Assembly (NCBI GenBank): GCA_947178215.1
Contig: CAMWXJ010000001.1
Coordinates: 1-64,000, forward strand
From: an uncultured Porphyromonadaceae bacterium
GTDB taxonomy: Bacteria; Bacteroidota; Bacteroidia; Bacteroidales; Muribaculaceae
Direction: 5' to 3'
DNA length: 64,000 bases
Shown here: positions 1-64,000 of the stretch, in pieces
Layout: the number at the start of each line of letters is the position of its first letter
Numbering within the stretch: the stretch's first letter is position 1
Notes under the pieces: model-generated
Told to the model about the DNA's origin: nothing
Seen by the model: only the letters and a program-made list of their open reading frames with translations
The model's database searches: none
Made by a program: the position numbers and the translations under genes

Positions 1-929
1 GTGTCCCAGCCGTTCTGGTAGTCGCCGCGGTTGGCGTCGATAGAGCCGAGCATGCCGTTGTCGACGGCCACGGCGAGCTCATGCTCGAAAGTGTGTCCGG
101 CAAGTGTGGCATGGTTGACCTCAATGTTGACCTTAAAGTCCTTGTCAAGATTGTGGGCTTTGAGGAAGCCTATCACGGTCTCGGTGTCGACGTCATACTG
201 ATGCTTTGTGGGCTCCATGGGCTTCGGCTCCACAAGGAACGTGCCGGTGAAGCCGTTTGCCCGGGCGTAGTCGCGGGCAATGGTGAGCATGGTTGCGAGG
301 TGTTCTTTCTCGCGTTTCTGGTCGGTGTTGAGAAGGCTCATGTAGCCTTCGCGTCCGCCCCAGAATACGTAGTTGGAGCCTCCGAGCGCGATGGTGGCGT
401 CGATAGCACCCTTGATTTGCACGGCGGCACGGGCCACCACGTCGAAGTCAGGATTTGTGGCGGCTCCGTTCATGTAGCGGGCGTTGCCGAACACGTTGGC
501 GGTACCCCAGAGGTTCTTGATGCCGGTCTCGGCCATGAGTCCTTTGAGGTAGCCGGTGATTTCGGTCATGCGTGCCTGATACTCGTCGATGTCGGCCACG
601 TCGCCGATAAGGTCGACGTCGTGGAAGCAGAAGTACTCGATGCCGAGCTTGCTCATTATCTCGAATCCGGCGTCGGCGCGCTGTTTGGCGGCTGTCATGG
701 CGTCGGGTGCGTCGTTCCAGGGGAACGTCTTGGTGCCTCCGCCGAATTGGTCACCTCCTTCGGCGCAGAGGGTGTGCCACCATGCCATGGCAAATTTGAG
801 CCATTCCTTCATAGGCTTGCCGAGCACCATGCGGTTGGCGTCGTAGTAACGGTATGCAAGCGGGTTGTGACTTTCGGTGCCCTCAAATTTGATTTTTCCT
901 ATCGACGGAAAATATTCTTTCTTGCTCAT
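1..929 (-). CDS. xylA: Xylose isomerase, truncated at the left window edge
   Basis: Reverse translation reads [30 protein letters not shown]...[22 protein letters not shown]...; open at the edge, so absent from the ORF track. Confidence 0.93.
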
Positions 930-964
930 GATATTAAGGTCGTTGAGGTCAGGCTTGTACGGTC

Positions 965-2482
965 TTACTTGGTGATGAGGTTGTGGCCGGTCATCTCCTT
1001 GGGCTGGGGTATGCCCATGATGCCGAGAATGGTGGGAGCTACGTCGGCAAGGCGTCCGTCGGCAACCTTGGCGTTCTTGTCGGCGGTGATATAGACGCAG
1101 GGCACGGGGTTGAGCGAGTGTGCTGTGTTGGGTGTGCCGTCGGGGTTGATTGCGTTGTCGGCATTGCCGTGGTCGGCGATGATGATAGCCTCATAGCCCG
1201 ATTCCTTGGCGGCCTCGACGGTGTCGCGCACGCAGTCGTCGACAGCCTTGACAGCCTTTTCGATAGCCTCGTAGACGCCAGTGTGGCCCACCATGTCGCC
1301 GTTGGCGTAGTTGACTACGATGAAGTCATACTCCTGTGAGCGGATAGCCTCTACGAGCTTATCCTTGACCTCGTAGGCACTCATCTCGGGTTTGAGGTCG
1401 TAGGTTGCAACCTTGGGGGAAGCCACGAGGATGCGCTCTTCGCCTTCGTAGGGCTGTTCACGGCCGCCGTTGAAGAAGAATGTCACGTGGGCATACTTCT
1501 CGGTCTCGGCGATGTGGAGCTGACGCTTGTCGAGCGACGAGAGATATTCGCCGAGGGTGTTGGTCACGTTCTCCTTGTCGAAGATGATATGCACGCCGGT
1601 AAACGATGCGTCGTAAGGGGTCATGCAGAAGTATTGGAGGCCGGGGATTGTCGTCATGCCGGCTTCTGGCATATCGTGCTGAGTGAGGACTGTGGTTATC
1701 TCCTTGGCGCGGTCGTTGCGGTAGTTGAAGAAGATTACGGCGTCGCCCTCCTTGATAGTGCCGTCGACAGTGGAGTTGTTGATGGGCTTGATGAACTCGT
1801 CGGTGACGTCGGCGTCGTAGCTTGCCTGCATGGCGGCAACCATGTCGGTGGCCTGGGTGCCCTCGCCCTTTACGAGCAGGTCGTAGGCAATCTTGACGCG
1901 CTCCCAACGCTTGTCACGGTCCATTGCATAGTAACGTCCTATGATTGATGCAATCTTGCCGGCGCTCTTGGCGCAGTGTGCTTCAAGCTCTTCGATGAAG
2001 CCCTTGCCCGAGCGGGGGTCGGTGTCGCGGCCGTCCATGAAGCAGTGTATGTAGACCTTTTCGAGACCGTAGGTCTTGGCTATGTCGCAGAGCGCATAGA
2101 GGTGGTCGAGCGAAGAGTGTACGCCGCCGTTAGAGGTCAGGCCCATGAAATGGATGGCTTTGCCGCTCTCCTTGGCATACGAGAAGGCGCGCTTAATCTC
2201 TTCATTGTCCATTATGGTGCCCTCTTTTATGGCCTTGTTGATCTTTACGAGGTCCTGATATACGACGCGGCCCGCGCCGATGTTGAGGTGACCTACTTCC
2301 GAGTTGCCCATCTGGCCGTCGGGCAGACCTACGTTTTCGCCCGAGGCTTGGAGCTGCGAATGGGGATAATCGGCGATAAGCGAGTCCCAGTAGGGAGTGG
2401 GAGTGCTGTAAATTACGTCGCCCTTGGAGTGGTTGCCGATGCCCCACCCGTCAAGGATAATAAGAAGCGCTTTCTGTGCCAT
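965..2482 (-). CDS. gpmI: 2,3-bisphosphoglycerate-independent phosphoglycerate mutase
   Basis: 505 aa; [46 protein letters not shown] motifs. Confidence 0.97.
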
Positions 2483-2529
2483 ATTGTAAATGTATCTTTA
2501 TGCTTTGTCGTGTTGGAATTTCAATTATG

Positions 2530-2537
2530 CAAAATTA
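2530..2537 (-). promoter_or_regulatory. Bacteroidales-type -7 box (TAATTTTG on minus) upstream of gpmI
   Basis: CAAAATTA on plus, about 50 bp upstream of the start codon; fits TAnnTTTG. Confidence 0.5.
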
Positions 2538-2631
2538 CTACAAAAAAGTGAAATACGGAAGTTCCCGTGGTTAGTGTCGAGGGGTTGACGCTCTTGTGCT
2601 TGACCGAGGTCGCGCGGTAGGTCGTCGCGGT

Positions 2632-3501
2632 TCAGACGGTGAGAGATGCAACGAACAGGGCGAGGGCGAGGGCGGCCATGAGCAGCGATGTGCGTCCGAG
2701 CAGCGGATTGAACTGCGTGCCGCGGGCATGGAGCAGAGCCAGCCAGTTGCCTATGTGGTCGATAACGGCGCATGCCGGCACTATCAGCCACCAGCGCGCC
2801 ATGTCGAGCCACGCGGGAATGGTGAGGGCTATGCCGGCGAGGCCTCCGAAGAGGTAGATAAGCATTATTGCCGCGCGGGGCCATAGCGTGGCTATGGTGG
2901 TTTTGCCCACGGCGGCGTCATCGCGTCGGTCACGGTAATTGTTGACGACGAGCACGTTGGCGCCGAGCAGTCCCATGCCTGTGGCGGCGCATACTACCGT
3001 ATAGTCAAGGGCGCGCGATGCCGCGAGCATATAGGTGAGACACACCGGGATAAGGCCGAAAAACAGTATGACGGCCACTTCGCCGAGGGCATGGCGCGAC
3101 AACGGGTATGGCCCCGTGCTGTAAGCAAGCACGCCGGCGGCGATAAATACTCCGGCCACTATCAGCCACATGCCGCCGTAGGGAAGAAGACACAGCCCGA
3201 CGGCACAGGCGAGCGCGAGGGTGGCGAAAGTGGCGATGCACATGGCGCGGGGCGTGATGTCGCCCTCGGTGACGCCGCGGCGCGGACCTACCCGGCCCGG
3301 AGCGTCGAGTCCGTCCTTGTAATCGAAATATTCGTTGCCGAAATTGGAGGCTATCTGCGCGAGCAGCGCGAAGAGCAGACAGAGAATTGCCGGCATCGGG
3401 TTGCAATAGCCCGAAGTGACGGCGAGCGCTATGGCGGTGACTACTCCCGCGAGCGATACGGGGAGTGTGCGCAGGCGCATTGCTTCAATCCATGGATTCA
3501 C
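2632..3501 (-). CDS. menA: 1,4-dihydroxy-2-naphthoate polyprenyltransferase (UbiA family), GTG start
   Basis: 289 aa; NFGNEYFDYKDGLDAPGRVGPRRGVTEG and NNYRDRRDD motifs; start overlaps the upstream stop as GTGA. Confidence 0.9.
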   Translation of the reverse strand: MNPWIEAMRLRTLPVSLAGVVTAIALAVTSGYCNPMPAILCLLFALLAQIASNFGNEYFDYKDGLDAPGRVGPRRGVTEGDITPRAMCIATFATLALACAVGLCLLPYGGMWLIVAGVFIAAGVLAYSTGPYPLSRHALGEVAVILFFGLIPVCLTYMLAASRALDYTVVCAATGMGLLGANVLVVNNYRDRRDDAAVGKTTIATLWPRAAIMLIYLFGGLAGIALTIPAWLDMARWWLIVPACAVIDHIGNWLALLHARGTQFNPLLGRTSLLMAALALALFVASLTV

Positions 3502-5222
3502 TTTGAGGGATAATGTTTTTTATGTTTGGAGCGAGGGAAGCGGCGCTGGCGATCCGGCTTCTCGGACTTTTCGGACTTCACGGACTTCACGGACTTCTCG
3601 GACTTTTCGGACCGGTCCGCAGATTCTGAGTTGTCTGAGTTGTCCGCAACAGCCTCGTCGAGTCCGAAGCAGGCTTTGACGGCGCGGCGTATGCGCTCGG
3701 CGCCATTGCTTTCATCGCGGAGCATCTGCAGAATGGTCTTGATATACTCATCTTTGTTTTTCAGTCCGCACAGTCCGGCCACATTGCAGGCTGCCACCAT
3801 TGACTTCTGGTTATACACTTTGAGCACTGCCGGATAGTTGCCGCTCGCGTCGTAGCTGCGGAACTGGCGGCAGAAGTTCTCGTAGAGTCCGCGGGCGTTG
3901 ATTTCCTGAGTAAGATGTGCTATGTGCTCTTCCAGCATGTTGATGTTGGCGAAGCGTCCGTCGACACGATATTCCATGATGCGTTTCACGCGGTGACGGG
4001 TGTGCATCAGCGCCTGAGCGCGCAGGTCGTGGCGGAACTGTGACAGTATCGAGCTGCGTACTTTCTGAAACACTGTGTTTTCATCCTTGTGGCGGTACGA
4101 CGCCACGGCGCGCACCACTTCTTCGAGTATCAGTATGTTCTCGATTTCGGCCACATCCGGCACCATGATGCGGCGTCCGCGAAGATAGGCTACTTCCTTG
4201 TCGTCGCGGCGGTCGCGGTCGACAATGCCGCGCGAGTCGAGGTGATGAAAGCCCGACAGGTCGTTGAATGTGCGCGTGGCCTCAATCACCTTGTTGCAGC
4301 TTCCGAGGCTTGTCACCGAATAGTCCTTGAACAGTAGCGGATAAAGCTGTGCGTCGATGGAGTGGATGCCGTCGCCCTCGATGAAAAGCACCGGCTTGCG
4401 AGAGCCCATAATGGCGAGGTAGACGCCGTCGGAGAGCTGCGAGTGGGGCGGCATGAGTTCGTAGTCCCACGCCACTATGCCCGGGTCGAAGCGGCGCACC
4501 CATATCGTGGAGGCGTCGGTGCGCGATGATGCGAAGCCGAGGTCGTGGGTGACGTAGACAAACGAGCAGTCGCGGCGCAGAAGCTCTATGCGGTTCCACA
4601 GGCTCTGCATGAGCGAGGGATGGAGAAACATCTCCGGGCTGTCGACAAAAATCACAGCGCTCTTGGGCGCGTAGAGTATGGCGCCAAGATAGTAGATGAC
4701 TGCCTTCTCGCCTGCCGACAGCTTTATTGCCGAGTAGGGATTGGCCACGTTCTCGTCTTGGCGGGAGAAGAGCATGCGGCCGCTCTCGATGAGGATGCGG
4801 TTGTCGGGAAACACTTCCTGCCACAGCTCTATTACCTTGTCGAGCCGCGTGGGCACGAGGCTGCTCTTGATGCCGGCGGCGTGCGACGCCTTGTAGCGGA
4901 ACAGATTGACCATTTCGTCGTGGACCAGCAGGTGGAGAAGGCGGTCGAACTGCGTAGCCGTAGGTTCGCTCTGGTAGCCGGGTTGCACCGCATCGTAGAG
5001 GCTGTCGACGGAGTCGGGCACGCGCCGCGGGTCGTAGAGGCCGCGCAGGGCCGACACGTTGAACACCGGTCTCGGGTCGGGCGCGGCGGCGACATCGGCG
5101 GCGAGGCGCTGCGCAAAACGGGTCTTGCCGGCACCATTGGCGCCGACAATCACTGTCTGACGTCCCGGGCCGATTACAGGCGTCTCGCTGCCGTCGATTC
5201 GGTTGGGAAGATGAATGGCCAT
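3498..5222 (-). CDS. AAA/ABC-type ATPase fused to a DUF4435 (Toprim-like) domain, with low-complexity C-terminal tail
   Basis: Walker A GANGAGKT, signature-like LSAGEKA, Walker B VIFVDSPE, H-loop YVTHD, then LFIEGDG...GIVDRDRRDD...EIENILILEE typical of DUF4435; tail SDNSDNSESADRSEKSEKSVKSVKSEKSEK. Confidence 0.8.
   Translation of the reverse strand: MAIHLPNRIDGSETPVIGPGRQTVIVGANGAGKTRFAQRLAADVAAAPDPRPVFNVSALRGLYDPRRVPDSVDSLYDAVQPGYQSEPTATQFDRLLHLLVHDEMVNLFRYKASHAAGIKSSLVPTRLDKVIELWQEVFPDNRILIESGRMLFSRQDENVANPYSAIKLSAGEKAVIYYLGAILYAPKSAVIFVDSPEMFLHPSLMQSLWNRIELLRRDCSFVYVTHDLGFASSRTDASTIWVRRFDPGIVAWDYELMPPHSQLSDGVYLAIMGSRKPVLFIEGDGIHSIDAQLYPLLFKDYSVTSLGSCNKVIEATRTFNDLSGFHHLDSRGIVDRDRRDDKEVAYLRGRRIMVPDVAEIENILILEEVVRAVASYRHKDENTVFQKVRSSILSQFRHDLRAQALMHTRHRVKRIMEYRVDGRFANINMLEEHIAHLTQEINARGLYENFCRQFRSYDASGNYPAVLKVYNQKSMVAACNVAGLCGLKNKDEYIKTILQMLRDESNGAERIRRAVKACFGLDEAVADNSDNSESADRSEKSEKSVKSVKSEKSEKPDRQRRFPRSKHKKHYPSK
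3559..3650. repeat. 9-bp minisatellite (CGGACTTNN and TCTGAGTTG-type units) inside the 3' end of the AAA-DUF4435 gene
   Basis: ctcggactt ttcggactt cacggactt cacggactt ctcggactt ttcggaccg... then tctgagttgtctgagttg. Confidence 0.85.
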
Positions 5223-5240
5223 ACGAAGGAGAGTGAGAGG

Positions 5241-5867
5241 TTATTGAAGCATGCCCGCGCCCTGGCGCACAATCACCGGCTCGGCGGGATTTGCGAGGTC
5301 GACTATCGTAGACAGGCATCCTTCGCGGAAGCCGCCGTCGATGAGCATGTCGATGCCGTCGCAATATTCATATGTGAGTGACGCGGTGTCGGGGTTGGCT
5401 GCTGCGTCGAGGTCGCCTTCATGCTCGCCCTCCACCTGCACGGAGGTCGAGAGCAGAGGATTGCCGAGAGCTTCGGCGAGCGCGCGGGATATGTCGCATC
5501 CGGGAATACGCACACCCACCTGCTTGCGGCCTTTCATGACCTTGGGCAGACGGGTGGTTGCAGGGAGCAGGAATGTGAACGGGCCGGGGAGGTTGGCGCG
5601 GAGAGTGCGGAAAGCCACATTATCGATTTTGACATACTCGGAAGCCTGCGACAGACTGTCGCATACTATCGATAGCGAACGCTTGGCCGGATCTATACCT
5701 TTGATACGGCACACTTTGGCGATAGCCTGCGCATTGAGGGCGTCGCAGCCAAGAGCGTAGACCGTGTCGGTGGGATAGATTATTACGCCTCCCTCGCGGA
5801 GAGTGGCTACGGCCTGGTCGATGAATCGGGCGTTGATATTGCCGGGGTAGATTCTGAGTCTGTCCAT
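5241..5867 (-). CDS. L-threonylcarbamoyladenylate synthase (Sua5/YciO/YrdC family)
   Basis: Start at MDRLRIYPGN; GGVIIYPTDTVYALGCDALN, KRSLSIVCDSLSQASEYVKI, PGPFTFLLPAT. Confidence 0.9.
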   Translation of the reverse strand: MDRLRIYPGNINARFIDQAVATLREGGVIIYPTDTVYALGCDALNAQAIAKVCRIKGIDPAKRSLSIVCDSLSQASEYVKIDNVAFRTLRANLPGPFTFLLPATTRLPKVMKGRKQVGVRIPGCDISRALAEALGNPLLSTSVQVEGEHEGDLDAAANPDTASLTYEYCDGIDMLIDGGFREGCLSTIVDLANPAEPVIVRQGAGMLQ

Positions 5868-5940
5868 AATGGTGCTACGGGTGAATGTGAGTCCCCAAAG
5901 ATACACATTTTCCCCGACACCGAAGCAATCGGGGCGTGGT

Positions 5941-6468
5941 TTATTCGCCCTGAATGTGACGGAGGCAGCGCAGGGTGGCAAATCCTCCGAATATCTGCAA
6001 AAACATGCCGGGGATGCCAAGGCGGAAATCCTGGACCGCGCTTGTCAGCGAGCCCGACATGAGCCACTCGGCGGCACAACCGGCGGTCTGGTAGGCGAGG
6101 ACCACGGCGATGAGGGCGAGGATGCTCGCTTTTGGGCGCACAGTGCCGGCATACCCGGCGGCGACAGCGAGCAGGGCCGATTTGAGCGATATAGCCGCTA
6201 CGGCGCCGGGGGCCGGCATGCCAAACAGCAGCGAGTTGACTAACGGTGAGGCGAGGGCGATGATAATGCCCGCTTTCCAGCCGTAGCGACATGCGCCTAC
6301 GAGGGTGAAGAAGTAGATAGGGAGCCATATAAGGCCGCCCTGAGGCATGAGGTGGCAGAGCTGAGGCAGGATGATGTTGCCGGCTATGAAAGTGGCGGCT
6401 ATGAGCCATGTGCGGGGTGTGGTGAAGCCGAGTGCGAGAGCACGTGCGGTGGCTGTGGATGTTGACAT
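5941..6468 (-). CDS. Multi-spanning membrane protein, ECF transporter S-component-like
   Basis: Likely start MSTSTATARALALG; hydrophobic segments with ECF-S-like LPQLCHL...GWKAGIIIALASPLVNSLLFGMP. Confidence 0.55.
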   Translation of the reverse strand: MSTSTATARALALGFTTPRTWLIAATFIAGNIILPQLCHLMPQGGLIWLPIYFFTLVGACRYGWKAGIIIALASPLVNSLLFGMPAPGAVAAISLKSALLAVAAGYAGTVRPKASILALIAVVLAYQTAGCAAEWLMSGSLTSAVQDFRLGIPGMFLQIFGGFATLRCLRHIQGE

Positions 6469-6490
6469 TGGTATTGTAAGGGTTAGAGGT

Positions 6491-6925
6491 TTAGCCGTTT
6501 GACTTATTGTTGATGAACGAGGTGATTGCGTCGAGGCACCCGGCGGGTGTAGCGATGTCGAGACAGCGTGTTTCAAGCGGGCACATGCCGGTGCCGGCCC
6601 GATTGACCACATAGTCGGCTACGGTGTCGTAGCTCACTCTCACGCCCGGATAGCGGCTGAACAGGTCGAGTGCCGGGCGGCTTATCACGTCGGTGTGCAG
6701 CTCGGCTACTCCGCCGAGAATCATGAGTGAGGCAGCGGCCTTGCCTACCACTTTGTCGGCAACCGAGGCGCCGCGCAGCGTGGCCGGCTCGTCGGTGAGC
6801 AGACACATCAGGTCGGCCACGCCGCGACGGGTGAACAGACGCGGGGAGGCGCCGGCTGGCCTCACTACGAGGGTGTAGCCAGCGCCGGGCGTGTGGAGCA
6901 GGTCAACGAGAGTTTTCATGCTCAT
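6491..6925 (-). CDS. DUF1893-like protein
   Basis: MSMKTLVDLLHTPGAGYTLVV...RGVADLMCLLTDEPATLRGASVADKVVGKAAASLMILGGVAELHTDVIS. Confidence 0.7.
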   Translation of the reverse strand: MSMKTLVDLLHTPGAGYTLVVRPAGASPRLFTRRGVADLMCLLTDEPATLRGASVADKVVGKAAASLMILGGVAELHTDVISRPALDLFSRYPGVRVSYDTVADYVVNRAGTGMCPLETRCLDIATPAGCLDAITSFINNKSNG

Positions 6926-8412
6926 ATCTCGCGGTGGCGTTCGTTGCCCTCGACGTATATCGCGCTGAACGGGCGCGCCGGGCACACATATTCGCATGCA
7001 CCGCAGCCGATACATTTCTCTGTGTCCACCATGGGAATCTGTATCGACTCCGGGTCATCGGCCACAGACGCAATCATGGTTATGGCCCCCGAGGGGCAGT
7101 GACGGGTGCAGTTGCCGCAGGGCACGCCGTCGACGAGCGGTATGCAGTTGTCTTTTATCCACACGGCGCGGCCTATCTGTATGGCGCTCTTTTCTTCGAC
7201 AGTGACGGGGAGTATGGCGCCGGCAGGGCACGCGTCGCCACATTCAGTGCACTCAGGGCGGCAGTAGCCGTTCTCATATGAGCTCACCGGCTGCATGAAC
7301 CTACTGAGGTCGGTCGAGGGACGAAGCACCCCATTTGGACACGACGACACACAGAGCTGACAGGCAGTGCAGTGTTGCTGGAGATGACGCAGGCTTACCG
7401 CTCCGGGTGGCACGATAGGTGTGGTGCGGGCGGGTGCCTTTTTGTCGGTTATGGCGGCGAGGCCGCCGTCGACCTTGTTGGAGGCGGCTTTGACGGCCGA
7501 TGTCGCCGCCGCTATGCCTATGCCGGTGACGAATGCGCGGCGGCTCTCGTCGACCTTGTCGCCTCCCGAGGGCTTGTCGGCCTTGGGGCGACGGGTGGTG
7601 TAAGATATGGCTCCGTGCGTACAGTTGTCGATGCAGTCCATGCACGCCACGCAACGCGAGTAGTCGATAGCGTGGTTGGCGGCGTCGATGCACGCGCCCT
7701 TGCAGGAGCGGGCACAGAGGCCGCAGTTGACGCACTTGGAGGTGTCGATAACCGGTTTGAGCCACGACACGCGCGAGATGAAGCCGAGCAGGGTTCCTAC
7801 CGGGCATATCGTGTTGCACCATGTGCGGCCGTTGCGCCAGGCGAGTACGGCTATGACGGCGACTTCGATGAGCGCCACCGCTACCACTGCCAGGCTCTGC
7901 ATGCGATAGCCGAGGGTGTAGAACGTGTAGCTGTCGGCTTTGGATGCCATGTCGGCCAGCAGATTGTTGATTGTGATTGCGAGCGGTCCAAATGTAGAGC
8001 TCACAAAGCGCCCGTAGATGCTGTAAGGCTCGATGAGTGCGGGAATCACGGCGATTCCGGCTATCAGAGCGATTACGAAAATCACGAGCATGGCCACACG
8101 TAGCCATGTGATGGCGTGGGAATAACGGTACTTGTAGCGGTGCCGGTTGCTGCCGCGGCGTCCGAGCCAACCTATGAAGTCCTGAGTGACGCCGAGAGGG
8201 CATATGACGGAGCAGTAGACGCGGCCCAGCAGCAGTGTGAGCAGCAGCAGGGCTGTCACCACGCCCACGTTGATGGCGAGTATTGCGGGGATGAGCTGGA
8301 TTTTGGCGAGCCACCCTATCCATGGCCTTATCACGCTGGTGAAGTCGAGGAAGAGCATCGTCACCCCAACCCAGAATATTATGGCGAGTGTGATGCGTAT
8401 TTTGCGTAACAT
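6922..8412 (-). CDS. Membrane-bound polyferredoxin (NapH-like N-terminus fused to a NapG-like multi-[4Fe-4S] C-terminus)
   Basis: N-terminal TM helices, CSVICPLG and CNTICPVG; cysteine clusters CVNCGLCARSC, CVACMDCIDNC, CTACQLCVSSC, CTECGDACP, CGNCTRHCP, CIGCGACEYVC; internal RRAFVTGIGIAAATSAVKA. Confidence 0.85.
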   Translation of the reverse strand: MLRKIRITLAIIFWVGVTMLFLDFTSVIRPWIGWLAKIQLIPAILAINVGVVTALLLLTLLLGRVYCSVICPLGVTQDFIGWLGRRGSNRHRYKYRYSHAITWLRVAMLVIFVIALIAGIAVIPALIEPYSIYGRFVSSTFGPLAITINNLLADMASKADSYTFYTLGYRMQSLAVVAVALIEVAVIAVLAWRNGRTWCNTICPVGTLLGFISRVSWLKPVIDTSKCVNCGLCARSCKGACIDAANHAIDYSRCVACMDCIDNCTHGAISYTTRRPKADKPSGGDKVDESRRAFVTGIGIAAATSAVKAASNKVDGGLAAITDKKAPARTTPIVPPGAVSLRHLQQHCTACQLCVSSCPNGVLRPSTDLSRFMQPVSSYENGYCRPECTECGDACPAGAILPVTVEEKSAIQIGRAVWIKDNCIPLVDGVPCGNCTRHCPSGAITMIASVADDPESIQIPMVDTEKCIGCGACEYVCPARPFSAIYVEGNERHREI

Positions 8413-8431
8413 GATGATTGGGTCGAGGGTA

Positions 8432-9826
8432 TTAGATGCGGTTTTGACGAAGTTTTTCGGTGTATTGATCGATACGCGCCATTTCGGCCGGTATGTCGAT
8501 AGTCTGCGGGCAGTGGGGCTTGCACTGTCCGCAGCCTATGCAGTGGTCGGCCTGACGCAGTCGCTCGACGCTGCGGTCGTAGCCCACGAGATAGGCTCGG
8601 CGTGCCTTGGCATAGTTCGGATCGGCCGTCGACGAGGGCAGGTTGTCGTCGTTGATGCACTTGTTGTAGTGGGCAAACACCGCCGGGATGTTAATTCCGT
8701 AAGGACACGGCATGCAGTAGGAGCAGCGTGTGCAGGGCACTGACGGAAATTCGATGAGCTTCACGGCTGTGTCTTCGAGCAGGGCCACTTCCTCGGGCGT
8801 ACACGGTTCGAGCGGCGAGTAGGTGGCGAGGTTGTCTTCCAGATGCTCTTTATAGGTCATGCCCGACAGTACCGTGAGTACCCCCTCGGGGGTGCCGGCG
8901 TATCTGAACGCCCACGAGGCTATGGAGTCGTCGGGGCGGCGCTGTTTAAGGCGCGCGTTGAGCGGCTGTGTAAGCGTGGCGAGGCGGCCGCCTTGAAGGG
9001 GCTCCATAATCACGGCCGGGATATTGCGCTTTTCGAGTTCCGCGTAGAGATACTCCGCAGGATAGTTGAAGCCGCTGGCGTGCTTCCAGTCGGAGTAGTT
9101 GAGCTGTATCTGCACGAAGTCCCATTTCCACTCGTCGTTGCGCGACAGCATGTAGTCAAACACCTTGACGTCGCCGTGATACGAGAAGCCGAGATTGCGT
9201 ATGCGTCCCGCCTCGCGTTCTTTGAGCAGGAAGTCGAGCACGCCGCTTGTAAGGAAGCGCTTCTCGAACACCGGCATGCCTCCTCCGCCGCAGAAATGCA
9301 GGAGATAGTAGTCGATATAATCGGTTTGAAGCTCCTTCATAGAGTTGCGGTACATCTTTATCGACTCTTCGAGAATCTTTTTCGGGTCGTCCATATCGTT
9401 GGCAAAGAAGTTTGACATCTTTGTGGCGATATAGTATGAGTCGCGGGGATGACGGCTGAGGGCTATTCCTGTGGAGTGCTCCGACATGCCCTGCACATAA
9501 GGGGGCGCGGTGTCGAAGTAGTTCACGCCGTGTTCTATGGCATAGTCGACGAGGCTGTTGACGGCGTCCTGGTCGACAATCTCCTTGTCAGGATTGGCGG
9601 GGTCGGGTATGGTGGGCCAGCGCATACAGCCGTAGCCCAGAATCGACACGTCGTCACCATGGAGATTCTTGCGGTAGGTCATCCGGCCCTGTCCCGGCTT
9701 GGGGGCGCCCGCCGTGGAAGTGTCGCCGCTACCGCTGCAACCGATCAGCAGGGGCGAGGCAGCCACGGCGCCGGCAGCCGCTGCAATACGTCTGAGCGCT
9801 TCGCGGCGTGATATGTTATGTTTCAT
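8432..9826 (-). CDS. Aldo/keto reductase with C-terminal [4Fe-4S] motifs and a Tat-like lipoprotein signal
   Basis: MKHNISRREALRRIAAAAGAVAASPLLIGCSG; AKR fold VSILGYGCMRWP...YFDTAPPY; CTRCSYCMPCPYGI and CIGCGQCKPHCPQ. Confidence 0.88.
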   Translation of the reverse strand: MKHNISRREALRRIAAAAGAVAASPLLIGCSGSGDTSTAGAPKPGQGRMTYRKNLHGDDVSILGYGCMRWPTIPDPANPDKEIVDQDAVNSLVDYAIEHGVNYFDTAPPYVQGMSEHSTGIALSRHPRDSYYIATKMSNFFANDMDDPKKILEESIKMYRNSMKELQTDYIDYYLLHFCGGGGMPVFEKRFLTSGVLDFLLKEREAGRIRNLGFSYHGDVKVFDYMLSRNDEWKWDFVQIQLNYSDWKHASGFNYPAEYLYAELEKRNIPAVIMEPLQGGRLATLTQPLNARLKQRRPDDSIASWAFRYAGTPEGVLTVLSGMTYKEHLEDNLATYSPLEPCTPEEVALLEDTAVKLIEFPSVPCTRCSYCMPCPYGINIPAVFAHYNKCINDDNLPSSTADPNYAKARRAYLVGYDRSVERLRQADHCIGCGQCKPHCPQTIDIPAEMARIDQYTEKLRQNRI

Positions 9827-9867
9827 ACAAATCGTGATAGATACAGAAGGTTAAAGATTGGTCTGCG

Positions 9868-9875
9868 CAAATTTA
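9868..9875 (-). promoter_or_regulatory. -7 box (TAAATTTG) upstream of the aldo/keto reductase gene
   Basis: CAAATTTA on plus, about 42 bp upstream of the start. Confidence 0.45.
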
Positions 9876-9911
9876 CACTATTTTGCTCATAATTGCTAAC
9901 AAAAAGCAAGC

Positions 9912-9945
9912 CGGGAGCGACACTTTAAAAAAAATGTCGCTCCCG
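9912..9945 (-). terminator. Rho-independent-type hairpin after rpiB
   Basis: CGGGAGCGACA / TGTCGCTCCCG inverted repeat; T-rich tract follows on the minus strand. Confidence 0.7.
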
Positions 9946-9975
9946 ACGCCGAAAGAATATGTTTATGCGCGTGGC

Positions 9976-10437
9976 TCAGCAGCCTCCCACGGGTATCTTG
10001 GCAATGCGGCGCTCGTGACGGCCACCGTCAAATGGGGTTGAGAGAAAAGCCTCGACAATCTCAAAAGCTGTCTCAGGCTCGATGAAACGTGCCGGGAGCA
10101 CAAGAACGTTGGCGTTGTTGTGGGCGCGGGCGAGGCGTGCCAGTTCGGGTGTCCAGCATATGGCTGCGCGAATCCCCTTGTGCTTGTTGAGTGTCATCGC
10201 GATGCCGTTGCCCGAGCCGCACATGGCGATGCCGATGTAGCAGCGTCCGCTCTCTACTGCTTCGGCACAGGGGTGTGCGAAGTCGGGATAGTCGCACGAC
10301 TGGTCGGAGTTGGTGCCGAAGTCGTCGTATTCACATCCGCGCTTGGCAAGGTGGTTTTCGATGAGGCATTTGAGGTCATAGCCTGCGTGGTCGGAGGCCA
10401 TGGCGATTCTTTTCTTGTCGGAAACTGTCTGGGTCAT
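9976..10437 (-). CDS. rpiB: Ribose-5-phosphate isomerase B
   Basis: MASDHAGYDLK, CDYPDFAHPCAEAV, GIAMCGSGNGIAMTLNKHKGIRAA. Confidence 0.95.
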   Translation of the reverse strand: MTQTVSDKKRIAMASDHAGYDLKCLIENHLAKRGCEYDDFGTNSDQSCDYPDFAHPCAEAVESGRCYIGIAMCGSGNGIAMTLNKHKGIRAAICWTPELARLARAHNNANVLVLPARFIEPETAFEIVEAFLSTPFDGGRHERRIAKIPVGGC

Positions 10438-10441
10438 TGGG

Positions 10442-11182
10442 TTATTTGAAAGTTATGTCTACGTGGCGCCACAACCGTTGCGGGATGAGGTTCCACAAGG
10501 CGTTGACGATGCGCCAGCGCGAGTCGATGACGGCTACGCGGCGGCGTTTCACAACCGCCCGCTCCACAAGGCGCGATGCCTCGTCGAGCGTCATTATCAT
10601 TGGATAGTCTTTGTCGGGGTCGAGTAGAGGAGTGCGTATAAATCCGGGCCGGATGTCGGTAAAGGCCACGTTGACCTGCTGAGTGTAGGCGAGCTGTTCG
10701 AGTGAGTTGATAAACTGTACCTGGAAGCGCTTCGACGCGCTGTAAGCGGCCGCGATGCCGAGCCCTTTGGTGGCGGCCACTGAGGTCACTACGGCAATCT
10801 GTCCCTGAGTGCGGTTGGCGGTGGCGCGGAAATATTTGTAGGCTTCCGACACGATGCGGGCGAAGCCTACCACATTGACAGCGAGTGTGTCGGTGAGCTT
10901 GGCATCGTCGAGCTGAGGATCGGAGAACCCCGTGCCCGAGCAATATAGCAGTGTGTCCATGCCGTCCATCTCCTCTATGAGGTCGCCGAACTTGCGCGCG
11001 GCGTCGGGTGCGGTAACGTCGATAGCCGACACCTTTATAGTGTCGGGATACTGGGTCTGCAATGCCTGCATCGGTTCAAGACGCCTGGCGGCCATGCCGA
11101 CCTGCCAGCCTGCGGCAGCGAAATCTTCAGCTGCACGGAGCCCTATGCCTGATGAGGCACCTACAATGATAATCTTCTTCAT
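10442..11182 (-). CDS. Short-chain dehydrogenase/reductase (SDR family)
   Basis: IIIVGASSGIGLRAAEDFA, CSGTGF, YSASKRFQVQF. Confidence 0.92.
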   Translation of the reverse strand: MKKIIIVGASSGIGLRAAEDFAAAGWQVGMAARRLEPMQALQTQYPDTIKVSAIDVTAPDAARKFGDLIEEMDGMDTLLYCSGTGFSDPQLDDAKLTDTLAVNVVGFARIVSEAYKYFRATANRTQGQIAVVTSVAATKGLGIAAAYSASKRFQVQFINSLEQLAYTQQVNVAFTDIRPGFIRTPLLDPDKDYPMIMTLDEASRLVERAVVKRRRVAVIDSRWRIVNALWNLIPQRLWRHVDITFK

Positions 11183-12159
11183 AGCTGTTGAGTGGGTGTG
11201 ACGGCGGGGTCGCCGGCTGACTCCGTGCTGCCGGAGCGCTCCTGTGACTCTGAGGTCGAGGGCAGCTCCGTCACGGTGACGGTCCCGTCACTGTTATCAA
11301 CGGCGGTGGCCTTCCTGCGGTTCAGCGGAAGGGTGTAGATTATTGAGAAAGCGCCGCTTACGGGGTGCTTGCGCTGTCCGAAGCCGGGGATATACATCGG
11401 CTGTCCGTAGGCGTTCTTGCTCTCGCTGGTTATGGAGCGGTATCTGAACTGCCAGCCGGCCGAAATGGGGCCTGCGAGCTTCACTCTCACTCCAATGCTT
11501 ATTTCAAGGAACTGCGCCGAATAGCTCTGCTGCGGAATGTCGAAAGTCGACGCGTCGTCCCAATATGTTCCGGGCACGGTCACATTGTCGACACTCCACT
11601 TGAACGGTGTGTAGCAGTAGCGCAGACCCACAAGCAGGGCATAGTCGGGGGAGTTGTTGTAGAACATGTTGTAGTCGACGCCTATCTTGAAATATGGCGA
11701 CAGGGGCGACTTGAACGTATAGTTGGCGCCGTCGGGGTTGATGTCGGCGCGTCCTAAGCCCACTTCGACGAGCGGGAAAAAACGGTTGTGGATAGAGAGG
11801 CGGGCAAACGCCGAGCCCACGCCGTATTGCTGCCCGAGGATACGCATCGCCGCGTCCCAGATGTCGACGCCGAAGTCGACCGATTCCCAGCGAGGGTAGA
11901 GATTGCGCGGCTTGGCGGCCTCTATAGCCGCGGAGTCGACAAATTCGAGTCCGGTCACGGTGTCGACGAGTATGATGTTACCCTGGGCGTCGAGGCGTTC
12001 GGCAAGGCGAGTGCGGTCAAATTCCTTGGGCTTGTTGACCGATTGGCCCGGCTTGGGCGGAGTAACGGGGGTCACACGCCGCTGAGCCGTGGCGCCGAGT
12101 GCGGCCGCGGCCATAACGACAAGTGTCAGGACTATGCGGAGTGTGTGTGTCATAATCAT
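11179..12159 (-). CDS. Conserved hypothetical protein with signal peptide (DUF6048-like)
   Basis: Signal peptide then VDFGVDIWDAAMRILGQQYGVGSAFARLSIHNRFFPLVEVGLGRAD; beta-rich outer-membrane-like. Confidence 0.6.
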   Translation of the reverse strand: MIMTHTLRIVLTLVVMAAAALGATAQRRVTPVTPPKPGQSVNKPKEFDRTRLAERLDAQGNIILVDTVTGLEFVDSAAIEAAKPRNLYPRWESVDFGVDIWDAAMRILGQQYGVGSAFARLSIHNRFFPLVEVGLGRADINPDGANYTFKSPLSPYFKIGVDYNMFYNNSPDYALLVGLRYCYTPFKWSVDNVTVPGTYWDDASTFDIPQQSYSAQFLEISIGVRVKLAGPISAGWQFRYRSITSESKNAYGQPMYIPGFGQRKHPVSGAFSIIYTLPLNRRKATAVDNSDGTVTVTELPSTSESQERSGSTESAGDPAVTPTQQL

Positions 12160-12659
12160 CAGTCGGGAGTCTCGGTTGCGTAGTAAAACTGTATGCGCTG
12201 GAAATCGGCGTTGGTGATGAGCGAGTCGACTACGGCTACGGAGTCGAGCAGCCAGTGTGTGTGACTTACGCGAGTGATGCGGTAGCGGTACATGGCGCCG
12301 CAGTCTTCGGAGGCAAAGTAGGGGTGCGTGTCGTAGTCAAACGTCACAGTGTCGGCTATTCCGTAGTCGACCATCGGGTGACTCGTGTAGCGTATGAAGT
12401 AGGAGGTCGACTCACGGTTTGGGCGAAACGGAAGGTAGATTGTGCTGACCGCTCCGGTGGAGTGGAGGAGCGAGTCGTGGGGGGCTCCCACGCCGCCTAT
12501 CTCCACAGAGTCTATGGATATGGCCTTGCCGTTGTTGTAGGAGTAGAAGCCGGCCAGAGGCACCGAAGTCTGGTTTTCGGTACATCCGGCCGAGTTGCAT
12601 CCGGCGAGAGCCGATAGCAGCATCAGCGCTATGGCGGCTATGGTCAGAATTTTCCCCAT
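12159..12659 (-). CDS. Lipoprotein, DUF6452-like
   Basis: Lipobox ALAGC; adjacent to the DUF6048-like gene. Confidence 0.6.
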   Translation of the reverse strand: MGKILTIAAIALMLLSALAGCNSAGCTENQTSVPLAGFYSYNNGKAISIDSVEIGGVGAPHDSLLHSTGAVSTIYLPFRPNRESTSYFIRYTSHPMVDYGIADTVTFDYDTHPYFASEDCGAMYRYRITRVSHTHWLLDSVAVVDSLITNADFQRIQFYYATETPD

Positions 12660-13198
12660 GTCAGAATGGTGTCGAGAGGCTTGCGCTTGGTGGCGGGGCG
12701 GTGTTCGCCGCCCTCGGCGGTGGCGCAGGGATAGCCAATCGGAATGATTACCGCGGGCTCCACGCCCTCAGGGAGTGCGAGGGCGGCGGCGAGCGGCGCC
12801 GGGTCGAAGTTGCACACCCAGCAGGTGCCGAGGCCGAGTGCGGCCGCGGCGAGGCATATATGCTCTGTGGCAATCGCTATGTCTATGTCGGAGTGGTCTT
12901 TGCCGTCGTTGCGGTGCCATGCCTCGCGGTGGTCCTCACAGCACACTATAAAGGCGGGGACGGTGGCGAACCAGGGACGGGGGTATACAGCGCATACGGC
13001 CTCCACGGCTTCGGCATACTCGGGACGCCGGTCGAGGGCCACGAAGTGCCACGGCTGGCGGTTGCAGGCCGAGGGAGCGAGACGGGCGGCGTCGATGACG
13101 GCGCGGATGAGGTCGGGGTCTACGGCGCGGTCGCGGTCGTAGCTGCGGCACGAACGGCGCTCGGCTACGAGTGAGGCAAAGGCTGCGTAAGTTTCCAT
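12644..13198 (-). CDS. Nitroreductase family protein
   Basis: METYAAFASLVAERRSCRSYDRD..., RLAPSACNRQPWHFV, AAAALGLGTCWV; start taken at METYAAF rather than the longer ORF. Confidence 0.9.
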   Translation of the reverse strand: METYAAFASLVAERRSCRSYDRDRAVDPDLIRAVIDAARLAPSACNRQPWHFVALDRRPEYAEAVEAVCAVYPRPWFATVPAFIVCCEDHREAWHRNDGKDHSDIDIAIATEHICLAAAALGLGTCWVCNFDPAPLAAALALPEGVEPAVIIPIGYPCATAEGGEHRPATKRKPLDTILTWGKF

Positions 13199-13233
13199 AT
13201 CGGTATATGTGGGTTGATGAAGAGGGTTGACGG

Positions 13234-14208
13234 TCAGGATTGCGAAGGGTCGGTGGTGCGCAGCTCGGTGGCTATCTCGTAGTGGTTGCGTCCGGGGGCA
13301 TTGCGCACCACGAGTTCGCCTATGAAGCCGGCGAGGAAGAGCTGGGTACCGAGTACCATCATGGTGAGGGCGAGATAGAAGTAGGGCGAGTCGGTGACGA
13401 GGGAGTAGGCGTGGCCCGAGTGCATGTTGTAGAGCTTCATAGCGCCCACCACTATCACGGCCACGAAACCGATAAAGAACATCAGCGAGCCGAGGAGGCC
13501 GAAAAGGTGCATCGGCTTGACGCCAAACTTGCCTGTAAACCATAGCGTGCCGAGGTCGAGGTAGCCGTTGATAAAGCGGTCGAGACCGAATTTGGTCTTG
13601 CCGTATTTGCGGGCCTGGTGATGCACAATCTTTTCGCCTATCTTGGTGAATCCGGCGTTTTTGGCGAGGTAGGGGATATAACGGTGCATGTCGCCGTAGA
13701 CCTCGATGTGCTTAACCACCTCGCGGCGGTAGGCTTTGAGGCCGCAGTTGAAGTCGTGGAGGTTGTGTATGCCGCTTACGCGTCGCGCCGTGGCGTTGAA
13801 GAGCTTTGTGGGTATGGTTTTCGACAGCGGGTCGTAGCGCTTCTGCTTCCAGCCGCTCACGAGGTCGTAGCCGTCAACCATAATCATGCGGTAAAGGTCG
13901 GGAATCTCGTCGGGCGAGTCTTGGAGGTCGGCGTCCATTGTGATTACCACATCGCCCTGGGCGCGTCGGAATCCTGTGTTGAGTGCCGGGCTCTTGCCGT
14001 AGTTGCGGCGGAATGACACGCCTTTGACGGCTGGATTTGACTCGGCGAGGCTGTTGATGACGCTCCACGAGCCGTCGGTCGAGCCGTCGTCGATAAAGAG
14101 CAGCTCGTAGCTGAAACCGTTGGCTTCCATTACCCTGGCAATCCAGGCTTCGAGCTCGGGCAGCGACTCGGCTTCGTTATATAGAGGTACTATTACTGAT
14201 ATGTCCAC
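13234..14208 (-). CDS. Glycosyltransferase family 2 (DPM1/ArnC-like), probable GTG start
   Basis: DISVIVPLYNEAESLPELEAWI, FIDDGSTDGSW, TMDADLQDSP; two C-terminal TM segments. Confidence 0.88.
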   Translation of the reverse strand: MDISVIVPLYNEAESLPELEAWIARVMEANGFSYELLFIDDGSTDGSWSVINSLAESNPAVKGVSFRRNYGKSPALNTGFRRAQGDVVITMDADLQDSPDEIPDLYRMIMVDGYDLVSGWKQKRYDPLSKTIPTKLFNATARRVSGIHNLHDFNCGLKAYRREVVKHIEVYGDMHRYIPYLAKNAGFTKIGEKIVHHQARKYGKTKFGLDRFINGYLDLGTLWFTGKFGVKPMHLFGLLGSLMFFIGFVAVIVVGAMKLYNMHSGHAYSLVTDSPYFYLALTMMVLGTQLFLAGFIGELVVRNAPGRNHYEIATELRTTDPSQS

Positions 14209-14224
14209 GTCAGGAGAAAAGTCG

Positions 14225-14788
14225 TCAGAATTGATTGTTGTCGGAATGTGAGGAAGGACGCACGGGCCTGGCACGCACAAGCAGGGCGAGCAGTGCCGAG
14301 AGGAGCGAGCCGGTAAACACACTAAGCCATATCATCTCCATCACGATTGATATGGCCGATGGTACGAGATGATTGTCAATCATGCGTCGCAAGACTTCGG
14401 CCATCTCTTCGCCGCGTTCCCATCCCGAGCCCTCGTAGAATTCGATTACTGATTGCAGCTGGTCGACGATATAGGTTGGCTGCACCCAGCGGAGCCATAT
14501 TACCTCTACGGCTCCGGCGAGGAGGCTCGCACAGAGAAATATCATGATGCCGTGCATCCACAGTGCCGACATCCGCGTCGTGCCGTAGTCCTCGACATAG
14601 GCGCGTCGCAGATAGTAGTATATGACAAACGGCACTCCTATCATCATCAGAATGACCAGAAGCGACAGCATGGCTACCCCGGTGGCATAAATCGAGGCAA
14701 AGAACATGACCGTGAGATATATGGCGAACGTGAGTCCGTCATGAGCTCCGCGGCGGTAGGGTGAACGGTATGTGGCGTTTTCCGGCAT
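14225..14788 (-). CDS. DUF4199-like membrane protein
   Basis: MPENATYRSPYRRGAHDGLTFAIYLTVMFFAS..., four predicted TM segments. Confidence 0.7.
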   Translation of the reverse strand: MPENATYRSPYRRGAHDGLTFAIYLTVMFFASIYATGVAMLSLLVILMMIGVPFVIYYYLRRAYVEDYGTTRMSALWMHGIMIFLCASLLAGAVEVIWLRWVQPTYIVDQLQSVIEFYEGSGWERGEEMAEVLRRMIDNHLVPSAISIVMEMIWLSVFTGSLLSALLALLVRARPVRPSSHSDNNQF

Positions 14789-14829
14789 AATAACAAGTGG
14801 CGCGGAGGCCATAACAGGCCACCGCGCCG

Positions 14830-14837
14830 CAAAGTTA
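14830..14837 (-). promoter_or_regulatory. -7 box (TAACTTTG) upstream of the DUF4199/GT2 operon
   Basis: CAAAGTTA on plus, about 42 bp upstream of the start. Confidence 0.55.
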
Positions 14838-14917
14838 CGAAATAATCGGCAATTTGCCTTAGACCGTGAGCGCCAATAATAGGTTTTTCGTCATGAATAG
14901 TGGCGCCGTGGCCGATG

Positions 14918-16234
14918 TCAGCGAGCGTAGAAATCGAGCACGCGCAGGCGGAGCAGATATTCGTAGCGTGCCTGCACGGCCTCGGCCTCGGCTCGTGTGG
15001 CCGTTGTCTTGGCCTGCTCCCACTCCGTGGGGGTGGCGCGTCCGGCGTTGTATTTCTCGGTCACGGCGGCGAGGGCGGCCTGAGCGTGGGTCATGGCGGA
15101 GCGGGCGCTCTGCTCCTTGGCGCGCGAGGTGGTGGCCTGGGCGTAGGCCTGGTTTATGGCATTCTCCACATCGATGCGGGTGCTTTCGAGCTGGAGGTCG
15201 GCAGCGAGAGCCGACGCTTTGGCACGGCGCACGTTGTTGCGTGTCGAGAAGGCGTCAAAAATGGGCACGCTGAGCGACAGTCCGAGGTTCTGGCTGAAAT
15301 TGTGGCGCATCTGCGAGCCGAACGATTCATTTGTCACTCCACCCATGCGGTAGTAGTTGGAGCCGAGACCGGCTGAGAAAGAGAGGGTGGGAATGTAACC
15401 GCTCTGTGCTACCTTGATGTTCTTGCGTGCGGCCTCGGCCGAGAGGGAGGCTGCGCGTATGGAGTGATTGCGCGAGTTGGCGATAGCGTAAATCTCTTCG
15501 GGGGACAGGCGGTAGGCGTTGCCGAACGTGATTGACGTGGTGTCGAGGGGAGCGACGTCAAACGGCAGTTCGGCAGGCAGTTCGAGCAGCTGGGCGAGAT
15601 TGAGCAGGGCGAGCTGCACGTCGCTCTCGCACGACACTACGCTCATGCGGTCCTGGGCGAGCTGGCTCTGCGCTTCGATGAGGTCGAGTTCCGGTATCTT
15701 GCCTGCTTCGAGCAGAATGGTGCGGCGGTTGAGCTCGGTCTCGGAGAGGGCGGCCTGGTTGCGGGCCACGGTCAGCAGCTCGCGCGAGAGCAGCGCTTGG
15801 AGGTAATAAGATATGACGCGGAGCTCCACGTTGTCGCGCGTGGCCTCGGCCTGTTCGAGTGTGGCGGCGAGGTCGGCCTTGGCATACTCCACGCCGCGCA
15901 GGGCGCGCAGTCCCTGGAATACGGGTAGCTGGAGTCCCACGCTCAGGCCTGTCGACGATGTGTTGCGGTCGGCATACGTATTGTCGGCGGTGAGGCCGCG
16001 GCCGAACGCCCACGACTGGCTTGCCGAGCCGTGGAGCTGCGGCAGGAACGCATCTTTGGCCGCCGTGAGTGCAATCTCGCTGTTGAGCTGCTGCACGCGG
16101 CTCTGGCGCACGCTTATGTTGTGGGTGGTGGCGTAGGCGATGCAGCTGTCGAGGGTCCAGGTGTCGGCGGTCTGGGCCGAGGCGGTGAGTGCCGCGGCGC
16201 ATGTTATGGCTGTGAATAAGGTTCGTGTGATCAT
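14918..16234 (-). CDS. TolC-family outer membrane efflux protein
   Basis: Signal peptide, TWTLDSCIAYATTHNISVRQSRVQ, repeated coiled-coil segments. Confidence 0.92.
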   Translation of the reverse strand: MITRTLFTAITCAAALTASAQTADTWTLDSCIAYATTHNISVRQSRVQQLNSEIALTAAKDAFLPQLHGSASQSWAFGRGLTADNTYADRNTSSTGLSVGLQLPVFQGLRALRGVEYAKADLAATLEQAEATRDNVELRVISYYLQALLSRELLTVARNQAALSETELNRRTILLEAGKIPELDLIEAQSQLAQDRMSVVSCESDVQLALLNLAQLLELPAELPFDVAPLDTTSITFGNAYRLSPEEIYAIANSRNHSIRAASLSAEAARKNIKVAQSGYIPTLSFSAGLGSNYYRMGGVTNESFGSQMRHNFSQNLGLSLSVPIFDAFSTRNNVRRAKASALAADLQLESTRIDVENAINQAYAQATTSRAKEQSARSAMTHAQAALAAVTEKYNAGRATPTEWEQAKTTATRAEAEAVQARYEYLLRLRVLDFYAR

Positions 16235-16267
16235 GACGTGACTGGTGCCTGTGAGGGAGGTGATGCG

Positions 16268-17368
16268 TTAGTCTTTGTTGATAATGGTTCCGCGGAGCGT
16301 CAGAGTTGTGTCGACTCCTTCCTTTACCTCAATACGGAGGCCGTCGGAGAGTCCGGTGGTGATGCGGCGCTTTTCATACTTTGGTTCAGGGAGCGAGTCG
16401 GTCATTACATATACGTAGGTGGTGTCGCCGGCCCATTCGATAGCACTTTCGGGAATGGCAATGATATTGTCGGAACCCGAAAGACGCACTCGGGCATTGG
16501 CCGAGTAGCCGGCGCGAAGCGATATGGAGTCGGGCGCTTCGATTGCAGCCTTGATTTCAAAGGTGTTGGCGCCGGTGGCAGTAGAGCCTTTCGGCGAGAT
16601 GTATTCCAGCACGGCGGTGGGCTTGAATGTATCGAGGGCACCGATGGTCACCTCCATTGTCATGCCCGGTTTTAGCATGCCCACTTCGGTCTCGTCGACT
16701 TTGCCGAGGAAAATGAGGTCGGTCATGTCGGCTATTACTGCGATTGTGGTGCCGTCGTTGAAGGTGTTGGACTGTATCACCGATGATCCTACTTTAACCG
16801 GAACGTCGAGCACAATTCCCGATACCGTGGCGCGGACCATGGTGTTGGCTTCGGTGGCATTATAGCGCGATACGCCCTCGCGCACGATGTTGTATGAGTC
16901 TTGGGCGGCTTCAAGTTCTTTCTTGGCCTGGCGGAGAGTGGTCTCGGCAGTCTCATATTCTTCGCGTGATATGACCTTGCGGTCGTATAAGGTGCGGGCA
17001 CGGTCATATTTCTGCTGTGCGTCGGTGAGGCTTATGTTGGCGTTGTCGACGCGGGTCTGGGCCGACGACAGCTGTGAGGCGTCGGGGATAACCTTGATCT
17101 TTGCGAGTATATCGCCTTCTTTCACTTTATCGCCAGGCTCTACGAGAATCTCGGATATGATGCCGGCAATCTGCGGCTTGATGTTGATTTCGTCGCGCGG
17201 CTCAATGGTGCCGGTGAGCACCGTGGTGCGTTCGAGGGTGGTGATTTCGGGTTTTACCTTGGAGTAGACTACCGGCTTCTCCTTAGAGTTGATGTAAAGG
17301 AACACAAACGAGCCGATAAACACTGCGGCGACGAGTATCCATAGTATGGCTTTAAGAACCTTTTTCAT
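16268..17368 (-). CDS. Efflux periplasmic adaptor (HlyD/MacA-like)
   Basis: TGTIEPRDEINIKPQIAGIISEILVEPGDKVKEGDILAKI, coiled coil, YVMTDSLPEPKYEKRRITTG. Confidence 0.92.
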   Translation of the reverse strand: MKKVLKAILWILVAAVFIGSFVFLYINSKEKPVVYSKVKPEITTLERTTVLTGTIEPRDEINIKPQIAGIISEILVEPGDKVKEGDILAKIKVIPDASQLSSAQTRVDNANISLTDAQQKYDRARTLYDRKVISREEYETAETTLRQAKKELEAAQDSYNIVREGVSRYNATEANTMVRATVSGIVLDVPVKVGSSVIQSNTFNDGTTIAVIADMTDLIFLGKVDETEVGMLKPGMTMEVTIGALDTFKPTAVLEYISPKGSTATGANTFEIKAAIEAPDSISLRAGYSANARVRLSGSDNIIAIPESAIEWAGDTTYVYVMTDSLPEPKYEKRRITTGLSDGLRIEVKEGVDTTLTLRGTIINKD

Positions 17369-17468
17369 AGTTCGTGGCTGGGGATAGTGTGATGATGGTG
17401 TTAATAATCGTGTGAATCGTGAGGGGAGGGAGAATGACCGGTGGGAGAGAGGGTTATGGCGGATCGGG

Positions 17469-18734
17469 TTATTTGTCGTTGATGGCCTCGATAGGCTTGA
17501 TGCGCATGGCCTTGATTGCGGGGAGCACGCCGGCTGCCGTGCCGAGAATCATGAATGTGGCAAGAACTATCATGGCGTTGCTGAACGTGAGGGTGAAACC
17601 ACACGCAGGCAGTCCGGGCTCGGCTGTCGCCATGTCGATGATATGTAAGACTATTGTGGAGAACACGATACCGGCCACGCCGGCTATGGTGGTGAGCACC
17701 ATACTCTCCGAGAGAATCTGGATGATGATTGACGACGGACGGGCGCCGATAGCGCGGCGGATGCCTATTTCGTGGGTGCGCTCACGCACTATTATCCACA
17801 TGATGTTGCCTACGCCTATGATGCCGGCCATAAGCGAGCCGAAGCCCACGAAGATAGAGAGAAGTGTAAGGCCGAGAAACATATTGCTCACCATTTCAAA
17901 TATCTCGCTGAGGTCAAAGCAGTCGAGGGCTTCCTCGTCGGCAGGATGTATCGAGTGTATGGGATAGACCTGCCTGCGTATTCTCGGCAGCAACTCCTTG
18001 ACTTTGACACCCGGCTTGGGGCTGACCAGTATGACGTCGATGCGGTTGCCGGAGCCACTCTCTACCTGGCGCATTGTTGAGAGCGGGATAAGGGCGCTGT
18101 CGTCAATACGTCCCGCTACCGATGCTTCGCCTATCTGCTTGGCCACGCCCACTATCTTGTAGTAGACTCCGCGCAGGCTGATGTCGCGACCGGCGACGTC
18201 GGAGTATTCTATGCCGGGAAAAATCTGATCGGCGACCTTATCGCCTATCACTGCTACTTTGCGTGAGCCGGCCAGGTCGGATTCGTTGATGAGGCGTCCT
18301 GATTTCAGGATTACTGAATTCATGCGCAAATAATCGGGCTCGATGCCGATAATCTGGCCATTGGACGATTTGTCGCCAAACGACATCTGACCCCATGACT
18401 GATATACGCCTGTCGCCTTATCGACATCCTCTACGTTGGAGCGTATGTTGTCGAGATCGTTCTGGTCAAGATTCCATCGTCTTGCTTTGTTGAAGCCTTT
18501 ATAGGGCTTGGATGTGCGCGAGGTAAACAATCCAGCCATGTTGGTGTCCAAGCCGGCGAAGTTGCGCATCAGCAGGCCTTCGAGACCGTTGGATCCGCCC
18601 CAGAGCAGCGAGAGCATCATTGTGCCCCAGAAAATGCCGAATGCCGTAAGAAATGTGCGCGTCTTGTTGCGGGCAAGCGTAGCCCCTATCTCGCGCCAGT
18701 TGTCGATGTCAAACAGTGATGTCTGAAGTGCCAT
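17469..18734 (-). CDS. ABC transporter permease (MacB/FtsX-type)
   Basis: NKTRTFLTAFGIFWGTMML, REIGIRRAIGA-type motif (THEIGIRRAIGARPSSI). Confidence 0.92.
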   Translation of the reverse strand: MALQTSLFDIDNWREIGATLARNKTRTFLTAFGIFWGTMMLSLLWGGSNGLEGLLMRNFAGLDTNMAGLFTSRTSKPYKGFNKARRWNLDQNDLDNIRSNVEDVDKATGVYQSWGQMSFGDKSSNGQIIGIEPDYLRMNSVILKSGRLINESDLAGSRKVAVIGDKVADQIFPGIEYSDVAGRDISLRGVYYKIVGVAKQIGEASVAGRIDDSALIPLSTMRQVESGSGNRIDVILVSPKPGVKVKELLPRIRRQVYPIHSIHPADEEALDCFDLSEIFEMVSNMFLGLTLLSIFVGFGSLMAGIIGVGNIMWIIVRERTHEIGIRRAIGARPSSIIIQILSESMVLTTIAGVAGIVFSTIVLHIIDMATAEPGLPACGFTLTFSNAMIVLATFMILGTAAGVLPAIKAMRIKPIEAINDK

Positions 18735-18747
18735 AGTGGTATGGAGG

Positions 18748-19983
18748 TTATTCGTCGCGGAGGGCTTCTACGGGTTTTACTTTGGTGGCTTTGATTGCAG
18801 GTGCGAGGCCGGCAATGGCTCCCGCTATGATGAGCACGATCGTCACTTTGATGGCGATGCCGATGTCGACAGTAGGGTCTTTTATGCCCTGGCTTGCAGG
18901 AGTGTCTGCTATAAGTCCGGCGGCTATCTGGGTGAGCAACATGCCGAGCACTACGCCTATGTAGCCGAAGAGTGTGGTGATAGCCACGCTTTCGCTTACA
19001 ACCTGAAGCATGATGGAGCGCGGCTTGGCGCCTATGGCGCGGCGGATGCCTATCTCATGGGTGCGCTCGCGGACCGATACAAACATTATGTTGCTCACGC
19101 CTACAATGCCCGACAACATTGTCAGCACGCCTATCACCCATATCGCTATGTCGAGATAGCCGAGACCTTTCTTGTTGGATAGATAGTTGGTGAACCGGTT
19201 GTAGATCCATACGGCACCGTTGTCGTCGGGGGCAAAGTGGTGTAAGGCGGCGAGGTCGCTGCGGAGCTTCTCTTCCAGCTTCCGGCCCGAATGCTCGTCG
19301 GTCATGCCGGGTGCCACGACTGTGAGCTGCCACACATATCCGTCACCCCCTTTGGCGAGTCGCATCAGGGTGTTGAATGGCACGTAGTTGTTGCGTGACC
19401 AGTCGTGTTCAAATACTCCAATGACTGTCCATGCCAGGCCGAGACTCTTTACCGTCTGCCCTATGGCACTGTCGGCCGAAGCGAAGAGCAGCTCGGCATT
19501 GCGCTTCTCAAGCATGATAGAGCGACGGCGTTCCGAATTGTCGAGGGTGTTGATGGAGCGTCCGGCTACTATCCTGCATCGTTCGAGGTCTAACGAGCCG
19601 GGAAACACGCCGTAAAGGCCGTTGGTGGTGTAGTCGTGGATATTCTCTACTTTAGCACTGTCAACACTTATTGTGGTGTGGACTGCGCTCACCATTTCGG
19701 GGTTTGAGTCTACGATATGCGGTATGTCGCGGGTGTGAAGCCTTACGAAGCGGCCCTCTTTGAATCCGTCAAATGCTTTGGTCGTGGTGCCGCTGTAGAT
19801 ATTTATGGTGGCCTGGGCCGACGAGCCCGCCGTGTTGGACTCGAAGGAGTTGTAGACGCCTCGCGATATGCTCACCAGAATAATGAGCATGAGAATGCCC
19901 CATGCCACGGCTATGCCGGTGAGGACAGTGCGGAGCTTGTTGTTGCTAAGCGTCTGGCCTATTTCGCGGAAGAGGTCAAGCAT
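18748..19983 (-). CDS. ABC transporter permease (MacB/FtsX-type), second copy
   Basis: NKLRTVLTGIAVAWGILML, THEIGIRRAIGAKPRSIM. Confidence 0.92.
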   Translation of the reverse strand: MLDLFREIGQTLSNNKLRTVLTGIAVAWGILMLIILVSISRGVYNSFESNTAGSSAQATINIYSGTTTKAFDGFKEGRFVRLHTRDIPHIVDSNPEMVSAVHTTISVDSAKVENIHDYTTNGLYGVFPGSLDLERCRIVAGRSINTLDNSERRRSIMLEKRNAELLFASADSAIGQTVKSLGLAWTVIGVFEHDWSRNNYVPFNTLMRLAKGGDGYVWQLTVVAPGMTDEHSGRKLEEKLRSDLAALHHFAPDDNGAVWIYNRFTNYLSNKKGLGYLDIAIWVIGVLTMLSGIVGVSNIMFVSVRERTHEIGIRRAIGAKPRSIMLQVVSESVAITTLFGYIGVVLGMLLTQIAAGLIADTPASQGIKDPTVDIGIAIKVTIVLIIAGAIAGLAPAIKATKVKPVEALRDE

Positions 19984-20692
19984 TGTCGGGAGTCGTAACG
20001 GTGGTTGAGCCTGCGGCTGTTATTGTGTTGTCGGGGACGATGAGGCCGTCGGAAATGCGTATTACGCGTTTGCACTGCGCGGCGACGCCGGGGTCGTGGG
20101 TCACGATGACGATGGTCATTCCCTCGGCGTTGAGGTCGCGGAACACCTGCATCACCTCTTTCGAGGTGCGGGAGTCGAGCGCTCCTGTGGGCTCGTCGGC
20201 GAGTATGAGAGCGGGGTTGGTGATGAGGCTGCGGGCTATCGCCACACGCTGTTTCTGTCCGCCCGACAGTTCGCCGGGGAGGTGGTGGGCGCGGTCGGCG
20301 AGCCCCATGCGTTCAAGCTGCTCCATGGCCAGGCGGTTGCGCTGTCGGCGCCCCACTCCCTGGTAATAGAGGGGCAGGGCCACGTTCTCGACTGCGTTCT
20401 TGTAGCCAATCAGGTTAAACGACTGGAACACAAATCCTATGAGCTTGTTGCGGAGTTCGGCGGCGCGGTTTTCGCTGAGGTCGCGTATCAGGGTGCCGTT
20501 GAGGGTGTATGTGCCGGTGTCGTAGTTGTCAAGGATGCCGAGGATGTTGAGCAGCGTCGACTTGCCGGAGCCCGAAGCGCCCATAATAGCCACCAGTTCG
20601 CCTCGATCTATTTCGAGGTTGATGCCTTTGAGTACGTGGAGCGGCACTGCGCCCGGATATGTCTTGTTGACGTCGTTGAGTGTGATAATCAT
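19976..20692 (-). CDS. ABC transporter ATP-binding protein (LolD/MacB type)
   Basis: GASGSGKSTLLNILG, LSGGQKQRVAIARSL, ILADEPTGALD; start at MIITLNDVNKTYPG. Confidence 0.95.
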   Translation of the reverse strand: MIITLNDVNKTYPGAVPLHVLKGINLEIDRGELVAIMGASGSGKSTLLNILGILDNYDTGTYTLNGTLIRDLSENRAAELRNKLIGFVFQSFNLIGYKNAVENVALPLYYQGVGRRQRNRLAMEQLERMGLADRAHHLPGELSGGQKQRVAIARSLITNPALILADEPTGALDSRTSKEVMQVFRDLNAEGMTIVIVTHDPGVAAQCKRVIRISDGLIVPDNTITAAGSTTVTTPDNA

Positions 20693-20778
20693 TGGTGAAA
20701 TGTGATGACGGAGCGCCGTGTGCGAGGCGCTTACACTGTTATGACGCACCTTCGTTGCGTAATGTTACAGTCGTGGTC

Positions 20779-20823
20779 TAAAAAAATGTTAACTCCTTCC
20801 TCTGTACATACAGAGAAAGGAGT
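20779..20823 (-). terminator. Rho-independent-type terminator after the polyprenyl synthetase gene
   Basis: ACTCCTTcCTCTGTA / ACAGAGaAAGGAGT hairpin followed on minus by TTTTTTT. Confidence 0.7.
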
Positions 20824-20853
20824 CTATAAAGTTATGTATCAGTTATGTTAGCG

Positions 20854-21819
20854 TCAGTGATTGCGGGAGCATGTGCCGAGCGCGAGGGTGGCGAAAAAGT
20901 CGCGTGCCGACTGTGTCATAGCTATGCTGTCGAGGCAGGCTATGGCGTCGTTGACATAGCGCTCCACGAGCTCGCGGCAGCGGCCGGCGAGTCCGAGGCT
21001 GTCGTACACTCCGGTGACTCTCGCTATCTTTTCGGCCGGCTCCGACGGATGCTCCGTCTCGGCGGCTATGATGCCACTGGTGTCTTCTGCCATGGCGGTG
21101 ATGCGGAGCCAGGTCTTCTTGTCGTTGATTATGTCGCCTCCAATCTCTTTGCCGAATACTATCGGGTCGCCGTAGGTGTCAAGGAGGTCGTCTTGCAGCT
21201 GGAACGCGAGTCCGAGGGCCTCGCCGTAACGGTAGAACGCGCGTATGCGGCTGTCGTCGGCTCCCCCCATGAGGGCGCCGAGGGCGCAGGCACACCCGAG
21301 GAGCACCGACGTTTTGAGGCGTATCATGTTGATATACTCGTCGACGGTGACATCGTCGCGCGACTCGAAGTCGAGGTCGAGCTGCTGGCCTTCGTAGATG
21401 CCAATCGCAGTGGCGTTGAAGAGGCGCAGTGCGCGGGGCAGCAGTGCGTCGGGGCAGCCCTCAGCCAAAAGCTGCGTCGCCATGGTGAGCATGGTGTCGC
21501 CCGAGAGTATGGCGCGTCGCTCGTCGAATCGGCGATGTACGGTAGCGCGGCCGCGTCGCATGTCGGCGCGGTCCATCACGTCGTCGTGCAGCAGCGTGAA
21601 GTTGTGAAACATCTCTATCGCGGCAGCCTGGTTGACAGCGCTGTCGGCATCGCCTCCCACTGCCTCGCAGGCCGCAAGCAGCAGCACGGGGCGCAGACGC
21701 TTGCCGCCACCTTCGAGGGTGTAACGTATGGGCTGGTAAAGGCGGTCGGGCTCCTTGACGGGAGCACTCGATTTCAGACGGTTTTCAATTATGGAGAGAT
21801 AGGCGTGGAAGTCCTGCAT
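20854..21819 (-). CDS. Polyprenyl synthetase (isoprenyl diphosphate synthase)
   Basis: GGGKRLRPVLLLAACEA, LLHDDVMDRADMRRG, QLQDDLLDTYGD. Confidence 0.94.
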   Translation of the reverse strand: MQDFHAYLSIIENRLKSSAPVKEPDRLYQPIRYTLEGGGKRLRPVLLLAACEAVGGDADSAVNQAAAIEMFHNFTLLHDDVMDRADMRRGRATVHRRFDERRAILSGDTMLTMATQLLAEGCPDALLPRALRLFNATAIGIYEGQQLDLDFESRDDVTVDEYINMIRLKTSVLLGCACALGALMGGADDSRIRAFYRYGEALGLAFQLQDDLLDTYGDPIVFGKEIGGDIINDKKTWLRITAMAEDTSGIIAAETEHPSEPAEKIARVTGVYDSLGLAGRCRELVERYVNDAIACLDSIAMTQSARDFFATLALGTCSRNH

Positions 21820-21861
21820 TGTGAGTGGGCTTTGTGATGGTACTGGACAAGGTGGGTGTGT

Positions 21862-22296
21862 TTACAGCCGGAACGATACCGGTATGAGGCAGAGCGTTGG
21901 CACGGGGGTGTCGCCGATGCGTCCCGGCTGCCACTTGGGCATGGCCTCTATTATGCGCATGGCTTCGGCGTCAAGGCTCCGCTCCACGCCGCGCACCACT
22001 TCGACGCCGGCTATGGTGCCGTCGCTGTCGATGAGCACGCTGCATAGCACTCGTCCCTCGATGCCGTCGCGGTAGGCTTCGGCGGGATAGTGGCGCTCCG
22101 AGTTGATGAACTCGAGCATCTGGCGGTCGCCTCCCGGAAACGACGGGTGTACGTCCACCTCTTCGGAGAGGTAGACAGTGGTGGTGCCACGCGAGGTGTT
22201 AAGGGCTACCGTGCGCCTTACCTGGGCCGATATATCGGGGGCGGTGACGAATACCGTGGCTGCAATGAAGAGAGTATAGATAACGTGGTGAATCAT
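21862..22296 (-). CDS. TonB C-terminal domain (energy transducer-like) protein
   Basis: EVDVHPSFPGGDRQMLEFINSERHYPAEAYRDGIEGRVLCSVLIDSDGTIAGVEVVRG; start revised to MIHHVIYT because the -7 box overlaps the longer start. Confidence 0.85.
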   Translation of the reverse strand: MIHHVIYTLFIAATVFVTAPDISAQVRRTVALNTSRGTTTVYLSEEVDVHPSFPGGDRQMLEFINSERHYPAEAYRDGIEGRVLCSVLIDSDGTIAGVEVVRGVERSLDAEAMRIIEAMPKWQPGRIGDTPVPTLCLIPVSFRL

Positions 22297-22305
22297 AGGA
22301 TGCCG

Positions 22306-22313
22306 CAAAGTTA
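22306..22313 (-). promoter_or_regulatory. -7 box (TAACTTTG) upstream of the TonB-domain gene
   Basis: CAAAGTTA on plus. Confidence 0.5.
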
Positions 22314-22386
22314 GCCCTTCGCCGTCATTGCGTCAACGCTTTTCATAACACTTAGCTTACTTTTGCGTTTGTTCACAATTCAAAAA

Positions 22387-22422
22387 GGCTCCCCTGTCGC
22401 CGCAAGTGGCAGCAGGGGAGCC
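22387..22422 (-). terminator. Hairpin terminator after the M13 peptidase gene
   Basis: GGCTCCCCTG...CAGGGGAGCC, followed on minus by TTTTT. Confidence 0.75.
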
Positions 22423-22444
22423 GAATTAGTGTTGAATCAGCGTA

Positions 22445-24493
22445 TTACCATATTACTACGCGCTCCTCGGCGGGGCGGAACATGGGCTGGCCTTCGGTGA
22501 TGCCGAATGCCTCGAAGAACGGGTCGATGTTACGCAGGGTTACATTGACACGGTTCTTGCCGAGCGAGTGTACGTCGCCCTGTGTGAGCGAGCGCATCTC
22601 AGCCTCGCGGATGTTCTGTGCCCAGAGGTTGGCGTAGTTCATGTAGAATACCTGGATGGGGTTGAAGCCGTCGATGGTGGCGGTGGCGATGTCGACGCCT
22701 TTCTCTTTCTGCGATTTGAGGAAGGCGGTCATGGCCACGCGGAGGCCGCCCTGGTCGGCGATGTTCTCGCCGAGGGTGTAGGCGCCGTTGGCATTGAGGC
22801 CGGGAAGCACCTCTACGGCGTTGAACTGCTCTACGAGCTTGTCGGTAAGGGCCTTGAACGCTTCGGCGTCTTGCGGCTCCCACCACTCGGCCATGTTGCC
22901 CTTGGCGTCGAAGTGACGGCCTTGGTCGTCGAAGCCGTGAGTCATCTCGTGGCCTATGACCACGCCTATGCCGCCGTAGTTTTCGGCGTCGGAGGCGTTG
23001 GGGTCAAAGAACGGTGCCTGAAGTATGGCGGCGGGGAACACAATCTCGTTGGCCATGGGGTTGTAATAGGCGTTGACGGTCTGGGGAGTCATGCCCCATT
23101 CGGTGCGGTCGACCGGCTTGCCCCACTTCGAGAGCTGGTCGCGGGTGTGCCACATCGATACCTCGTGCATATTTTCGTAATAGCTCTTGGAGGGGTCGAT
23201 TTCCATGGTGGTGTAATCCTTCCACTTGTCGGGATAGCCAATCTTGACGGTAAAGGAGGCAAGCTTCTCGCGGGCACGCTCCTTGGTGGCGTCGCTCATC
23301 CATGTGAGCGAGTCGATGTGCTCGCCCAGAGCGGTGCGGAGGTTCTCTACGAGGCCGAGCATATACTGCTTGGAGCTTTCGGGGAAATATTTCTCGACGT
23401 AGAGCTGACCCACGGCCTCGCCCATGGCGCCTTCGGTAGCGCCGAGAGCACGCTTCCAGCGGGGACGCTGCTCCTGCACTCCGCTATACACCTTGTTGAA
23501 TTCGAAAGAGGCGTCGGTGAAGTTGTCGGAGAGGGTGCCTGAGGCACTGTTTACCATTTTCCAGAGATAGTAGTCCTTGATTTCGCGGTCGGTGAGCGAG
23601 CTCATGAGGGCGTTGGCGCGTGCCATGCTTTTGGGATCGGTCACGATAACGGTGTCGGGGCTCTCGATTCCCATTGTCTCTACGAAGAAGCGATCCCAGG
23701 GCACGGCGGGATAATCCTTCTTGAGCGACTCGAACGTAGCGGGATTGTACATGGCCTGGATGTCGCGGCTCTCCTCGCGTGTCTTGGCGTCCTTGGCCAT
23801 GGCGGTCTCAATCTTCATCACGGTGTTCATGATGCGGGCGGCGGTGTCGGCGCCGAAGCCGGCGTTGACCATCTGGTCGGTGATGAGCTTCTTGTATGCC
23901 TCGCGCACAGCGGTGTTGCGTTCGTCGTCGCTGAGGTAGTAGTCGCGGTCGCGGAGGCCCATGCTGCCGCCGCTGAGATACATTGCGTATTCATCGGAGT
24001 TGACCATGTTTTCCATGGGGCCGGCTCCGAAGAACGGGCTTGAGTGGTAGGTCTGCATCCAGAGCATGAGGTCGGTCATGCCGGCGTGGTCGGTGTTCTC
24101 GATTTTTTCGAGGTTGGCACGGATCGGCTCGGCTCCCTCTCGGTTGCGGCGCACCGAGTCCATAGCCTGATTGTAGATAGTCGATACCTTGAACGCCACG
24201 GTGCCGGGCTCGGGGTTGGTGGCGGCAAGGCCGGTGATAATATCTTTTACGCGTGTCTCCGACGAGTCGTTGAGCACGTTGAACTGACCGTAGCGCGAGT
24301 ATTCGGCTGTGAGGGGGTGGGCCTTCTGCCAGCGGTCGGTAATATGTTCGTAGAAGTCTGTGCCGGCGGGGATGCTGTCGTTGATGAGCGACGCGTCGAG
24401 ACTGGCAAGATGCTCTTTGCCCGTTGAACACGAAGTGCCGAGCGCGAGGGCAGTAGCGGCTGCCATAGCCAGAATGTTTTTGGATTGATACAT
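22445..24493 (-). CDS. M13 family metallopeptidase (PepO/neprilysin-like)
   Basis: VIGHEMTHGFDDQGRHFD zinc motif, GENIADQGGLRVA; lipoprotein signal GTSC. Confidence 0.95.
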   Translation of the reverse strand: MYQSKNILAMAAATALALGTSCSTGKEHLASLDASLINDSIPAGTDFYEHITDRWQKAHPLTAEYSRYGQFNVLNDSSETRVKDIITGLAATNPEPGTVAFKVSTIYNQAMDSVRRNREGAEPIRANLEKIENTDHAGMTDLMLWMQTYHSSPFFGAGPMENMVNSDEYAMYLSGGSMGLRDRDYYLSDDERNTAVREAYKKLITDQMVNAGFGADTAARIMNTVMKIETAMAKDAKTREESRDIQAMYNPATFESLKKDYPAVPWDRFFVETMGIESPDTVIVTDPKSMARANALMSSLTDREIKDYYLWKMVNSASGTLSDNFTDASFEFNKVYSGVQEQRPRWKRALGATEGAMGEAVGQLYVEKYFPESSKQYMLGLVENLRTALGEHIDSLTWMSDATKERAREKLASFTVKIGYPDKWKDYTTMEIDPSKSYYENMHEVSMWHTRDQLSKWGKPVDRTEWGMTPQTVNAYYNPMANEIVFPAAILQAPFFDPNASDAENYGGIGVVIGHEMTHGFDDQGRHFDAKGNMAEWWEPQDAEAFKALTDKLVEQFNAVEVLPGLNANGAYTLGENIADQGGLRVAMTAFLKSQKEKGVDIATATIDGFNPIQVFYMNYANLWAQNIREAEMRSLTQGDVHSLGKNRVNVTLRNIDPFFEAFGITEGQPMFRPAEERVVIW

Positions 24494-24518
24494 GTTGATT
24501 AGCTTAATGATGCTTTGT

Positions 24519-25277
24519 TTATTTACGGCTTAGATAGATAGTGCACACGCCGAAAGTGAGCGGAATGGCGCGCGCGTCGCGCCACCCGTTGGCCTCCATG
24601 AGTTGACACATTTCGTCTCCCTGCGGCACCGCGGCAATGCTCTCGGGGAGGTAGGAGTAGGCGCGTGTGTCGTGTGATATGAGACGTCCGGCGGCGGGAA
24701 TCAGCGTGCGGGTGTAGAGACGGTAGAGCGAGCCGGTGACGCTGCCGCGTGGCGTCGACAACTCGATTACACACAGTGTGCCTCCCTTGCGTGTCACGCG
24801 GGCCATCTCGCGATAGCCTGCGGCGAGGTCGGCGAAGTTGCGCACGCCGAAAGCCGCCGTCACGCAGTCCATCTCGCCGTCGGCGAAAGGCAGGTCGAGG
24901 CAGTCGGCGCGCAGCAGTATTATGTCGTCGGCCGCTCCGGCGGCGGCGACTTTGCGTCGCCCTACTTCAAGCATGCCGTCGGAGAGGTCTATGCCGGTGA
25001 TGCCCGCTTCGGGGCGCAGCCTTCGCCACATCTCTATGGCGAGATCGGCGGTGCCTGTCGCCACGTCGAGTATGCGTCGGGGCTTCTCCGGGGCGATTAG
25101 GCGTATGGCCTTGCGGCGCCACAGCCGGTCGATGCCGAGGGTCATGGCGCGGTTCATGAAGTCGTAGGCGGGCGCTATGTTGTCGAACATGTCGCGCACC
25201 TGCGCCCCCTTGGCGCGGCCGTCGCGGTAGGGGTCGATATGTTCGACCTCCCTGCCGCCGCCGGGCTTGCCGCTCAT
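24519..25277 (-). CDS. ubiE: Demethylmenaquinone methyltransferase (UbiE/MenG)
   Basis: [51 protein letters not shown]. Confidence 0.93.
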
Positions 25278-26227
25278 CGGTTGATTTCTTGGAGGCAGTC
25301 CATCACGTTGACCGCTATGCGGTCGGTGAGATTGCTTTCGTCGCCTTTGACGAAGGGCTGTCCGGTGATGTGCTCGTAAAGCTCAATGTAGCGCTCGGTG
25401 ACGCTGGCAATGAACTCGTCGGTCATCTCGGGTACCTGCTGGCCGGTCTGGCCCATGAAGCCGTGGTCGATGAGCCACTGGCGCACGAACTCCTTGGAGA
25501 GCTGACGCTGTGGTTCGCCCTTGGCGAGACGCTCCTCGTAGCCGTCGGCGTAGAAGTAGCGCGACGAGTCGGGGGTGTGGATTTCGTCGATGAGATATAC
25601 TTTGTCATCGAGCTTGCCAAACTCATATTTGGTGTCGACGAGGATAAGACCTTTTTCGGCGGCCATCTCGGTGCCGCGGTTGAAGAGTCGGAGGGCATAG
25701 TCCTCCATCACGGCGTAGTCGTCGGCGCTCACGATACCGCGGGCTATTATCTCTTCGCGCGAGATGTTCTCATCGTGGCCTTCGTCGGCCTTGGTGGTGG
25801 GAGTGATGATAGGATGGGGCAGACGCTCGTTCTCGCGGAGACCTTCGGGGAGCTTGACGCCGCATATCTCTCTCGCGCCTTTTTGATACTCGCGCCATGC
25901 GCTGCCGGCGATGTAGCCGCGCACAATCATTTCAACCTTGAAGCCCTCGCAGCGTACACCCACGGTGACCATCGGGTCGGGAGTGGCGAGCATCCAGTTG
26001 GGAACGATGTCGGCTGTGGATTTGAGGAAGTAGGCGGCAATCTGGTTAAGGACCTGGCCTTTGAAGGGAATGCCCTTGGGGAGAATAACGTCGAATGCCG
26101 AGATACGGTCGGTGGCGATAACGGCGAGTGTGCTGTCGTTGATGGTGTAGACGTCGCGGACCTTGCCGTGATATACGGCCGTCTGGCCGGGGAAATGATA
26201 ATCGGTGGAAACCAGTGTGGTAGCCAT
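25274..26227 (-). CDS. purC: Phosphoribosylaminoimidazole-succinocarboxamide synthase
   Basis: [55 protein letters not shown]. Confidence 0.96.
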
Positions 26228-26256
26228 GTGGATGATAATGAGAATGAAATTTTTGG

Positions 26257-26264
26257 CAAAAATA
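26257..26264 (-). promoter_or_regulatory. -7 box (TATTTTTG) upstream of purC
   Basis: CAAAAATA on plus, about 30 bp upstream of the start. Confidence 0.4.
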
Positions 26265-26429
26265 CTTAAATCTCATCAATAATTGTCGGGGTGACGGCTG
26301 TAAAAATATCCGCGCCGCCCGATTTTTTTGCTTTTATGAGGTAAAAGCAGTAATTTAGCGGTCACTTCTACCTCTGTCCCCTTACTCAGCACCCACATTC
26401 CCTCATCCAAGCCACCGACCCCCTTTTGT

Positions 26430-27512
26430 ATGAATCCACACCGCTATTGCGTAATAATGAGCGGCGGCATAGGCAGCCGCTTCTGGCCTTACAGCCGCAC
26501 CGACCGTCCGAAACAGTTTATCGACTTCTTCGGCACGGGCCGCTCGCTGCTTCAAATGAGCTACGACCGCATCCTGCCGCTTGTCGACCCCGAAAACGTG
26601 ATAGTGGTAACGAATGAGGTGTATGCTCCGCTTGTGGCCGAGCAACTGCCTGAGGTGAAGCCCGAAAACATACTCTACGAGCCGGCTCGCCGCAATACTG
26701 CCCCCTGCATAGCCTGGGCCGCACACCACATCGCCGCTCTTGATCCCGAGGCCTCGATGATAGTGGCGCCGAGCGACCATATCATTACGCGCGAGCGAGA
26801 GTTTGAGCACAGCATCGCTGCCGGCTTCGATTTCGTGGAGAGCCACGATGCCCTGCTTACGCTCGGCATCAAGCCCACGCGCCCGGAGACAGGTTACGGC
26901 TACATACAGGTTGCCGACCCCGACGCCGGCGGCATAGTCAAGGTAAAGACGTTTACGGAAAAGCCCGACATAGAGCTTGCGCGCGTGTTCCTTGAATCGG
27001 GCGAGTTTTTCTGGAACTCGGGCATCTTCATCTGGACAGCCCGCGCCATTCTCGACGCCCTGCGCCGCTGTTCGCCCGACCTGGCGCGAGTGTTTGATCT
27101 CGGCTCGAAGAAGTTCGGCACCCCAGCCGAGCAGGCTTTCATCGATGAGGCGTTTCCCACCTGTCCGAGCATATCAATCGACTACGCTGTAATGGAAAAG
27201 GCTCCCAACGTCTATGTCGAGACCGTGAGCTTCGGTTGGAGCGACCTCGGCACATGGCGCTCGCTCTATGAGAACTCGCCCAAGAACCCCGACGGCAACG
27301 TGACGCAGAACTGCAACGTAATGGCCGGCGACAGCGAGCGGTGCATCTTCGCTGTGGCCGATTCCGACAAGCTCGTGGTGGTGCGCGGTCTTAAAGACTA
27401 CATCATTGCCGACTCCGACGACGTGCTTCTCATTCACCCTCTCGACAGCGAGCAGCGCATCCGTCAGGTGGTGACGTCGGTCGAGGAGCGATTCGGCGGC
27501 AAATACCTCTGA
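26430..27512 (+). CDS. manC: Mannose-1-phosphate guanylyltransferase
   Basis: VIMSGGIGSRFWPYSRTDRPKQFIDFFG, WNSGIFIW, SIDYAVMEKAPNV. Confidence 0.92.
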   Translation: MNPHRYCVIMSGGIGSRFWPYSRTDRPKQFIDFFGTGRSLLQMSYDRILPLVDPENVIVVTNEVYAPLVAEQLPEVKPENILYEPARRNTAPCIAWAAHHIAALDPEASMIVAPSDHIITREREFEHSIAAGFDFVESHDALLTLGIKPTRPETGYGYIQVADPDAGGIVKVKTFTEKPDIELARVFLESGEFFWNSGIFIWTARAILDALRRCSPDLARVFDLGSKKFGTPAEQAFIDEAFPTCPSISIDYAVMEKAPNVYVETVSFGWSDLGTWRSLYENSPKNPDGNVTQNCNVMAGDSERCIFAVADSDKLVVVRGLKDYIIADSDDVLLIHPLDSEQRIRQVVTSVEERFGGKYL

Positions 27513-27649
27513 AAGTTAAGTCAAAAAACGTTAAAGTAAACGCGGCTGCGTGCTAAATGCGGTCGCTATTCCGTTGTCTATTAGCTTGGCGGCCCGCAAG
27601 GATTTGCGTGTCCGCCTCGGCTACTATTGCACACACCGTAAAATTTGAG

Positions 27650-27657
27650 TAATTTTG
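27650..27657 (+). promoter_or_regulatory. Bacteroidales promoter -7 box (TAATTTTG) for rpoD, with TTG at 27627-27629
   Basis: TTG-20 bp-TAATTTTG; supports start at 27684 rather than 27645. Confidence 0.6.
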
Positions 27658-27683
27658 CGGGCTTATATACGTCTACAAGAAAG

Positions 27684-28544
27684 ATGAGACAACTAAAAAT
27701 CACAAAATCTATCACCAACCGCGAGAGCGCGTCGCTTGACAAATATCTTCAAGAGATAGGCCGTGAAGAGCTTATTTCCGTCGAGGAAGAAGTAGAGCTG
27801 GCGCAGCGCATCCGGCAGGGTGATGAACGGGCTCTCGATAAGCTCACTCGCGCCAATCTACGCTTCGTGGTGTCGGTTGCCAAGCAGTACCAGAACCAGG
27901 GACTTAGCTTGCCCGACCTTATCAACGAAGGCAATCTCGGCTTGATTAAAGCGGCGCAGAAGTTTGACGAGACCCGTGGTTTCAAATTTATCTCCTATGC
28001 GGTGTGGTGGATTCGCCAGTCAATCCTCCAAGCTCTCGCCGAGCAGAGCCGTATCGTGCGTCTGCCGCTCAATCAGGTGGGCTCGCTCAACAAGATTGGC
28101 AAAGCTCTCTCCAAATTCGAACAGGAAAACGAGCGTCGTCCGTCGCCCGAAGAACTCGCCGAGCGCCTCGACGTGCCGGTAGAGAAGATTGCCGACACCC
28201 TCAAAGTGTCGGGTCGACACATTTCGGTCGACGCGCCTTTCGTGGAGGGTGAGGATAACTCGCTTCTCGACGTGCTCACCAACGACGACTCTCCCGCCGC
28301 CGACTCAACTCTCACCCAGGAGTCGCTCTCGAAGGAGGTTGACCGCGCGCTTCATCAGCTCCCCGAGCGTGACCGCGACATCATCCGAATGTTCTTCGGC
28401 ATTGGCTGTCAGGAGATGACTCTCGAGGAAATCGGCGCCAAATTTGACCTCACACGCGAGCGTGTGCGTCAGATTAAGGAGAAAGCGATACGGAGGCTCA
28501 AAGGCCAGCGTTCGCGTCAGCTTCGCACTTACCTCGGTCAGTGA
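27684..28544 (+). CDS. rpoD: Primary-type RNA polymerase sigma factor (RpoD/SigA)
   Basis: [114 protein letters not shown]. Confidence 0.96.
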
Positions 28545-28582
28545 GGACTACGGTTCTGTCCGCATCAAAGATTGAACGAAAC

Positions 28583-28636
28583 GATTCCCGTAGCTGCTGC
28601 GCTATCGTGCAGCGGCTACGGGAATCTCTTTTTTTT
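28583..28636 (+). terminator. Strong Rho-independent terminator after rpoD
   Basis: GATTCCCGTAGCTGCTGCGC / GTGCAGCGGCTACGGGAATC followed by TCTTTTTTTT. Confidence 0.9.
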
Positions 28637-28735
28637 GCTGAGTAGTCTAAAAAAATCGCCCGTGCGTGACACTGTCGCGGCACGCGGGCGTCTAATGGAG
28701 TAAAAACAAGTTTATCCCCGACACTCAAGAGTATC

Positions 28736-29338
28736 ATGACTACAATGCTTGCAATCCCCGTAGCAATGTCGCCGCGCCTGCGGCTGAGGATGCTTGCCGC
28801 GCGCCTTATGGCTTTCGTGGCGGGCGACACCGAAGCGACGCATCTTGCCGAACGGCGGTTTGACGAGATTACCGCTACGCAAGGCAAGCTGATTGCGAGC
28901 ATCTGCCTGTCGTTCTCGCGCACACGGGAGGAATTCGAGGATTTGAGGCAGGACGCGCTGATTAATATCTGGAATGGCCTCGCACGATTCAGGGCCGAAA
29001 GCGCTGCCTCGACGTGGGTATATCGCGTGACACTCAACACCTGCGTAAGCTACAAGCGTCGCAGCCGCGTGAGCGAGCGTAGCGCCGAGGCCTTCGAGGA
29101 GTTTTACCGTGGGCTTTACGATGACTCCGCCGAAGAGGAACAGGAGCGCTATCTGCTCATGCACCGCCTGATAGCATCGTTGCGTCCCGTCGACCGCTCG
29201 ATAATGCTGCTGTGGCTCAACGACAGGAAGTACGACGAGATAGCCGACATAATGGGACTCTCCCGCGAGGCTGTGGCGGCGCGCATAAAGCGAGCCAAGG
29301 ACACCATGGCCTCCAAAGCCGCCGGGATGCAGCAGTGA
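28736..29338 (+). CDS. ECF-type RNA polymerase sigma factor
   Basis: EEFEDLRQDALINIWNGLARFRAESAASTWVYRVTLNTCVSYKRR; region 4 DEIADIMGLSREAVAARIKRAKDTM; start uncertain (28808 possible). Confidence 0.9.
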   Translation: MTTMLAIPVAMSPRLRLRMLAARLMAFVAGDTEATHLAERRFDEITATQGKLIASICLSFSRTREEFEDLRQDALINIWNGLARFRAESAASTWVYRVTLNTCVSYKRRSRVSERSAEAFEEFYRGLYDDSAEEEQERYLLMHRLIASLRPVDRSIMLLWLNDRKYDEIADIMGLSREAVAARIKRAKDTMASKAAGMQQ

Positions 29339-29364
29339 ATCAACCTTATAATACTCCATAGATT

Positions 29365-29880
29365 ATGCCACTTGAAGATATGAAGAGCAGCTGGCAGGCT
29401 GCAAAAAATGCCATCAATACCGGCGACATCCCGCAATACGACCGACGCCGCAAGACATCGCTCGACCGACTTGCCGACCGCTACCGTCGATTCGCTATGC
29501 TGGCCTTTGTTGTAGGGATGACGTCGGGCATAGCCCTCAATAACCTTGCGGGACCATGGCTCTGCGTGTCCTATATGCTCATAATGATAGGACTTGGTTT
29601 CACCGACATGGCGTTTTCACGCGCCATAAGAGCCATCGACGTGGTTACGATGAGTGTCGACGAAGTCTACCGCTGCACCATGACACTGCGTCGCCGCCAT
29701 TTAATGTGTGTGGCGACAGCCATGCCTGTGGTGCTGGGGTGGATGGTATGGTTAGGATTCACTATCGACGACCCCTATATGACCTGGGGTATGGTCGTAG
29801 GCGCTGTAACGGGGCTTATATTGGGAGTAATCCAACTGATGCGCTTCATGGCCGATTACCGCGAGGTGCTCGACGAATGA
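29365..29880 (+). CDS. Small membrane protein following the ECF sigma gene (possible anti-sigma partner)
   Basis: MPLEDMKSSWQAAKNAI start, then four hydrophobic segments; immediately downstream of the sigma gene. Confidence 0.7.
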   Translation: MPLEDMKSSWQAAKNAINTGDIPQYDRRRKTSLDRLADRYRRFAMLAFVVGMTSGIALNNLAGPWLCVSYMLIMIGLGFTDMAFSRAIRAIDVVTMSVDEVYRCTMTLRRRHLMCVATAMPVVLGWMVWLGFTIDDPYMTWGMVVGAVTGLILGVIQLMRFMADYREVLDE

Positions 29881-29886
29881 CGCGCC

Positions 29887-31098
29887 TCATGCGCGCAGCG
29901 CGGCGGCTACGGCAGCCTGGCCTACGGCAATCGACGAGTCGCCGAAGCCTACGGTGGCGGGCAGATATAGCTCCATGCCGAGCGCTCTGAGGTAGCGGCC
30001 GAGCAGGGCGCACACGTAAGGGCTGCTCATCATGTCGCCGCTCGCCACCACGCGGTCTATCTCTTCGCGTGCCCCTATTCGGCACGCCGCGACAGCCCAC
30101 GAGCGCGTGAGTGTGGCGAAAAACCGCGCCGCCACGACACTCGGGTCGGTGTGCGAGTGGAGGTCGGCAAGCATCTCTTCAAGGGCGAGAAAGCCGGAAA
30201 AGGGTCGTGAGGCATCGATGCTGTAAGGGGCCGCGACAAGTCCTTCGGCAAGCGCGGCTATATCGGTCCAGTGCCACAGGGTGCCATCTGATATTCCGCG
30301 GAGGGTGCCGATTACGGCGGCGGCTCCGTCGGCCAGCGCGCGCCCTCCCGTGATGACGATGCTCTCGGAGGGGTCGTCGCAGCGACGAGCCGCCGCTGTG
30401 ATGTTGCGTCTTCCGACAGCTTCAAGCAGCCCCTGGGGGATATTGTGGAGCGAGCCGGTGTAGTGGAGAATAACCCCCACGGCGCACTCCCATGGCTCGG
30501 CCGACTTAGGCACCGCAACGGCTTCGGCTGTCGCCACGGGGGTGCATGAGCGGAGGTCGCACACCAGCAGTTCGGTGCCGCGCATGTGTCGGCTGTCATT
30601 GTCTGTGCTTATGTCGCCGAGGTCGGTCACAAGCCCTATCACGCGTGAGCGCAGGCCGTTGTCGGCCATTACGGCGGCAATATGGGCGTGGGCGTGATCG
30701 ACGGTGACGAGGCGCGCCCCGGTGCGCCTCGACAGTGCGCGGGCCACGCGCGTCGATGCAAGACCGGGGTGACTGTCGCTCACCACCACCGATGGGGGAA
30801 AGTGGCGGCTCATCACGCGCAGGCAGTCGTCGTAGCGCACAAGATTGTAGGAATCGTCGAGATGACCGTGATTGTAACTCAGGGCGAGGCCCGATTCAGT
30901 GCCTACGGCCAGACGCGACGAGGTGTCGACTCCGGCGGCGATAATGCCGGCGCAGTCGACACCTATATCGGTCAGCAGGCCGGCATTAATCATGCCGGCG
31001 TGACGTGAGATTAAGTGTATATGTGAGAGGCGTGATGCCGCCTCGCGGGCAGGTAAGTCCTTAGCCCGGGATGTGAGTCGGTTCCATAGTGTCAGCAT
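29887..31098 (-). CDS. Stand-alone HypF C-terminal/Kae1-like (carbamoyltransferase-type) protein
   Basis: VVSDSHPGLASTRVARAL...VDHAHAHIAAVMADNGL...GLVTDLGD...; C-terminal VVASGDMMSSPYVCALLGRYLRALGMELYLPATVGFGDSSIAVGQAAVAA. Confidence 0.7.
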   Translation of the reverse strand: MLTLWNRLTSRAKDLPAREAASRLSHIHLISRHAGMINAGLLTDIGVDCAGIIAAGVDTSSRLAVGTESGLALSYNHGHLDDSYNLVRYDDCLRVMSRHFPPSVVVSDSHPGLASTRVARALSRRTGARLVTVDHAHAHIAAVMADNGLRSRVIGLVTDLGDISTDNDSRHMRGTELLVCDLRSCTPVATAEAVAVPKSAEPWECAVGVILHYTGSLHNIPQGLLEAVGRRNITAAARRCDDPSESIVITGGRALADGAAAVIGTLRGISDGTLWHWTDIAALAEGLVAAPYSIDASRPFSGFLALEEMLADLHSHTDPSVVAARFFATLTRSWAVAACRIGAREEIDRVVASGDMMSSPYVCALLGRYLRALGMELYLPATVGFGDSSIAVGQAAVAAALRA

Positions 31099-31159
31099 AC
31101 CTCACAAACGCTCTCGGAAAGTGGATTGTTCGCTGTCGGAGCGGCGCTGTGGTGCCTCG

Positions 31160-32419
31160 TCACAGTAGCAGGCAGGCGTCGCCGTAGCTCAGGAAGCGGT
31201 AGGCCGGGTTGGCGAGCGCATGGTCGTAGAGCGGACGCCAGTCGCCGCCGGTAAAGGCCGAAACGAGCAGCAGCAGAGTCGATTTGGGCTGGTGGAAATT
31301 TGTCACCATACCCTTGACGACGCGGTAGCGGTAGCCGGGGGCGATGATGATGCGTGTTGAGGCGACAAAACGGCTGAGGCCGCGGGCGTCGAGCCACGCG
31401 GTGAGCGCGGCGAGGGCTTCCGATGTGCTCAGGTCGGGATGCGTGGTGGAGTATGGATACCACTGTTCGAGCGCCGTGGGATCCTGGTCCGCCGCGGCAA
31501 GGCAGCCCATATGGTAGAGGCTTTCGAGGGTACGCACCGAGGTGGTGCCCACGGCTATGACGCGCCTGTCGGTGCGCGAGAGCTCGGCGATGAGGTCGCG
31601 GTCAACCGAAATCCACTCGGAGTGCATGTCGTGATCGCCGATAGTGTCGGTCTTGACGGGGCGGAATGTGCCGGCACCGACATGGAGGGTAAGTTCGCGA
31701 CGCGGTATGCCCGCCTCTTCTATCGCTTTGAGGAGCCCGGGAGTGAAGTGGAGGCCGGCCGTGGGTGCGGCCACAGAGCCTTCGATGCGCGAGTACACCG
31801 TCTGGTAGTCGTCGAGGTCACTCTCCTCGCTGTCGCGGTTGAGATAGGGCGGAATCGGAATCGAACCGGCGGCGTCGATTACCTGCGAGAACGACAGGTC
31901 GGCCGGAGTCCACGTAAAGTGTATGGCCGTGGCGCCGTTGGCGTCGGCGCTTCCGTTGCCGGCGCGTGTGGCCCTGACTTCGAGGGTGCGTCCGTCGGGG
32001 AGCGCTACGGTGAGTGTGACGGCTCCTTCGCGCCAGCGCTTGGCGTTGCCTACGAGGCAGGTCCACACACAACCATGCTCGCCCTCGGTCGCAAAGGCGA
32101 GATTGTAGTCCACGGGATTGAGCGGTTCGAGGCAGAATATCTCGATTGCGGCTCCTGTGGGCTTGCGAAACGGCATTCGCGCGTTGATTACCCTCGTGTT
32201 GTTGGCCACGAGCAGCGTGTCGGGGGGGAGCAGCGAGGGGAGATCGGTGAAGCGGTGGTCTTCAAGCTCTCCGCCGGGGCGTCGGAGCAGCAGCAGGCAG
32301 GCATCGCGAACCGCTGAAGGATGAGCCGCAATGCGGCCCTCCTCCAGCGGGTAATCAAATTGGTCGATATGAATTTCGCGAGGCGAGCCCTGAGCCGGTT
32401 GTTCAGGGCGCCCCGTCAT
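31160..32419 (-). CDS. queA: S-adenosylmethionine:tRNA ribosyltransferase-isomerase
   Basis: IDQFDYPLEEGRIAAHPSAVRDACLLLL, VANNTRVINARM, EWISVDRDLIAEL, MVTNFHQPKSTLLLLVSAFTGG; start overlaps ackA stop (ATGA). Confidence 0.93.
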   Translation of the reverse strand: MTGRPEQPAQGSPREIHIDQFDYPLEEGRIAAHPSAVRDACLLLLRRPGGELEDHRFTDLPSLLPPDTLLVANNTRVINARMPFRKPTGAAIEIFCLEPLNPVDYNLAFATEGEHGCVWTCLVGNAKRWREGAVTLTVALPDGRTLEVRATRAGNGSADANGATAIHFTWTPADLSFSQVIDAAGSIPIPPYLNRDSEESDLDDYQTVYSRIEGSVAAPTAGLHFTPGLLKAIEEAGIPRRELTLHVGAGTFRPVKTDTIGDHDMHSEWISVDRDLIAELSRTDRRVIAVGTTSVRTLESLYHMGCLAAADQDPTALEQWYPYSTTHPDLSTSEALAALTAWLDARGLSRFVASTRIIIAPGYRYRVVKGMVTNFHQPKSTLLLLVSAFTGGDWRPLYDHALANPAYRFLSYGDACLLL

Positions 32420-33618
32420 TTCGCTGATACAATCTGTTCGGTGTCGCGGGCAATCATCAGCTCCTCGTCGGTGGGGATGACCGCAACCTTGACCTTGGAA
32501 TCGGCGGTGGAAATTACCGTCTCGGTGCCGCGTGTGCGGGCGTTGAGGTCGATGTCGAGCTTCACGCCCATGAATGCGAGGGGCTCGCACACGTCAGCGC
32601 GGAGGCCGGCCTGGTTTTCGCCTACGCCGCCGGTAAACACGATTGCGTCGACGCCGCCCATTTCGGCCGCATATGCGCCGATATATTTGATGATGCGGTG
32701 TTCATACATCATGAGGCCGAGGTGTGCGCGCTCGTTGCCGGCGTTGTCGGCGGCCTCGATTTCACGCATATCGCTCGAAATTTCCGTTACGCCGGCCATG
32801 CCGCTCTCCTTCTGGATGATGCGCTGTATGTCGTCGACGGTGTAGTTGTGCTTGCCCATGAGGTAGGTTATCACGCCGGGATCGACGTCGCCCACGCGGG
32901 TGCCCATCATGAGGCCTTCGGTGGGGGTGAGACCCATCGAGGTGTCGATGCTCTTGCCGTTGACCACAGCGGTGATTGAGCCGCCGTTGCCCACGTGGCA
33001 GGTGATAATCTTGCTGTTGTCGGGGTCGAGGCCAAGGAACTCGATGGCACGGCCGGAGACATAGCGGTGGCTGGTGCCGTGGAAGCCGTAGCGGCGCACG
33101 CCGTCCTCTTTGTAGAAGCGGTAGGGCAGGGGATACATGTAGGCCTTTGCCGGCATGGTCTGGTGGAAAGCGGTGTCAAACACGCCCACCTGAGGCACTT
33201 CGGGCATAAGGGCGGTAATGGCCTCGATGCCGGTGATGTTGGCGGGGTTGTGGAGCGGTGCGAGGGGGTAGCAGTCCTTGACCTGTTGAATCACCTCGTC
33301 GGTGATGAGCACGCTCTTGTTGAATTTCTCGGCGCCGTGGACCACGCGGTGACCTACGGCGTCAATCTCGTCGTAGCTCTTGATGCAGCCCTCCTTGGGG
33401 TCGGTGAGCACGTTGAGGATAGCCTTTACCGAGCCTTCGTGGTCGGTGAGGCCGAGCTCCTTGATTTCCTTGGAGCCGTCGGGACGCTTGAATTTGAGGA
33501 AACCGTCGGGCAGGCCGATTTTCTCTACGCCGCCTTCTGCCATCGTGGCGTCGGTGGCGGTGTCGATGAGCTTGTATTTTACGCTGCTGCTGCCGCAGTT
33601 GAGCACTAAGATTTTCAT
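32416..33618 (-). CDS. ackA: Acetate kinase
   Basis: MKILVLNCGSSSVKYKLID, VFDTAFHQTMP, YGFHGTSHRYV, FTGGVGENQAGLR. Confidence 0.97.
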   Translation of the reverse strand: MKILVLNCGSSSVKYKLIDTATDATMAEGGVEKIGLPDGFLKFKRPDGSKEIKELGLTDHEGSVKAILNVLTDPKEGCIKSYDEIDAVGHRVVHGAEKFNKSVLITDEVIQQVKDCYPLAPLHNPANITGIEAITALMPEVPQVGVFDTAFHQTMPAKAYMYPLPYRFYKEDGVRRYGFHGTSHRYVSGRAIEFLGLDPDNSKIITCHVGNGGSITAVVNGKSIDTSMGLTPTEGLMMGTRVGDVDPGVITYLMGKHNYTVDDIQRIIQKESGMAGVTEISSDMREIEAADNAGNERAHLGLMMYEHRIIKYIGAYAAEMGGVDAIVFTGGVGENQAGLRADVCEPLAFMGVKLDIDLNARTRGTETVISTADSKVKVAVIPTDEELMIARDTEQIVSAK

Positions 33619-33661
33619 TGGATATAGATAATGACGGTTGGTTGCGGTGTTGATGATTGTA

Positions 33662-34675
33662 TCAGATGCCTTTGAGGCCGATGGCCTGGTTGGCGGTCAT
33701 GATGATGGTCTTGTAGATGTCCTCGGGGAACGCGCCGCGCGAAAGGTCGTTGACGGGAGCGGCGAGACCTTGAAGCACGGGACCTACGGCCTGCACGCCG
33801 CCGAGGCGCTGCACGAGCTTGTAGGCGATGTTGCCCACTTCGAGCGAGGGGAACACGAGCACGTTGGCACAGCCCGACAGGGGCGAGTTGGGAGCCTTGG
33901 TCTGGGCTACGCCGGGCACGATAGCGGCGTCGGCCTGGAGCTCGCCGTCGATGATGAGCTCGGGGTCCATCTCGTGTGCTATGGCTGTGGCCTCGATTAC
34001 CTTGTCGACGCGCTCATGCTTGGCCGAGCCCTTGGTCGAGAAGCTGAGCATGGCTACGCGGGGAACGATGCCGGCGATGTCGCGTGCAGTCTGGCCGGCG
34101 CTCACAGCAATCTGGGCGAGCTCCTTGGCGGTGGGGTCAGGCACTACAGCGCAGTCGGCAAACACGAGGATGCCGTCGGTGCCGAAAGGCGAGCCCTCGG
34201 GGAGCAGCATGATGAACGCGCCGCTCACCACGTCGATGCCGGGCTGGGTCTTGATTACCTGGAAAGCGGCGCGAAGCACGTTGCCGGTGGTGTTCATGGC
34301 GCCGGCTACCTGACCGTCGGCGTCGCCGTTCTTGACCATGAGGCAGCCGAGATAGAGCGGATTGGCGGTGGTGAGGCGTGCCTGCTCCATTGTGATGCCC
34401 TTGCTCTTGCGCAGCTCGAAGAAGAGCGGTGCATAGCGGTCGATTACCGTCTGGTCGGCGGGATCCACTATCTGAGCGTATTTGATGTGGTCGAGCTTGA
34501 GTTCTTTGGCCATACCGAGCACCTCCTTGGGGTCGCCGATGAGGATTATCTGTGCGAGACCGTCGGCGATGATGCGGTCGGCGGCGGTAAGAGTGCGGGG
34601 TTCAGTGCCCTCGGGGAGTACAATTCGCTGGGTGTGCTCCTTAGCTCTCTGTGAAAGCTTGTCGAAAAGTTGCAT
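33662..34675 (-). CDS. pta: Phosphate acetyltransferase
   Basis: RIVLPEGTEPRTLTAADRI, VAGAMNTTGNVLRAAFQVI, SFSTKGSAKH, GELQADAAIVP. Confidence 0.96.
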   Translation of the reverse strand: MQLFDKLSQRAKEHTQRIVLPEGTEPRTLTAADRIIADGLAQIILIGDPKEVLGMAKELKLDHIKYAQIVDPADQTVIDRYAPLFFELRKSKGITMEQARLTTANPLYLGCLMVKNGDADGQVAGAMNTTGNVLRAAFQVIKTQPGIDVVSGAFIMLLPEGSPFGTDGILVFADCAVVPDPTAKELAQIAVSAGQTARDIAGIVPRVAMLSFSTKGSAKHERVDKVIEATAIAHEMDPELIIDGELQADAAIVPGVAQTKAPNSPLSGCANVLVFPSLEVGNIAYKLVQRLGGVQAVGPVLQGLAAPVNDLSRGAFPEDIYKTIIMTANQAIGLKGI

Positions 34676-34708
34676 GGCGATGATGTTATTGTATTTTGAT
34701 TAATACCG

Positions 34709-34716
34709 CAAAGTTA
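34709..34716 (-). promoter_or_regulatory. -7 box (TAACTTTG) for pta-ackA-queA
   Basis: CAAAGTTA on plus, about 34 bp upstream of pta. Confidence 0.6.
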
Positions 34717-34841
34717 CACCATTCCGTCCATATTCCCTCGCCTGCGGCCAAAAAAATTAGGTGACTCAGGCGCCACGCCGAGGGAACAAAATGGATGATT
34801 GAAATGTTAACAAAATGTAATTTAGATTTATCAACCTCACT

Positions 34842-35012
34842 ATGGAAAAGAAAAATTCACACACACAGACATTGCTCATCATAGGAGTCGTGGTCCTCAT
34901 AGTCCTTCTTATTCTATGGCTCACCGTTGCCGACTTTTTCGGCGACACCGATGTGGCGGCCTCGCTGTTACGTCATGCAAGTGAAACCTTAGCCTCCGTC
35001 ACGCTGTCATGA
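34842..35012 (+). CDS. Small single-TM membrane protein (56 aa), below the ORF-track length cutoff
   Basis: MEKKNSHTQTLLIIGVVVLIVLLILWLTVADFFGDTDVAASLLRHASETLASVTLS*; stop overlaps next ATG (ATGA). Confidence 0.6.
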   Translation: MEKKNSHTQTLLIIGVVVLIVLLILWLTVADFFGDTDVAASLLRHASETLASVTLS

Positions 35013-35302
35013 ATACCGATGTTCTTACCCCCTCGGTGTGGATAGTCTGGGGCATAATAGGTGTCATAGGGGGCTATATGAGCGGACGTCTGCTCCCTTA
35101 CGGTGCGCCTACATGGCTTACGCTTCTTATCGGTGTGGTCGCCTCCTGTCTCGGCGGCTGGATCTTCACGCGCTTCTTCGGCGATACCGACACCGACATC
35201 TACCTCTCGCTCGTAAGCTCGGCGCTGCTCACCGCCATTGCCATGTGGATAACCTACTCGGTGGCACGGCGTATCAACGGAGGCCCGGGCCCTGCCGACT
35301 GA
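35009..35302 (+). CDS. Small membrane protein, GlsB/YeaQ/YmgE-like topology
   Basis: WIVWGIIGVIGGYMSGRLLPYGAPTWLTLLIGVVASCLGGWIFTRFFGDTDTDIYLSLVSSALLTAIAMWI; overlaps the preceding ORF by ATGA. Confidence 0.7.
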   Translation: MNTDVLTPSVWIVWGIIGVIGGYMSGRLLPYGAPTWLTLLIGVVASCLGGWIFTRFFGDTDTDIYLSLVSSALLTAIAMWITYSVARRINGGPGPAD

Positions 35303-35353
35303 TTTTCGTGTGATTTTTTTGCCTCGGTGAGCGGAAATCACACAAAAAAGCAT

Positions 35354-35361
35354 TAACTTTG
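35354..35361 (+). promoter_or_regulatory. -7 box (TAACTTTG) upstream of tRNA-Leu
   Basis: TAACTTTG about 22 bp upstream of the mature tRNA 5' end. Confidence 0.6.
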
Positions 35362-35382
35362 CCACGCTGTACGCGCCAACAG

Positions 35383-35464
35383 GCCCGGATGGCGGAATTG
35401 GCAGACGCGACGGTCTCAAACACCGTTGGAGCAATCCTTACCGGTTCGATCCCGGTTCCGGGCA
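35383..35464 (+). tRNA. tRNA-Leu (anticodon CAA), CCA not encoded
   Basis: Acceptor GCCCGGA/TCCGGGC, anticodon arm ACGGT-CTCAAAC-ACCGT, T-arm ACCGG-TTCGATC-CCGGT, long variable region. Confidence 0.93.
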
Positions 35465-35470
35465 CTCAGA

Positions 35471-35525
35471 AAGCGGCTTAACAAAGTGAACATCACTAAG
35501 TTAGGCCGCTTCTTTTGATTTTTTT
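35471..35525 (+). terminator. Rho-independent terminator after tRNA-Leu
   Basis: AAGCGGCTTAAC...GTTAGGCCGCTT then CTTTTGATTTTTTT. Confidence 0.75.
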
Positions 35526-35571
35526 ACGTGCATATTACGTGCAAAAGGGGCGCATGCTGCTTTGAATCATC

Positions 35572-35668
35572 CTACTCTTCTTCGTAGTAGTAGGAGTAGT
35601 CGATGCCTTTCATGAACATCTCGCGGTCGTTGATTTCTTTGCGCCCTTAGGGGTACGCTTAATAGCGG
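35572..35668 (-). pseudogene. Degraded 3' gene fragment next to tRNA-Leu
   Basis: Minus strand ends ...KEINDREMFMKGIDYSYYYEEE*; continues upstream only after a frameshift as PAIKRTPKGAKK; no start or full ORF. Confidence 0.45.
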
Positions 35669-35674
35669 GTGTGA

Positions 35675-35718
35675 AAAAAGAGGTTCCGTTTTCCGTGACG
35701 GGGCACGGAAAACGGAAC
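35675..35718 (-). terminator. Strong hairpin terminator after susD
   Basis: GTTCCGTTTTCCGTG / CACGGAAAACGGAAC perfect stem; minus continues CTCTTTTTT. Confidence 0.9.
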
Positions 35719-35759
35719 TGTCAATGGGGATTGTGAAGCCTTGCGGCTTGCGGCGGCGA

Positions 35760-37475
35760 TTACCAGCCGGGGTTCTGGGTGAGCGATTCGTTTTTGTCGA
35801 TTTCGCCCGACGGGATGGGCCAGTAGTAGTCGCGTTCGGTCACCTTGCGGGTGTAGGTGCTCTTGCTTAATGATACGGTTCGCTCGCTCACACCATTAAG
35901 AGTTTCAAGCAAGCCCCAGCGCTTCATGTCGAAGTAGCTGTGACCCTCGCATGCGAGCTCGATACGGCGCTCATGCTTTATACGGTCAAACACTTCGTCA
36001 TGAGAGTTGGCTGCGAGCCATGACGGACCGCTGTTGATGCCCGGCATGTTGGAGCGTGCGCGTACCTGATTGACGAGGGCAACGGCACCGGCCTGGTCGC
36101 CAAGCTCGTTGAGACATTCGGCCTGCATGAGCAGCACATCGGCATAGCGCACGATAGCGTAGTTGATGGGAGTGTGGGAGCGGTTGGTTATGCCGCCGTT
36201 CATGTCGCCTTCCGGCACGAATTTGCGCCAGAGATAGACGTCGTTGTTGTCGTTAGTGCGAATCATGCCGTAGTCGGCAGGTATGCCCATGCCATCGGCG
36301 AGTACATACTCATGGTCGGTAGCCTTGGCCTTCGACCAGCCTATATAGTGGGTGTAGGGGAGGATGATCTGCTGCTGCATGCGCGGGTCGCGTTTGTCAT
36401 ACATCTCGAGGAGCTGCTCCTTGTAGGGGGTGTACTCGATGACGGCGTTCTTGGCCGAGTTGAGCTCCGAGAACCATATTTCCTTGCGGAGATTCGAATC
36501 GGTGGTGTAGCCGGGGAACACTTCCTCCCAGTCAAACGGGCGGCCGTCGGCCCACTCGAATTCATCAACAAAGGTAGTGGCAGCCTCGACATTGTTCCAG
36601 CATGAGCCGAACGATGAGCGTGAGCCGAGGTAGAAGCACATGGGCATGCCGTATTCCTGACCTGTGCCGCCCTGATTCTGAATGGCGAAAACCATTTCCG
36701 AGCTCTGGTCGCCGGTGGGGGTGAAGAGGTCGGGATAGTTGGGATAAAGCTGATATTCGCCCGAGTTGATAACCTGGCTGAAACACTGCGAAGCCTCCTG
36801 ATAGCGCTTGGCGAAGAGGAGCACGCGGCCTTTAAGAGCTATGGCTGCCCCTGATGTGGCGCGCCCATAGTTGGCGGCGTCCCAAGATGCGGGGAGTACA
36901 GCGGCAGCTGCGGTGAAGTCGTCAAGGATAAAGGCGCGAACCTCGTCCTCGGTGTTGCGGGGAAGGAGCATCTCTGCATACTTCTCGCCTACTATCCAGC
37001 TCTCGTCGTAGATAGGCACACCGCCGAAGAAGCTGAGAAGGTGGAAGTAGTAGAGGCCGCGCATGAAGCGGGCTTCACCGCGATACCGGTTCTTGAGCTC
37101 TTCGCTCATGTCGACATTGTCGATGTTCTGGAGCACGTTGTTGGAGCGGGCGATGCCTTCGTAGCAGGCCGACCACTTGTTGCTGAACCAGGAGTTGGTT
37201 ACGCTCACGGTGCCTCGCTGAATCGTCTGGAACGAAGGATTGTCATATCCTCTGCTGATGCCGCCGAGGCAGTCCCAGCCAAAGAACAGGCCGTAGACGT
37301 TGTCGCTTCTCATGATGCTGTAAGTACCCATCATGGCCTGCTTTGCATGCTCTTCGGTCTGGAAGAAGGTACCCGAGCTTACCTGGTAGTCGGGATTGCG
37401 GTCGAGGTCATAGCAGCTCGACAGCATGAGTGTCGCGCCGATGCCTGCGACCATTAGTATTTTGTGAAGTTTCAT
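35760..37475 (-). CDS. RagB/SusD family nutrient-binding outer membrane lipoprotein
   Basis: Lipobox LSSC, SusD-type RYRGEARFMRGLYYFHLLSFFGGVPI, C-terminal DRIKHERRIELACEGHSYFDMKRW. Confidence 0.97.
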   Translation of the reverse strand: MKLHKILMVAGIGATLMLSSCYDLDRNPDYQVSSGTFFQTEEHAKQAMMGTYSIMRSDNVYGLFFGWDCLGGISRGYDNPSFQTIQRGTVSVTNSWFSNKWSACYEGIARSNNVLQNIDNVDMSEELKNRYRGEARFMRGLYYFHLLSFFGGVPIYDESWIVGEKYAEMLLPRNTEDEVRAFILDDFTAAAAVLPASWDAANYGRATSGAAIALKGRVLLFAKRYQEASQCFSQVINSGEYQLYPNYPDLFTPTGDQSSEMVFAIQNQGGTGQEYGMPMCFYLGSRSSFGSCWNNVEAATTFVDEFEWADGRPFDWEEVFPGYTTDSNLRKEIWFSELNSAKNAVIEYTPYKEQLLEMYDKRDPRMQQQIILPYTHYIGWSKAKATDHEYVLADGMGIPADYGMIRTNDNNDVYLWRKFVPEGDMNGGITNRSHTPINYAIVRYADVLLMQAECLNELGDQAGAVALVNQVRARSNMPGINSGPSWLAANSHDEVFDRIKHERRIELACEGHSYFDMKRWGLLETLNGVSERTVSLSKSTYTRKVTERDYYWPIPSGEIDKNESLTQNPGW

Positions 37476-37497
37476 GACTTGCTGATGGTGAAGAGGA

Positions 37498-40400
37498 TTA
37501 GAAAGTAACGTTGAGACCTACGGTGGCCTTACGCATGGTAGGATAGTTCATGCCGGAAACCTCGGGGTCGAAACCTTTGAACTTGGTGAAGGTGATGAAG
37601 TTTTCGAGCGCGCCATAGATACGCACGCGGTCAAGCTGGCAAGCGCTGGTCCATCGTTTGGGCAGGGTGTAGCCGAGCTGGATGTTGCGTATTTTGAGAT
37701 ACGACGAGTTCTGGAGATAGAAGTCGCTGGCCTGGGTGTTGATCTGGTCGCTGTAATAGAGGAGGCGGGGATAGGTGGCATCGGTACGGCCTTCGTACCA
37801 GCGGCCCTCACACACCTCTTTGTTGAGCTGATAGCCCCAGCGCACGGTGGGAGTGTTGTAGGCCGAGCTCTGGAAGTAGGTCTTGTGGCCGAGCGAAGCC
37901 TGGAAGAGCATAGCGAAGTCGAGGCCTTTCCATTCGGCGGTGAGGTTCATGCCGAGTGTCCACTTGGGGGTGGTGCCGTCGCTGACTATGGCGCGGTCGT
38001 TGGCGTCGATGATGCCGTCGCCGTTGACGTCCTGATAGAGGAAGTCGCCCTTTTCGGGAGTGCCGTAGGAAGCGAAGGGGTTCACTTTCTTGCCGGTGGA
38101 TTCGTCGATGGGAGCGTTGTCGATCATCGACTGCACGAGAGCGAGGTCTTCATCGGTCTGGATAATGCGGTCGACTTTGAGGAGATAGTGGGCGTAGAGC
38201 GGGTGGCCCTCCCAGATGAGGCGGTTGCTTGTGATGGTGCGTCCGTCCTCGCCTTTGCCCTTGTATTTGTCTATGTTGTTCTTGACGTAGGTGGCGTTGG
38301 CCGAAATGCCGTAGTTCACGTTGCCGATGCGGTCGTTCCAGCTTGCGGAGAGTTCAAATCCCCTGTTGGATACCACGGCCGAGTTGACGGTGGGGAGGTT
38401 GGCTGTGCCGTGTACTGCGGGAGCGGGGAGGTCGATAAGGATGTTGTCGGTCTTCTTGTAGAAGTACTCGGCGGTGGCGTTGAAGCGGCTGTTGAAGAGT
38501 GTTACGTCGGCGCCGATGTTAAACACGCTGGTCGATTCCCAGGTCACTATGGGGTTGGCGATTGTGGTCTGTGCAAGACCGGTTGCAACCGAGTTGTTAA
38601 GTATATAATTGCTGAGCGTGTAGAGGTCGAGGGCCTCGAAGTCACCGATGCTGTTGTTGCCGAGTTTACCGTACGACACGCGGGGCTTGAGAGCGTTGAG
38701 GCCTTTTTCGACGAGGCCCTGCATGAACTCTTCCTGCTCCATGCGCCAGCCAAACGAGCCCGAGGGGAAGTGACCCCAGCGGTGACCGTCGCGGAAGCGG
38801 CTCGAACCGTCGAAACGCATGTTGAGCTCGAGGAGATACTTGTCGGCCCAGTTGAGGTTGATGCGGCCGAAGTAGCTCTGCATGGCCCACTCGCTGTCAG
38901 TACGGCCTGAGGTCGATGACTCGCCGGTGGCGGCATCGATGCCCCAGAGCGAGAGGTCGACGAGGTCGCGGCGGTTGGCGGTGAAGTACTTGTATTTGTA
39001 CTGCTCGCTCGACATACCGAGCATTACATTGAGCTGCAAGCGGTCCCAGAACTTGTTCTCGTAGCGGGCTACGGCGTCCCAGAAGTTGCGGAGAGTCTTG
39101 TAGTCGGCGTAGTAAATATTTGTGGTGCTGGTGTTGTCGTAGGTCACTACGTCATCCTTGAAGTTCCAGCCCTGTACGAAGTGAGGCTTCTGGCGCTGTT
39201 CCGAATCCTGGTAGCTGTAAGTGTAGCTTCCGGTGAGGCTGAATCCCTTGAACGGCTTGATTGTGCCGTAGAAGCGGGTGCGGTAGTTGTTGGTTTCGGT
39301 GCTGCCGTCGGTTCTGTAAGCGCGCGAAATGGGGTTGTTGACTGCGCTCTGGCCGTCGTCTTCGGGATTGTTCATGGCGCCGAAGCGTCCGTCGGGCGCG
39401 AGGAACACCATGCCCGGTGTTGTTGCCGAAGCGTAGGTGAAGATGTTGCTCTGCGCCCATACACCGGCTTCGGTTGAGCCTACATAGCCCGAAACATTGG
39501 CGCCGAGGTTGAGCCAGTTGGTGGGGTTGGTGTCGACGCTTATGCGGCCGTTATAGCGGCGGTGTGCGGCACGGGGCATGACGCCGGGATTGTAGTTGAA
39601 GCCAAACGAGGAGTAGAAACGCGCCTTTTCTGTGCCGCCGCTTACGGAGAGCACGTGGTTGGTGGCGGTGGAGTTTTTGAAAGTGGCGTCAATCCAGTCC
39701 TGGTTGGGGTAACGGAGGGGGTCATTGGGGTTGTCGCGCCACTCCTGAATCGTCGCGTCGGAGAAGATATAGTTTTCGATGCCGTAGGAGTTGTAGTAGC
39801 CTTCGTTGACGAGCTCCATATAGTCGGCATAGTTGCTTACGGGGGTGAGGGTCTTGCGTATTGACTCAAACGACACGTAGCCGTTGTAGTTGACCTTGAC
39901 CGAGCCGGCCTTACCCTGCTTGGTGGTGATGAGGATAACGCCGTTTGCGGCACGCGAACCGTAGATAGCGGCCGATGCGGCGTCTTTGAGTACCGACATC
40001 GACTCGATATCCTGAGGATTGACCGAACCGATACCTGCTTCCACGCCGTCGATAATCACGAGAGGCGAGGCGGTGTTGAGGGTGCCGACGCCGCGCACGC
40101 GGATTGTGGCGTTGTTGTCGCCCGGCTGGTTGCTTGCTGAGGTTACGCTCACACCGGCGGCCATACCTGCGAGGGCGTGGCCCACGTTGTCGATGGGTCG
40201 GGTCTCGGCAATCTTGTCCATGTTCACCGAAGCCACCGAGCCGGTGAGATTGACCTTCTTTTGCGCGCCGTAGCCCACTACCACCACTTCGTCGAGGGCG
40301 TTGGCGTCCTCGCGGAGAGTAAGGTCGTAAACGTTCTGGCCGGGGGCAACCTTGAACGACTGTTTTTTCATGCCGATGTAGGTCACCTCGATTGTGGCGC

Positions 40401-40680
40401 CGTTGTCGGCCTGTACGCTGAACTTGCCGTCGACGTTGGTCATGGCTGAGACGCCGGTTCCCAGTACGCGTATCGTGGCGCCGATTACGGGCTCACCTGT
40501 TGCGTCGACCACCGTGCCAGTGATGGCGCGGGCGGCGGGAACACTCACCGGAGTCGGGGCGGGAGCTGCATTGACACTCGGTGCAAACGCCATGGGCGAG
40601 AGACAGAGGGCAGCCATCGTAGCGCCTACGGCCACCTTACTTACTTGGCGACCCTGGCACTTTTTTGCCTTGTGATTCAT
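37498..40680 (-). CDS. SusC/RagA family TonB-linked outer membrane protein
   Basis: CarboxypepD_reg-like ITGTVVDATGEPVIGATIRV, plug LDEVVVVGYGAQKKVNLTGSVASV, SMSVLKDAASAAIYGSRAANGVILITTKQG; start at MNHKAKKCQ. Confidence 0.97.
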   Translation of the reverse strand: MNHKAKKCQGRQVSKVAVGATMAALCLSPMAFAPSVNAAPAPTPVSVPAARAITGTVVDATGEPVIGATIRVLGTGVSAMTNVDGKFSVQADNGATIEVTYIGMKKQSFKVAPGQNVYDLTLREDANALDEVVVVGYGAQKKVNLTGSVASVNMDKIAETRPIDNVGHALAGMAAGVSVTSASNQPGDNNATIRVRGVGTLNTASPLVIIDGVEAGIGSVNPQDIESMSVLKDAASAAIYGSRAANGVILITTKQGKAGSVKVNYNGYVSFESIRKTLTPVSNYADYMELVNEGYYNSYGIENYIFSDATIQEWRDNPNDPLRYPNQDWIDATFKNSTATNHVLSVSGGTEKARFYSSFGFNYNPGVMPRAAHRRYNGRISVDTNPTNWLNLGANVSGYVGSTEAGVWAQSNIFTYASATTPGMVFLAPDGRFGAMNNPEDDGQSAVNNPISRAYRTDGSTETNNYRTRFYGTIKPFKGFSLTGSYTYSYQDSEQRQKPHFVQGWNFKDDVVTYDNTSTTNIYYADYKTLRNFWDAVARYENKFWDRLQLNVMLGMSSEQYKYKYFTANRRDLVDLSLWGIDAATGESSTSGRTDSEWAMQSYFGRINLNWADKYLLELNMRFDGSSRFRDGHRWGHFPSGSFGWRMEQEEFMQGLVEKGLNALKPRVSYGKLGNNSIGDFEALDLYTLSNYILNNSVATGLAQTTIANPIVTWESTSVFNIGADVTLFNSRFNATAEYFYKKTDNILIDLPAPAVHGTANLPTVNSAVVSNRGFELSASWNDRIGNVNYGISANATYVKNNIDKYKGKGEDGRTITSNRLIWEGHPLYAHYLLKVDRIIQTDEDLALVQSMIDNAPIDESTGKKVNPFASYGTPEKGDFLYQDVNGDGIIDANDRAIVSDGTTPKWTLGMNLTAEWKGLDFAMLFQASLGHKTYFQSSAYNTPTVRWGYQLNKEVCEGRWYEGRTDATYPRLLYYSDQINTQASDFYLQNSSYLKIRNIQLGYTLPKRWTSACQLDRVRIYGALENFITFTKFKGFDPEVSGMNYPTMRKATVGLNVTF

Positions 40681-40999
40681 ATATGAGGTAAATTTAAGGT
40701 TGATATTTCGTGATAGATTGTCGAGCCTAAGCCGTGGTGGCGATGAGGGGAGCCGGAAGATGAGCGAAGAGAAGAGCGTGAGGGGGAAGAGCCGGGCCAT
40801 ATACATCGATGCAGGCGCCACACCTTATATATAAAGGACGGGTGATGTGGCGACGGCTTGAAAGATTCTGCGAATGGAGATTGCTGTTCATGGATTCTGA
40901 CTCATAAGATTGGTCGTGGCGATATGCTTAAAGGTTATTTAGCATTGCAGCCTTTTTGCGGGGGTAAAATTATAAAATAGGTTAACGGGCTATTGGGTA

Positions 41000-41031
41000 A
41001 AATTGTACATTTAATGTGTATAAATTGTACA
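41000..41031. promoter_or_regulatory. Candidate operator: two AAATTGTACA direct repeats spaced 22 bp
   Basis: 41000-41009 and 41022-41031, in the susC/heparinase divergent intergenic region. Confidence 0.4.
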
Positions 41032-41149
41032 GACCTATGTAAGTCGCACTGCGTCAGCGACTACGGACGATTATGCATATCATTGTGTACGATTTGTGTA
41101 TGTGGGTTAAAGTGACTTTGAGTAATTTTACCGCACCAATAAACCGATC

Positions 41150-43060
41150 ATGAAACAACTGCTTCTCATTCTTGTGGCGGCTCTTTGTGCCGCGAGCGCG
41201 TCGGCTTACACCGAGCGCAACATTATTGCATCGCGCACCTCGCGCGACGGACTCGGCTCGATGCTTGTGGCCGACCGCAAATGGGTGCCTTACCCCGACT
41301 ATGCCGACCGTGCCGGCTGGGACGCCCTGCTGGGCGACAACAAAGAGTTCTTCATCAAACAGGGTGAGAAGCTGCTCGACTATGGCTGGCCGCGCGTCAA
41401 CGCCAGCGCCTATCTCGAATTCGAGCGTAGCGGCGACCGCAAGGTTATGGAAGGCCCGCTCGACGCCAACAATGTGGCTATAACCTCGCTTATGCTCGCC
41501 GAGCTCGCCGAGGGCAAAGGCCGTTTCGTCGACCAGATAATCAACGGCGTGTATGCCGCCGCCGAGATGACCTCGTGGGCCCTCAGCGCGCATATCCCCG
41601 CACGCGTGAAGCGCTCGCTGCAACCCCACGATGTACAGGTAATCGACCTCGTGGCCGGCGACATGGGCAACATCTACGGATGGGTCTACTACTTCATGCA
41701 CGAAGAGTTTGACAAGATTAATCCCGAAATATCGCGCCGCCTGCGCCACGAGCTGAAAACCCGCGTGCTCGACCCGTTTCTCGACTACGACTCATGGTGG
41801 TGGGACGGCAGCCGCAGCTACAACGGCCGCATGCTCAATAACTGGAGCCCCTGGTGCCTGAGCAACATCCTGCTCACCGCCATGCTTGTAGAGGATGACC
41901 CCGAGCGTTACACCGACATCGCATGGTACACCGTGCTCGGCGTCGACAAGTTTCTCAACTATATCCACGGCGACGGTGCCTGCGAGGAGGGCCCGTCGTA
42001 CTGGGGCCACGCCGCCGGCAAGACACTCGACTACATAGACATGCTTGCGCTCGCCACTGACGGCAAGCTCGATGTGAGCGACAACAAGCTCATACGCGAC
42101 ATGGGCGAGTATATAGCCCGCTCGTATGTGGGCAACGGCTGGGTGGTGAACTTCGCCGACGCTTCGGCCCAGAACACCGGCGACCCCTACCTCATCTATC
42201 GCTACGGCAAGGCCGTTGACTCCCCCTCGCTCCGCAGCTTCGCCGCCCTCATGGACAAGGATGGCTCGCGCCGCCCCACAGCCGGCCGCGACCTGTGGCG
42301 CACGCTCCGCAACATCTCGGTGACCTCCGAGCTGAAAGCCGCCGACAGCACCGCCTACACTCCCGAACCCTCTACATGGTATCCCGAGACCGAGTTCTGC
42401 TACCTCACTACGCCGCAGGGTCTCTTCTTCGCCTCCAAGGGCGGCTATAACGACGAGAGCCACAACCACAACGACGGCGGCACTTTCTCGCTCTGGGCCG
42501 ACAATCATCCGCTCATCATCGACGCCGGAGTAGGCACCTACACCCGCCAGACATTCAGCAACGAGCGCTACACCATCTGGAGCATGCAGAGCGGCTGGCA
42601 CAATCTGCCCGTCATCAACGGTTGCGAGCAGCCCCACGGCCGCAAATACCGTTCGAGCGACGTCAAGGCATCGAAAAACCGTTTCGAACTCGAACTCAAA
42701 GGCTACTACCCCGAGGAGGCCGGTATCAACAGCTGGCGCCGCGCCTATGAGGTGAAGGGCCGCGAGGTGAAGGTGAGCGACACATTTGACCTCGCCGAGG
42801 CTTCGACCCCCAACATCATCAACTTCCTCACCTGGGGCGACGTGGATGTCACCACCCCCGGAAAGGTGACAATCAACACCAACGGCCACCGCGCCGAGCT
42901 GAGCTACGACCCGTCGCGCTTCGAGGCTTCGCTGACCGACCGCGAGCTTCCCGACACTCGCCTGAGCAACGTGTGGGGCAGCAAGATAACCCGCATCTCG
43001 CTCACCGACCGCAAGCCCTCCCGCAAGGGCAGCTACAAGTACAGCATCAAGGCTCTCTGA
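41150..43060 (+). CDS. Heparinase II/III-like polysaccharide lyase
   Basis: Signal peptide; toroid domain then GGYNDESHNHNDGGTFSLWADNHPLIIDAGVGTY heparinase II/III motif. Confidence 0.88.
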   Translation: MKQLLLILVAALCAASASAYTERNIIASRTSRDGLGSMLVADRKWVPYPDYADRAGWDALLGDNKEFFIKQGEKLLDYGWPRVNASAYLEFERSGDRKVMEGPLDANNVAITSLMLAELAEGKGRFVDQIINGVYAAAEMTSWALSAHIPARVKRSLQPHDVQVIDLVAGDMGNIYGWVYYFMHEEFDKINPEISRRLRHELKTRVLDPFLDYDSWWWDGSRSYNGRMLNNWSPWCLSNILLTAMLVEDDPERYTDIAWYTVLGVDKFLNYIHGDGACEEGPSYWGHAAGKTLDYIDMLALATDGKLDVSDNKLIRDMGEYIARSYVGNGWVVNFADASAQNTGDPYLIYRYGKAVDSPSLRSFAALMDKDGSRRPTAGRDLWRTLRNISVTSELKAADSTAYTPEPSTWYPETEFCYLTTPQGLFFASKGGYNDESHNHNDGGTFSLWADNHPLIIDAGVGTYTRQTFSNERYTIWSMQSGWHNLPVINGCEQPHGRKYRSSDVKASKNRFELELKGYYPEEAGINSWRRAYEVKGREVKVSDTFDLAEASTPNIINFLTWGDVDVTTPGKVTINTNGHRAELSYDPSRFEASLTDRELPDTRLSNVWGSKITRISLTDRKPSRKGSYKYSIKAL

Positions 43061-43116
43061 GCCGACTCCAACCGATAATAAATCAACATCATCATACCCC
43101 CTAACAAGAGGACGAA

Positions 43117-44343
43117 ATGAAGAAAACAGTCGCAGCGGCCTGTATCGCCGCAATCCTTACAGGCTGCGCTACCACAGAGAAAAACGAAACAGCGGCCGAC
43201 TGGACCGAAAGCGCGGTGAGCAACGCCCGAGAGCAGATGGCGGCGATGATTGACGCCATCGAGGCCGACACCACCGACCAGGTGCTTAACCCCGTCACCA
43301 CCAAGCGCAACCGATTCTCGACGGCATGGTGTGGCTACGCTGACTGGCGAAGCGGATTCTTTCCCGGCTCGATGTGGTATCTCTACGAATTGACGGGCGA
43401 CACTGCCCTCGTGCCCCTCGCGGAGAAGTATACCGAGGCAATATCCGAGGCGCAGAATCTCACCTGGCACCATGATATCGGCTTCATAATCAACTGCTCG
43501 TTTGGCAACGGACGCCGCTTTGTCAAGAAAGACGAGTATGACAAGGTGCTCGTGCAGGCGGCCAAGAGCCTCGCCACACGTTTCCGCCCCGCAGCCGGAG
43601 TTATTCAGAGCTGGAACGTGACCGGCAATTCATGGCAGTCGCAGCGCGGCTGGAAATGCCCCGTCATCATCGACAACATGATGAACCTCGAACTTCTTTT
43701 CGAAGCCACCAAGATAAGCGGCGACTCCACATTCTACAACATCGCCGTTGATCACGCCAACACCACCATGCGCGAGCACTTCCGCCCCGACGGCAGCTGC
43801 TATCATGTGATAGACTACGACCCCGCCACCGGCGAGGTGTGCCACCGCCAGACAGCCCAGGGCTTCGCCGACGAGAGCGCGTGGAGCCGCGGCCAGGCAT
43901 GGGCCATCTACGGCTACACCATGTGCTACCGCGAGACCGGCGACAGCAAGTATCTCGAACAGGCCATCAAGACTTTCGATTTCATGAAGAATCACCCCGA
44001 CATGCCCGCCGACCTCGTGCCCTACTGGGATATGTCGGCCGACGATATACCCAACGAGCCTCGCGACGTCTCGTCGGCAGCCGTCATCGCCTCGGCACTC
44101 TACGAGCTTTCGACCTTCCCGGTCGACAATGCTCCCGCCTACAAGGATTACGCCGATAAAATCATGGCTTCGCTCGCAAGCCCCGAGTACACGGCCGAGC
44201 CCGGCACCAACGGACGCTTTATCCTCAAACACTCCGTAGGCTCAATCCCTCACAACAGCGAAATCGACGTGCCCCTCAACTATGCCGACTACTACTATCT
44301 CGAAGCGCTCAAACGCAAGCGCGACCTCGAACAGCAGGTATGA
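43117..44343 (+). CDS. Glycoside hydrolase family 88 (unsaturated glucuronyl hydrolase)
   Basis: Lipobox LTGC; SAWCGYADWRSGFFPGSMWYLYELTGD-type motif, MMNLELLFEATKISGD, DESAWSRGQAWAIYGYTMCYRETGD. Confidence 0.93.
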   Translation: MKKTVAAACIAAILTGCATTEKNETAADWTESAVSNAREQMAAMIDAIEADTTDQVLNPVTTKRNRFSTAWCGYADWRSGFFPGSMWYLYELTGDTALVPLAEKYTEAISEAQNLTWHHDIGFIINCSFGNGRRFVKKDEYDKVLVQAAKSLATRFRPAAGVIQSWNVTGNSWQSQRGWKCPVIIDNMMNLELLFEATKISGDSTFYNIAVDHANTTMREHFRPDGSCYHVIDYDPATGEVCHRQTAQGFADESAWSRGQAWAIYGYTMCYRETGDSKYLEQAIKTFDFMKNHPDMPADLVPYWDMSADDIPNEPRDVSSAAVIASALYELSTFPVDNAPAYKDYADKIMASLASPEYTAEPGTNGRFILKHSVGSIPHNSEIDVPLNYADYYYLEALKRKRDLEQQV

Positions 44344-44457
44344 ACGCCGTCGGGAAGCCGACTCATATAATATCTCGGTCAGTTCTTCTCTTATGCAGTA
44401 AATTCAGTTTAGGTATCAGTAATATAATTAAGGTATCAGAATAAATAAGGTTAATCA

Positions 44458-47400
44458 TCAAAAGTCCGTATCGTCGGCCGGGCCGTTATCGCGGTAATGT
44501 TGTGGTGACACACCATACTGCTTTTTAAAACAGCGGCTGAAATAGACTGCGGTTGTAAAACCGGTCATGTCGGCAACATCGGCGATACTGAGGTGCGGCT
44601 GCGCTGTTAGAAGCGCGGCCGCCGCTTTTAGTCTATGGCTCAGGATAAATGCGGCGGGAGTGATGCCGGTGAGCGCCTTGAACTTGTTGAAGAACAGCGT
44701 GCGCGATATTCCCACTTCGCGGCACAGGAACGGAATGTCGAGCTCCGGGTCGTCGATGTGGCTGTCGATGAGAGCCGTGACGCGTGTGAGCAGGTCGCGG
44801 TCAATGGGATTGATAGGTGTCATGTCAATTTCGCTGACAGGCTCGCGCGTGATGCGGCTTTGGAGGATACGGCGGTTGCGCAGCAGATTGTCGATACGCG
44901 CGAGCAGCAGGGTCGACTCAAAGGGTTTTGTAACGTAGTCGTCGGCGTTGGCGTTGAAGCCTTCGAGCTTCGACTCCGACGTGCTCAGGGCGGTGAGCAG
45001 TATTACCGGTATGTGGCACAGGTCAAACTCGCTCTTGATGCGGCGGCACATCTCGGTGCCGCTCATGCGTGGCATCATCACGTCGGAGATGATGAGGTCG
45101 GGATTTGACGACCGCGCTGTGTCGAGACCCTCTTCGCCGTCGGAGGCCTCGATGATGCGGAAATATGGGGTGAAGAAGTTGATGAGATTGCGGCGCAGCT
45201 CAAAATTGTCCTCGACGATGAGAATAAGCGGACGCTCCCGGTCGGTGTCGCCTTCGTTTCCGGCTGAGGCCGACGGCTCTACGGGCAGATAGCTCACCAC
45301 GGATTCGGCTGCGGGCACCTCGGCATCTTTCGCTGCACCGTCGCTTCCGGGCTGCTCAATCACTACGTTGGCGTCGTTGTCGTAAGCCTCGCGGCGCGCC
45401 GGGATAATCACGGTAAAGGTAGTGCCCTCGCCCTCGCGGCTCTCGGCCGTGATGGTGCCATGGTGCTTGTCGATAATTGATTTGGCGAACGCGAGACCGA
45501 TGCCGGTGCTCTGATAGCCGAGGTCGGTGCGCTTGGCCTCGTCGGAGTCGCCGTTGTAGAAGCGGTCGAAGATATATGGCAGGTCTTTGCGGGCTATGCC
45601 GCGGCCGGTGTCGGTCACTGTGAAGCGGAGGCTGCCGTCGGGGTCGGCGGTCACAGCGCAGCCTATGCGTCCTCCGTCGGGGGTGTATTTGAACGCATTC
45701 GATACCAGATTTACAAGCACGCGGCTTATCAGGGCAGGGTCGTACCACCCTTTGAGTCCCTCCTCGGGAGCATCGATGGTGAAGTGTATGCCGCGTGTCA
45801 CGGCATAGTCGACAAAGGGCAGGGCGGTGCTTCGGAGCGCCGCGGCGCCGTCGTGCTCGCCTATGCGAAGCACCTGGTGGTTCTGCTGGAGCTTGCGGAA
45901 TTCGAGCAGCTGTGTGATGAGGTGGCTCATCTGGCGTGTGTGGCTGCGTATGCGCCCGAGTGTCTCCACGAGCCGCGAGTTACGGCTGTAACCGGTGGTG
46001 AGCAGGTCGATGTGGCTCATGATGAGTGTGAGCGGTGTCTGGAACTCATGGCTCACGTTGGTGAAGAACACGAGCTTCTCATGATTGAGCTGCTCTATGC
46101 GCTGGCGTTCGAGCTTCTCGCGGCGTAGTGAGCGGCGCAGCCGCGCCTCGCTCACCGTCTTGCGGAATATGTAGGCGCCAATCGCACCGGCCACGAGGAT
46201 ATATATCAGCCAGGCCCACCATGAGTTGTACCACGGCTGACGCACGGTCACGGGTATGCCGATAGTGTGGTCGCTGCCCGCACGCCTTGCGAGCAGGCGG
46301 TAATGCCCGGGCACGATGTTTGAGTAGCTTATTACGCCGTTGTCGGAGGTGCGCCAGCGCTGGTCGTAACCGTTAAGCCTGTACTCGATTACCGGGTTGC
46401 CGGAGCCTGCGGTGTAGTCGTTCATGCCGAGTGTCACGGTGAAGTTGCCCTTGTCGTGGGGGAGGGTTATCTCCTTGGCGTAAGGCAGGGCGGCGTCGAG
46501 TATGCCGCTGCCGTCGTCGGGCATGGCCGAGCGTCCGTTGACGTACAGGCGCGAGAAGTAGATAGAGGGCTGGTTGTCGGCTCTGCCCTCTCGCGAGAAG
46601 TTGTCGGCGTGGACAAGCGTGATGCCTTTGGTGCTTCCGACGATTACGTCGCCGCCGGGGAGCGCGAGCATACCGCAGTCATTGATGATGTTGGCTTCCG
46701 GGAAATAGTCGGCGAAGGCCACGCTCTCGGTGCGTCCGGTGGAAGGGGTGAAGCGTGCCACGTGATGGTCGCCGGCGATGAAGAGTGCCCCGTCGGCTCC
46801 GATGCGGAGGGTGTAGCAGTAGTCGTCGGGGATGGTCGAGTTGTTCGTGTCGTACCATTTCTCTCCCTTGCCGTCGGTGTCGAGCGCCACGATGCCGTTG
46901 CCGAGAGTGCCGGCGTAGAGGCAGCTGTCGGTCGCGGCGAGTGAGGTGAATGTCACGTCGTACCCCTTTCGGGTGAGGGTGATAGTGGTCTGGTGGTCAG
47001 TGCCCGGATTCTCTACTTTGTACACGCTGTTGAAGTTGATATAGTAGAGATTGCCGCGGCTGTCGGCCACCATTTTCACCGGATTGGCGTTGCGCACTAT
47101 CTGCCGTTGCCTCCCTGAGCGTGTGTCGAGCTGCACAATGCCGCGTCGTGAGGAGATGTAGAGGGTGTCGCCGTGCATCACGAGAGCATGGATTACGTCG
47201 CCCGCCTCGTTGCTGCCGCTGCGGTTGTCGAGATAGTTTGTCACCGTGCCGGTGGCGATGTCGTAGACCGACAGGCCGCCGAGATGCGTGCCTATATACA
47301 GGCGGTCGGACGACGGATTGTAGGCGATTGCGCGCACATTGTTCTGGCGTAGCGACTTGGCCCCGCCGAGTATTGTGAGTCGGTCGACCACGTTCCATGC

Positions 47401-48513
47401 CGAGTCAACGCAACACACTCCGGCGCCGTCGGTGCCAAACCACAGGTTACCCCTGCGGTCGTAGACCATGTCCGACACGAGCGACAGGAAAAAACCGGGC
47501 GGTGTCTCGGCGTCGTAGCTGAAATTGACAAAGCGGTCGCGGCCGGGGGAGAAATAGTTGGCGCCTCCGTAGTAGGTGCCGGCCCAGATGTTGCCGCTGC
47601 GGTCGGCAAACATGCCGAACACCGACGAGTGGGTCATGCCGCCCATGCTTGTCGGTATCTCTATATGGCGTGTGGTGTCGTCGGCGGGGTCGTAGCAGTG
47701 TAGTCCGGTAAACGAGCCGTACCATATGCGCCCGGCCTGGTCTTCGATTGCGTGGCGCGTCTGCATGCCGCCCGTCATATTGCCCGGTATATACGGCTCC
47801 GATACCGCCTCGGGCACGGTGTCGCCCCTTGATAGACGGTAAAGACAGCCGTCGGTGAGGCTTATCCACAGGGTGCTGTCGCGGCCCACGTAGGTCGAGT
47901 ACACGGTGTGGCCGGGGAGAATGACGCTTTCGTGGTGTGACTTGCGGTCGAAAGCGCGGAGGCCGGTGGTGGTGCTGAGGTAGTAGTTGCGGCTGTCGAC
48001 CGACATATGCGTCGCATTGCGGACCGAGGGTGCCGAAAACATGAACCGGCCCTTGCGGCTCCCCGGGGGGATGACGAATATGGAGTCGCCGGCGGTGTAG
48101 ATTATCGCCCCGTCGTGTGCCGCCAGGCCTCTTACCGTGCTGCCGGGAGTGACGCTGAAAAAGCGCGAGGCGCGGAGGTCGTAGCGTATGAGGCTGCGGT
48201 CGATTACCATATACATGTCGCCACGTCCGTCGCTCTGGAGCGCCTCGACGCTGTTGCCTATCCACACGTGGCCCCCCTCTTCCTTGTCAGGCACCCACCC
48301 CTTGAATGAGATGCAGCGGTTGCCGTCGAAGATGTTGACGCCTTCGCGTGTGCCGAGCCAGATGCGTCCGAGGCTGTCCTGCGAGATGGCCATTACCGAT
48401 GGCTGGCTTAGCCCTTCGCGCGTGGTGATGTGTCGGAAATACTCAGCGCGCAGTGCAGGCGCTGCAAGCGTCAACAGTGTGATAATTAGCAGTATATGGG
48501 GGGGGGTAGTCAC
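44458..48513 (-). CDS. Hybrid two-component system regulator (Reg_prop/Y_Y_Y sensor, HisKA, HATPase, receiver, AraC HTH)
   Basis: 1351 aa; FTNVSHEFQTPLTLIMSHIDLL, GRGIARKDLPYIFDRFY, SNPDLIISDVMMPRMSGTEMC, C-terminal AraC HTH VADMTGFTTAVYFSRCFKKQYGVSPQHYR. Confidence 0.96.
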   Translation of the reverse strand: MTTPPHILLIITLLTLAAPALRAEYFRHITTREGLSQPSVMAISQDSLGRIWLGTREGVNIFDGNRCISFKGWVPDKEEGGHVWIGNSVEALQSDGRGDMYMVIDRSLIRYDLRASRFFSVTPGSTVRGLAAHDGAIIYTAGDSIFVIPPGSRKGRFMFSAPSVRNATHMSVDSRNYYLSTTTGLRAFDRKSHHESVILPGHTVYSTYVGRDSTLWISLTDGCLYRLSRGDTVPEAVSEPYIPGNMTGGMQTRHAIEDQAGRIWYGSFTGLHCYDPADDTTRHIEIPTSMGGMTHSSVFGMFADRSGNIWAGTYYGGANYFSPGRDRFVNFSYDAETPPGFFLSLVSDMVYDRRGNLWFGTDGAGVCCVDSAWNVVDRLTILGGAKSLRQNNVRAIAYNPSSDRLYIGTHLGGLSVYDIATGTVTNYLDNRSGSNEAGDVIHALVMHGDTLYISSRRGIVQLDTRSGRQRQIVRNANPVKMVADSRGNLYYINFNSVYKVENPGTDHQTTITLTRKGYDVTFTSLAATDSCLYAGTLGNGIVALDTDGKGEKWYDTNNSTIPDDYCYTLRIGADGALFIAGDHHVARFTPSTGRTESVAFADYFPEANIINDCGMLALPGGDVIVGSTKGITLVHADNFSREGRADNQPSIYFSRLYVNGRSAMPDDGSGILDAALPYAKEITLPHDKGNFTVTLGMNDYTAGSGNPVIEYRLNGYDQRWRTSDNGVISYSNIVPGHYRLLARRAGSDHTIGIPVTVRQPWYNSWWAWLIYILVAGAIGAYIFRKTVSEARLRRSLRREKLERQRIEQLNHEKLVFFTNVSHEFQTPLTLIMSHIDLLTTGYSRNSRLVETLGRIRSHTRQMSHLITQLLEFRKLQQNHQVLRIGEHDGAAALRSTALPFVDYAVTRGIHFTIDAPEEGLKGWYDPALISRVLVNLVSNAFKYTPDGGRIGCAVTADPDGSLRFTVTDTGRGIARKDLPYIFDRFYNGDSDEAKRTDLGYQSTGIGLAFAKSIIDKHHGTITAESREGEGTTFTVIIPARREAYDNDANVVIEQPGSDGAAKDAEVPAAESVVSYLPVEPSASAGNEGDTDRERPLILIVEDNFELRRNLINFFTPYFRIIEASDGEEGLDTARSSNPDLIISDVMMPRMSGTEMCRRIKSEFDLCHIPVILLTALSTSESKLEGFNANADDYVTKPFESTLLLARIDNLLRNRRILQSRITREPVSEIDMTPINPIDRDLLTRVTALIDSHIDDPELDIPFLCREVGISRTLFFNKFKALTGITPAAFILSHRLKAAAALLTAQPHLSIADVADMTGFTTAVYFSRCFKKQYGVSPQHYRDNGPADDTDF

Positions 48514-48557
48514 GATTGTTCAAAATATTGAGCCGGTGTAGATATTAAGGAAATGTG

Positions 48558-48565
48558 CAAATTTA
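48558..48565 (-). promoter_or_regulatory. -7 box (TAAATTTG) upstream of the HTCS gene
   Basis: CAAATTTA on plus, about 45 bp upstream of the start. Confidence 0.5.
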
Positions 48566-48629
48566 AGATTTTTTTGCGGTGCCGGGGGGATTTGAACTGG
48601 AAAAGTTTGGGAGGAAAAGGAAAAAGAAT

Positions 48630-48637
48630 TACCTTTG
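48630..48637 (+). promoter_or_regulatory. -7 box (TACCTTTG) upstream of the NatA-like gene
   Basis: TACCTTTG about 65 bp upstream of the ATG. Confidence 0.55.
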
Positions 48638-48701
48638 CGCCGTTGTACATCACTACAACACCTGCACAACAGCATCATCACATTAACTATTACGCCAACG
48701 G

Positions 48702-49652
48702 ATGAATATCTTAGAAGTCGATAGAGTGAGCAAGCAGTATTCGGGGCATAAAGCCCTTGACAATGTGTCGCTCTCCGTGCCCGAGGGTTCTGTCTACGGC
48801 CTGCTCGGCCCCAACGGAGCGGGCAAGACCACTCTCATACGCATCATCAACCATATCACGGCCCCCGACTCGGGCAGCGTGACATTTGACGGCCATGCAC
48901 TTACCGAGGCCGATATGCCCCACATTGGCTATCTGCCTGAGGAGCGCGGCCTATACAAGAAGATGACCGTGGGCGAGCAGGCAGTGTTTTTCGCACGTCT
49001 GAAAGGGCTTAGCCGCTCTGAGGCCACGGTGAGGCTTCGGGAGTGGTTTGACCGTTTCGGTATCTCCGACTGGTGGGGCCGCAAGGTTGAGGAGCTGTCG
49101 AAAGGCATGGCGCAGAAAGTGCAGTTTATCGTCACGGTGCTCCACCGTCCCAAGCTGCTGATTTTCGACGAGCCGTTCTCAGGCTTCGACCCTATCAACG
49201 CCAATCTGCTGCGCGATGAGATTCTGCGCCTGCGCGACGAGGGCTCGACAATCATCTTTTCGACCCACAATATGTCGTCGGTCGAAGAGATATGCGACCA
49301 TATCACCCTCATCAACCGCAGCCGCAACATCCTGTCGGGCCGTGTCGACGAGCTTCGCAGCCGTTGGGCCGACGGCCACTACTCGATAACATTCAGCGAC
49401 GCCGACCCGGTGACGCTCATGGAGGCCCTCGCTCCAATGGCCGGCTCATTTTCCACCTCTGCCGATACGCGCGGACGCCACACGCTCGACCTGCGGCTGC
49501 TTCCGGGCGCTACCTTGCGCGACGTCATAGCGCGCGCCAATGAGGCGTCGACAATCCATGCTGTCAATGAGGCTGTGGCGTCGATGAACGACATATTTAT
49601 TTCGGCCGTCAAGGCCAACGGAGGCGATACCCCCGCCCCGGTAATCAGCTAA
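48702..49652 (+). CDS. ABC transporter ATP-binding protein (NatA-like)
   Basis: GPNGAGKTTLIRIINHI, LSKGMAQKVQFIVTVLHRPKLLIFDEPFSGFDP. Confidence 0.95.
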   Translation: MNILEVDRVSKQYSGHKALDNVSLSVPEGSVYGLLGPNGAGKTTLIRIINHITAPDSGSVTFDGHALTEADMPHIGYLPEERGLYKKMTVGEQAVFFARLKGLSRSEATVRLREWFDRFGISDWWGRKVEELSKGMAQKVQFIVTVLHRPKLLIFDEPFSGFDPINANLLRDEILRLRDEGSTIIFSTHNMSSVEEICDHITLINRSRNILSGRVDELRSRWADGHYSITFSDADPVTLMEALAPMAGSFSTSADTRGRHTLDLRLLPGATLRDVIARANEASTIHAVNEAVASMNDIFISAVKANGGDTPAPVIS

Positions 49653-49663
49653 TAGCAATCGCC

Positions 49664-50962
49664 ATGTCAAAAGTATCTATCATCATAGGGCGCGAATATG
49701 CCGAGCGCGTCAAGAAAAAAAGCTTTATCTTCACCACCATACTGATGCCGCTGTTCATGCTGGCGCTCATGGCAGTTCCCGCGCTCATCGTGGCGATGGG
49801 AGGCACCGAGACCCGCACTGTCACCGTCGTCGACCCCGACGGCGTAGTGGCTCCGCAGCTCGTCGACACCGACAATGTGAAGTTTGTCATCGCCACAGCC
49901 GGCACCGACACCGTGGCCGCGTCAGCCGACGACGATGCCACGCTGCTCTTTATCCCCCAAGGCATCGTGGAGGGCGACAAGCCTTTGCGTCTCGTCACCG
50001 GCAAAGCCGCGTCGATGATGCTCGAAAACGAGATTTCCTCGCAGATAGAGCGGATAGTGGAGGGCGAGCGCATGAAGCTCTACGACATCGACGTAAAGAG
50101 CATAATGGCCGCTGTGGAGTCGAATCTCAGCGTCAATACCGTGCGCACCGACCGCGACACCGTGGGGTCGTCGACCATGAGCTATGCGCTCGGTTTCATA
50201 CTCACGTTCCTGCTCTACATGATGCTTCTGCTTTACGGCCAGATGGTGATGACCTCGATTATCGAGGAGAAGAACAATCGCGTGCTTGAAGTGATAGTGT
50301 CGAGCGTGAAGCCCACCCGTCTGATGCTCGGCAAGATAGCCGGTATCGGCCTGGTGGCCGTGACGCAGATAGTGATTTGGGGCGTGCTGATAGTGGGGCT
50401 CTCGGCGGCAGTGATGCCCGCCCTGCTGCCGGCCGATGTCGCTGCCGACATAACCGCCATGAACAGCGGCGCCGGCACTCTGGCGCAGTCAAATCTCGAC
50501 ACCGACCTGCTCAGTGCCCTCGCCTTAATCGCCGACCCGATGTATATCCTCGGCATCTTCGGCATACTGTTGCTCTTCCTTATCGGCGGATTCCTGCTCT
50601 ATGCCGCTATCTACGCCGCAATCGGCTCGGCCGTCGACAACATCCAGGACGCCTCGCAGCTCCAGACTGTCGCCGTGCTCCCCATCATTCTCGGCATCGT
50701 GTTTGGCATGATGGCCGCCACCGACCCGGTGTCCAACATCTCCGTATGGACCTCGATAATTCCGTTCACCTCGCCCATGGTGATGATGTCGCGCATACCC
50801 TACGGCATCCCGACATGGCAGATTGTGACGTCGCTCGTGGTGCTGTATGCCACCTTTGCAGCGTGCGTGTGGGTTGCTGCCAAGATTTACCGCGTGGGCA
50901 TATTCATGTACGGCAAGAAACCCACGTTCAAGGAGCTTATCCGCTGGGCACGCTATAAGTGA
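49664..50962 (+). CDS. ABC-2 type transporter permease (NatB-like)
   Basis: YAERVKKKSFIFTTILMPLFMLALM, VIVSSVKPTRLMLGKIAGIGLVAVTQIVIW. Confidence 0.93.
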   Translation: MSKVSIIIGREYAERVKKKSFIFTTILMPLFMLALMAVPALIVAMGGTETRTVTVVDPDGVVAPQLVDTDNVKFVIATAGTDTVAASADDDATLLFIPQGIVEGDKPLRLVTGKAASMMLENEISSQIERIVEGERMKLYDIDVKSIMAAVESNLSVNTVRTDRDTVGSSTMSYALGFILTFLLYMMLLLYGQMVMTSIIEEKNNRVLEVIVSSVKPTRLMLGKIAGIGLVAVTQIVIWGVLIVGLSAAVMPALLPADVAADITAMNSGAGTLAQSNLDTDLLSALALIADPMYILGIFGILLLFLIGGFLLYAAIYAAIGSAVDNIQDASQLQTVAVLPIILGIVFGMMAATDPVSNISVWTSIIPFTSPMVMMSRIPYGIPTWQIVTSLVVLYATFAACVWVAAKIYRVGIFMYGKKPTFKELIRWARYK

Positions 50963-51087
50963 CGCGTACTCGCGGTTGTGTCTTTCGCGTATGCCGGCTC
51001 GGAGTTTATCCGGGTCGGCATACGTGCTTCCACGCCTACACGGTTGTGACTGACCGTTAATAGTGACTTTTGTATTAACGCCACAGT

Positions 51088-51324
51088 GTAACCCTGTAAC
51101 CCTCGAGGGTTACACCGGGTTACATGGGTTACACCGGGTTACATGGGTTACGGTGGGTTACACCGGGTTACACCGGGTTACATGGGTTACATGGGTTACA
51201 TGGGTTACATGGGTTACACCGGGTTACACCGGGTTACACCGGGTTACACTGGGTTACACGGGTTACACCGGTTACACGGGTTACATGGGTTACACGGGTT
51301 ACACCGGGTTACGCGGGTTACACT
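51088..51324. repeat. GGGTTAC minisatellite array (9-10 bp units): 2 inverted units, 20-bp palindrome, about 23 direct units
   Basis: Units GGGTTACAT, GGGTTACACC, GGGTTACGGT; palindrome TGTAACCCTCGAGGGTTACA at 51095-51114. Confidence 0.97.
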
Positions 51325-51448
51325 GGGCCAAAGAGATTACGTTGCGGGTGGAAATAGCCAAGAGCATATGCTATGGACCAAAACAGTCGGGACCATACTA
51401 AGAGTGGCCAATATCAACGCATCTTTGCTTGGCTGCTATTGCCCTCGT

Positions 51449-51605
51449 TATTAAATATATATTTATATATAGATACTTATATATTATATAGGCATTTGTG
51501 TTATATATAATATATTATATTTATATATAGGCGTATATGATATATATAGATATATATTATAAAGGTATATAGGTATATATATTATATAGATATATATTGT
51601 TATAC
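51449..51605. repeat. Nearly pure A/T tract (TATATA-rich)
   Basis: ttattaaatatatatttatatatagatacttatatattatatagg...; stark contrast with the GC-rich surroundings. Confidence 0.95.
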
Positions 51606-51706
51606 GGGCTATATTTATTTGGCAGCCCCCGAGAATATCGATATATCAGCGCACCATGTCATGGCTACCGGTAACAGGACACATTGGCCTAAGCGGAGGG
51701 CGTGGA

Positions 51707-51794
51707 GTGTAACCCGTGTAACCCATGTAACCCTCCCTGCGTATGGGTTACACCGGGTTACGGTGGGTTACGGTGGGTTACGCAGGGTTACACC
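51707..51794. repeat. Second GGGTTAC cluster: 3 inverted and 5 direct units around a 10-bp spacer
   Basis: gtgtaacccgtgtaacccatgtaaccct-ccctgcgtat-gggttacaccgggttacggtgggttacggtgggttacgcagggttacacc. Confidence 0.95.
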
Positions 51795-51888
51795 GCTTGT
51801 GTAAGCCGCTTGCCTATGTTACTGCCTATGTTGCCGGGCCGATAATATATCTTGGTGGCAAACGGCTTGGCATCGGAAGAATTTTTGT

Positions 51889-51896
51889 TACTTTTG
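51889..51896 (+). promoter_or_regulatory. -7 box (TACTTTTG) upstream of the S8 peptidase gene
   Basis: TACTTTTG about 70 bp upstream of the ATG. Confidence 0.5.
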
Positions 51897-51967
51897 CAGG
51901 ATAAAGCGGTAGATGTCGCCGACGCTCAGGTCATGTCGCCCGCTAATTCCACTCACACTCTTATATC

Positions 51968-54241
51968 ATGATGCTCAAACCCAAGAAGTTGACAGCGCTT
52001 GCCGCAGCTCTCGCGCTTGCCGCCGGAGTCTCGGCTCAGACGAAACTCAGCCCCGGCGCCATTGTCAGGCTGCAGAAATATCACACCGACGCAGCCGCAA
52101 GCCGCGGCAAGAACGCCGATGCCGCAGTGCTCGCCACCTTCGAGGTGGCGTCGGCCGATGCCGTCGACTCGATATGCGCCCTCGGTGCGTCGGTCGTCGA
52201 CCGTTTCGGCGACTTTGCGATAGTGAGGTTGCCGCTTGCGGTAGCCGAGCAAGCTGCCGCCATAGCATCGGTGAGGGGAGTGGAGTTTGGCACCGAAGCG
52301 CGCCCTCTGCTCGACGAGGCCCGTCGCTACGCCAATGTGAATCAGGTCCACGCCGGAACCGACATAAAGATGCCTTTCACCGGCAAGAATGTTGTGGTAG
52401 GCATTATCGACGAAGGCTTTGACCCGCTGCATCCCGCGTTTCTTGATGCCGACGGCAACCCGCGAAGCCGTCTGTTCTACACCTCCAATATCATGACCCG
52501 CGAAATATCGGAGTACGACGACCTGTTGGAGTTTGAGACCGACAAAAAGGATGCAACCCACGGCACCCATGTGGCCGGAATAGCGGCGGGAAGCCGCAGC
52601 GACAAAGCCATAATGCCTATCTTGTCGGAGCCTGACGCCGCGGGCGTAGTCAGGATTGAATCGGTGGGCGAGGGCAAGCTTCCGTACTACGGCATGGCCC
52701 CCGACGCCGACGTGGCTATGGCCGCCGGAGGCCTTGATTACTCCACCATACTGGCGGGAGCGAGAGCGATTATCAAATATGCTCAATCAGTGGGAAAACC
52801 GGCCGTAATCAACATGTCGCTCGGCACCAACAGCGGCCCCCACGACGGAACGACTACTTTCAACCGCGCGCTTGCCGAGTTGGGCAAAAGCGCTATATTC
52901 ACTGTTGCGGCCGGCAACGAGGGGAGTCAGAACATAAGCATCGACTATGTGGTGCCCACCGCCACCTCGGGCTATTTCTCCACACTGTTGGACCTCGACG
53001 GATACACGGCGTCGGAACCATGCCAAGTAATGTCTGTCGATTTTGTGGGCTTGAACTGCAAAAGCCTGAGCTGCACCCTTGTCGGCGTCGACCGCACCAC
53101 AGGCATGACGGTGTTCTCAGTGCCTATTACCGTCAATTCCAATGAAGTAGATGCGGATATGGGCAGCTACTACCCATTCCAGGATGCCGACAAGATGCGT
53201 ATAAGGAAGTATTTCAGCTTCGGCGAGGGCGGCGGTATGATAGGCCGCCGTGCCGACAACGGTTCTTATCGCGGCTGGGTCTATATGTCGGATTTGGCTC
53301 CGCTCGCCTCCAACAAATCGGTGTCGCTCGGAATCCGTATCAGCTCTACGGGTGATGCCGGCCGCCGCATGCAGGCGTTTACCAGCTCAAAATACCAGTT
53401 CACTTCCGGCGGCGTAAAGGATTATATCGACGGCACTCCCGACCTGTCAATCTCCGACATGGCTACCGGCGACAATATCATCTCCGTAGGCTCGTACAAT
53501 TCCCGCTACATGTGGCCCTGTCTTGGCAAATATTTCCTCGGTTACAGCGCGGATGCTTTTCCGATAAAAGAGCCGTCGTCATTCAGCTCCTATGGTGAGC
53601 TTTTCGACGGTCGCCGCCTGCCCCACATAAGCGCGCCCGGCGCCATGCTCGTATCGTCTATAAGCCGCTACACAGAGCCGGCAGTCGCAGAACGCAATAA
53701 TATTCCGGCCGAGCTTGCCGCCCCCGACGGCGTGTCGCCCACAGGTCAGTATTACCAGTTGATGGGCACGTCGATGGCTGCGCCCGCAACCGCCGGCATC
53801 ATCGCGCTGTGGCTCGAAGCCGACCCCGAGCTTACCGTCGACGACATAAAGGATATAATGCAGAAGACCGCCATCAAGGACGACAACTACTACAAAGGTA
53901 ACAACGCTCTGCGCGAGGGAGCCGGCCGTATCGATGCCTATGCCGGCGTCAAGGAGGTGCTTCTGCGCCGCGGCGACACCGGCATAGCCGACGTTGGCGC
54001 CGACAGCGAGGGCGACAGCGGCGTGATGTTTGACATTGCCGAGGGGCGTGTGTCGGCCTTCATTGCCGGCGCCTCCTCCACCACGTTAACGATAACCACC
54101 ACAGCCGGAGCCTCCGCAGGCTCCGTCAGCTCCACCGGCTCCGAGGTCTCCGTGTCAACCGGTCACCTCGCCCCCGGAATCTACATAATCACAGCTACCG
54201 ACGGCAGGCGCCGCGCCTCGCGCAAGCTCGCCGTCAAGTAA
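51968..54241 (+). CDS. S8 family serine peptidase (subtilisin-like), secreted
   Basis: VVVGIIDEGFDPLHPAF, DATHGTHVAGIAAG, LMGTSMAAPATAGIIALWLE catalytic motifs. Confidence 0.94.
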   Translation: MMLKPKKLTALAAALALAAGVSAQTKLSPGAIVRLQKYHTDAAASRGKNADAAVLATFEVASADAVDSICALGASVVDRFGDFAIVRLPLAVAEQAAAIASVRGVEFGTEARPLLDEARRYANVNQVHAGTDIKMPFTGKNVVVGIIDEGFDPLHPAFLDADGNPRSRLFYTSNIMTREISEYDDLLEFETDKKDATHGTHVAGIAAGSRSDKAIMPILSEPDAAGVVRIESVGEGKLPYYGMAPDADVAMAAGGLDYSTILAGARAIIKYAQSVGKPAVINMSLGTNSGPHDGTTTFNRALAELGKSAIFTVAAGNEGSQNISIDYVVPTATSGYFSTLLDLDGYTASEPCQVMSVDFVGLNCKSLSCTLVGVDRTTGMTVFSVPITVNSNEVDADMGSYYPFQDADKMRIRKYFSFGEGGGMIGRRADNGSYRGWVYMSDLAPLASNKSVSLGIRISSTGDAGRRMQAFTSSKYQFTSGGVKDYIDGTPDLSISDMATGDNIISVGSYNSRYMWPCLGKYFLGYSADAFPIKEPSSFSSYGELFDGRRLPHISAPGAMLVSSISRYTEPAVAERNNIPAELAAPDGVSPTGQYYQLMGTSMAAPATAGIIALWLEADPELTVDDIKDIMQKTAIKDDNYYKGNNALREGAGRIDAYAGVKEVLLRRGDTGIADVGADSEGDSGVMFDIAEGRVSAFIAGASSTTLTITTTAGASAGSVSSTGSEVSVSTGHLAPGIYIITATDGRRRASRKLAVK

Positions 54242-54292
54242 TCAATCCCTAATTACCCTACACCTCTCCAAACACCAAAATCACACAAAACA

Positions 54293-54742
54293 ATGAATTG
54301 GTTTGAATGTAAAGTGCGCTACGACAAGATGATGGAAAACGGCATCGTCAAAAAAGTAACCGAGTCATTTCTTGTCGACGCCCTCTCCTTCACCGAGGCC
54401 GAAGCCCGTATCATCGAAGAGCAGACCCCCTTTATCTCGGGCGAGTTCTCAGTAAGCGCCGTAAAGCGCACCAAGATTTCCGAAATATTCCGCGACGACC
54501 GCGCCGACAAGTGGTATCTCGCCAAGGTGGCGTTTATCACCATCGACGAGAAGACCGCCGCCGAGAAGCGCGCCATAAGCCTGATACTTGTCGCAGGCGG
54601 CTCCTTCGACGGTGCCTACGACAACTTCAAGGAGGGCATGAAAGGTATGATGGGCGATTTTGACCTCGTGTCGCTCACCGAAACCCCGCTGCTCGACGTT
54701 TACAGTCACGAGTGGAAGTCGGCCGAAGACTCCGCAAAATGA
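54293..54742 (+). CDS. DUF4494-like protein
   Basis: MNWFECKVRYDKMMENGIVKKVTESFLVDALSFTEAEARIIEE... Confidence 0.75.
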   Translation: MNWFECKVRYDKMMENGIVKKVTESFLVDALSFTEAEARIIEEQTPFISGEFSVSAVKRTKISEIFRDDRADKWYLAKVAFITIDEKTAAEKRAISLILVAGGSFDGAYDNFKEGMKGMMGDFDLVSLTETPLLDVYSHEWKSAEDSAK

Positions 54743-55404
54743 TAGCCGACCGCCTCAAATCGATACGCGACACTCTGCCCTCAGGGGTGGAGCTTGTCGC
54801 CGTGTCGAAGTTTCATCCCGCCGAGGCCGTCAAGGAAGCCTATGACGCGGGGCAGCGCGTGTTTGGCGAGAGCCGTGCCGCCGAGCTGACCGAAAAGACG
54901 TCTCAGCTTCCCGCCGACATAGTGTGGCACTTCATCGGCCACTTGCAGACCAACAAGGTGCGCCCCGTGGTGGCCGCCGCTTCTGTGATACAGAGCATCG
55001 ACTCCGAGCGGCTGCTCCTTGCTGTCGACCGCGAGGCTGAGAAGCAGGGACGCCGTGTCGACGTGCTGCTTCAGCTCCATGTGGCGGCCGAAGAGACAAA
55101 ATTCGGTCTCACGCCCGACGAGGCCTGTGACCTGGCCGAGCGTGTGGTGCCTCAGCTCAAAGCCGTCACCGTGACCGGAGTCATGGGCATGGCCTCCAAC
55201 ACCCCCGACGACCGGGAGCGAATAACCGCCGACTTCCGCGCCATACGCGCCACATTCGACCGTCTGGCGGCCGGTGCGCTGTCGGGCGAGCCCCGCTTCA
55301 CCGTCTGCTCAATGGGCATGAGCGACGACCGAGACATCGCAATAGCGTGCGGTTCCAACATGGTCCGCATCGGAACCGACATATTCGGCATGCGCGAATA
55401 CTGA
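54739..55404 (+). CDS. YggS-family PLP-binding protein (PLP homeostasis)
   Basis: LVAVSKFHPAEAVKEAYDAGQRVFGESRAAEL, WHFIGHLQTNKVR, FTVCSMGMSDDRDIAIACGSNMVRIGTDIFG; start overlaps the DUF4494 stop (ATGA). Confidence 0.95.
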   Translation: MIADRLKSIRDTLPSGVELVAVSKFHPAEAVKEAYDAGQRVFGESRAAELTEKTSQLPADIVWHFIGHLQTNKVRPVVAAASVIQSIDSERLLLAVDREAEKQGRRVDVLLQLHVAAEETKFGLTPDEACDLAERVVPQLKAVTVTGVMGMASNTPDDRERITADFRAIRATFDRLAAGALSGEPRFTVCSMGMSDDRDIAIACGSNMVRIGTDIFGMREY

Positions 55405-55446
55405 CAATTTTTCGGAAAAGAGGCGTCGCGGCAACGAAAAAAACAC

Positions 55447-55454
55447 TAACTTTG
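55447..55454 (+). promoter_or_regulatory. -7 box (TAACTTTG) upstream of the MFS gene
   Basis: TAACTTTG about 70 bp upstream of the ATG. Confidence 0.5.
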
Positions 55455-55524
55455 CCCTCTGAGCCGCTGACTCCGCTCATCCATTGCTGAATTATAATCA
55501 AAAACTAATCATAAATCCAATATC

Positions 55525-56877
55525 ATGAGCCAACAATCAAAACAATGGGGCGCAATCATCATTATGATAGCCCTGTTTGCCATGATTGCCTTCGTGACAA
55601 ATCTGTGTTCACCGATGGCCGTCATTGTCAAGAATCAGTTCGGAGCGTCGAATCTCGAATCACAAATCGGTAACTATGGCAACTTCATCGCCTATCTCGT
55701 AATGGGTATTCCCTCGGGCATGCTCATCAAGCGCTTCGGCTACAAGAAGACAGCTCTTCTCGCTCTTCTCGTCGGCATTGTCGGCATCTTCGTACAGTGG
55801 ATGAGCGGCTGGGAAAGCATGGCCAATTCGGCCTTCGCCGTTTATCTCGTGGGCGCCTTCATCGGCGGCTTCTGCATGTGTATGCTCAACACCGTTGTCA
55901 ACCCGATGCTCAACATCCTCGGCGGCGGCGGCAACAAGGGCAACCAGCTCATCCAGACCGGCGGCGTGTTCAACAGCGCGGCTGCCGTGGCCGTCTACAT
56001 CCTCATGGGTGCCATGATTGGCGATGCCGCCAAGGCTACCGTGAGCGACGCCGCTCCCGCCCTGTTCATCGCAGGCGCCATCTTCATCGTCGCCTTCTTC
56101 GTGATTCTCTTCACCCATATCGAAGAGCCCGCTCAGCCCGTGGTTAAGAAAAACGCCAAGAAAGACCCCCACAGCGCCTTCTCTTTCCGTCACTTCCGCC
56201 TCGGCATCCTCGGCATCTTCCTTTACATGGGCATTGAGGTAGGCACTCCCACCTACATCCTCCAATATCTCACCGCCGCTCCCGACGCAGCCACTCCCGG
56301 CATGGGCATGGACGCCGGCATCGTAGGTCTTATCGTGGCCGTTTACTGGCTCATGATGCTTGTGGGCCGTTTCGTCGGCTCCTCGATCGGCGGCAAGGTA
56401 TCCTCGCGCTCCATGATTACCGTGGCTTCGATTCTTGCCCTGGTGCTTCTGCTCTTCGGCATGTTTGCTCCCACCACCTCCATGGTCAACGTTCCCGGTA
56501 TCGACTGGGGCAACCTCAGCGTAATCTGGGCCGAAGTGCCCGTAGGCATCTTCGCCTTCATCCTCATCGGTCTCTGCACTTCGGTTATGTGGGGCGGCAT
56601 CTTCAACATGGCTGTTGAAGGCCTCGGCAAATACACCGCTATCGCTTCCGGCGCCTTCATGACCATGGTGTTCGGTTGCGCAGTGATGGTTGCTATCCAG
56701 GCATGGGTTGCCGACCTTACCGGCAGCTACATGGCAAGCTACTGGGTAGTGGTGTTCTGTGCCGCTTACCTCCTGTTCTACGCTCTCATCGGTTCCAAGA
56801 ACGTCAACACCGACATTCCCACCGAGGAGACCCTCGAAGAGAAGGAAGAGGCTACTCAGATTCTCGATTCAATCTGA
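55525..56877 (+). CDS. MFS transporter (sugar/FucP-like)
   Basis: 12 TM-like hydrophobic profile; NYGNFIAYLVMGIPSGMLIKRFGYKKTALLALLVGIVGIF. Confidence 0.88.
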   Translation: MSQQSKQWGAIIIMIALFAMIAFVTNLCSPMAVIVKNQFGASNLESQIGNYGNFIAYLVMGIPSGMLIKRFGYKKTALLALLVGIVGIFVQWMSGWESMANSAFAVYLVGAFIGGFCMCMLNTVVNPMLNILGGGGNKGNQLIQTGGVFNSAAAVAVYILMGAMIGDAAKATVSDAAPALFIAGAIFIVAFFVILFTHIEEPAQPVVKKNAKKDPHSAFSFRHFRLGILGIFLYMGIEVGTPTYILQYLTAAPDAATPGMGMDAGIVGLIVAVYWLMMLVGRFVGSSIGGKVSSRSMITVASILALVLLLFGMFAPTTSMVNVPGIDWGNLSVIWAEVPVGIFAFILIGLCTSVMWGGIFNMAVEGLGKYTAIASGAFMTMVFGCAVMVAIQAWVADLTGSYMASYWVVVFCAAYLLFYALIGSKNVNTDIPTEETLEEKEEATQILDSI

Positions 56878-56900
56878 TAACCGACCCGTATCGACATAAT

Positions 56901-56938
56901 CTCGGGCCTGAGTGTCGCTCCGACGCTTGGGCCCGAGC
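56901..56938 (+). terminator. Hairpin terminator after the MFS gene
   Basis: CTCGGGCCTGAGTGTCG...CGACGCTTGGGCCCGAG stem. Confidence 0.6.
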
Positions 56939-57026
56939 TCTATTTTACGGTGTTGATTTCCCGCGGAAGTAAATATTTTTACTACCTTTGCACCCGATTA
57001 ACAAGCAAGCAAAAACAATACTGACT

Positions 57027-57599
57027 ATGAAACTTAACCGCATTCTCTCCATCGCCGCAGCAGTGGCAGTAATGGGAATAGCCGCCACAAGCTGTCAGAA
57101 GTCTGCCAAGGACTCCGACAACATCGTCACTCTCGAAGAGGCCGAAGCTCAGTTTGCCTCGGAGCTCAATGACGCCGACACCACCCAGGTGCTCGCTCTC
57201 GGCAACCAGTTTATGGAAACAATGAAGGAGGGCAAGGTCGACGAAGCTCTCGCCATGCTCTATACACGCAATGAGCCGGGTGTGGGCGGCGCAGGCGTGC
57301 GCAAGCTCACCGAAGAGGAGATTGCACCCCTCAAAAGCCGTTTCGAGCAGTTTCCTGTCGTGTCATACGCAATCGACCACTACGACTTCTCGATTCCCTC
57401 GCTCAACGACCTCAAATACAAGTACGTGTTCCGTCCCGGCTCCGATACCGGCAAGCTCAACATCATGTTCAATCCCGTGAAGCTCGACGGCCAGTGGTAT
57501 CTCATGCTCAAACAGCCTGACCAGCCCGCCAAGGACGCTCAGAACGCTCTGCCCGCGTCGGCAGCCATCGCTATGCCCAGCGATAACAACGCCAAGTAA
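57027..57599 (+). CDS. Putative lipoprotein of unknown function
   Basis: MKLNRILSIAAAVAVMGIAATSCQKS lipobox; TACCTTTG at 56983-56990 favours start at 57027 over 56988. Confidence 0.75.
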   Translation: MKLNRILSIAAAVAVMGIAATSCQKSAKDSDNIVTLEEAEAQFASELNDADTTQVLALGNQFMETMKEGKVDEALAMLYTRNEPGVGGAGVRKLTEEEIAPLKSRFEQFPVVSYAIDHYDFSIPSLNDLKYKYVFRPGSDTGKLNIMFNPVKLDGQWYLMLKQPDQPAKDAQNALPASAAIAMPSDNNAK

Positions 57600-57634
57600 C
57601 AGGGCCGCGCGCCCCGTACTGTTACGATATTTAC

Positions 57635-57680
57635 GCGTTCCGGGAGACACATTGTGTCATCTCCGGAACGCCTTTTTTTT
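57635..57680 (+). terminator. Rho-independent terminator
   Basis: GCGTTCCGG...CCGGAACGC followed by CTTTTTTTT. Confidence 0.9.
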
Positions 57681-57724
57681 GCGGCTAATTGCCGTGTGAG
57701 TGTGGCACTCACGATTTTTATGAC

Positions 57725-57732
57725 TAACTTTG
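57725..57732 (+). promoter_or_regulatory. -7 box (TAACTTTG) for the GH29 gene
   Basis: TAACTTTG about 29 bp upstream of the ATG. Confidence 0.6.
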
Positions 57733-57760
57733 CATATTATCTTGAATCAATCTCTCATCC

Positions 57761-59152
57761 ATGAATCGAAAAATTGTCATCTCGTTTTTGCTTGCGGCTG
57801 TCTCTACTCTCGGAGCGGTAGCGCAGGAAGTGCAGGGATTTGTCCACCGTCAGAGCGACGCTTCGGGCTACGAATGGCCTACCGACACGGCAGTATTGAC
57901 CAACCTCGAACGCTGGCGCGACCAGAAGTTCGGCGTGCTGTTTCATATGGGTCTCTACTCCGTTCCCGGCATAGTGGAGTCGTGGTCGATATGCTCGGAA
58001 GATGTCGACTGGATAGGCCGCAACCAGAATATGCCTTATGACGAATACAAGCGCTGGTATTATGCGCTTGCCGACTCGCTCAACCCCACCGATTTCAACC
58101 CCGACGAGTGGGCGCGCATCATGAAGGACGCCGGCATGCGCTACATGATTTTTACCACCAAGCATCACGACGGCTTCTGCATGTACGACTCCAAGTACAC
58201 CGATTTCAGTATTGCCAAGGCAGGACCCTTTGCCGGCGACGAGCGCCGCGACTTTGCCCGCCACGTCTTTGACTCGTTCAGAAACGAGGGCTTCATGACC
58301 GGCGCATATTTCAGCAAGCCCGACTGGCACTGCGAGTGGTTCTGGAATCCCTATTTCGCAACTCCCAACCGCCATATCAACTACAAAAAGGAGCGTCACC
58401 CCGACTGGTGGAAAAACTATCAGGATTTTACCGCCAATCAGCTCGACGAGATTCTCGGCGGCTACGGCCCGTTTGACATAGTGTGGCTCGACGGCGGCTG
58501 GATTACCGGCGACGACATAGGGCTCGACGCCATCCTCGAACGCGCACGCAAGGGGGCCAATCCCGGCCTTATCTCCGTCGACCGCTCAATCAAGGGCCGC
58601 AACGAGAACTATCAGACCCCGGAGCGTGCTATCCCCGACGTATGCCTCGACTATCCCTGGGAAAGCTGCATCACCCTGAGCAACGACTGGGGCTGGGTAC
58701 CAAACGCGCCCTACAAGTCGCCTGAAAAGGTGATAGCCCTGCTTGCCGAGGCTACCGCCAAAGGGGGATGCCTGCTTCTCGGAGTAGGTCCTACGGCCCG
58801 TGGCACGATAGAGCCGGCCGTGGAAGAGCGTCTGCAAAAGGTGGGCGAGTGGCTGCGCCGCAACGGCGGGGCAATCTACTCCACCCGCACTACGGAGCGG
58901 TATGTCGACGGCGATATCTGGTTTACGCGCTCCAAGGACGGCAAGACGCGCTATGCCGTCTACGCCTGGCCCGACGGCGCCGAGATGCCCTCTGAGCTGA
59001 CATGGACCGGCAACCTGCCCAAAGGTCGCCTCGTGATGCTCGACGGCAACCGCAAGCTGTCGTATAAGGTCGACGGCGACCGCGTCACCGTCAAGCTCCC
59101 CAAGGACATCAAGCCCGGCCCGGTGGCTCTCCGATTCACCCCCGCCAAGTAA
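57761..59152 (+). CDS. Alpha-L-fucosidase (GH29)
   Basis: RDQKFGVLFHMGLYSVPGIVESW, YMIFTTKHHDGFCMYDSKYTDFSI, FDIVWLDGGW. Confidence 0.94.
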   Translation: MNRKIVISFLLAAVSTLGAVAQEVQGFVHRQSDASGYEWPTDTAVLTNLERWRDQKFGVLFHMGLYSVPGIVESWSICSEDVDWIGRNQNMPYDEYKRWYYALADSLNPTDFNPDEWARIMKDAGMRYMIFTTKHHDGFCMYDSKYTDFSIAKAGPFAGDERRDFARHVFDSFRNEGFMTGAYFSKPDWHCEWFWNPYFATPNRHINYKKERHPDWWKNYQDFTANQLDEILGGYGPFDIVWLDGGWITGDDIGLDAILERARKGANPGLISVDRSIKGRNENYQTPERAIPDVCLDYPWESCITLSNDWGWVPNAPYKSPEKVIALLAEATAKGGCLLLGVGPTARGTIEPAVEERLQKVGEWLRRNGGAIYSTRTTERYVDGDIWFTRSKDGKTRYAVYAWPDGAEMPSELTWTGNLPKGRLVMLDGNRKLSYKVDGDRVTVKLPKDIKPGPVALRFTPAK

Positions 59153-59156
59153 AGTA

Positions 59157-61148
59157 ATGAAAATACGGACTAATGTCATTGCTGCGGTCGCCCTGTGCCT
59201 CACGGCGGGGGCGACCGCTTCCGCGTCGGTGCCGTCGATTCCCATGGTAGATATTCCGGCGGGTGAGTTTGTCATGGGAAGCGCGGGCGAGGGGATTGAC
59301 GCCGACGAGGCGCCGGCCCACAGGGTGATTATAAGCCGCCCCTTCCGCATGAGCGTCACGGAGATAACCAATGCGCAATACGAGGCGTTGTTTCCGGGCC
59401 ACCGTGCGCTCCGTGGCATCGACGGAGTGTCGGCTGCTGACAACGAGCCTGTGGTGAACGTAAGTTACGACGACGCGCTATCTTTCTGTCGCGCGCTGAG
59501 CGCCGCTACCGGACGCAACTACCGTCTCCCCACGGAGGCCGAATGGGAGTATGCCTGCCGCGGTGCTACGACAGGGCCCTATTTCACCGGCGACACGCTG
59601 CCGCGCTCGGAGTGGCGCAATCAGACTATCGCACGCGATTACAAGCCTGTCAATCTTGACGTAGACCGGTTTGAGGCCAATCCGTTCGGGCTGCGCGGCA
59701 TGCACGGCAATGTGGAGGAGTGGTGTCTCGACTGGTACGGCCCTTACACCGCAGAGTCCGTGACCGACCCCGCCGGGCCCTGCGACGGCGACTACCGCGT
59801 CACGCGCAGCGGAAGCCACCACACTCCGGTGAGATTTCTGCGTAGCGCCAACCGCATGGCGATGCTTCCCGCCGACCGTCATTCGCTCACCGGATTCCGT
59901 ATAGTGGAGGCCGACTTCACCCCCGCGACATATGGCAAATCGGCCGTGGACGAGAGCGACTGCACGGTGAGTCAGGAGCCGGCGCAATGGAGAGCCGCTA
60001 CGGAGCCGCTGTTTGCCGAACCGTTGCCGTTTGTCATCGCGCCCGACTCGTTGAGCCGCGTGCCGTTTTACAGCCACAATCATCAGCCGGCCGTGACGTG
60101 GTGCGACAATGGCGACATTCTGGCTATATGGTTTTCGTCCGACGCCGAGAACGGCCGCGAAATGGTGGTGCTTCAATCGCGTTTCCGCCGCGGTGCCGAC
60201 CGCTGGGAGCCGGCAAGTCTTTTCTTTAAAGTCCCCGACCGCAACATGACAGGCAGCTCGCTGCTTACCGACGACAATGGGCGTCTGTGGCACTTCAACG
60301 GCATGGAGGCAGCCGGCGACTGGCAGAATCTTGCGCTTGTGGGGCGGACGTCGGACGACAACGGGGCCACATGGAGCCGCACGCGTATACTCGAACCGCG
60401 CCACGGCAAGCGTCATCAGGTGATTGCGGGCCCTATAATTCTGCGCGACGGCACTATGGTGCAGCTGTGCGACGCCGGCCCGGGAAGCCATGACGGCACT
60501 TCGATACACCTGTCATCCGACGGCGGTGTCACCTGGGCCGATCCGTGGGACGGCGCACCGCTGCCCGACTTCGCCGACGGCGGGTCAGGCACCTCGATTG
60601 CCGGAATACATGCGGGAATCGTGGAGCTCGCCGACGGGCGGCTTATGACCCTCGGCCGTGGCAATTCTATAATCGGTGCCGACAGTCTGCCCCACATGCC
60701 GATGAGCGTGAGCGCCGACCGCGGAGCCACGTGGCGTTACAGCGCCTCGCCGTTCACTCCAATCGACGGCGGTCAGCGTCTGGTGCTTCGCCGCCTCAAC
60801 GAGGGCCCGCTGCTGCTTATAGCCTTTACCGACCACCCCGAGCGCACTCCGGAGCGTCAACGCGGCATGACTTTCACACGCGCCGACGGCAGCAGTTTCG
60901 TGGGGCGCGGAATGTATGCCGCTGTGTCGTTTGACGACGGCGCTACGTGGCCCGTAAGGAAGTTGTTGAGCGATGGCGTCGCGCGAGAGATGTCAGGCGG
61001 AGCGTGGACCGGCAGCTTCGTGATGGATGACACGCACGCCGAGCCGAGCGGCTATCTCGCCGCTACGCAGGCGCCCGACGGCACGATACATCTGCTGAGC
61101 AGCCGTATTCATTACCGCTTCAATCTCGCCTGGCTGTTGCAGCCGTAG
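59157..61148 (+). CDS. SUMF1/FGE-like domain fused to a sialidase/BNR-repeat domain, secreted
   Basis: N-term PMVDIPAGEFVMGS...RLPTEAEWEYACRG...GNVEEWCLDWYGPY...GFRIVEAD; C-term Asp boxes SDDNGATW, SSDGGVTW, SADRGATW, SFDDGATW. Confidence 0.88.
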   Translation: MKIRTNVIAAVALCLTAGATASASVPSIPMVDIPAGEFVMGSAGEGIDADEAPAHRVIISRPFRMSVTEITNAQYEALFPGHRALRGIDGVSAADNEPVVNVSYDDALSFCRALSAATGRNYRLPTEAEWEYACRGATTGPYFTGDTLPRSEWRNQTIARDYKPVNLDVDRFEANPFGLRGMHGNVEEWCLDWYGPYTAESVTDPAGPCDGDYRVTRSGSHHTPVRFLRSANRMAMLPADRHSLTGFRIVEADFTPATYGKSAVDESDCTVSQEPAQWRAATEPLFAEPLPFVIAPDSLSRVPFYSHNHQPAVTWCDNGDILAIWFSSDAENGREMVVLQSRFRRGADRWEPASLFFKVPDRNMTGSSLLTDDNGRLWHFNGMEAAGDWQNLALVGRTSDDNGATWSRTRILEPRHGKRHQVIAGPIILRDGTMVQLCDAGPGSHDGTSIHLSSDGGVTWADPWDGAPLPDFADGGSGTSIAGIHAGIVELADGRLMTLGRGNSIIGADSLPHMPMSVSADRGATWRYSASPFTPIDGGQRLVLRRLNEGPLLLIAFTDHPERTPERQRGMTFTRADGSSFVGRGMYAAVSFDDGATWPVRKLLSDGVAREMSGGAWTGSFVMDDTHAEPSGYLAATQAPDGTIHLLSSRIHYRFNLAWLLQP

Positions 61149-61153
61149 GCGGC

Positions 61154-61909
61154 TCAGTTGTGTCGGCCTATGAGACGGGCGAGCCCGACGCGCAGACGAT
61201 GAAATCCAGGCACGCTCTGCAACAGGCGGTCAAACCAGCCTATGCGGGGCGTGATCGTTTTTACGACAAGACCTACGTAAATCATGGCGAAGAGGGTGCC
61301 TACTCCCACCACGTTCCACAGCCAGCGGCCGAAAAAGAGATAGCTTGCAGCTATGGCGAGCACTACGAGTGCTGTGTCGACCACTATCTTTACCTTGGGG
61401 AAGGGGCGTCGGGTAACCGTGCTTATCGCTATGGTGATGCCCTCGCCGGGCATTGTCACGGAGCCACATTTCACCTCGAAGGCAATGCCTATGCCCATTA
61501 CAGTGCAACCCGCGAGCTGTGTCACCGCCTTGGCTGTCAGGCTGTCGCAGACAATACCTCCCGTAAGCCACATGTTGAAGTCAATAAGCCAGCCAAACGC
61601 GAAGCCTACTACAAGCTGAAAGAGCTGTACCGGCTCGAAACGCTTGCGCAGCACAAATATCTGGCATATCACGAGTACGAAATTCATTACTATGGTGTAG
61701 CCGCCCACACTGAGGGCCGGTGCGTCGCCTGCTTCTCCGGCGAGCGAGAAAACAAATGGTAGCGATGATATTACGCTGCTGCCAACCGATGACCTGATAC
61801 AGAGGGCAACGCCGAGTGTCATGAGATATAACGACACAAGAAGAAGGATGTGTTGCCAGATGAATGATTTGAGCTTACTGTCTGAGCTTGCTGTTACTGC
61901 CTGGTTCAT
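61154..61909 (-). CDS. YczE/YitT-like (DUF6198-type) membrane protein
   Basis: LYLMTLGVALCIRSSVGSSVISSLPFVFSL...; start revised to MNQAVTAS because the -7 box at 61968-61975 abuts the longer start. Confidence 0.7.
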   Translation of the reverse strand: MNQAVTASSDSKLKSFIWQHILLLVSLYLMTLGVALCIRSSVGSSVISSLPFVFSLAGEAGDAPALSVGGYTIVMNFVLVICQIFVLRKRFEPVQLFQLVVGFAFGWLIDFNMWLTGGIVCDSLTAKAVTQLAGCTVMGIGIAFEVKCGSVTMPGEGITIAISTVTRRPFPKVKIVVDTALVVLAIAASYLFFGRWLWNVVGVGTLFAMIYVGLVVKTITPRIGWFDRLLQSVPGFHRLRVGLARLIGRHN

Positions 61910-61967
61910 AGAGATATGTAATGTGTTCGGTATCCCGGCATCCGTCGGGCCGCCGACTTTGGTCATG

Positions 61968-61975
61968 CAAAATTA
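61968..61975 (-). promoter_or_regulatory. -7 box (TAATTTTG) upstream of the YczE-like gene
   Basis: CAAAATTA on plus. Confidence 0.45.
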
Positions 61976-62096
61976 CTCAAAATTGCCCGGATAGCGAAAC
62001 CGAATCGTCCTAAACAACGGCGCTACGCCGCGAAGCCTGAATGATAAAAAAAATTAATTAAAAGGCGGTGATATTGCGCGATTGCTCCTAGATTGC

Positions 62097-62104
62097 TACT
62101 TTTG
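62097..62104 (+). promoter_or_regulatory. -7 box (TACTTTTG) upstream of the DUF6067-like gene, long leader
   Basis: TACTTTTG about 180 bp upstream of the ATG. Confidence 0.4.
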
Positions 62105-62280
62105 TCAAGTACAGCATACATAGATTTTCCTTTATGAATGGCTTTAAGCAGATGAATGGCTTTAAGCCCACATAATCCGGCCAACAATCCGTATTGCACA
62201 CTGTATTTTAACGACATTCTGACTCGTTATTTGACTACTTGAAATAAGTTTAAATCACTTCTACCAGTAACCATATAATT

Positions 62281-64000
62281 ATGAAATACAACAGACAGAT
62301 TCTAAGGCACATTCTGGGATCGCTCGTGGCGACTGTCATGCTGCCCGGTCTTGTTTCTGCCAGAGCGACGGACGATTCGGGGCGTTACGCCTACGGAGTA
62401 GCGCAGACAAAGTGGGATGAAACTTTTGGCGCGCACCGCGCAGTGGTTGAGGTGGCAAAGCCTGCGGAAGTGGTGGAACTTGACTTTGCATGGCGGCGCA
62501 ATGACCGCAATGTCGCAGATCACAGATTTCTAATAGTAAGCGCTGCCACCGGCGATACTATACGCAACATCAGCCGCGTGGAGGTCGACAACCATCGATG
62601 CCGGCTGCTTTTCGGGCCTGTGAAAAGCGCAGGAGAGTATTATTTCTACTATCTGCCCCATCGTGTAAACAAAAACCACGGCTGGAACGGAGGCGAATAT
62701 CTGAAGCCCGAAGCGGCCCCGTCGGCGAAGTGGATGTCGGTGGCGGAGCATGCGCGTAAGCCCGAAAAGGCAGTGATAAAGTGTGTGGAATCGCGCAGCG
62801 TGTTCGACAGCTTCTATCCGATGGAGGTGGCCGCCTCTGAGCAGGAGGCGCGACGTTATGCCGAAAGTATGAAGTCGGGGATATATCTTTTTCCGGAAGA
62901 CAGGATGTCGCCTGTAAGGATGAAAAAACGTCTGCCTCTGAAATGGCTCGACTACCGGCAGGGGAGCACATTCCTTAGTGAAGCTGCCCCCAACGAGTAT
63001 TTCACCTTCCAAATAGCCGCATGGCATCCCTACAGCTCATTGAAAGAGTTGTCATATAAAGTCACGCCGTTTGTCAGCGGCCGTGATACCATACAGCCAT
63101 CGAATGTCACATGCTTCAACCTTGAGGGAGTGGACGTAACGGGGCGCCGGTTCACAAAGAGCGTCGATCTGGCTGCCGGCGCAGTCCAGCCTCTATGGTT
63201 TGGGGTGGATCTGGCGGCAGATCAGAAGCCGGGTGTGTACAGAGGCGCGGTGACAGTGTCGGCTCTCGGAGGTGAGTCGGCTACTGTGCCGGTCGAAATC
63301 AGTATAGCCGGTGAACCCGTGGCAGACCGTGGCGACAGTCGTCCTGAAACCCATAGCCGCCTGCGATGGCTCAACTCTACCAAGGGGATCGCCGACACTC
63401 CGGTGCACGGTTATGAGCCGGTGCAGTACGATGACGGCACAATCGTTGTGACGGGGCGTAGGCTTACACCCGGCGCGGTGGGAGTGATGCCGGTGTCGGT
63501 CAAGGTGGCCGACAATGAGATGCTGTCGGGGCCGATGCGGTTCGTGGTCGTGAAGGATGGCCGGGAGCTGAAATTCCCGATGGCCGACCCGGTGGTGACC
63601 GAACTGACTGACGGACATGTGACTCTATCGTATAAAGGTGATTCCGATGGACTTACTCTCGACGTGACTGCCGAGATGGATTTCGATGGCCGTATTACAT
63701 ACAGATGCCGCCTGTCGGGCAGCAGAGAGACGGAGGTTGACGATGTGCGCCTTGAAATACCTGTGGCCTCGGAAGCCGCGCCATATTTCCTCGGACTCGG
63801 TCTGCCCGGTCAGGACACACCTCAAAGCTATTCTGGTAAATGGGACACGCCCGAGATGATAAATAACAACAACGGGCTCTCCATAGCGTCGTCACGTAAG
63901 ATCAGTTGGCTCTGGCCCTTCGACAGTTTCTGGACCGGAAGCACCAAGGCGGGAATCCACTGTGAGTTCCTTGGCGAAGGCTATTCAGGGCCGTTGCTCA
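62281..64000 (+). CDS. Secreted DUF6067/GH123-like glycoside hydrolase-domain protein, truncated at the right window edge
   Basis: MKYNRQILRHILGSLVATVMLPGLVSARA signal; open frame to the window end, ending ...KISWLWPFDSFWTGSTKAGIHCEFLGEGYSGPLL; absent from ORF track because it has no stop. Confidence 0.7.
   Translation, partial: MKYNRQILRHILGSLVATVMLPGLVSARATDDSGRYAYGVAQTKWDETFGAHRAVVEVAKPAEVVELDFAWRRNDRNVADHRFLIVSAATGDTIRNISRVEVDNHRCRLLFGPVKSAGEYYFYYLPHRVNKNHGWNGGEYLKPEAAPSAKWMSVAEHARKPEKAVIKCVESRSVFDSFYPMEVAASEQEARRYAESMKSGIYLFPEDRMSPVRMKKRLPLKWLDYRQGSTFLSEAAPNEYFTFQIAAWHPYSSLKELSYKVTPFVSGRDTIQPSNVTCFNLEGVDVTGRRFTKSVDLAAGAVQPLWFGVDLAADQKPGVYRGAVTVSALGGESATVPVEISIAGEPVADRGDSRPETHSRLRWLNSTKGIADTPVHGYEPVQYDDGTIVVTGRRLTPGAVGVMPVSVKVADNEMLSGPMRFVVVKDGRELKFPMADPVVTELTDGHVTLSYKGDSDGLTLDVTAEMDFDGRITYRCRLSGSRETEVDDVRLEIPVASEAAPYFLGLGLPGQDTPQSYSGKWDTPEMINNNNGLSIASSRKISWLWPFDSFWTGSTKAGIHCEFLGEGYSGPLL

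Follow-up and report, generated by a model that had tools for sequence, protein, structure and literature searches.

Paired GGGTTAC arrays around an A/T-rich tract in a Muribaculaceae genome: a probable dispersed copy of the iterons of a DUF6371/AAA_25 replication module

Introduction

Phage P4 has the alpha protein, the sites ori1 and crr, and the word GGTGAACA, and the origins of SaPIs consist of two iteron sets around an A/T-rich stretch. Both resemble the arrays described here in having short iterons in two orientations beside helicase-primase genes and two sets around an A/T stretch, and the P4 word resembles the TGAACA words of the cassettes in relatives of this genome. However, their proteins belong to other families, and the element in the window (the whole stretch of 64,000 nucleotides analysed) is an orphan, chromosomal and multi-copy. 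In both P4 and SaPIs the initiator has helicase as well as primase activity (PMC7145576).

DUF6371 appears among the genes listed for Tn4555 in one paper (PMC13183296), which was the only mention retrieved from the open full-text literature. The module of Tn4555-type mobilizable transposons (an AAA ATPase and DUF6371) comprises the same two gene families as the cassette of the present genome, with a palindromic array at 9-10-bp spacing between or beside them. A Tn4555-like circular DNA (CP103138) and a Butyricimonas plasmid showed the cassette layout with the word TGTCCC, whereas the word here is GGGTTAC and the window element has no genes. Tn4555/NBU-type elements also carry an integrase, an excisionase and a relaxase, none of which was seen in the ORFs adjoining the primase and the helicase here. 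The PINSR repeat of Prevotella intermedia (188-bp unit, about 180 copies; PMC4755523) is likewise an intergenic repeat restricted to a species group, with neither coding content nor terminal inverted repeats, but it is not composed of iterons and has no primase link.

Anatomy of the element in the window

GGGTTAC was found 33 times in the whole window, where 4.9 occurrences were expected and none of 100 shuffles reached 33. Thirty-two of these words lie at 51088-51791, in the 1,005-bp gap (50963-51967) between the stop of a permease gene and the start of a subtilase gene (Table 1). The initial annotation, which described two clusters in about 1 kb of intergenic DNA, was thus right about the locus. 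Its unit counts (2+23 and 3+5) hold with one correction, as the 23 are 22 exact units at 51107-51321 plus an imperfect GGTTAC at about 51269. Between the clusters lie a flank of about 130 bp, the tract and a flank of about 100 bp. The tract has the length claimed, 155 bp, but is 88% A/T instead of almost only A and T; the GC content drops there to 0.14-0.15. Similarly, the start-to-start spacing is indeed 9 or 10 bp, which is slightly less than the helical turn it was compared with, so that successive units drift around the helix. The left array has a higher-order period of 76 bp (2.9 copies, 88%, by TRF), indicating that it has grown by segment duplication. Another tandem repeat of a 9-bp unit, CTTCTCGGA x 6.1 with 89% matches, occurs at 3558-3612.

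Table 1 Features of the GGGTTAC element and its flanks (positions in the window; C4, C6 and C41 are other contigs of the genome).
Feature	Positions	Strand	Remarks
ABC2_membrane_3 (ABC-2) permease gene	49664..50962	+	flanking, outside the element
Left cluster, two inverted units (TGTAACCC TGTAACCC)	51086..51102	-	units at 51088, 51096
Left palindromic core TCGA	51103..51106		also present in the C6 copy
Left cluster, direct part	51107..51323	+	22 exact GGGTTAC and 1 imperfect; 9-10 bp apart; 76-bp higher-order period
Inner flank A	51324..51449		87% identity to C6:349-491; the C4 end has a related piece
A/T tract	51450..51604		155 bp, 88% A+T; candidate strand-opening stretch
Inner flank B	51605..51706		kept in the C6 copy
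Right cluster, three inverted units	51707..51733	-	units 51709-51733
Right palindromic core TCCCTGCGTAT	51734..51744		kept in the right clusters of C6 and C4
Right cluster, five direct units	51745..51791	+	10 bp apart
Right outer end ACCGCTTGTGTAAG	51792..51805		common to the C41 short copy
Peptidase_S8 subtilase gene	51968..54241	+	flanking, outside the element

An assembly artefact, named in advance as a possible refutation, is unlikely, because the array is embedded in a contig of 162 kb, its units are not identical, and contig C6 carries an independent copy that has diverged. Four other GGGTTAC arrays fall at contig ends (C4, C6, C41 and C43), as expected of repeats. Other genes follow the permease gene in the closest congener, which therefore offered no orthologous site for an empty-site comparison at the window locus. 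An Rfam search of the window element returned no match, so a known RNA is not indicated, and no phage or plasmid carrying the element itself was matched in our searches. Neither a terminal duplication nor a transposase belonging to the element was found. With regard to a MITE-like element, the outer ends are shared with the short copy on C41, and no target duplication was seen by eye. We rejected a Y1/RAYT (REP-type) element, as the 320-bp repeats flanking the sole Y1 transposase contain no GGGTTAC. This RAYT-like gene (G000 C2:115336-116600; L038 2732-4056) adjoins a 320-bp tandem repeat family, in which a 22-nt motif matches the C4 array flank at 91%, too weakly for use.

Other copies in the same genome

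Paired GGGTTAC words were present only on C1 (the window site), at the end of C4, at the start of C6, on C41 (at its start and at 10,938-11,068) and at the end of C43. C6:1-547 and the window element form an alignment of 565 columns with 78% identity, arrays and A/T tract included; the starts of the two left clusters are 97% identical over 78 bp. The palindromic cores, inner flanks and A/T tract are kept at 78% or more between these two long copies. The ends of C4 and C6 have 53 identical bases in common, so the two contigs are probably neighbours, and they probably hold one long element, flanked on one side by a GH31-like gene (identified by eye) and on the other by a DUF3298 gene. The short copy at C41 10,938-11,068 has one cluster and no A/T tract, together with both outer ends of the window element, CCACAGYGTAACCC and TTAYACCGCTTGTGTAAG. 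In every cluster the inverted units lie on one side of the core and the direct units on the other, the C43 cluster being cut by the contig end. Beside the A/T tract, window positions 51377-51454 correspond to a small-ORF region of the C6 copy and are frameshifted; the minus strand of the C6 copy (L010 about 345-455) has a potential ORF for a hydrophobic peptide of 35 aa, MLWDKTVGAALRVANVNAIFALAVIILVIYIYIAM.

Two further arrays adjoin replication-type genes. The array at the C43 end lies about 15 bp upstream of the start codon of a 342-aa primase-type protein with Zn_ribbon_16 and DUF6371 (PG0870-related in NCBIfam), and the array at the C41 start lies about 200 bp upstream of an AAA_25 protein resembling phage primase/helicases and DnaB-like helicases. 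We infer that an array links C43 to C41. The genes neighbouring the primase and the helicase are TPR and Fe-ADH genes. The C43-end and C41-start arrays show the cassette layout, with a DUF6371 gene next to units that are inverted on the left and direct on the right; in the window the layout is present and the DUF6371 gene absent. As in iteron-type origins, the window copy has many short repeats near helical spacing (32 units) and an adjoining A/T-rich stretch, with a cluster on each side of 51450-51604. No cognate initiator gene was found in cis among the flanking genes.

Equivalent arrays at DUF6371 genes in relatives

Among 397 genomes of the family, GGGTTAC arrays are restricted to this species: none of the 396 relatives searched had a 3-unit array, and a single two-unit match was found in only 1 of 33 congeners. 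DUF6371 is present in 93 of the 397. Distant relatives of the AAA_25 helicase (36-39% identity) occur in three of the 33 congeners, and arrays of other words with the same layout were found there, which was then tested as a general rule. In the 220 bp upstream of 24 DUF6371 genes (non-redundant at 80% identity), a balanced palindromic 6-mer array was found in 12, compared with 1 of 99 control gene starts (Fisher P 2e-9, only indicative because the 24 genes are still related). About half of the DUF6371 genes had no array by the score used. The arrays of the relatives again have inverted units on the left and direct units on the right, at 8-10 bp spacing, with words other than GGGTTAC. These cassette words include TGTCCC, TGTTCAC, TGTTTC, TGTTATC, TGTTTTCC, TGTCCG, TGCATTTT, GCAGTT, TTGCAC and TACACTTT, and those beside AAA_25 helicases mostly start with TGT, like TGTAACCC in the window.

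A scan independent of the primase, for TGTTCA..TGTTCA..TGAACA across the 397 genomes, gave 24 places. Thirteen lay within 4 kb of a DUF6371 gene, most of those at less than 400 bp, whereas about 0.1% of the genome would qualify for such proximity. The TGAACA arrays were not dispersed away from the cassettes in those genomes; hence dispersal would need a cause not apparent in them and may be peculiar to the present species. At L321 (G209), L236 (G084), L232 (G235) and L196 (G008) the helicase gene has an array on either side, for example CGGACA with 8 + 8 units; these could be two-site origins.

The helicases of the other cassettes end in a C-terminal helix-turn-helix (HTH). Eleven helicases with TGAACA arrays, whose cores are down to 30% identical, have the recognition helix S(L/V/I)G(K/T/S)V(N/Q) in common. 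The helicase of L232 is nested within this TGAACA clade (support 99/97), yet it has GAAACA arrays and SVAKVHR in the recognition helix. The recognition helix thus appears to track the word, as would be expected of a protein-DNA code, in a comparison of small numbers and related rows. The HTH of the partner helicases is the likely reader of the word. This HTH is absent from the 285-aa helicase of the present genome, which sits on a very long branch of the tree. The presumed word reader is therefore missing here and present-day activity is doubtful; no other finding casts as much doubt on the system functioning here in the way it does in relatives.

Interpretation of the arrays

We consider it probable that the arrays are binding sites of a mobile-element replication module and that the window element is a dispersed, non-autonomous, origin-like copy, now a passive or titration site. 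The arrays would be iterons, with half-sites in tandem and in inverted order serving a module whose two proteins are a zinc-ribbon primase of the DUF6371/PG0870 type and a DnaB/RepA-like AAA_25 helicase. In general, the C-terminal HTH of the helicase would read the word and load the helicase beside the primase gene, and the A/T-rich stretch would be the place of strand opening. The window copy, which carries no replication gene, would be built like a replication origin; such copies may have spread to a few intergenic sites of one species and been lengthened by slippage or unequal exchange. Since the same word stands beside the primase/helicase pair elsewhere in the genome, the window stretch is most likely a stray landing-site copy, perhaps of a start-of-copying signal. 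Binding of the word by a protein of the module, a past or present role of the array as an origin, and the way in which the copies dispersed are our inferences. Given that the helicase of this genome has no HTH, the window copy today is probably either a relic or a site that is bound without being active. It is quite unlikely to be able to fire as an origin.

The same word and layout beside primase and helicase genes here, and the equivalent arrays of other words at relatives of this gene pair, bear out the earlier suggestion that the array is made of iterons or protein-binding sites and adjoins a tract that melts easily. Absence from close relatives had been named as a refuting observation, and GGGTTAC is literally absent from them, likely because each cassette lineage uses its own word.

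In a bolder and rather unlikely version, the window element is an orphan chromosomal origin or a decoy, at which GGGTTAC would recruit either the cassette's own module or that of an incoming element sharing the word, resulting in local copying or in titration and exclusion. More widely, DUF6371/AAA_25 modules would then use a fast-diversifying word and a changeable HTH to give each mobile element a private origin.

It is unlikely that the arrays are operators, at which an HTH protein of the cassette would control the primase and helicase genes, while dispersed copies would control the flanking genes (subtilase, AraC regulator, ECF sigma factor and GH31-like gene) or be accidental. Arrays directly upstream of primase start codons, such as the one about 15 bp before the ATG on C43, would suit this function, as would the dispersed copies upstream of genes, two of them in divergent intergenic regions. 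However, the array of the Tn4555-like DNA lies within the 3' end of the helicase gene, that of DUF927 systems is downstream of the gene, and an operator has no need of paired clusters around an A/T tract.

Still less likely is a neutral satellite, in which case an old iteron array would have been duplicated to a few sites, have grown by slippage and now serve no function. The 76-bp higher-order repeat, the restriction to this species, the apparent loss of the HTH from the cassette helicase and the frameshifted small ORF are consistent with it, but the cores, inner flanks and A/T tract are better kept between the long copies than expected of free satellite decay.

The earlier proposal of a replication, segregation or nucleoid-protein site is partly supported. 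The iteron class fits, but a nucleoid or chromosome-maintenance site common to Bacteroidales (for segregation, a macrodomain or the chromosomal origin) is highly improbable and largely refuted, because such sites are usually conserved and this one is absent from the 396 family relatives apart from a single two-unit match in one congener, and because copies adjoin a primase cassette of mobile-element type, even if an array beside an A/T tract and several copies per chromosome would fit.

The preferred reading, a dispersed copy of module binding sites, connects a seemingly meaningless minisatellite with DUF6371/AAA_25, a gene pair that is widespread yet unstudied; DUF6371 is found on antibiotic-resistance elements such as Tn4555. 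Lineage-specific words together with a changing HTH seem to offer a directly testable recognition code for the replication sites of Bacteroidales mobile elements. Dispersed copies with A/T tracts would, to our knowledge, be the first chromosomal orphan origins of this kind.

GGGTTAC arrays in other phyla

In a GTDB scan, whose worldwide counts are lower bounds, GGGTTAC arrays occurred in many bacteria among the matches listed and were mostly unidirectional. Seven of the ten loci among these matches that have both orientations near each other (L051, L055, L061, L063, L064, L145 and L074) adjoin DUF927 or Toprim primase-helicase genes; L060 and L104 have no recognised domain, and L081 flanks a 23S-IVP gene. 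DUF927 primase-helicase genes (Nitrobacter, Caballeronia, Marinobacter and others) have the arrays directly adjoining downstream in both orientations, like the cassette arrays, but differ in protein family and phylum from the Muribaculaceae cassette; the common word is probably convergent. A link to 23S-IVP (four-helix-bundle) genes was rejected, since the GTTACAT arrays of L081 have one orientation per side, unlike the window. In this Limisphaerales MAG, GTTACAT/GGGTTACAT arrays of opposite orientations flank the 23S_rRNA_IVP gene at 7086-7667. In the Bacteroidales MAG Tidjanibacter sp. RGIG4157, no primase gene was near the loci checked; its at least 8 unidirectional GGGTTACAA-type arrays (L049, L054, L066, L069, L080, L113, L124 and L126) are mostly intergenic.
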